DNA of 21,307 bases, from the IMG/VR virus record IMGVR_UViG_3300021138_000203, positions 1 through 21,307 of that record; one strand, given 5' to 3'. This DNA is from a virus. Under the pieces are notes generated by a model, which was not told the origin of the DNA, did no database searches, and saw only the letters and a program-made list of their open reading frames with translations. Made by a program: the position numbers and the translations under genes. This document shows positions 1 through 21,307 of the stretch, piece after piece. Within the stretch, counting starts at the first letter, position 1; each line of letters starts with the position of its first letter.

Positions 1-105
1 GTCGAGGTCAAGGTCAGGGCCGGTGGCTTTGCCGTAAACGATCAAGTCGCCGTCAGAGTTCTCGGTTTTGACGATGTCGCCAGCGTAGGCGTAGGTGATG
101 CTCAT
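1..105 (-). CDS. Capsid maturation (prohead) protease, N-terminal fragment
   Basis: Only the first 35 codons lie in the window; the gene continues beyond base 1. The fragment starts MSITYAYAGDIVKTE and then has the stretch VYGKATGPDLDLD. That stretch is characteristic of actinophage HK97-type or XkdF-like capsid maturation proteases, where it precedes a D/P-rich segment. The start ATG (105-103) is preceded by AAGGAC about ten bases upstream. It is the next gene after the MuF-like protein, which is the usual place for a prohead protease in the order terminase, portal, MuF, protease, capsid. The catalytic residues are not in the window, so the call rests on the N-terminal motif and the context. 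Confidence 0.72.
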   Translation of the reverse strand, partial: MSITYAYAGDIVKTENSDGDLIVYGKATGPDLDLD

Positions 106-157
106 AGGTCTAAACGTCCTTGTTAGGTGAACTATCTGAGAAGCGTAGTAGCGCCGA

Positions 158-853
158 CTATGACTCCGACGCTAGGCCTGCTTCACCAGCGCCAGTGATT
201 GCACAACGACAGTTCGGGTGTCCTGGTGGTTGATCGTCGCTGAGGTCGTGTGGGTTGTCTGCTTCTTGGTCAAGGCACTCGTCGCACGCTCCGTCGTAGG
301 CCAACCAGTTGAATTGGGTGAAGCCCATCGCGTCGAGTTGCTCCGATGCGGCGGCGGTCTGCGCTCGGTTGGCTTCAGTTGTTGCGATCATGTCGGCTCG
401 GTCTGGGTTGTCAAGAAAGTCTCTGATGTTCCTTGAGATCTCGTCAACGCTTGAACCTTGGGCCAATCCATCGGATATGACATTTCCGATCACGCCAAGT
501 GTGGTGTCACTAATCCCTTGAATGACATCGCCCTGAGCGGCGAGAAGGTCGGCCAGTCCACCATCGGCGGTTTGAGCAGCTGCGGCGGCGTCGCCTGGCT
601 TCCACTTAGACCAGTCGGTTGATGATGCGATAGAGGCGGTGTTGGAGATGTTCTGAATCCCCTGCTGTGGGTGAACGTCACCGGTGGCTTTGATGCCTGA
701 GAGATAACCGGCTGATGAGACGTTTCGCAGGACTGACCCAAGGGGCTGAAGGTTCAGTGAGATGTTCTGAAGCCCAGTGACCTCGGCTTTGATCTTGGCC
801 TGCGCTCGATGTATGGCGGCGGTGATCTCAGTCTGAGAGATGATCTTGCTCAT
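158..853 (-). CDS. MuF-like minor head / head morphogenesis protein
   Basis: 231 residues counted from the first ATG. The C-terminal third is a classic Phage_Mu_F domain (PF04233 family): RADMIATTEANRAQ, then FNWLAYDGACDECLDQE, then the terminal HPNCRC motif with its conserved His and Cys residues (about residues 213-218). MuF proteins bind the portal and are packaged as a few copies in the prohead. The N-terminal half is helical with Ala/Gly-rich linkers. The ribosome binding site is poor: GAGAGG sits only two bases from the ATG. The same frame is open and start-less for 30 codons upstream, back to a poly-A tract in the portal gene, so much of this protein may be made as a -1 frameshift fusion with the portal (see findings). 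The first residues of the true protein may therefore lie upstream of this ATG. Confidence 0.88.
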   Translation of the reverse strand: MSKIISQTEITAAIHRAQAKIKAEVTGLQNISLNLQPLGSVLRNVSSAGYLSGIKATGDVHPQQGIQNISNTASIASSTDWSKWKPGDAAAAAQTADGGLADLLAAQGDVIQGISDTTLGVIGNVISDGLAQGSSVDEISRNIRDFLDNPDRADMIATTEANRAQTAAASEQLDAMGFTQFNWLAYDGACDECLDQEADNPHDLSDDQPPGHPNCRCAITGAGEAGLASES

Positions 854-894
854 GGCCTCTCGGATCTGTGGGCCGAAGTGAGAGATGATCTGAT

Positions 895-2892
895 CTAGGC
901 GGTCTGCTCCTGGTAAGTCACTCGGCGACCTGCCTGGATTGACTTTTTTTTTAGGACATCGGACTGGGCCTGCTCGTTGAGAACCTTGGCAACGTCAGCG
1001 TCGACGGTCTCAAAGACGAAGTCACGCCATTTGCCTGCGGCCTTACGTTTGGCCACGAAGGACTTGAACGACTTCATCTCCGCTTCGGTGGACTTCTGAG
1101 AGCCGACGTCTGCGGCCTTGGTCTCAACTGGAATCTCTTCGGGCTTTGGTTCTTCGGGCTTTGGTTCGTCAGGGATCGGCGATGCGATGGGTGCGTTGCC
1201 GACTGAGCCGCTGGTGTCGTCTGCACCCTCGGTGCCGACTTGGGCTGTAGTCTCGCCACTGCTGTCGGTTTCCAACATGCCTTTCAAGAAGGTGATGGCG
1301 TTACCAGCCACAATGAACGGCTCGTCGGCCTCTGGCATATTGTAAAGCGGTTGACCAAGTTCGGCTTGGACATCGTTCAAGGTTTTCTGACCTGAGTAAA
1401 GCGACATCTGAAGTGCCTGGGCCTGGTCAAGTTGTTGTTTCGTGGTGCCTTCATCTGAGAAGACGAACTCGGTGCCAAAGGTGCCACCCAGGAATCGACG
1501 GTTGAGTGAGTTGATGCAGTCGGCGATGAACTTCTCCAAAGGCTTCTTGCTCATAAGTTCGGCGTTGTCTTGCTCGCCTTCCTGCTGGCCCTTGCCACCC
1601 AATCCAGTTCGAGGGATTATGCCGAGTTGCGTGGGCTGAACTCCGAACATGGCAGAGACGCGCTTGATGATGAACTCGTCGTAGGTGTCCTTGTAGCGTT
1701 CGTCAATCGTTGGGGCGAACACTGGGTCAAAGGACTTAGGCAACATCTTGATTCGGTGGCGCTCGGCGGTCTGGCCTGTCAAGGTGTCGTTCAGTACGCG
1801 TTCGAGTGAAGCCAGTTTCAGGTGATCCAACTCGTCAGAGTCGGTCTTCATAAACGTGGTCGGCATCGTGCCTTCGGTGTATTCGGCCCTGAGCCACTGC
1901 TGACGTTCTAGGTAGAGCGTGGCCATTGGTATTGACATCTCGACAGAGGAATAACCGTAGGGCGACCAGGTGCGGCGGTTCTTGACGAAGTAGGCCAGTT
2001 GGTCTCTGATGTATTCACCGTCTGGGCCTTGGCCTGTGAAGAAGTCGCCATCGCTGTCCTTGCTGGCCTGGTACTCGCCACGAGGGAATCCCCACAGGAC
2101 TTGTTGGAAGGCTGGTGACGGCGCGTGGGGTATGTCACCACGATTGTCGAGCAGGGGCTTGATCGTGGCACCGTCGATGATGTCAAAGCCGATGACTTCA
2201 CGGCCAAGGTTGTAGCGAGGATAGATCGGCATGGCGTCGTAGACAAAGTGATTCCACAGGGCCTCGGTCAACCATTCGGCAAAGCCTCGGTCAGGGTGAA
2301 CGTAAGGCGCTTCCCAGAACTGCTTGAGTTTGGCGATCTCGTCACTGTATTGGTCACGCGCTATCTGGTTGGCCTTGGCGTGACCACAGTTGCGTTCTTG
2401 CATGATCTGTGTGATGGCCTGATCACTAACCGTGATCTCCCATTCGAGCCCAATCATCTCGGCGGTTCTGACTTCAATGCATCGGTGAACGATGTCGCAC
2501 TGCTCGGCCAGGCCCTTCAGGATCGCCCAGGGCGTGACTTGCTGAGTCAGGTTGAGGTTCCATGCAACTTCGTATTCGTACTTTCTCGGGAGCGCACGGC
2601 CAGAGTCGTCAAAGACTGGGTCAAGCGGTGCTGGCAGGTAGGGCATCGCTGGCCCCAACTGAGATCCGAAAGAGTCGGCAGGTCGAGGCAAGGGCATCGC
2701 TGGCGTGCCTGGGGTCTGAAGTAATCCCTGGCCGCCTCCGCCTGCGTAGCCCGATGGCATACCTGGCATTGACGGCACCACTGCACCACCAGCGGCGGCG
2801 TAAGGGTTGTTGATGGCCTTGGAGACCTCTTCAGCGATGAGTTTCGCCAGGTCTGCGTCAGAGGTTTTTGGCTTGCGATTCCAGATTGCCAC
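895..2892 (-). CDS. Phage portal protein
   Basis: 665 residues from a GTG start (2892), seven bases after the stop of the preceding membrane-protein gene and with a weak ribosome binding site. Portal proteins form the dodecameric ring at the capsid vertex through which DNA is packaged. Family features: a Pro/Gly-rich N-terminal tail (about residues 35-95), the segment RRTWSPYGYSSVEMSIPM typical of the portal clip/stem region, and SAMFGVQPTQLGII. A Pro/Glu linker (EPKPEEPKPEE) near residue 580 is encoded by a tandem 15-bp repeat. The C-terminal part (KRKAAGKWRDFVFE) resembles the region that precedes MuF in actinophage portals. The reading frame ends 15 codons after an A9 tract (K648-K650), which forms a perfect A AAA AAG slippery heptamer. 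A -1 shift there would extend the protein through MuF to about 911 residues. Confidence 0.93.
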   Translation of the reverse strand: MAIWNRKPKTSDADLAKLIAEEVSKAINNPYAAAGGAVVPSMPGMPSGYAGGGGQGLLQTPGTPAMPLPRPADSFGSQLGPAMPYLPAPLDPVFDDSGRALPRKYEYEVAWNLNLTQQVTPWAILKGLAEQCDIVHRCIEVRTAEMIGLEWEITVSDQAITQIMQERNCGHAKANQIARDQYSDEIAKLKQFWEAPYVHPDRGFAEWLTEALWNHFVYDAMPIYPRYNLGREVIGFDIIDGATIKPLLDNRGDIPHAPSPAFQQVLWGFPRGEYQASKDSDGDFFTGQGPDGEYIRDQLAYFVKNRRTWSPYGYSSVEMSIPMATLYLERQQWLRAEYTEGTMPTTFMKTDSDELDHLKLASLERVLNDTLTGQTAERHRIKMLPKSFDPVFAPTIDERYKDTYDEFIIKRVSAMFGVQPTQLGIIPRTGLGGKGQQEGEQDNAELMSKKPLEKFIADCINSLNRRFLGGTFGTEFVFSDEGTTKQQLDQAQALQMSLYSGQKTLNDVQAELGQPLYNMPEADEPFIVAGNAITFLKGMLETDSSGETTAQVGTEGADDTSGSVGNAPIASPIPDEPKPEEPKPEEIPVETKAADVGSQKSTEAEMKSFKSFVAKRKAAGKWRDFVFETVDADVAKVLNEQAQSDVLKKKSIQAGRRVTYQEQTA
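898..934 (-). promoter_or_regulatory. Stem-loop 8 nt downstream of the slippery heptamer
   Basis: On the transcript GGCAGGTC (934-927) can pair with GACCGCC (904-898), giving seven GC-rich base pairs with one bulged A and a 22-nt loop. The spacer to the heptamer is TCAATCCA, 8 nt, within the 5-9 nt typical of frameshift-stimulating structures. The stem ends exactly at the portal stop codon (897-895). Pairing was found by eye; no folding energy was computed. Confidence 0.55.
943..949 (-). promoter_or_regulatory. Candidate -1 ribosomal frameshift site (A AAA AAG) in portal gene
   Basis: On the coding strand the portal codons read CTA AAA AAA AAG TCA. The last seven bases of this A9-G run are the heptamer A AAA AAG in the zero frame, the most efficient bacterial -1 slippery sequence. 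The tract itself spans 944-952. The -1 frame continues GTC AAT CCA GGC without a stop into the MuF gene. A nine-A run could also act by transcriptional slippage. Confidence 0.68.
1138..1167 (-). repeat. Two perfect tandem 15-bp repeats in the portal gene
   Basis: The unit ttcgggctttggttc (plus strand) occurs at 1138-1152 and 1153-1167. It encodes the repeated EPKPE segments of a Pro/Glu-rich linker. Such in-frame repeats can expand or contract by slippage without breaking the frame. Confidence 0.9.
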
Positions 2893-2898
2893 TGAGGA

Positions 2899-3213
2899 CT
2901 ACTTCGTGATCTTGGCGACGGCTAGAGCGGTCTGGGCTTGGCGTCGAGTGGCGAAGTGAACTACTTGAGAAGCAGCTGCGGCGATGACCGATGCCGAACC
3001 GATGGCGGCCTGGACTGCGGCTGGCTCCTTGAAGCCTGGGTGGAAGATCACAATGATGGCGACAACGGCGGTTGCGGCGCTCGTTAGGTTGGCGACCCAA
3101 GTGTTCGGGTGCTTGACGATGGCCTGAGCATCGGCGACAACACGCTTCGCGCTGGCTATGGAGTCGATTGCCTTTTGTGCGTCGGCTGAGATTGTGGCTT
3201 GTACGTCGCTCAT
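2899..3213 (-). CDS. Small membrane protein between terminase and portal (holin-like)
   Basis: 104 residues from ATG 3213, which overlaps the terminase stop as ATGA and has GGAAGG four bases upstream. The N-terminal half is soluble and helical (MSDVQATISADAQKAID). It is followed by a hydrophobic segment near residues 50-68 (SAATAVVAIIVIFH) and a second, Ala-rich, moderately hydrophobic segment near 75-92, with a basic tail (FATRRQAQTA). Two membrane segments with a short loop is a holin-like layout. However, the lysis module lies far away in this genome, and small membrane proteins of unknown role are known between packaging and portal genes in actinophages. No family was recognised. Because it is coupled to the packaging operon it should be made late, with the head proteins. 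Confidence 0.7.
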   Translation of the reverse strand: MSDVQATISADAQKAIDSIASAKRVVADAQAIVKHPNTWVANLTSAATAVVAIIVIFHPGFKEPAAVQAAIGSASVIAAAASQVVHFATRRQAQTALAVAKITK

Positions 3214-4628
3214 GTGGCCTTCCTTTGCGTATTGCAGTTTCGACAAGACGCCTCTGATGGGTTCATAGGGTGTGAACATACGGTACACGCTGGCGCTATT
3301 TCTGCGAACCACCTGTCCGCCGAAGATCCGCGTGCTAAGTCGAGTTCGACAATGCCGTGCACCAACGCGTCGAGTCGGTCAGGTGAGACGCCACTGTCCG
3401 GCAACCACCCAGTCATCTGATCTTCGAGCGTGGGGAAGGTGCCGACGTGATGAATCCGGCCTTGCTCGTAGAGTGCCGATACCGGCTCGGCGCGTAATCG
3501 CTTCCCGACTTTGGCGTGAATCTTCCTGAAGGGTATGTGAGGAGCGACGGCGCGCAGGGTTGTCTCAATCAGGTCTCCGCCTTGGTTGGCTTCTGCCACA
3601 ATGGGGCCGATCTCGCCCCAGTCACGCCAGGCCTGGACTGCTCGGTGCGCCCATTGAAGCGGCGACTCTCGACAACTGCGGTCAGACAAGACATAGCCGT
3701 GACCGTCAGATCCTTTGCCAACGACCACAATGCCGGTCTCGTCGCTGTTCTCGCCAGTTGTGACGGCAGGGTCAATCGCCACCACGATTCTGACTAACTC
3801 AATCTGTGCTCTCGTCTTGCCACCGATGAGTTCCAAACCTGACAGGCCGTTGTCAACCTGGTCGTCTGGCAGGGCCTCGGCCTTCAAGAGATCCGGCGAG
3901 ACTCGATGTTGGTCAAGCAGCTCGGCTGTCCACAGTGCGCCTTCGACCTCCCAGATCATCTCGCCCATGAGTTCTTGTCGACCTAACCTGGTGCCTTCGT
4001 AGCGGTTCAGAATACTGTTGGCCATCGTCGGGGCAAGGTTTGAGAGGTTGTCGTAGGTGGTTCCCCGAGTGATCACCGTTGTCGGTTGCTCCATGATGCG
4101 TTTCAAGAGTTGCGTGGGTCTTGGCGTGGTCGCGATGGCGACTTGTGGCCGTTCTCCCAAGCGCAGACCAAACTGAGCCTGATCCCAGGTGTCCTCGTAC
4201 TGCCAGGCCGCCAACTCGTCGCACCAAATGAACTCATGCTGTGGCCCTCTCAACCTGTCGGGTTCCTCGGCGCTAAAGAGTTTGATCCGGCTCTTGTTCG
4301 TCAGAACGATCTCACCGATGGAGCGGTTGTAGTTCTCCAACATTTGATACCGGCGCAGTACGTTCAGGATTCCCGACTCACCTTCAGCGCAGGTGTCTCT
4401 GGCGTCGGCGTAGGTTCGAGCGATGACGGCGCATCGAGTGTTGGGTTGAAAGACGGCTTTGGCCGCAAGCCATTCGGCGCAGCTCCTGGTCTTGCCTGCT
4501 CCTCGACCTGCCAAGTAGAGCCAGGTTGTCCAGTCGCCTTCGGGTTCTAACTGCTCACGTCTGGCTGAGGCTTTGACCCAATCGAGACGCTCTGCGGCTA
4601 TGAGGTCAAGTGGCGCGACGCTTGGCAT
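3210..4628 (-). CDS. terL: Terminase large subunit
   Basis: 472 residues; the ATP-driven motor and nuclease that packages DNA through the portal. Walker A is GRGAGKT (41-47), Walker B is FIWCDE (133-138), and ATTPR (167-171) is the coupling motif. The RNase-H-like nuclease domain has VVAIDPAVT with D286, AEANQGGD with E346, and RLDALVHGI with D420, so all three acidic residues of the active site are present. The start overlaps the small subunit gene by 23 bases. Odd feature: after the usual C-terminal end, a short zinc-ribbon-like tail is appended with the pattern C448-x2-C451-x10-C462-x2-C465. This is not a standard part of the family. Confidence 0.96.
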   Translation of the reverse strand: MPSVAPLDLIAAERLDWVKASARREQLEPEGDWTTWLYLAGRGAGKTRSCAEWLAAKAVFQPNTRCAVIARTYADARDTCAEGESGILNVLRRYQMLENYNRSIGEIVLTNKSRIKLFSAEEPDRLRGPQHEFIWCDELAAWQYEDTWDQAQFGLRLGERPQVAIATTPRPTQLLKRIMEQPTTVITRGTTYDNLSNLAPTMANSILNRYEGTRLGRQELMGEMIWEVEGALWTAELLDQHRVSPDLLKAEALPDDQVDNGLSGLELIGGKTRAQIELVRIVVAIDPAVTTGENSDETGIVVVGKGSDGHGYVLSDRSCRESPLQWAHRAVQAWRDWGEIGPIVAEANQGGDLIETTLRAVAPHIPFRKIHAKVGKRLRAEPVSALYEQGRIHHVGTFPTLEDQMTGWLPDSGVSPDRLDALVHGIVELDLARGSSADRWFAEIAPACTVCSHPMNPSEASCRNCNTQRKAT

Positions 4629-5139
4629 CTAGTGCCTCCTCCAAGGCTTCGAGGATTCGACGCTCTCGGTCTGGGTCTACCTGATGAATCAGAATCTCTT
4701 CTTGGATCTTGGTGGGTGCGTTCAGTCCGAGGAGTCGAGCGCGAGCGGCGATGGCTTTCAGGATCTTGTCAACGGCGTCCATTCGAGCGCCTTCGTCGAC
4801 GACCACGTTGCCTTCGTCGTCTTTGACAATTTTGCCGGCGGCTGAAACTTTGGGCGGTGGTTTGGCAATAACGCTGTTCAGGTATCGCTCGGCGTTGTCG
4901 ATCTTCTCTAGTTCGATCTTCCTGACCTCTGCGGCTCCCTCGGTTGGCAGTTCGTTGACGGCTCTGGCAACCATGTCGTGTGCGGTGCCGACTGAACAAC
5001 CAAACTCGTTGGCGATCAGTTGGTAGGTGTAGCCCAGAGATCGCATATCAGCGGCCTTACGATCTTTGGCGATCTGGTCTGGCGTTCGTAAGAACTTTCC
5101 TGTGGTGGCGTGCTGGGCTGGAAGTTTTCCGGCGGTCAT
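4606..5139 (-). CDS. terS: Terminase small subunit
   Basis: 177 residues. It starts at ATG 5139 after GGAAAGACT and ends inside the large subunit gene. The N-terminal part holds a helix-turn-helix (about residues 25-62: KAADMRSLGYTYQLIANEF followed by CSVGTAHDMV) expected to recognise the packaging site. The middle is helical, and the C-terminal segment ALEEALDAKRRAT is a typical large-subunit-interacting tail. The length is normal for actinophage small terminases. Position immediately before the large subunit strongly supports the call. Confidence 0.88.
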   Translation of the reverse strand: MTAGKLPAQHATTGKFLRTPDQIAKDRKAADMRSLGYTYQLIANEFGCSVGTAHDMVARAVNELPTEGAAEVRKIELEKIDNAERYLNSVIAKPPPKVSAAGKIVKDDEGNVVVDEGARMDAVDKILKAIAARARLLGLNAPTKIQEEILIHQVDPDRERRILEALEEALDAKRRAT

Positions 5140-5155
5140 AGTCTTTCCGATGGTA

Positions 5156-5674
5156 TCAGTTGACCTCGATCACTTCACCATCTTTCGTCACTTGCCAGGT
5201 GTATTGACAGTTCGGGCAGGCCTGTGTCTTGGGTTCTTTTTGTTCGAGTGGCATCGGCTCTGGCTCAAACTCAGTCACCAGGTCGTCTAGGTCATCTCCC
5301 TCGAAGCCTGTGCCCTGTAATCCAAAGTCACTCCGCACCAAGGATTCAAGAAGGTCGGTGAGGTGGGACTGGTTGTAGGTCGCCAGGTCTGAAGAGCGAT
5401 TGTCAACCAAGAGGATTCTCAGTGCTTGCTCGTCGTCAACGTCAATCAAGGTGACCTCGATGTCGTGCCAACCAAGGATCTTGGCCGCTTGAAGTGTGTG
5501 GTTGCCAGCCAGCACGGTCATGGTTGATGCTTGAACCACCAAGGGTCTGAATTGTCCGTGTGCCTCTAGGGATTGAATGATTGCCCCAACGTCGCCCTGT
5601 CTGGCGTTTGATGGGTGGAAGTGCAGCTGATCGACGCCTACCCTCTGAATGTCAAGACTTTGTAATTTCTTCAT
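5156..5674 (-). CDS. ParB/sulfiredoxin-fold (ParB-like nuclease domain) protein
   Basis: 172 residues from ATG 5674, which lies inside the end of the preceding gene. A ParB N-terminal-like domain covers about residues 10-95: QRVGVDQLHFHPSNARQGD, FRPLVV, the phosphate-binding loop VLAGNHTL (54-61, the GxHR-like box, here with Thr in place of Arg), and LLVDNRSSD (89-97). This fold includes ParB CTPases and phage nucleases or DNA-modification co-factors. A C-terminal zinc ribbon half (CPNCQYTWQ, 153-161) follows a Pro/Glu-rich linker. It sits directly upstream of the terminase genes, where such proteins are common in actinophages. No helix-turn-helix centromere-binding domain is visible, so a plasmid-partition role is unlikely. 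Confidence 0.82.
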   Translation of the reverse strand: MKKLQSLDIQRVGVDQLHFHPSNARQGDVGAIIQSLEAHGQFRPLVVQASTMTVLAGNHTLQAAKILGWHDIEVTLIDVDDEQALRILLVDNRSSDLATYNQSHLTDLLESLVRSDFGLQGTGFEGDDLDDLVTEFEPEPMPLEQKEPKTQACPNCQYTWQVTKDGEVIEVN

Positions 5675-5882
5675 TTCCCAAGAATGACAGAAGCAGGCTG
5701 TACGCGTGGCCAAAGTGATCCATGCCTTCTTTGATCTCGCCAAACACCTGAAAGCCCAGTGGGTGCATTGACTCGTTGAGAATGGCTAGGCAACCGTTCA
5801 GCGATTGCAGGCCTGCGTTATAGGCGTCAAGCACGATCTCGGCCTGAGTCATCACCAGGATCTTGTCGGGGTTGTTAGTCAC
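5652..5882 (-). CDS. Small helical hypothetical protein
   Basis: 76 residues using GTG 5882, which overlaps the stop of the upstream gene and has GGAG ten bases ahead. ATG 5852 is an alternative start but has no ribosome binding site. The sequence is mostly amphipathic helix (TQAEIVLDAYNAGLQSLNG, then LGFQVFGEIKEGMDHFGHAY). No Cys cluster, signal peptide or membrane segment is obvious. It overlaps the ParB-like gene start by 23 bases, so the two are probably coupled. No family was recognised. Confidence 0.65.
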   Translation of the reverse strand: MTNNPDKILVMTQAEIVLDAYNAGLQSLNGCLAILNESMHPLGFQVFGEIKEGMDHFGHAYSLLLSFLGNEEITKS

Positions 5883-6246
5883 CTGAAAGCAGCTCCATGT
5901 GATCCTTGGTGCAGGTTTTGTCTCGGCACTTGCCTCTGACGCGTCGGGCCTTCTCAATGGTCAAAGGTGCATACTGCCACGATGAAAGCGTATAACCGTG
6001 CTTCTTGGCCCACAGTGGGTGAACGGTTACGAAGTGATGGCAGGGTCGGCACAATGAGATGAACAAGGTCGGTTCGAGCCACGCTGTTGATCTCTGAGAG
6101 CGGTTGATCAACTCATGAACGTCTTGAATTTGACGCTTGCACCCATCTAGGTTGCCTTCGCAAAATGGGATCTTCTCTGCTTGGATTTTGGTCAGTCGTT
6201 GACGTTCGGCAATTTGGCCGGCGCGCTTGACTGATATTTGCCTCAT
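5875..6246 (-). CDS. HNH endonuclease-like protein
   Basis: 123 residues. ATG 6246 overlaps the previous stop (ATGA), with AGGA just upstream. HNH-type signature: two Cys at CEGNLDGC, then DVHELINRSQRS with the metal-binding DxH, then LFISLCRPCHHFVTVHP containing C-x2-C and His-His. The pattern (E/D)-H-x(n)-R followed by LCRxCH is the beta-beta-alpha-metal nuclease fold seen in many phage HNH proteins near the terminase, where HNH nucleases assist cos or headful cleavage. The C-terminus adds another Cys/His group (CRDKTCTKDH). Only one gene and the ParB-like gene separate it from terS. It could also be a structural Zn protein, but the HNH residues look complete. Confidence 0.78.
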   Translation of the reverse strand: MRQISVKRAGQIAERQRLTKIQAEKIPFCEGNLDGCKRQIQDVHELINRSQRSTAWLEPTLFISLCRPCHHFVTVHPLWAKKHGYTLSSWQYAPLTIEKARRVRGKCRDKTCTKDHMELLSGD

Positions 6247-6425
6247 GGAGTCCTGCGACAGATAACACAAGAGACCACGCCGCTCGCGTCAAAGTCCCAG
6301 TCGTGTTCGCACTTGAGAATGGGTTCGTGGAGCAGGCCGCAAGATCGACAACGTAGGTCGCCTTGGCCTGCGGCGAAGTGCTCAGTCGCTTTGATGCATC
6401 TGGGACAGTAGTAGTTCACGGTCAT
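6243..6425 (-). CDS. Double zinc-ribbon small protein
   Basis: 60 residues with two Cys pairs near the N-terminus (YYCPRC, then LRCRSCG) and a second possible site CEHDWDF with SCVICRR at the C-terminus. A strong Shine-Dalgarno (GGAGCGGAGGAG) precedes it. Either ATG 6425 or GTG 6419 could be the start, and the spacing slightly favours GTG for the nearest GGAGGAG. The protein is probably a DNA-, RNA- or protein-binding adaptor. It is coupled by ATGA to the HNH gene downstream. No specific family was recognised. Confidence 0.75.
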   Translation of the reverse strand: MTVNYYCPRCIKATEHFAAGQGDLRCRSCGLLHEPILKCEHDWDFDASGVVSCVICRRTP

Positions 6426-6441
6426 CTCCTCCGCTCCAATT

Positions 6442-6771
6442 CTAACGAAGAATCTCGGTGATGTCGTCCCAATCTCTTGGTCGCCAGATGTACGCTTCTG
6501 CGCTTGATGAGAGTTCGTCGATCCACTGGGCCTGATCTTTCGAGATCCTGCCGGTGTCGCTTTTCAACTCGGCAAAGATCAGTCGCTTGGGCCGGTCTGT
6601 GAAGTCAGCGCGCACCAGGACTAGGTCGGGGAATCCCTTGGCGTCATAACGCGTCGGGGTTCGGTAGTTGCCTCTGGCGTTCATCGCAGCTGCAAAGTGG
6701 GCGGCACGGTATCCGAAGAGGTGCGCAAGGTCGACAACTTGCTTCTCAAAGTCTGCTTCGGTCATGGCCAT
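6442..6771 (-). CDS. VRR-NUC domain nuclease
   Basis: 109 residues from ATG 6771; TTG 6789, overlapping the upstream stop, is an alternative. The protein is a stand-alone VRR-NUC (PD-(D/E)xK superfamily) domain: E near the N-terminus (TEADFEKQVVDLAHLFGY), then KGFPDLVLVR supplying the metal-binding Asp, then FAELKSDTGRISKDQAQW supplying the E-x-K core, and YIWRPRDWDDI at the end. Phage-encoded VRR-NUC proteins are structure-specific nucleases, thought to act on Holliday junctions or branched DNA before packaging. Length (about 100) is typical of the small phage form. Confidence 0.87.
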   Translation of the reverse strand: MAMTEADFEKQVVDLAHLFGYRAAHFAAAMNARGNYRTPTRYDAKGFPDLVLVRADFTDRPKRLIFAELKSDTGRISKDQAQWIDELSSSAEAYIWRPRDWDDITEILR

Positions 6772-6785
6772 GAGTAATAACTTAC

Positions 6786-7184
6786 TCAACTGTCGTCGTC
6801 GGTATCCTCAAAGAAGTCGTCAACGTCGATTTCAACCTGGTCTTCTTCCCAAAGAATCATCGCGATCAGTGAGTAACTGGCAAGATCAAGGAATGTGTCT
6901 CTGGCGTTTTCGTTCGTGAGTTCGTGACCGGCGGCAAGCGTTTGCAATCGAGAGACCTTGTCGCCCAGGCGGATCATCGCGCCAACCCAGGTGTCAACCC
7001 CCCACAGAACTGAACCTCTGAAGTTGAACAATGGATCTGCGGCTAAGAACGTCTCGCTGTCCTCGGCTCCGTGCATTCCATAGTCATTCGACTTCCTGGC
7101 GTGCATACCTGCCAGTTCGAGAAGCAGGTCATAGAAGCGGCTGTCGCCAGTGGACTCGTCGGTGATCTCTTCGGGTTCGGCCAT
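6786..7184 (-). CDS. DUF1599 / nucleotide-modification-associated (Nmad1-like) protein
   Basis: 132 residues. The core HARKSNDYGMHG, DPLFNFRG, WVGAMIRLGDKVSRLQ and ARDTFLDLASYSLIAMILWEE matches my recollection of DUF1599 (nucleotide modification associated domain 1). This is an all-helical family with a resemblance to MazG-type all-alpha NTP pyrophosphatases (conserved E/D and K at helix ends). It is found in phages and linked to base modification or nucleotide metabolism. The C-terminus is a very acidic tail (DVDDFFEDTDDDS). The start is ATG 7184 after AGGCTCAGGGC. The family assignment is from memory of the motif, so the biochemical role is inference. Confidence 0.72.
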   Translation of the reverse strand: MAEPEEITDESTGDSRFYDLLLELAGMHARKSNDYGMHGAEDSETFLAADPLFNFRGSVLWGVDTWVGAMIRLGDKVSRLQTLAAGHELTNENARDTFLDLASYSLIAMILWEEDQVEIDVDDFFEDTDDDS

Positions 7185-7197
7185 GCCCTGAGCCTAG

Positions 7198-7356
7198 TCA
7201 GTCTTGGGCGAAGGCTTTTGTGCCAAAGCAGGCGTCACGCAGCTCGTCGAGATGCTCAGGTAGCCCTGTGCGACAGAACTGGTCGGCGGCGGTAGCGATC
7301 TCCGTCAGTGTCTTGTAATCGGTGTAGGGAACCGTCATTGTCTGGGTGACTTCCAT
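7198..7356 (-). CDS. Small hypothetical protein (52 aa)
   Basis: 52 residues starting MEVTQTMTVPYTDYKTL and ending in GTKAFAQD. AAAGGAAAA lies about nine bases before ATG 7356; a second in-frame ATG follows six codons later. The middle is helical with one Cys pair far apart (FCRTG and DACFG). The leader, ribosome binding site and first codons (ATG GAA GTC AC) are duplicated 149 bases upstream in a copy that does not lead to a long frame (see repeat at 7346-7536). No family was recognised. Confidence 0.6.
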   Translation of the reverse strand: MEVTQTMTVPYTDYKTLTEIATAADQFCRTGLPEHLDELRDACFGTKAFAQD

Positions 7357-7536
7357 CTGTCTATTTTCCTTTCCGTTTCGGGGCCTCTAGTCCCTGCCTG
7401 CACAAATAGAATAGTATGTCTTGCACAAACGGACTAGTATGAAGTCCTGAGGTAGAGGCAGGGAGGCGCATGTCCCAGAAATTCAACCCGATGAGTGACT
7501 TCCATCTCACTTTCCTTTCTGTTTCGGGGCTTCTGG
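7346..7536 (-). repeat. Duplicated leader / gene-start element (two copies)
   Basis: Copy A at 7346-7390 and copy B at 7495-7536 share GTGACTTCCATCT exactly. After a 3-base gap they share a 26-base segment (TTTCC to the GGGGC box) with about three mismatches. On the minus strand both contain the same purine-rich ribosome binding site and ATGGAAGTCAC. Copy A serves the 52-residue gene. Copy B lies at the end of the 42-residue zinc protein gene and opens a frame that stops after 23 codons. This looks like a partial tandem duplication whose second gene decayed, or a repeated regulatory element. Confidence 0.8.
7387..7464. repeat. Structured non-coding region with nested direct and inverted repeats
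   Basis: Within the 150-base gene-free stretch 7357-7506, two direct repeats of about 21 bp (consensus YTGCACAAAYRGAMTAGTATG, at 7398-7418 and 7421-7441, 17 of 21 identical, 23-bp period) lie inside a perfect inverted repeat TCCCTGCC (7391-7398) / GGCAGGGA (7457-7464). A further inverted pair is CTAGTCC (7387-7393) / GGACTAG (7431-7437). On the minus strand the second direct repeat holds TACTAT, a possible -10 element, but no good -35 is present. Tandem protein-binding sites (operator) or a cis-acting RNA are the likely readings. Confidence 0.7.
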
Positions 7537-7635
7537 TTCAGCGTGCGTGGTCAGACACTTCCAGAAACCTGTTTTCTCGTGTCGCCATTCTCGACCTTTC
7601 CTAATGATAGGCAAGCCACAGTGACAACACTTCAT
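7507..7635 (-). CDS. Small zinc-finger protein (CxxC...H...C type)
   Basis: 42 residues, ATG 7635 overlapping the previous stop as ATGA. The sequence begins MKCCHCGLPIIRKG and continues EWRHEKTGFWKC, then THAEPEAP. The pattern C-x2-C-G-x2-I, then W-x-H-x3-G-x-x-x-C and a trailing AEP, is a very common micro-protein in actinophages and actinobacteria, a minimal treble-clef or zinc-ribbon-like fold of unknown role. The C-terminal codons coincide with copy B of the duplicated leader. Position and coupling to the upstream gene support that it is real. Confidence 0.8.
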   Translation of the reverse strand: MKCCHCGLPIIRKGREWRHEKTGFWKCLTTHAEPEAPKQKGK

Positions 7636-7889
7636 CGGCTCAGCAGGAACTCGGCGGCCCCTGACCAATCCCTCTGATATTTGCCTAACCTCTTGGCTCT
7701 GGTCTTCTTGGTCACGGTCTCGGTGCGAACTCTCAAGCGGTTCGGGCCATGTTGTTTGCAGTCGTCAATTCGACTCAGGCCCACCATGATCAGGTTGCCC
7801 TTGGCGTCGTAGGTGTCAAGGTCGTCGACGACGTAGGCGTGATTGGTGTCTCCCTCAATCAACACGACATCGTTGTAGTTGATCTTCAT
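7632..7889 (-). CDS. Small beta-rich hypothetical protein (85 aa)
   Basis: 85 residues, coupled by ATGA at both ends. The N-terminal half is beta-rich and acidic (NDVVLIEGDTNHAYVVDDL, then NLIMVGLSRIDDC) and looks like a small SH3- or KOW-type barrel. The C-terminal half is basic (TKKTRAKRLGKYQRDW). The layout suggests a nucleic-acid- or protein-binding domain, but no family was recognised. Confidence 0.75.
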   Translation of the reverse strand: MKINYNDVVLIEGDTNHAYVVDDLDTYDAKGNLIMVGLSRIDDCKQHGPNRLRVRTETVTKKTRAKRLGKYQRDWSGAAEFLLSR

Positions 7890-8194
7890 GCTTGCTTCGC
7901 CTCAACGTCCATCGCAACTTTGATCATCTTTGCCATCAGTAATCTTGCCTCAGGCGGCGAGTCCATCAGGGCGACCATGCCTTTCATTATCTTTGAAAAT
8001 GGCCAGTTGTATAAGTTGATCGTGTCAACAAGTTTGTGACACATTTCGCACACGCAAACGACTTCAGTACCTCCGAGACGATAGGGAACAGGGAAGTGAT
8101 CGTGTTGATGATTCTTTGGAGTATCAACAATGGGTTCGAGACAGTAATAACAATCACCGTCATTTGTGTCGGAGCAAGTTGTCGATCTGCTCAT
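7886..8194 (-). CDS. HNH endonuclease-like protein
   Basis: 102 residues from ATG 8194, with AGGAG five bases upstream and an ATGA overlap with the preceding gene. The N-terminal half is an HNH-like motif: DCYYCLEPI (first zinc pair), NHQHDHFPVPYRLGG (DH metal-binding pair in the expected HxxDH context), and VVCVCEMCHKLVD (second zinc pair followed by His). The C-terminal half is helical with many Met. This is the standard order C-x2-C, DH, C-x2-C-H of McrA-type HNH nucleases. The final His and Asp of the motif are plausible at CHKLVD. It may be a free-standing homing-type or phage nuclease. Confidence 0.8.
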   Translation of the reverse strand: MSRSTTCSDTNDGDCYYCLEPIVDTPKNHQHDHFPVPYRLGGTEVVCVCEMCHKLVDTINLYNWPFSKIMKGMVALMDSPPEARLLMAKMIKVAMDVEAKQA

Positions 8195-8331
8195 GCTTGC
8201 TCCTTGATTAGTGGCAGTTCCCCTGCTCGAACTCGCCGACGGTACTCGGCCTGGTAGTCGGTGTTGGCCTTGACGCACTCTGCGAGTCGGCACCCAGCGA
8301 CGTAGCAACTCTTGGTTCCGTGTTTCGTCAT
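8191..8331 (-). CDS. Small HGT...GCR-type zinc-finger-like protein
   Basis: 46 residues, ATG 8331 overlapping the stop of the upstream gene as ATGA. The motif KHGTKSCYVAGCRLAEC followed by DYQAEYRRRVRAGE matches the widespread actinobacterial/actinophage micro-domain HGTxxxYxxGCRCxxCxxAxxxYxRxxR, in which the Cys and His bind zinc next to a basic helix. Here one Cys of the usual GCRC is replaced (GCRL), leaving C10, C15 and C20. Probably nucleic-acid binding; the role is unknown. Confidence 0.78.
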   Translation of the reverse strand: MTKHGTKSCYVAGCRLAECVKANTDYQAEYRRRVRAGELPLIKEQA

Positions 8332-8606
8332 GGCTTCTCCACTGCGTAGAGACCGTTGGTTCTGAACGTCTGGTGAACTCCTCGCATATCGGCGCGCAGT
8401 TCCGTGACGACTTGTTTCAAGGCTTTGATCTCTTGCTCGATGGGATACATGCACGGCTGGTCTGGGTACTCTCGACCCATTCCGTCGAGCGGTACTTCCT
8501 CGGCTGAGTCAATGACCCTTGCGCGCAATTCCATGTCGCAGCTGTCCCACAGTTTCTTGTCGACCAGGTCGAAGTCTTTGTCCGAGAGTCTGAGAATCCA
8601 AGTCAT
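8328..8606 (-). CDS. Hypothetical helical protein (92 aa)
   Basis: 92 residues from ATG 8606, preceded by a strong AAGGAGG five bases upstream. It starts MTWILRLSDKDFDLVDKKLW. The C-terminal half is a predicted coiled coil (IEQEIKALKQVVTELRADMR). It is coupled to the micro-genes on both sides. No family was recognised. Confidence 0.75.
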   Translation of the reverse strand: MTWILRLSDKDFDLVDKKLWDSCDMELRARVIDSAEEVPLDGMGREYPDQPCMYPIEQEIKALKQVVTELRADMRGVHQTFRTNGLYAVEKP

Positions 8607-8758
8607 GTTTCCTCCTTTGGTGGTTGGCACGGCCCATCTTGCTTGCGCCAGAAGTGAAGACCGTGCTCTAATGAGCCTTGACTAGCCCAGACGCTTTTGC
8701 CTGAGCCTTTTGGCAAGTGTTCGCGTTGCCAGTAACCGCACAAACATGGATCAGCCAT
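8603..8758 (-). CDS. Small Cys/His-rich protein (51 aa)
   Basis: 51 residues, ATG 8758 with AGGTGA six bases upstream, overlapping both neighbours. The N-terminus has ADPCLCGYWQREH (C-x-C plus His), followed by SLEHGLHFWRKQDGPC with two His and a Cys. The arrangement fits a zinc-binding micro-domain. Too small for automated callers, but the Shine-Dalgarno, the ATGA coupling to the next gene and the absence of another frame support it. The function is unknown. Confidence 0.7.
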   Translation of the reverse strand: MADPCLCGYWQREHLPKGSGKSVWASQGSLEHGLHFWRKQDGPCQPPKEET

Positions 8759-8978
8759 TTCGGGTCACCTGTGCCTTCCTGGGTGCCTTCGTGACTTTTT
8801 CCTCGGTGAAGGTGCGCCAGGCCTTGCGACCCATTGACCCACCGATCACCGTGACCTCGGCTGGGCGGTCTCCCTCAAAGCCGTCGATCCATTCGACGAC
8901 AAAGGTGCCACGCTCGCCCTTGATCTTGACAACGTCACCGGTGCCAATCTTTCCGTGCTGTTCCATTCGTGTCTTCAT
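8751..8978 (-). CDS. Small SH3/KOW-like basic protein
   Basis: 75 residues, start ATG 8978 coupled as TAATG. The N-terminal 50 residues form an alternating beta pattern (IGTGDVVKIKGERGTFVVEW, then PAEVTVIGGS) typical of a small SH3-like barrel. The tail is basic (KVTKAPRKAQVTRNG). Related in style to the 66-residue product of 9549-9749 (IGDIVQV). Probably nucleic-acid binding; no family named. Confidence 0.75.
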   Translation of the reverse strand: MKTRMEQHGKIGTGDVVKIKGERGTFVVEWIDGFEGDRPAEVTVIGGSMGRKAWRTFTEEKVTKAPRKAQVTRNG

Positions 8979-9178
8979 TAGTAGATGTCCCTTCTCACTC
9001 GGTCTAATTCGTTGATCAGTGCAATCGTGCCTTCGTCGGTGTCCTCACCCATGAGGTCTTGCAGTCGATCTGCGGCCAGGCGCAGGATCTCTTGAAGCGA
9101 CTCTGGTGAGCGATCCTTGATTGAGACGATGTGCTTCGTCGTCCAGGGCTTGTGGTTCTTTCCGTAGATCGTGGCCAT
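8978..9178 (-). CDS. Hypothetical protein (66 aa)
   Basis: 66 residues using ATG 9178, which overlaps the previous stop as TAATG. It begins MATIYGKNHKPWTTKHIVS, with an acidic helical C-terminal half (LQEILRLAADRLQDLMGE, then ALINELDRVRRD). No Cys or membrane segment. A longer in-frame start exists further upstream but would overlap the preceding gene by 40 bases. No family was recognised. Confidence 0.7.
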   Translation of the reverse strand: MATIYGKNHKPWTTKHIVSIKDRSPESLQEILRLAADRLQDLMGEDTDEGTIALINELDRVRRDIY

Positions 9179-9552
9179 TAGATTGACCGCCAGACCATGA
9201 CAGGTCGACCATGACACTCTGACCGCTCCGACTTGCGGTAGTCACCGGTGGCGACGATCTTGCCCTGGGCTTGAGCCTGACGGATCAACGCCCCAAGTGC
9301 CCTGGGTTCGTGGCAGGTGATCCCTCGCTGGTCGAGGAACTCCCAGACCTGATCAGTCGTGAAGTGATGGTAGAACAAGCAGGCCCAGTCGATTGCTGAG
9401 CGTGCTTCCTCTTTCCATTCTGGGTCGGCGTGAGCCTCGGCCCTGGCGATGGCTTCGGCAGCTGCTTGTTCGGGGCCAATGGTGACCACGTCAGCCAAGA
9501 GCCGGTTGGTTTCGTTGATGATCTCAACGGCGTCAAAGAGGCTCTGGTTCAT
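9178..9552 (-). CDS. Winged-helix-like DNA-binding protein
   Basis: 124 residues. The N-terminal half is a long helix with many Ala/Glu. The C-terminal 70 residues (FTTDQVWEFLDQRG, HEPRALGALIRQAQAQGKIV, then SERSECHGRPVMVWRS) match a conserved winged-helix-like module common in actinophages and actinobacterial mobile elements. Its order is HTH, the PRALG turn, and a beta-wing ending in CHGRPVxVW. It probably acts as a DNA-binding accessory in replication or regulation. Coupled by ATGA to the gene upstream. Confidence 0.78.
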   Translation of the reverse strand: MNQSLFDAVEIINETNRLLADVVTIGPEQAAAEAIARAEAHADPEWKEEARSAIDWACLFYHHFTTDQVWEFLDQRGITCHEPRALGALIRQAQAQGKIVATGDYRKSERSECHGRPVMVWRSI

Positions 9553-9749
9553 CGTGAGCCACCAGTCAAAACTGCCTCGACAAAGCGGCTCGGGACAACG
9601 ATGCGGTCTGGTGAGCCAGTTGTCGCTTCGATCTCGATGAGCATGCCGCGCATGTGTCGACGAACTACCTTGCCGACGTAGGTTCGGTCTTCATCGTCAG
9701 TCACCTGCACAATGTCACCGATTGCTATTTCCATTATTCTGTCTTCCAT
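9549..9749 (-). CDS. Small SH3-like hypothetical protein
   Basis: 66 residues from ATG 9749, with GGGAG six bases upstream. A second in-frame ATG follows five codons later. The sequence is beta-rich (IAIGDIVQVTDDEDRTYVG, then RGMLIEIEATTG, RIVVPSRFVEAVL), consistent with a small barrel or KOW-like fold. No catalytic motif. It begins after the double-hairpin region at 9800-9841. Confidence 0.72.
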   Translation of the reverse strand: MEDRIMEIAIGDIVQVTDDEDRTYVGKVVRRHMRGMLIEIEATTGSPDRIVVPSRFVEAVLTGGSR

Positions 9750-9799
9750 AAGAATCTCCCTTCAAGATCTCATGTTGTTGAGACAATCTGCCTCGGTGA

Positions 9800-9841
9800 G
9801 TGCTGAGGGGGGTCAGCACCCAACGAGACCTACTGGCCTCG
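9800..9841 (-). other. Two consecutive hairpins in the 9750-9845 intergenic region
   Basis: On the minus-strand transcript, downstream of the gene ending at 9846, the sequence first forms CGAGGCC-AGTA-GGTCTCG (9841-9824, seven pairs including one G:U). Four bases later it forms GTGCTGA-CCCCCC-TCAGCAC (9819-9800, seven perfect pairs with a six-C loop). No U tract follows either hairpin, so a simple intrinsic terminator is unlikely. A processing site, attenuator or protein-binding RNA is possible. No other content was seen in the 96-base gap apart from the ribosome binding site of the next gene. Confidence 0.6.
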
Positions 9842-9845
9842 CAAC

Positions 9846-10061
9846 TCAGACTTTGGCGACCTCTCTGATGTAGGCACCAAAGTTTCCGTCAATGTATTTG
9901 GCAACGAACTCTGCGTAGTGCAGATCACAGATGGTCATTGGCATAGGTGACTGACACGCTTGTGTCGTGTTTCCAAACTCATAATCGATTCCCTTTGAAA
10001 CTCCGAGACCCATTGACTTCTCTGGGTTGTAGTTCATCTCGCAGATTTTGCAGTTCTTCAT
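9846..10061 (-). CDS. Small Cys-rich (zinc-binding) protein, first gene after promoter
   Basis: 71 residues. ATG 10061 is chosen because AAGGAGA lies seven bases upstream. A longer in-frame version would start inside the promoter. It begins MKNCKICEMNYNPEKSMG with C-x2-C, and later has ACQSPMPMTICDLHYAEF with two more Cys and a His, so a zinc site is likely. The C-terminus is mixed. It is the first gene of a transcription unit that starts at the promoter at 10102-10130. No family was recognised. Confidence 0.78.
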   Translation of the reverse strand: MKNCKICEMNYNPEKSMGLGVSKGIDYEFGNTTQACQSPMPMTICDLHYAEFVAKYIDGNFGAYIREVAKV

Positions 10062-10101
10062 TTTGTTGTCTCCTTGGTTAGTGGTTGTTCCCATGTGTAA
10101 C

Positions 10102-10130
10102 AAGATATAGGAAGTTAGCCACGATGTCAA
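10102..10130 (-). promoter_or_regulatory. Sigma-70-type promoter
   Basis: On the minus strand: TTGACA (10130-10125, perfect -35), a 17-bp spacer, then TATCTT (10107-10102, a -10 with T1, A2, T3 and T6 matching). It lies in an AT-rich stretch just after a terminator hairpin and about 40 bases before the Shine-Dalgarno of the next gene. This is the best promoter match I found in the window. Confidence 0.75.
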
Positions 10131-10139
10131 GGATTATCT

Positions 10140-10160
10140 AAAAAGCCTTATTTTCTAAGG
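10140..10160 (-). terminator. Intrinsic terminator after the Rpf-like gene
   Basis: The minus-strand transcript reads CCTTA-GAAAA-TAAGG, then C and TTTTT (10160-10140), beginning ten bases after the stop codon at 10171. The stem is short (five pairs, AT-containing) but the U tract is present. On the plus strand the same hairpin is followed by GTTTT, so weak bidirectional function is possible. Confidence 0.55.
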
Positions 10161-10170
10161 GTTTTCAGGG

Positions 10171-10626
10171 TCACCAGGCCGCGCAATAACCCTGGTCTGG
10201 AACATATGACGTGCCTTCGATGCGCTGAGCGACGGCGACCTGAGCGGCTGGCGAAAGATCCGAGCCACCACCGTTGGAGTACCAGTTCGTCGAGTTGATA
10301 CCGAGTGAGTCTGGATAGAGAGGGAAACCGTAATTCCCCCAGCCACCCTCTTCACAAGTTGCGACGGCGTCCCAGCGATGGTCGTAATCACCGACGACCA
10401 CTGGGGCCGGTGGCGCTGGCTGAGTCACTGCGGCAACTTCGATGACCGGTGGCCTGTGGTCGAGCATGGCCAACTGGTGACTCAGAATGGCCGGCGCATT
10501 CGACAACGACGAAGAGCTGCGTGGCTCGTGACTTGAGTAGGCATTCGGCGAACTCATGAACGCCAACGTGAAGTAGATGGATATTGCGAAGATTGCGATA
10601 ATAAGAGAAGCGGCTTTTGCGCGCAT
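10171..10626 (-). CDS. Rpf-like (resuscitation-promoting-factor) transglycosylase, membrane-anchored
   Basis: 151 residues; AAGGAG six bases before ATG 10626. The N-terminal segment (SLIIAIFAISIYFTLAF, residues 7-23) is a signal anchor. It is followed by a Ser/Pro-rich linker to about residue 83. The C-terminal domain (84-151) is a transglycosylase-like Rpf domain: RWDAVATCEEGGWGNYG with the catalytic Glu at 92 or 93 and Cys91, SLGINSTNWY, LSPAAQVAVAQRIEG, and the closing Cys148 (GYCAAW) likely bonded to Cys91. Rpf domains cleave peptidoglycan glycan strands outside the cell and are largely actinobacterial. The gene is separate from the lysis module and sits between the initiator gene and a terminator. 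It may aid late lysis, change host wall physiology, or reactivate dormant hosts. Confidence 0.85.
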   Translation of the reverse strand: MRAKAASLIIAIFAISIYFTLAFMSSPNAYSSHEPRSSSSLSNAPAILSHQLAMLDHRPPVIEVAAVTQPAPPAPVVVGDYDHRWDAVATCEEGGWGNYGFPLYPDSLGINSTNWYSNGGGSDLSPAAQVAVAQRIEGTSYVPDQGYCAAW

Positions 10627-10805
10627 GGTTGACTCCTTTGGTCTGTGGGATCACGGACACCCTTCTTGCCGACTTGCTTTGATGGTTGGGCCTGGTGGTT
10701 TGATGCTGACCGGCGTTCGAGACGCTTCCAGGTGGCAGGTGTGCTTTGTGATCTTCGGATTTAGTGAGTCAATTTGGTCTCCTTGTTTGAGGTTGCTTGA
10801 CCACG
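10627..10805 (-). other. Gene-free leader between initiator and Rpf-like gene (179 bp)
   Basis: No convincing gene was found on either strand. On the minus strand an orphan Shine-Dalgarno (AAGGAGACCAAA) is followed by TTG ACT CAC TAA, a three-codon frame. That is either a minimal leader peptide or the remnant of a lost gene start. TTGACT here also resembles a -35 box, but no matching -10 was found. The end of the region carries the ribosome binding site of the Rpf-like gene. Confidence 0.4.
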
Positions 10806-11570
10806 CTAATGGGTCGCTGGAATAGGTTCAAGTCTCGTAGCAGAACAAGTTCGACATCGCACGACAGTGTTCCCTTCGCCGTAATGCTCCCAGCCGGTGC
10901 CTGCGCACGACGGACAGGTTTGCCCTGAGACGGCCCTAGAAGCCGTTCTAACGGCCTCTGGCATCACTAATGAGGGATAGTGACGTGCTAACGCCACAGG
11001 GGAGATTTGAGCCTGGGGCCACTGCGCCCGATATTTCTTGGCGGCGGCCTTGAGGGTCTCTGGCGTGGCGTCGACCTCGGCCAGTTCTTCAGCTGCTTCG
11101 ATCAGTTGCTTCGATGCTGAGGCAGTGAGGGCATTGGGGTTCATTCCGCAGATTTCGAGAATCACTTTTTCTAAAGAGTTTGAGTTCTTTTCAGTTAGAT
11201 ATATAGGTGATCGTTTCGCGTCATGAGACACGTTGCGCGCACCACGCGTCACGTTGACTGAACGTGTCGCACTACGAGTCACGTTCCTTCCGTTGCTTTC
11301 AACGTCAAGAAAGACGAACCGATAGCGTGCCTTTCGGCCTGGGGCTGGCTTTTCCAGAACCTCCAAAAAGCCGTCGGCGATCAACTGAGCGTAGCCCCGA
11401 ACGATGGCAGATCTCTTGAACGGCCACTCATTCATGAGAGCCTTCTCGCCGATCCAGAGTTCATAATCGTGTTGCTGGTTGGCGATGTCTCCAAGGACGT
11501 AATGAAGCCAGAAGGTTTGACCTTCGTAGGGGCTGTTTTTCTTGACGTAGTTCCTGGCCTCGTCGCTCAC
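10806..11570 (-). CDS. Replication initiator, lambda-O-like winged-helix protein
   Basis: 254 residues from GTG 11570, which overlaps the upstream stop (GTGA). N-terminal winged-helix domain (about residues 5-90): TFWLHYVLGDIANQQHDYEL, WIGEKALMNEWPFKRSAIVR, GYAQLIADGFLEVLEKP. A basic repetitive linker (94-122; RNVTRSATRSVNVTRGARNV) is encoded by the iteron cluster. A helical C-terminal part (130-215) follows, then a zinc-ribbon end (TCPSCAGTG with C219/C222, and CRTCSATR with C239/C242). The order HTH, iteron-encoded linker, C-terminal interaction domain parallels lambda O, but no sequence similarity to lambda O is claimed. No helicase, primase or polymerase gene is visible in the window, so host machinery would be recruited. 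It could alternatively be a regulatory HTH protein; the embedded origin-like DNA favours replication. Confidence 0.72.
   Translation of the reverse strand: MSDEARNYVKKNSPYEGQTFWLHYVLGDIANQQHDYELWIGEKALMNEWPFKRSAIVRGYAQLIADGFLEVLEKPAPGRKARYRFVFLDVESNGRNVTRSATRSVNVTRGARNVSHDAKRSPIYLTEKNSNSLEKVILEICGMNPNALTASASKQLIEAAEELAEVDATPETLKAAAKKYRAQWPQAQISPVALARHYPSLVMPEAVRTASRAVSGQTCPSCAGTGWEHYGEGNTVVRCRTCSATRLEPIPATH
11161..11206. other. AT-rich block beside the iterons (candidate DNA-unwinding element)
   Basis: About 26% G+C over 46 bases in an otherwise roughly 50-55% G+C gene, with T- and A-rich runs and the segment ttagatatata. It starts 19 bases from the iteron cluster on the 3' side of the gene, the same relative position as the AT-rich unwinding region of the lambda origin. 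Confidence 0.6.
11225..11285. repeat. Four origin-type iterons inside the initiator gene
   Basis: Ten-base repeats matching GMGWCACGTT with no mismatch: GAGACACGTT (11225-11234), GCGTCACGTT (11246-11255), GCGACACGTT in the opposite orientation (11261-11270), and GAGTCACGTT (11276-11285). Repeats one and two are spaced 21 bp, two helical turns. They encode the NVTR/NVSH-rich linker. Iterons within an initiator gene next to an AT-rich block are the layout of the lambda-type origin. Confidence 0.72.
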
Positions 11571-11800
11571 TTCCAGCCTCGACTCTTGGCTTTGAGGATC
11601 TCTTGGCACCAGTCGCAAGGCAGTTCATGACCGGTGCCTTCTCGATACATAATCAGTTCTGATAACGGTATGCGCTCCCAGTTCTTCTTGCCGAGTCGGT
11701 CAAAGACGACTTCGACGTGAGGCTGACAGAGGATTGTGTTCTTTGTGGTGAGCCGCCACTTAGGTTCGGCGCGCCCTTTCAAGTTGGTTACGGGGTTCAT
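11567..11800 (-). CDS. Small Cys-containing hypothetical protein (77 aa)
   Basis: 77 residues from ATG 11800, with GGGAG and proper spacing upstream. The start lies inside the end of the WhiB gene (41-base overlap). It begins MNPVTNLKGRAEPKWRLT, with a C-x2-H at TILCQPHVEV and a C-x2-C at ELPCDWCQEILK, which together could bind one zinc. The C-terminus is basic (KAKSRGWK). Directly upstream of and coupled to the initiator gene, so a replication-accessory role is possible, but no family was recognised. Confidence 0.72.
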   Translation of the reverse strand: MNPVTNLKGRAEPKWRLTTKNTILCQPHVEVVFDRLGKKNWERIPLSELIMYREGTGHELPCDWCQEILKAKSRGWK

Positions 11801-12083
11801 TCACGTCTCCCTTCAAGAGTGTGAGATGGGCCGATCTGATCGACCTCTTTGTGATTCCAAACTGCTTACGAACTCTACGGCGCTCCGAGACGGTCATTCC
11901 ACCCCAGAAGCCGTAGGACTCCCATTCAAGCGCATAGACCTGGCACTTGGCCAAGACGGGGCAGGACTCGCACAGGCTTTTCAGTCTGGCGATCTCCTCT
12001 GGGTAATCGTCTGCGTCGAGGTAGAAGAGCTGGACATCTTCCCCCTTGCAGGCGGCCCCATCTTGCCAAGCCAGGTCGAGCAC
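11760..12083 (-). CDS. whiB: WhiB-family iron-sulfur transcription regulator
   Basis: 107 residues from GTG 12083, which overlaps the previous stop as TAGTG. All family features are present: Cys12 in GAACKGED, the LFY box (19-21), C38-x2-C41-x5-C47 in SLCESCPVLAKC, and the turn GFWGGMTVSERR (58-69), followed by a basic C-terminal helix (RRVRKQFG). The four Cys bind a 4Fe-4S cluster. WhiB proteins act with the main sigma factor SigA and are essentially confined to Actinobacteria and their phages, so this gene also identifies the host phylum. Phage WhiB proteins are known to dominantly alter host WhiB regulation. Confidence 0.95.
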   Translation of the reverse strand: MLDLAWQDGAACKGEDVQLFYLDADDYPEEIARLKSLCESCPVLAKCQVYALEWESYGFWGGMTVSERRRVRKQFGITKRSIRSAHLTLLKGDVNEPRNQLERARRT

Positions 12084-12340
12084 TACTTGTTTGCTCGCCG
12101 AGCTGCTCGGTTCGGCTTTGACTTCTTCAATTCTGCTTCGGCATCGTCTCGAACCTTGGCCATATAGGTCAATCCGAGAATCTCTGCGTCGTTCAGTTTC
12201 TTGCGCGTCGTCGGCACTCGCCCGATGTAGGACTCCCACCATTCGTCAGGGTAGGCACCCTCTTTGACGAGTGTGTCCCACGCGAGTCTGAGGTCTGCGG
12301 CCAGCGCACCAATTACTCCACCTTCGATTTGTGGTTTCAC
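12083..12340 (-). CDS. Hypothetical helical protein (85 aa)
   Basis: 85 residues from GTG 12340, overlapping the previous stop (GTGA) and preceded by GAGGAG six bases upstream. The sequence has IGALAADLRLAWDTLVKEGA, a WW pair (EWWESYIG) and a strongly basic tail (LKKSKPNRAARRANK). Coupled to whiB downstream. No family was recognised; the basic tail suggests nucleic-acid contact. Confidence 0.75.
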   Translation of the reverse strand: MKPQIEGGVIGALAADLRLAWDTLVKEGAYPDEWWESYIGRVPTTRKKLNDAEILGLTYMAKVRDDAEAELKKSKPNRAARRANK

Positions 12341-12642
12341 CAGGGACTCCTCTTCGTGTAGATCCGTCGGCCAATGATGGCACCGATTGACATAACCACG
12401 CAAGAACCGACAACCCAGCCAAAGTTGATGTTTGCGCTCTCTGGCGTCGTAATCAGACCAACGATGAGAACAAGAACTGCTCCCAACGTGCCGAGCCAGC
12501 GCCACCGTGACCGGTAGGCCAGGGCCTCGGCCTCCTGGTCAAGAAACCTGATGGTGTCATTCTCTCTGAACATGGTGATCTCCTCCTGATTCACGATCAT
12601 CTCGGCGCGCTCGATGATGCTGTGTTGTTGTGATGGGTGCAT
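12337..12642 (-). CDS. Small membrane protein with two transmembrane segments
   Basis: 101 residues from ATG 12642, or 78 from ATG 12573. Both starts are in frame and both have good Shine-Dalgarno sequences (GGAG with 8 spacing; GGAGGAG with 6 spacing). Two hydrophobic stretches (WLGTLGAVLVLIVGLI and FGWVVGSCVVMSIGAII) are separated by a short loop, with a basic C-terminus (GRRIYTKRSPW). It lies in the early operon between SSB and WhiB, so a membrane role early in infection (exclusion or host takeover) is more likely than lysis. No family was recognised. Confidence 0.72.
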   Translation of the reverse strand: MHPSQQHSIIERAEMIVNQEEITMFRENDTIRFLDQEAEALAYRSRWRWLGTLGAVLVLIVGLITTPESANINFGWVVGSCVVMSIGAIIGRRIYTKRSPW

Positions 12643-12821
12643 TATGACTTCTCCTTCTCTGTCAGCGCTTCACGAATTCCTTTGAGTTCACGACCTACGC
12701 TTTGAAGTGCAATCACCAATTCTTCTTGTAAGTACGTTTCATAAGGAAATGACTCATAGGTCAATTCTTCATTCCAGTCATTTCGCATCGCTTCCCTTAG
12801 TATGTTTGTTTTTCTTGCCAT
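12642..12821 (-). CDS. Small AT-rich hypothetical gene (59 aa)
   Basis: 59 residues from ATG 12821, coupled to the ssb stop as TAATG and to the next gene as TAATG. It begins MARKTNILREAMRNDWNEEL. The C-terminal half is amphipathic helix (QEELVIALQSVGRELKGIRE). Base and codon use differ from the neighbours (ATA, AGA, TTA and many A/T-ending codons), which suggests more recent acquisition. No family was recognised. Confidence 0.7.
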   Translation of the reverse strand: MARKTNILREAMRNDWNEELTYESFPYETYLQEELVIALQSVGRELKGIREALTEKEKS

Positions 12822-13213
12822 TAGAACGGCTCCTCTGAGTAGTCAGGCTTGACCGCTTTGGCCGGTTGGGTCGTCAGGCTCTGGGCGATAGACCAGCGCA
12901 GGCTGACACCGACGTGGTTGGCCTTCAGCGGCAGGCTGACACCGACATCGCCGGACTTCATCTCGAAGGTTCGTGGTTTCTCGATGGTTCCCTCAACGAT
13001 GACTTCCTGGCCGACGGTCAACGACTCGGCAACGTGCTCTGCCAGGTCGTTGAAGCAGGTCACGTCAAACCAGATTGGCTCTTGGTCTTCCCACTTGCCG
13101 TTCACCTTCTTGGACTGCTTCTGAGCGACGCTGAACTTTGCATACGCGACGCCACTATTCGAGAACGACAACTGTGGCTCCCGACCAACTTTTCCGATAA
13201 CTGTGATGCTCAT
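12821..13213 (-). CDS. ssb: Single-stranded DNA-binding protein
   Basis: 130 residues with an OB fold: ITVIGKVGREPQLSFSNSG, AYAKFSVAQKQ, EPIWFDVTCFNDLAEHVAES, and VGQEVIVEGTIEKPRTFE. The C-terminus is acidic with a terminal Phe (DYSEEPF), the SSB tail that binds partner proteins. Start ATG 13213 overlaps the ERF stop as ATGA. It works with the ERF annealing protein encoded immediately upstream in recombination-dependent replication. Confidence 0.93.
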   Translation of the reverse strand: MSITVIGKVGREPQLSFSNSGVAYAKFSVAQKQSKKVNGKWEDQEPIWFDVTCFNDLAEHVAESLTVGQEVIVEGTIEKPRTFEMKSGDVGVSLPLKANHVGVSLRWSIAQSLTTQPAKAVKPDYSEEPF

Positions 13214-13839
13214 AGGTTCCCTACAACTTCCATCTCGGCCAGATACGCTTCAATCTCTGGCAGGTCTGATTTGATGAGATCGGCGGTTGAAGCGATTGGC
13301 CGACCTACTGCTTCTTGGATTGCTTCTTTCAATTTGGCTTTGTCCAAGCCAGCGCGCTCGCCCAACGTCGAGATCCGCTTCTTGTCCGCAGCTGTGAGAC
13401 CGGCCTGGGCTGGTGTCACTGCCTCGGGTGCGACCTCGGCATCTGGGTCACCGTCGGTTCCACACAGGAACGTCTGGAAGCACAGGTACTTGAACGCCAT
13501 GCTCAAAGCCTTGCTGACGGCCTTGTCGCCGCTGTCTGATGCCTGGCCTGCCATCGTCGCCACCACTGAGGAACCGTCCTCGGCGATGAACGAGTAGTTG
13601 ACCAGTACGTCAGAGACGTTCATGACCGAACCGCTTTTGGTTTGGTAGGTCGACTTCTCGACGTTGACAACCTCTGGCACGATTGCCACGTTGTGTTTGA
13701 TCAGCGCCCTTCGGACTGACGCCACCGTGTCGTCGATGGAACGAAACCTGAAACCTTGTTGCTGGTTCATTCCGTTCTTCTCGACTGGTTGCGTGTCCGC
13801 TAAGACCGCCGCCATCTTGCTTGCTATCAGTGATTCCAT
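13210..13839 (-). CDS. ERF-family single-strand annealing recombinase
   Basis: 209 residues. ERF (PF04404-type) features in order: GFRFRSIDDTVASVRRALIK and HNVAIVPEVV near residues 28-57, then VLVNYSFIAEDGSSVV, and AGQASDSGDKAVSKALSMAF, the glycine-rich GDKAxxKAxTxAxKY box characteristic of the family. A C-terminal helical domain follows (TAADKKRISTLGERAG). ERF proteins anneal complementary strands and circularise phage DNA. No partner exonuclease lies beside it; the VRR-NUC and metallophosphoesterase genes are the visible nuclease candidates. Confidence 0.93.
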   Translation of the reverse strand: MESLIASKMAAVLADTQPVEKNGMNQQQGFRFRSIDDTVASVRRALIKHNVAIVPEVVNVEKSTYQTKSGSVMNVSDVLVNYSFIAEDGSSVVATMAGQASDSGDKAVSKALSMAFKYLCFQTFLCGTDGDPDAEVAPEAVTPAQAGLTAADKKRISTLGERAGLDKAKLKEAIQEAVGRPIASTADLIKSDLPEIEAYLAEMEVVGNL

Positions 13840-13840
13840 A

Positions 13841-14041
13841 TTATTTTGCTCCCTTCCGAGCGATGTTTTCCTTCTTCAACCAACGCCACACAGTGCGTTG
13901 CTCGACTTGATAACCCATTTCCTTTAGACGCTTGGTAATCGTTGGAGTACCAATGCCTTCTTTGGTGTGCCAGGTGACCAGCAACTTCTTCAAGCCGCCG
14001 TCCATCTGATCGTTGATGTGATCCCATAGGGTCACTGCCAT
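13841..14041 (-). CDS. Small helix-turn-helix protein
   Basis: 66 residues from ATG 14041 after GGGAGA. The central region GTPTITKRLKEMGYQVEQ followed by RTVWRWLKKENI is a helix-turn-helix with a strongly basic recognition end, in the style of Hin/resolvase or transposase-type HTHs. First gene of the replication operon, facing the divergent plus-strand cassette across a 114-base intergenic region with two palindromes, so it may autoregulate. It could instead be a replication accessory. Confidence 0.75.
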   Translation of the reverse strand: MAVTLWDHINDQMDGGLKKLLVTWHTKEGIGTPTITKRLKEMGYQVEQRTVWRWLKKENIARKGAK

Positions 14042-14155
14042 GACTCTCCCTTCTCTTTATAGTCACGGTGGCTAGTCTGCCACACGGTTGTCACAATGTC
14101 TAGTCTTGATTAGCCCCCATGATTAGGGCCCTTTTTGTGTAGGTTCAGTAGTCCT
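14042..14155. promoter_or_regulatory. Divergent regulatory region with two palindromes
   Basis: The only divergent gene boundary in the window. It holds GTGGC-TAGTCT-GCCAC (14068-14083), an interrupted 16-bp palindrome, and TTGTCACAA (14088-14096), a 9-bp palindrome. TAGTCT recurs at 14101-14106 and GATTAG is directly repeated at 14108-14113 and 14121-14126. Promoter-like elements are present but imperfect: CTGCCA / 18 bp / TAGTCT for the plus strand, and GTGGCA / 16 bp / TATAAA for the minus strand, the latter very close to the ATG. The region probably contains operators and promoters for both sides. Confidence 0.5.
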
Positions 14156-14317
14156 ATGAACCACGCACGTCTCACCCTCGAACTGCCCTGTGGCTGTCGC
14201 CACGCAATCTATGAAGGCGAGGTCATCGGGATCCCGTTCAGTAAGTTGCCGCAAGCAGTAGGACAGGTAATTGAGCAGGTGGAGCATAATGGTTGTCAAT
14301 GTCCAGCGACCAGATAA
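14156..14317 (+). CDS. Small Cys-rich protein, first gene of plus-strand cassette
   Basis: 53 residues from ATG 14156; TTG 14135 is a longer alternative. No clear Shine-Dalgarno is present. The N-terminus has LPCGCRHAIYEGEV (C-x-C-x-H) and the C-terminus HNGCQCPATR (C-x-C). These could form one zinc site bracketing a helical centre. It overlaps the next gene by 25 bases. No family was recognised. Confidence 0.6.
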   Translation: MNHARLTLELPCGCRHAIYEGEVIGIPFSKLPQAVGQVIEQVEHNGCQCPATR

Positions 14318-14730
14318 CACCAGCACACGATCAGCAGATTTCGGTTCGACTGATTGAACATATTCCTCCGCACGGCCCACGCGGTGCCGAGTTCCGCAAA
14401 GCCAAGAAGCGCATGAAGGCACTTGGTTTGATCAGCTGCAACGTGCCAGGGTGCAAGACCGGTCTCCCGATTGAGTACCACCACTCCAAAGTTGAACACG
14501 CGTGGCAAGGTGGCGTCGACGTTGACAAGTTCAACGATGAATACGGACTGCACCTCAGCGACGAGGACTTCATTGTGTACGTTCAATCCCCAGAGAACCT
14601 TGAAGCCCTATGCGTCGAGCATCATCGAGGATCAACTGGTGTTCACGTTCTCCCCGAACCATTGTGGAAGTTGACAAGAGTGTGGCGCGAGGATCTCGCA
14701 CCCCCAGCAGAGAAGGTTGTGTATGAGTGA
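14293..14730 (+). CDS. HNH-type endonuclease-like protein
   Basis: 145 residues from TTG 14293 (GGTGGAG eight bases upstream); ATG 14299 is an alternative start. The zinc/HNH layout is C49-x4-C54 (SCNVPGCKT), EYHHSKVEHA with H63/H64, then SPENLEALCVEHHRG with N102, C107, H110 and H111. HH, N and HH in that spacing are the HNH core. The end, STGVHVLPEPLW, is conserved-looking in phage proteins of this type, from memory. It overlaps the next gene by eight bases. The orientation opposite to the rest of the genome suggests an acquired cassette. Nuclease activity is inferred. Confidence 0.78.
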   Translation: MSMSSDQITPAHDQQISVRLIEHIPPHGPRGAEFRKAKKRMKALGLISCNVPGCKTGLPIEYHHSKVEHAWQGGVDVDKFNDEYGLHLSDEDFIVYVQSPENLEALCVEHHRGSTGVHVLPEPLWKLTRVWREDLAPPAEKVVYE

Positions 14731-15229
14731 TTATTCGGTAGGCGACATCATCTTTGCTCATGCCAAGAAAGATTTCATAGGTCGAGCGATCCAGTTGGCC
14801 GAGCGACTGCGCTGGAATCGTGGGTCACGTTGGAATCATGCGGCCATCATCACCGACGTTGACAAGGTCAAAGGGAAGATTCAGATAGTGCAGGCCGAGA
14901 GTCGTGGAGTGACGTGCAGGTGGTTCAATTCACCGCAGGAGATCGCACCCAATGGTCAGGTCTTGGTGATTCGACGACGCCAACCTGACTACCTCAAGTC
15001 AGTCGAGTTCGCCAAGGGTCAGGTCTCCGACCCCTATGGCTACTTGACGATTCTGTCCATCGCTGTGAGCATCTTGGCTCCCTGGTTCTTGACGATCAGG
15101 AAGCCTGGCACTTGGATCTGTTCAGCCCTCGTCGCCGAGTCTCTGCGTGCTGGCGGTTGGATTCACGATTGGCCCGATGTCTATATGGTCTCACCGGCGC
15201 AGCTCTACGACGCTGTCAGTTCCAAATAG
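14723..15229 (+). CDS. Permuted papain-fold (YiiX/C92-like NlpC/P60 superfamily) hydrolase
   Basis: 168 residues from ATG 14723, with AGAAGG six bases upstream. Motifs in the circularly permuted order typical of YiiX/YebB and LRAT-type enzymes: YSVGDIIFAH (4-13), WNHAAIITDV with catalytic His39, and WICSALVAESL with catalytic Cys133. A hydrophobic segment (GYLTILSIAVSILAPWFL, 106-123) lies between them and may touch membrane. Members cleave amide or thioester bonds in lipids, peptides or peptidoglycan-derived substrates. Its position with an HNH gene in an inverted cassette, away from the lysis genes, suggests an accessory function (superinfection exclusion, host modification or anti-defence) rather than lysis; this is inference. 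Confidence 0.78.
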   Translation: MSDYSVGDIIFAHAKKDFIGRAIQLAERLRWNRGSRWNHAAIITDVDKVKGKIQIVQAESRGVTCRWFNSPQEIAPNGQVLVIRRRQPDYLKSVEFAKGQVSDPYGYLTILSIAVSILAPWFLTIRKPGTWICSALVAESLRAGGWIHDWPDVYMVSPAQLYDAVSSK

Positions 15230-15349
15230 TTACTGTTCAGTTTCTTGCCGTCGGCGTCGCAATTTGGCACGGTAACGCTCACGCTCTTCGTCGTATTTCT
15301 TCTTGGCAATTTTCATTTGATACTTGCTACCTGGTGTCCGCTTGCTCAT
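15230..15349 (-). CDS. Basic micro-protein (39 aa)
   Basis: 39 residues from ATG 15349, coupled as ATGA to the metallophosphoesterase gene. It starts MSKRTPGSKYQMKIAKKKYD and is followed by a highly charged helix rich in Arg/Glu, ending ETEQ. The net charge is strongly positive, suggesting nucleic-acid binding. Its stop codon abuts that of the convergent plus-strand gene with no base between them (15227-15229 and 15230-15232). Too short for standard callers; support comes from coupling and composition. Confidence 0.6.
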   Translation of the reverse strand: MSKRTPGSKYQMKIAKKKYDEERERYRAKLRRRRQETEQ

Positions 15350-16503
15350 AGGATTTCCAACCTTTCCCAGCCTCGATCTCCGCAACCCTGACCAGCCACG
15401 AAGGTCAACATACCTGGTGGGGCCGATGCTCCGGTGGTGTTAGTGAACCATTTGCTTCCGCCGTCCATCGCAGGACATTGAAGCCAGGTTCGACCTGACG
15501 ACTCTGAGCAGACCAGGTGGTGATAATGGCCGGTGACCAAGATGTCGGCATGGCCTATTGGCTGTTTGCCGTGTGCTTGACGTAACCACCAATTCGCCAA
15601 CTGTCCAGCCCTGGCCTGGTGACCGTGAGCGAACCCAACGTCGACTCCGCATATGTCGAGCGTCATAGTCAGATCGTCGGCGATTGCCCCATTTGGAACG
15701 CTGACCTCTGCGTATCGCTCGGCGTTGTGCGAAAGGATCTCGGCCACCTGCTCAAAGACTGCGAGATCATCGTTGTCTGTCCAGGTCGTGAAGGCTTTGC
15801 CATTCTTTCTATTCTCACCGTGATTGCCTGGCACGGCTCCAAGGACGATTCGGTACTTGAGTTTGATGAATCGCTCGACAAGGTCAAGGATCATTCGCCT
15901 GGCGAGTTTCATTTGCTCTCGACGGTCAAGGTCGGTCTGCCATTCCTGCATGGCGTAGAAGCCACTGCAACCTTCGATCACGTCGCCCAGACCGACAATG
16001 TAGACCTGACTGATTCCTTGTTTGTAAAGACCTTTGGCGTGAGCCTCCAGACGGTCAAAAGTTTCTAGGAGTCTCTCAACGAAGGCTGGCGTACCACCAC
16101 CTTCTCCCTTCCCGATTTGCCAGTCTGCGAGGCACACAACCAAAGCACGGTCACCGCCCTGGTGAGAATCATCACCCCTCACCAAGGGTCGCCGCCGTTC
16201 GATGATTGTACACAATTCGTCAACGTCAACACGCGATTCCTCGTTGGCTGTCGACGGCTCCAAGCGCGCTCGGTAATACTTCATGCGACCTGCGTAAGAA
16301 TCCCATGCTCGGATCTGAATTGAACCTGGAATGATTCTGAGATTGTCACCTATTCCGAAGTCTTTGACGATCTCGTTCCAAAGGTCGTCGGTTGGCTCGT
16401 CGGCAAGCGGCCCAGTGGAGATCTCACCCTTGGTGCCGTCCCAGGTGATTGACTTCTCCCAGCCCTTCGGCGCTTCGGGTTTAGAGTGATTCTTCAGGCT
16501 CAT
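15346..16503 (-). CDS. Metallophosphoesterase (calcineurin-like phosphodiesterase/nuclease)
   Basis: 385 residues from ATG 16503, with GGAG six bases upstream. The binuclear-metal motifs are in order: LADWQIGKGE (D127; usual DxH has Gln here), GLGDVIEG (D174), PGNHGE (N227, H228), AHGHQ (292-296) and TGHYHH (324-329). An N-terminal region of about 110 residues precedes the catalytic domain and looks DNA-binding or regulatory (QIRAWDSYAGRMKYYRARL). Phage members of this family are often annotated as DNA repair exonuclease or polymerase-associated phosphoesterase. The DxQ instead of DxH at the first motif is common in phage versions to my recollection, but activity is inferred. Confidence 0.87.
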   Translation of the reverse strand: MSLKNHSKPEAPKGWEKSITWDGTKGEISTGPLADEPTDDLWNEIVKDFGIGDNLRIIPGSIQIRAWDSYAGRMKYYRARLEPSTANEESRVDVDELCTIIERRRPLVRGDDSHQGGDRALVVCLADWQIGKGEGGGTPAFVERLLETFDRLEAHAKGLYKQGISQVYIVGLGDVIEGCSGFYAMQEWQTDLDRREQMKLARRMILDLVERFIKLKYRIVLGAVPGNHGENRKNGKAFTTWTDNDDLAVFEQVAEILSHNAERYAEVSVPNGAIADDLTMTLDICGVDVGFAHGHQARAGQLANWWLRQAHGKQPIGHADILVTGHYHHLVCSESSGRTWLQCPAMDGGSKWFTNTTGASAPPGMLTFVAGQGCGDRGWERLEIL

Positions 16504-16660
16504 CACTGTCTCCGATCTTGTCAAAGCCAATCCTCATTCCGTCGAAACTGATGTCAAGAATGTCAAAGAGGCAGTCTTCCAGGTGTTTGTTTTTGGCGCG
16601 CAGCTCGTTGTTCTCAATCAGCAAAACCGCAATCCGCTCTCTTAGTTTGTTCTTACTCAC
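16481..16660 (-). CDS. Coiled-coil micro-protein (59 aa)
   Basis: 59 residues from GTG 16660, overlapping the upstream stop by eight bases and the metallophosphoesterase start by 23. The N-terminal half is a leucine-zipper-like helix (LRERIAVLLIENNELRAKNK, then HLED) and the C-terminus is acidic (DKIGDSDEPEESL). The GTG is preceded by AAAGGGG. Its overlap with the start of the metallophosphoesterase suggests coupling or partnership. Moderate certainty because no homolog is recognised. Confidence 0.55.
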   Translation of the reverse strand: MSKNKLRERIAVLLIENNELRAKNKHLEDCLFDILDISFDGMRIGFDKIGDSDEPEESL

Positions 16661-16910
16661 CCCACACCCCTTTCAACAAGGTTCCCACAGGACAAGAACA
16701 GGTGCCGTGAAGATGACCCGAAACCGTGTTGTCTGACGACCAGTGTTCGGGGTACTCGACTTTCAATGCCTGCACAATTCTCCTGAGCGGCAATCTGTTT
16801 TCAATCCAGTCGGTCAAGGTCTCCAAGTCCTCTGGCGTGTAGTTCTCAACGTCACGAGCAAACTTGCAGACTCGAAGATCCGGCATTTTCATAGCGTCTT
16901 TCAGTGCCAT
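16653..16910 (-). CDS. Small HTH-like protein (85 aa)
   Basis: 85 residues from ATG 16910, AAGGGA about five bases upstream. The centre (DLETLTDWIENRLPLRRIVQ, then ALKVEYPEHWSSDNTVSGHL) reads as a helix-turn-helix similar in style to phage resolvase- or terminase-like HTHs. It ends with a Cys pair (HGTCSCPVGTLL). It starts just after a 17-bp perfect palindrome that could be its operator. No family was recognised. Confidence 0.72.
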   Translation of the reverse strand: MALKDAMKMPDLRVCKFARDVENYTPEDLETLTDWIENRLPLRRIVQALKVEYPEHWSSDNTVSGHLHGTCSCPVGTLLKGVWGE

Positions 16911-16962
16911 ATTTTGTCCCTTCTCTAACCGCCCAAAACAAGGCTACTAGACACGAGGACTA

Positions 16963-16979
16963 ATAGAAAGACTTTCTAT
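16963..16979. promoter_or_regulatory. 17-bp perfect palindrome (candidate operator)
   Basis: ATAGAAAG-A-CTTTCTAT, eight-base arms around a single base. It overlaps the stop codon of the upstream gene (16976-16978) and lies 53 bases before the start of the small HTH-like gene. It is AT-rich without a following U tract, so a repressor operator is more likely than a terminator. Confidence 0.55.
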
Positions 16980-17293
16980 GCGCTGATCGCAACGGTCTGC
17001 GGCGAGACGATCAACTGACCCTCAGAGCGCGTCTGGACTCCGCCATATCCGACCCAGGAGTAAGTCCAAGTACCCGACAAACCGGTGGTGTCGATGTCGA
17101 TGTGATAGGTACCGGTGGAATCTCGAACTACCTGAGCGCCGACGCCATAGGTGAACGTAGTCGGCGTCCCACCATTGACCGTGTAGCCAAACTTGACTTC
17201 GGTAGGATCGGTGACCGTCCCAGTAATGTTTGTGAAGGGTGTTGAAGTGTAGAACCGAACCAGGGTTCCTGCGATGACTGTGTAGCCGCTCAT
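16976..17293 (-). CDS. Beta-sandwich virion-associated protein (105 aa)
   Basis: 105 residues, almost all beta strands and Thr/Gly-rich loops (TVIAGTLVRFYTSTPFTNIT, DPTEVKFGYTVNGG, TGTYHIDIDTTGLSGTWTYS). This Ig-like layout, with DPT and GxY...D...GTW, is a common phage structural module found near head-tail or baseplate genes. Follows the jelly-roll gene and a 70-residue protein, forming a small structural cluster after the lysis genes. Exact virion location is unknown. Confidence 0.68.
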   Translation of the reverse strand: MSGYTVIAGTLVRFYTSTPFTNITGTVTDPTEVKFGYTVNGGTPTTFTYGVGAQVVRDSTGTYHIDIDTTGLSGTWTYSWVGYGGVQTRSEGQLIVSPQTVAISA

Positions 17294-17296
17294 TCT

Positions 17297-17509
17297 TTAG
17301 ACCTCGAAGTTTCCGTTGACAGTTGGGTGGGTGGAGTTGACACTGACGTTTGCGTAAGAGAATAAACCCCTGACGGTTGGCGTGAGAAATGCACTGGTCA
17401 CGGTGCCTGGCGTGTTCGTCAACGTACCGACGAAGACGGTGCCCTCAGAGATTGGGAAGATCTCAAAAGGTGATCCAACGGGCGCAGGGCCAATGTTCAC
17501 GATAGGCAT
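17297..17509 (-). CDS. Small beta-rich hypothetical protein (70 aa)
   Basis: 70 residues from ATG 17509, coupled as TAATG to the upstream gene. It begins MPIVNIGPAPVGSPFEIFP and has alternating strands (GTVFVGTLTNTPGTVTSAFL, RGLFSYANVSV). Beta-rich, no Cys. Probably a virion accessory protein like its neighbours; no family named. Confidence 0.65.
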   Translation of the reverse strand: MPIVNIGPAPVGSPFEIFPISEGTVFVGTLTNTPGTVTSAFLTPTVRGLFSYANVSVNSTHPTVNGNFEV

Positions 17510-18243
17510 TAGCCGACGTTCCAAGTGTTGAGGTTGACACTTGGCGACAATGGCCGAGTCGGGTTAGATCCTGCGGCAGTCGCGATCAGCTGCATATAGG
17601 TGTTCTGACTCCACCAGTAGAATTGAATGTAGTCACCGGCGTTGAAAGTGTTTGTATCTTCACAAACTCCCAAGATCTGACCATTGACACCAGAGGTGGT
17701 GTAGGTGAAACCAGAACCGGTGGCAGGCGTGCCATTGACGGCATACCAAACCGTAACTGCGTAATTGCTACCGCCGCCAGTGGTGATGAATTGACCGCTG
17801 AACTGCAAGCCGTAAGTGCCGGCATTGGCGAAAGTGATTTTGGAACCTGACACCACACTGATACCACTAGCCACGTCTGTTGTGTTGACCGTGACCAGGT
17901 TCGCTGTGGTCGCGCCGCCGTTGGTTTGAGTTGTTGTGTCGTAGAAAGAGCCATAGTAAAGACTTGCCGGTTTTGTGATTGGCATAGCCTGAGTCCAATA
18001 GTTGACTCCTGAGTAGGTGACCAAGATGTTGTAGATATCATTGTTGGCAACCGTCAGAACTGCTTGGCCTGGGTTGCCATTGGCACCAGAAACCGCTGTA
18101 GCGTCAGCTGCGCCAGACGGTGCGGCAGTGCCTTCGTTCGGCACCGCAGTTGAACCGAAGCGCGAAACGTCCCAGGCCGTGACGGTGACCGAGTTCAAGA
18201 AACCCAGGTTTGAGGCCACAGGGACGACGATGTTGTAACTCAT
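17509..18243 (-). CDS. Tail/decoration-type protein with C-terminal jelly-roll-like domain
   Basis: 244 residues; start ATG 18243 overlaps the upstream stop. The N-terminal 100 residues form an Ig/carboxypeptidase-regulatory-like beta domain (NSVTVTAWDVSR, AVLTVANNDIYNILVTYSGV) and end at the linker SLYYGSFYDTTTQT. The C-terminal part (SKITFANAGTYGLQFSGQF, AVTVWYAVNGTPATGSGFTY, NAGDYIQFYWWSQNTYMQLI) has the pattern of the TNF/C1q-like domains found at the tips of phage fibres and head decorations. Likely a host-binding or capsid/tail surface protein. Confidence 0.72.
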   Translation of the reverse strand: MSYNIVVPVASNLGFLNSVTVTAWDVSRFGSTAVPNEGTAAPSGAADATAVSGANGNPGQAVLTVANNDIYNILVTYSGVNYWTQAMPITKPASLYYGSFYDTTTQTNGGATTANLVTVNTTDVASGISVVSGSKITFANAGTYGLQFSGQFITTGGGSNYAVTVWYAVNGTPATGSGFTYTTSGVNGQILGVCEDTNTFNAGDYIQFYWWSQNTYMQLIATAAGSNPTRPLSPSVNLNTWNVG

Positions 18244-18707
18244 TGGAGACCTTCCACGTTGGCGAGATTGCGAGTGACTCGCTTGAGTTCCGATTCTAGG
18301 TGATGCGTGTAGATAGCGTCTTTAGTCTGTTTTGTGGATTCGAGCACTTCGATTCGAGCCTTGAGATCCAAGATGAGATCGTCACGCTGGTCGTCCTCGG
18401 CGGCGTCGTCTTCGTCCTCAAGGTCGTGGCTGAGGTTGGTGGCGTGGTAGGTCACAACGAAGGCCGTTATCAGAACTGGTAATAAAAACGCTCGGCCAGT
18501 CCAGCCGTAGTTCGCCATGAGTTCGACGCCAGAGAACGAGAGCAGAACGAACTTGGCCAGGTCTCCGATGGCGTCCATCGCACCGGCCAGGAACCCTCGG
18601 CCAGTGGCGATTGCGCGCACCAAGTAGGTGTTCGTAACGTCTTGAACCGCCATTCCAACGCACCCCACACCAGACAGGGCGACCATCTGCCAGAGATCAG
18701 TCTTCAT
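18240..18707 (-). CDS. Membrane protein with coiled-coil tail (holin-like)
   Basis: 155 residues. Hydrophobic segments near residues 5-22 (LWQMVALSGVGCVGMAV), 52-63 (FVLLSFSGVELM) and 72-88 (RAFLLPVLITAFVVTYHA) suggest two to three membrane passes. An acidic helical C-terminal half follows (DLEDEDDAAEDDQRDD, then KARIEVLESTKQ). Last gene of the lysis module. Three small membrane proteins in a row after the endolysin make this a candidate holin or antiholin. Confidence 0.7.
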   Translation of the reverse strand: MKTDLWQMVALSGVGCVGMAVQDVTNTYLVRAIATGRGFLAGAMDAIGDLAKFVLLSFSGVELMANYGWTGRAFLLPVLITAFVVTYHATNLSHDLEDEDDAAEDDQRDDLILDLKARIEVLESTKQTKDAIYTHHLESELKRVTRNLANVEGLQ

Positions 18708-19071
18708 AGACGTTCTTTCTCTTTGATTCTGGGATCTGTAATTGCCTCAATATGGCGTGAATGTCGTCGAGAACTTGACCGATCTCGATGATCTCTTTGG
18801 CCTGACGTTCTTCCATGATGCGTATTTGTTCGGTAGTGACTGCACCGGCCTGAGCGAGGGCAGGCTGGGTAACTGCCGAGTAGATTGTCAAGACTGCCAG
18901 CAGGTAAAAGTAGTGAGGGTCTAGGTCGGGCCACCCCAACTCAACGATGCAGATAGCGATACAGACGAACAGGGTCTGCCAGACGCCGGCGCCACTAGTG
19001 AACCAACGGTCAAAGCGAACAAGGAGCCTATCGCCCCATTTGTGGGTGAAGTCTTTCCAGCGCTGAATCAT
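18697..19071 (-). CDS. Membrane protein with two transmembrane segments (holin candidate)
   Basis: 124 residues from ATG 19071, coupled as TAATG to the micro-gene upstream. Two hydrophobic segments (GVWQTLFVCIAICIVELGW, about 29-47, and FYLLAVLTIYSAVTQPALA, about 55-73) form a short hairpin. A helical coiled-coil tail follows (EERQAKEIIEIGQVLDDIHA). The two-TM hairpin plus charged tail is typical of class II holins. The best holin candidate of the three. Confidence 0.75.
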   Translation of the reverse strand: MIQRWKDFTHKWGDRLLVRFDRWFTSGAGVWQTLFVCIAICIVELGWPDLDPHYFYLLAVLTIYSAVTQPALAQAGAVTTEQIRIMEERQAKEIIEIGQVLDDIHAILRQLQIPESKRKNVYED

Positions 19072-19202
19072 TAGAAGTCGTCTGGGTAGTCGTCTGGTTC
19101 GCCTCTGTCGATCTGATAGCAACCACAATCTTCACAGAGTCCGTTGCAGTCGGCCTTCTTCACACCTGGAACAAAAGTTCTTTCAGGAACTGCGATGGTC
19201 AT
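19071..19202 (-). CDS. Cys-rich micro-protein in the lysis module (43 aa)
   Basis: 43 residues from ATG 19202, coupled as ATGA to the gene before and TAATG to the one after. Four Cys are clustered (DCNGLCEDCGC, pattern C-x3-C-x2-C-x-C) in the middle, with an acidic tail (GEPDDYPDDF). The clustered Cys suggest zinc or iron binding. Short and uncharacterised, but doubly coupled within the lysis operon. Confidence 0.65.
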   Translation of the reverse strand: MTIAVPERTFVPGVKKADCNGLCEDCGCYQIDRGEPDDYPDDF

Positions 19203-19519
19203 ACATATCGGACTTTCTCGGCTAGGGCGTCTTCGCGGCCTTTATGATAGGCCAGGTGCTCGCTGACTCGTAGTGAGAGAATGTCTAACTCTGCTCCTTG
19301 ACGGTTCAACTCGGTTTCAATTCGATTGACTGCGTCGAGCAGGGAAGATCCGCCGTTGGTTGTGAGCTGCGCCGAGACCGGCTTGAGTTCGTTCATCACC
19401 GAGATAGTGAACTTCTTGTGAAAGTGCCGATAGGTGGCGACGATGAAGCCAGCCACGAACCCAACAGAGGTGATGATCCCTAGCCAGAGATTGAATGAGT
19501 TGGCAGTAATTCCAGCCAC
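19199..19519 (-). CDS. Single-pass membrane protein, DUF2746-like (lysis module)
   Basis: 106 residues from GTG 19519, with GGAG six bases upstream. One transmembrane segment (LWLGIITSVGFVAGFIVATY, residues 11-30) is followed by a basic stretch and a coiled coil (TNGGSSLLDAVNRIETELNR). The NGGSSLxDAVxRIE signature matches, from memory, the DUF2746 type of actinophage membrane protein located beside endolysins and often annotated as putative holin or minor lysis protein. Starts one base after the endolysin stop. Confidence 0.75.
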   Translation of the reverse strand: MAGITANSFNLWLGIITSVGFVAGFIVATYRHFHKKFTISVMNELKPVSAQLTTNGGSSLLDAVNRIETELNRQGAELDILSLRVSEHLAYHKGREDALAEKVRYV

Positions 19520-19520
19520 G

Positions 19521-20429
19521 TCACACTCCGAGCGACGCCCAGGTCTGAGGCCCGACGACGCCGTCAACACTGAGATGGTGGTTCACTTGCCAGGCTCGAA
19601 CTGCCTCGGCGGTCTTTGGGCCAAACTGACCGTCAACTGCGATGCCTCCAAGACGTTGCTGAAGTAGCCTCACAGCCGCTCCAGTGGCCCCCTGAGCGAT
19701 TGTAGGTTGGCTCTGGTGTGCCGGTGCAGGGGTTTGAGCAGGAGCGTTCTGAGCGTTCATCGCCCACCAGGTATTCGGGCCAACGATTCCGTCGGCTTGG
19801 AGACCGTGAGCGGCTTGCCATTTGATCACCGCTTGATTGGTAACTGGCCCCCATACTCCATCGGCGGTCACGCCGACCTTGGATTGCACCTGGGCGACGC
19901 TGACGCCAGCCATGATGATGTGCTGTGCGTTGCTCTGGGGTTGGGCTACTGCTGGTTGACCCTGGGGCTGAGTCACGCCAGGCATGATCTGTGTGGTGTC
20001 AAAGCGAAGATAGCGCTGAGGTTGACGCCCATCGCCTGAGACGTGAATGAACGAAGGGTCGCCCTGCTCGCCCATTGAGACTGTCAGAGGGTCTGGCCCA
20101 GCCTGAACGATGAGAGCCGTGTGGTCGCCGGTGCCAGGGCCATAGACAATGACATCACCTGGCACTACTTGATCAAGTGGGATCTCGGTTCCGTGAGAAA
20201 GCAAGGTGCCGGTGTAGCCCTGGCCGTCATATCCTTGACCGTTCGGGTCAGCTGCGCCAGCCCAGGAATAGCAGTAGGTCACAAACGCTGAGCAGTCGCA
20301 CACGCAGGGAGTCACGCCTGGCTTGTGAACTCCCTCCATGCGGTCATTACCTTCTGAATAGGTGAAGCCTGCGTGATTGGCCACGCCCCAGTTGGCCCAT
20401 GCCACTATTTGTGCTCGAACGTCTGCCAT
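19521..20429 (-). CDS. Endolysin: NlpC/P60-type amidase/peptidase with two peptidoglycan-binding domains
   Basis: 302 residues. The N-terminal catalytic domain (1-145) has CDCSAFVTYCYSWAG with the nucleophile Cys46 and GDHTALIVQ with His103, the NlpC/P60 or CHAP arrangement. VPGDVIVYG is the conserved strand between them. A Gln/Pro-rich linker (150-170) leads to two PG_binding_1 repeats, about 178-225 (VTADGVWGPVTNQAV, ADGIVGPNTWWAM) and 247-301 (IAVDGQFGPKTAEAV, VDGVVGPQTWASLGV). The enzyme would cut peptide bonds in the wall once a holin gives access. Modular endolysins of this type are usual for actinophages. A good Shine-Dalgarno (AAGGAGA) precedes the start. Confidence 0.93.
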   Translation of the reverse strand: MADVRAQIVAWANWGVANHAGFTYSEGNDRMEGVHKPGVTPCVCDCSAFVTYCYSWAGAADPNGQGYDGQGYTGTLLSHGTEIPLDQVVPGDVIVYGPGTGDHTALIVQAGPDPLTVSMGEQGDPSFIHVSGDGRQPQRYLRFDTTQIMPGVTQPQGQPAVAQPQSNAQHIIMAGVSVAQVQSKVGVTADGVWGPVTNQAVIKWQAAHGLQADGIVGPNTWWAMNAQNAPAQTPAPAHQSQPTIAQGATGAAVRLLQQRLGGIAVDGQFGPKTAEAVRAWQVNHHLSVDGVVGPQTWASLGV

Positions 20430-20438
20430 CTTTTCTCC

Positions 20439-20858
20439 TTAGTAGCCGATAATCATAAAGTTGAGAGTTATTGCTGTTGTGGCTAATGCGGCACCGGTGC
20501 CAGAGTTTGTCATTAGCCAAATAACACCAGTTTTTGTGGAACTACTAAAAACAGTTGTTAGTTGATTGTTCGTTGTCCCAGAAACTTCAGATATTCCAAT
20601 CGCCATGATCAAACCGTTGGGGAATCCTCCGTTCGGGATTGTCTGAGTATATTGACCGCTAGCGTTTGTAGTGAAATTGACAACTCCGAAATATGCAAAG
20701 AATGGTGGCGTACCGTTGATTGCGGCGTTTGATGTGGTTCCCTGAGTTGTCCAGGTGCCGACCATTGAGTTCAGCGCAGTGGCGGCCTGGTTCCAGTCGG
20801 CCAGGGGCAGTACGTCACCAGCGGTGTGAGTGTTGACTGTGTTCCATGAAAGCGGCAT
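20439..20858 (-). CDS. Tail-fibre-like / minor tail protein (139 aa)
   Basis: 139 residues from ATG 20858, with GGGGA upstream. It starts with SWNTVNTHTAGDVLPLADWN, the short motif (W...AGDVL...DWN) that opens many phage tail-tip and fibre proteins. Then alternating Thr/Asn/Gly-rich strands (GQYTQTIPNGGFPNGLIMAI, TTVFSSSTKTGVIWLMTNSG) form a small beta domain. The gene is visibly more AT-rich than its neighbours, common for exchanged receptor-binding genes. Directly upstream of the endolysin gene. Confidence 0.75.
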   Translation of the reverse strand: MPLSWNTVNTHTAGDVLPLADWNQAATALNSMVGTWTTQGTTSNAAINGTPPFFAYFGVVNFTTNASGQYTQTIPNGGFPNGLIMAIGISEVSGTTNNQLTTVFSSSTKTGVIWLMTNSGTGAALATTAITLNFMIIGY

Positions 20859-20861
20859 TGG

Positions 20862-21307
20862 TTATCCCCCGAAGGTATCTTGAACGGTTCCTGAGTTATA
20901 AAAGATTGTATCCCCCTGCGCCAAAGAAAGAGAACCGGCAACCGTCACACCGATCAAAGTGTTGACGGTCTGACCGGTTCCCAAGAATCTCTGAATGATC
21001 GTGTTTGGGTTATAGCCGAGAACGTAAAGAATGTTATTTGAGTCAACGGCAATTTGACGGCCAGTGGTGGCTAGTGGCGTGTAGCCAGTTGTGATGGTCG
21101 ACGGTGAGGACAGTGCGAAGCGGTAGAAGGTGTTTGGAGTCGCTGTCGTGACGGTGAAGATTGAGTTTGAGTCAAGAACGACGCCGATTGGAGCACTGGA
21201 CATCGTCGCAAAGGTTGAGACAGCACCGGCAGTCGTGACCTTTGAGATCGTCAAAGCACCTGCATTGGCGACGTAAAGGTTGTTAGAAGAGTCTCGACAG
21301 ATACCGA
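20862..21307 (-). CDS. Beta-propeller (NHL-like) tail protein, C-terminal part
   Basis: The gene runs past the window edge at 21307; 147 codons are visible and the frame is open to the edge (GICRDSSNNLYVANAGALTI). Repeats of the type D-S-(N/S)-N-x-L-Y-V-x-(G/A), followed by a T-x-x-G-T/V turn, occur about every 40 residues (DSSNNLYVA, VLDSNSIFTV, AVDSNNILYVLG), typical of NHL/SMP-30 six-bladed propellers. Propellers occur in host-binding fibres of actinophages, to my recollection. Serves as the last part of the tail module before the small fibre and endolysin. Confidence 0.72.
   Translation of the reverse strand, partial: GICRDSSNNLYVANAGALTISKVTTAGAVSTFATMSSAPIGVVLDSNSIFTVTTATPNTFYRFALSSPSTITTGYTPLATTGRQIAVDSNNILYVLGYNPNTIIQRFLGTGQTVNTLIGVTVAGSLSLAQGDTIFYNSGTVQDTFGG

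Follow-up and report, generated by a model that had tools for sequence, protein, structure and literature searches.

The portal and MuF genes of the phage studied here most probably constitute one recoded gene (we put the probability at roughly 0.9), which would yield the portal protein alone as well as a portal-MuF fusion protein. The analysis covered a 21,307-nt stretch, referred to as the window (virus record IMGVR_UViG_3300021138_000203, positions 1 to 21,307). As judged from the comparison of sequences, such recoding is not peculiar to this phage, and most relatives appear to use the mirror-image layout. The recoding signal is conserved, and because both layouts predict a portal with and a portal without MuF, the conserved product would be this mixture. 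The relevant features of the window are the following:

158..853, minus strand: MuF open reading frame from an internal ATG, which might serve as a weak start of its own (GAGAGG lies 2 nt away from it)
158..943, minus strand: MuF frame from the slip site, 261 aa (domain PF04233, E about 2.5e-10 to 4e-10)
854..943, minus strand: -1 frame extension, 30 codons devoid of starts between slip site and MuF, homologous to the portal-MuF linker of single-ORF relatives
893..939, minus strand: possible downstream stem, weak (arms at 927-934 and 898-904 in the initial annotation)
895..897, minus strand: zero-frame stop TAG, 15 sense codons past AAG
895..2892, minus strand: portal protein, zero-frame product of 665 aa (GTG start, TAG stop at 895-897)
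943..952, minus strand: A9-G slip site, zero frame CTA AAA AAA AAG, with the heptamers A_AAA_AAA and A_AAA_AAG
3210..4628, minus strand: large terminase, upstream in the packaging operon (phrog_979, E 2e-39)

In profile searches the portal protein matched phrog_2662 (E 2.4e-36, profile positions 26-515) and also phrog_12 (E 1.6e-13); its match to the Pfam Phage_portal family (PF04860, E 5e-7) lay under the curated cut-off. MuF matched phrog_2662 too, at profile positions 562-706. Since portal and MuF match successive parts of phrog_2662, this is a portal-MuF fusion family, and in the window the two halves are joined only via the -1 frame. An AlphaFold model of the portal, made with an 11-row alignment, had a pLDDT of 50 and was set aside. 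The presence of a WhiB gene (PF02467), together with relatives that include an Amycolatopsis prophage (L110) and Arthrobacter phages, suggests that the host is actinobacterial. A search of 396 genomes from the phylum of the Amycolatopsis prophage gave no further match.

On the minus strand, the zero frame of the portal gene reads GTC CTA AAA AAA AAG TCA ATC CAG and later TAG. Positions 944-952 make up the A9 run, and A_AAA_AAG occupies 943-949 in the zero frame. From the A tract onwards the -1 frame (VNPGRSPSDLPGADRLDQIISHFGPQIREA) stays open into MuF and holds no ATG, GTG or TTG ahead of the ATG at 853. The initial annotation was thus confirmed in its description of the tract and its heptamer, of the portal frame that ends 15 codons on, and of the 30 open codons without a start that run into MuF; its fusion length of about 911 residues also agrees with the prediction for one slip (650 + 261 = 911 aa). 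As in programmed -1 frameshifting, the zero-frame heptamer is located inside an overlap that is open in the -1 frame. The layout is not the truncating one of dnaX but its reverse. Apart from the A9 run, no homopolymer of the window exceeds a length of 6. A_AAA_AAG by itself is not rare there (1 found, 2.4 expected by chance), and its significance derives from conservation in relatives, the frequency in the window alone being uninformative.

We propose that most passes across A9-G would stop at the zero-frame TAG and yield the portal alone, and that a fraction would slip and continue in the -1 frame to yield the 911-residue fusion. The slip itself could be a ribosomal -1 shift on A_AAA_AAG or A_AAA_AAA, or the addition of one A by the RNA polymerase on A9. 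In the mirror-image relatives the slip would reach an early -1 stop, leaving a portal that lacks MuF. Either way, portal subunits that carry MuF and those that lack it could be supplied in a fixed ratio; mixed portal rings might then carry a few covalently tethered copies, with the ratio setting their number. We infer both the minority share of the fusion and its role in stoichiometry.

The comparison comprised 80 distinct relatives or loci, down to about 23% identity and including the Arthrobacter phages Sonali and Mufasa8. A heptamer of the form X_XXY_YYZ is present at the portal-MuF junction in 79 of the 80, a count that does not represent independent events as the loci are mutually related. 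In 29 loci the slip would fuse MuF to the portal, as in the window, on A_AAA_AAG, C_CCU_UUA, C_CCU_UUU or C_CCA_AAA, and in 50 it would cut MuF off. The sole locus without a site, L098, has C_ACA_AAA by substitution and has kept the -1 stop. Where MuF has a separate frame, this is the -1 frame in 33 of 33 distinct loci and never +1, and the heptamer is found within the overlap in 29 of them. Given that X_XXY_YYZ (Y being A or T) occurs at 0.1% of the portal-body codons, the chance of finding one is about 3% per overlap. In the remaining four split loci a truncating site precedes an inserted domain, and MuF is a separate open reading frame behind it that starts at or near the stop.

The sites that would fuse MuF differ between lineages. 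Besides the window, four contigs of nearly identical sequence from other samples (L002, L003, L005, L009) contain A9-G with MuF in the -1 frame, as do L007 (70% identical) and L039 and L040 (about 75%). At the homologous place L008, L048, L041, L045, L010 and L053 have C_CCU_UUA, no A tract, and again MuF in -1. C_CCU_UUU is carried by the split loci L063, L066, L074, L109, L129, L084 and L196, and C_CCA_AAA by L079, L207 and L209. What is constant in the relatives is thus the position of the site, the -1 direction and the open frame; the type of heptamer varies and the downstream stem is poorly conserved.

The same data bear on the agent of the slip. The recoding claimed by the initial annotation stands, but the ribosome as its agent does not follow for the A9 clade, where A_AAA_AAG was seen only inside an exact A9. 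RNA polymerase slippage, in which an extra A in part of the mRNAs would join the frames and give the same product, is here about as likely as ribosomal slippage, and we give it slightly less than an even chance. The run is exactly nine in the window, L002, L003, L005, L009, L007, L039, L040 and the distant locus L244, and A_AAA_AAG never occurs outside A9 in this portal-MuF family. According to a published criterion, transcriptional slippage is very likely where homologues keep a 9A run at constant length (PMC1088944); the run found here has such a constant length, and the frame is restored by one additional nucleotide. The Thermus dnaX gene is slipped on nine As by transcription, in a host with two lysine tRNAs, and the labelling of A_AAA_AAG as the strongest slippery heptamer proved to be a rule for E. 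coli, where it depends on there being just one lysine tRNA (PMC5009743). The WhiB gene is one of the indications of an actinobacterial host. Actinobacterial hosts usually have two lysine tRNAs, and A_AAA_AAG is therefore expected to be weaker there. Against the polymerase speaks that the tree neighbours of the A9 lineages carry C_CCU_UUA at the same place, which is incapable of transcriptional slippage, and that A9 also contains two overlapping ribosomal heptamers. For the relatives with C_CCA_AAA, C_CCU_UUA or C_CCU_UUU the predicted slip must be ribosomal, because these sites have no homopolymer.

Strong support for recoding into a fusion also came from the protein-level conservation of the -1 extension ahead of the ATG at 853. 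When the extended MuF was used in tblastn searches, the matches in relatives began at its residues 2-6, and a DKIVAHYxP-like sequence is conserved in L007, L039 and L041, which have no ATG there. Over the MuF frame including the extension, dN was well under dS. These observations make it very unlikely that portal and MuF are simply separate proteins, with MuF started at 853 by coupling and the overlap incidental. The window and its near-identical kin do have the in-frame ATG with GAGAGG 2 nt upstream, the weak Shine-Dalgarno sequence that had been noticed before, and some unfused MuF could be made from it in these closest kin. The ATG, however, is not conserved in L007, L008, L010, L039, L040 and others, many split loci have a MuF frame without a usable start near the junction, and in the L010 group the first 240 nt of this frame contain zero start codons. 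Separate synthesis would also leave the heptamers and the mirror-image layout unexplained.

Single-ORF portal-MuF homologues also exist. Their linker heptamer is mostly C_CCA_AAA and rarely C_CCU_UUA, and a slip would remove MuF, making them a dnaX-like mirror image of the window. In the 50 truncating loci the -1 stop is usually UAA and follows mostly 4-9 codons on (4-5 codons in 40 of the 50). In ten close relatives C_CCA_AAA is followed by a -1 stop after 4-7 codons, and most of them have an inserted domain further downstream. The distance to the stop is 32 codons in the Amycolatopsis prophage L110, whose C_CCA_AAA may therefore be due to chance. To what extent the peptide accounts for the conservation can be seen from the codon bias in 83 conserved codon columns of the C-terminal half of the portal. 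The five most biased columns are those of the signal itself, that is the slip site, the codon that holds the -1 stop and one upstream element: Ile ATA (37/40, vs 4% usage), Thr ACT spanning the -1 stop (41/42, vs 22%), Lys AAA (35/35, vs 30%), Asp GAT and Pro CCA. Considering that the strongest bias falls on these columns, protein constraint alone is insufficient. The reading of C_CCA_AAA as nothing more than part of a conserved DTPKG peptide, without recoding, is thus hardly tenable: DTPKG is indeed conserved in the nearer group, but the synonymous positions are frozen, the distance to the -1 stop is conserved, and the Arthrobacter phages keep just P-K, yet encode this lysine by an AAA that is otherwise rare in the gene. 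Taken over the family, the occurrence in 79 of 80 loci, the exchange of one heptamer for another and a codon bias that peaks at the signal amount to conservation beyond protein constraint.

A sequencing error, against which the initial annotation had cautioned, is excluded by the exact A9 in the contigs of other samples (recovered with a pattern that allowed A6 to A12) and in the relatives of about 70% identity, and error or decay of a fusion gene, for which the homopolymer and the one-ORF relatives might be adduced, has a negligible chance, as other lineages show the same -1 layout without any homopolymer and, within the clade, MuF evolves under purifying selection (dN/dS about 0.1-0.2).

The stimulatory elements differ between the sites. 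In the window, GGCAGGTC and GACCGCC can pair, beginning 8 nt downstream of the heptamer, as had been proposed. The proposed stem stood up in this respect but not in strength or conservation: the fold is unexceptional (MFE -15.6 kcal/mol, z -1.05) and 28 of 200 shuffled sequences were as good. There is no clear Shine-Dalgarno stimulator at the slip site of the window. The C_CCU_UUU sites are followed by a clear 6-bp hairpin 7 nt downstream, paired in 100% of the cases and with one compensatory pair; with 69 of 500 shuffles as good, the covariation is not significant alone and its support for the hairpin is suggestive only. Sonali and Mufasa8 have a common 6-bp hairpin 8 nt 3' of C_CCA_AAA. At sites other than C_CCU_UUU and those of the Arthrobacter phages the stimulatory structure is weak.

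Gene 3 of Sonali is annotated as 'portal and MuF-like fusion protein' and that of Mufasa8 is homologous; the portals of both are about 23% identical to that of the window. Their candidate linker site, C_CCA_AAA (4354-4360 in Sonali, MK411746; 4347-4353 in Mufasa8, MN586027), has a -1 stop 9 codons after it and is built of rare codons, AAA specifying 3 of 35 lysines in the Sonali gene and 4 of 36 in that of Mufasa8. A slip there would give a portal form of about 747 aa with the -1 peptide SAYPSVLEG (Sonali) or STYPSLVEG (Mufasa8) at its end. In a further distant set, heptamers were found 0 times in 30,510 portal-body codons vs 22 times in 11,318 linker codons, and a site was present in 20 of 37 loci with MuF vs 3 of 34 without (p = 4e-5), although some A7 matches of this set lie in AT-rich genomes and may be chance. 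The set includes three more independent -1 splits into MuF, namely L219 (C_CCA_AAA), L244 (A9-G) and L272 (A_AAA_AAA). One group of distant portal-MuF fusions with long open reading frames (L237, L241, L245 and others) had no clear junction heptamer, and the Microbacterium EA/EB fusions were not reached by any sequence match. A quick portal tree of 80 rows required at least five switches of layout and ten of heptamer, a pattern that recombination at the junction would also yield; a single clade of all loci in which the slip would fuse MuF was rejected (p = 2e-69). In L018 an ADP-ribosyltransferase domain is inserted between slip site and MuF, and other lineages have other domains.

Several known systems resemble the one described here. 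Like dnaX (tau/gamma), it would be one gene with two products that have a common N-terminus, mostly by a -1 slip to an early stop. For dnaX, reversed layouts have been predicted and the 9A transcriptional version occurs in Thermus (PMC5009743, PMC1088944); all three solutions have their counterparts in the portal-MuF family. It differs from dnaX in that it concerns a phage portal and MuF, with C_CCA_AAA as the main heptamer and no clear Shine-Dalgarno stimulator. Like the tail assembly chaperones (lambda G/GT), it would be a case in which conserved -1 frameshifting within an operon of phage structural genes sets how much of a protein is made in an extended form; here a portal is extended by MuF, and the reciprocal truncating layout dominates. 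The frameshifted gene of tail assembly chaperones sits between the major tail protein and the tape measure, unlike the gene described here, a portal that adjoins the large terminase. Single-ORF portal-MuF fusions, as in Sonali gene 3 and the Microbacterium clusters EA3, EA5, EA8 and EB (PMC7302621), contain the same two domains in the same order, and those of Sonali and Mufasa8 have homology to the window. They are annotated as one full-length protein, but the candidate linker slip site of these two phages is unannotated. In SPP1 the MuF protein gp7 binds the portal gp6 and is present in one or two copies per capsid (PMC5576092, PMC6316719); in contrast, gp6 and gp7 are encoded by separate genes and bind non-covalently. 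Finally, the possibility of a frameshift in a MuF gene was raised for a PRFect 'false positive' of VIP2 and MuF-like genes (PMC10885494), which concerns VIP2-MuF instead of portal-MuF and was presented without comparative evidence.

Frameshifting is well known, in phages mainly from tail chaperones and some capsid and tail proteins. In line with the initial annotation, we found no description of portal-MuF frameshifting in the open-licence PMC literature; it is not mentioned in the GeneTack and PRFect papers, nor in the accessible part of the Atkins review. The data point to recoding that is widespread in a large phage family, most of whose members are uncultured, and the product of the portal gene is probably mis-annotated in many actinobacteriophage-like genomes. 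The prediction applies to the cultured phages Sonali and Mufasa8 as well, where the annotation assigns one product to gene 3. More tentatively, and with somewhat less than even confidence, recoding of the portal C-terminus may be a general device that sets how many ring subunits carry an internal payload, usually MuF and in several lineages a longer extension with an inserted domain. Lineages would then switch freely between slipping to add and slipping to remove, and between ribosomal and RNA-polymerase slippage, and keep the mixed product. Such natural switching of opposite layouts and kinds of slip site, with one outcome, would represent a rare natural experiment in recoding. To our knowledge, how phages place a few copies of a minor head protein in a capsid with one portal is not well explained; if true, a coded ratio of portals with and without MuF would answer this copy-number question directly.

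Immediately 5' of the truncating C_CCA_AAA sites, where a slip would lead to an early -1 stop and so cut off MuF, the element AGATAAC-N-GATAC is strongly conserved (around 13 to 1 nt upstream) in the portal-MuF loci L014, L021 and L054 and at other truncating sites. The element includes the rare Ile codon ATA (37 of 40, vs 4% usage); it does not represent a Shine-Dalgarno sequence. The sole close relative without a canonical slip site, L098, has C_ACA_AAA, which is one substitution away from C_CCA_AAA, and has kept the -1 stop. A clear heptamer is absent at the junction of the portal-MuF fusions of L237, L239, L241, L242, L245, L247, L250, L253, L276 and L286, which carry around 1.2-1.9 kb of extra coding sequence 3' of MuF.

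Two other window genes were annotated as follows:
11760-12242, minus strand, WhiB-family regulator (PF02467)
4606-5139, minus strand, protein at the small-terminase position (best PHROG phrog_645, E 2e-17, labelled 'RNase E')
The WhiB-family regulator suggests that the host of the virus is actinobacterial. For the second protein, the 'RNase E' label is probably a label problem, or else the protein is an unusual small terminase.

Additional domains were found in several related loci:
L216 4501-7422, with a NUDIX domain (PF00293, E 4e-18) between portal and MuF
L018 6546-7961, with an ADP-ribosyltransferase (PF03496, E 5e-15) between slip site and MuF
The L216 heptamer is C_CCU_UUU, followed by an immediate -1 UGA. 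Gene 3 of the cultured Arthrobacter phage Mufasa8 (NC_049478) is labelled 'MutT/NUDIX hydrolase' in RefSeq, yet it is a portal-MuF fusion. Like L018, the loci L012, L100, L164, L203 and L167 (with unassigned inserts) and L028 (with a weak GNAT-like match) have their inserts between slip site and MuF, and the number of portal subunits bearing the inserted domains would be set by the slip.
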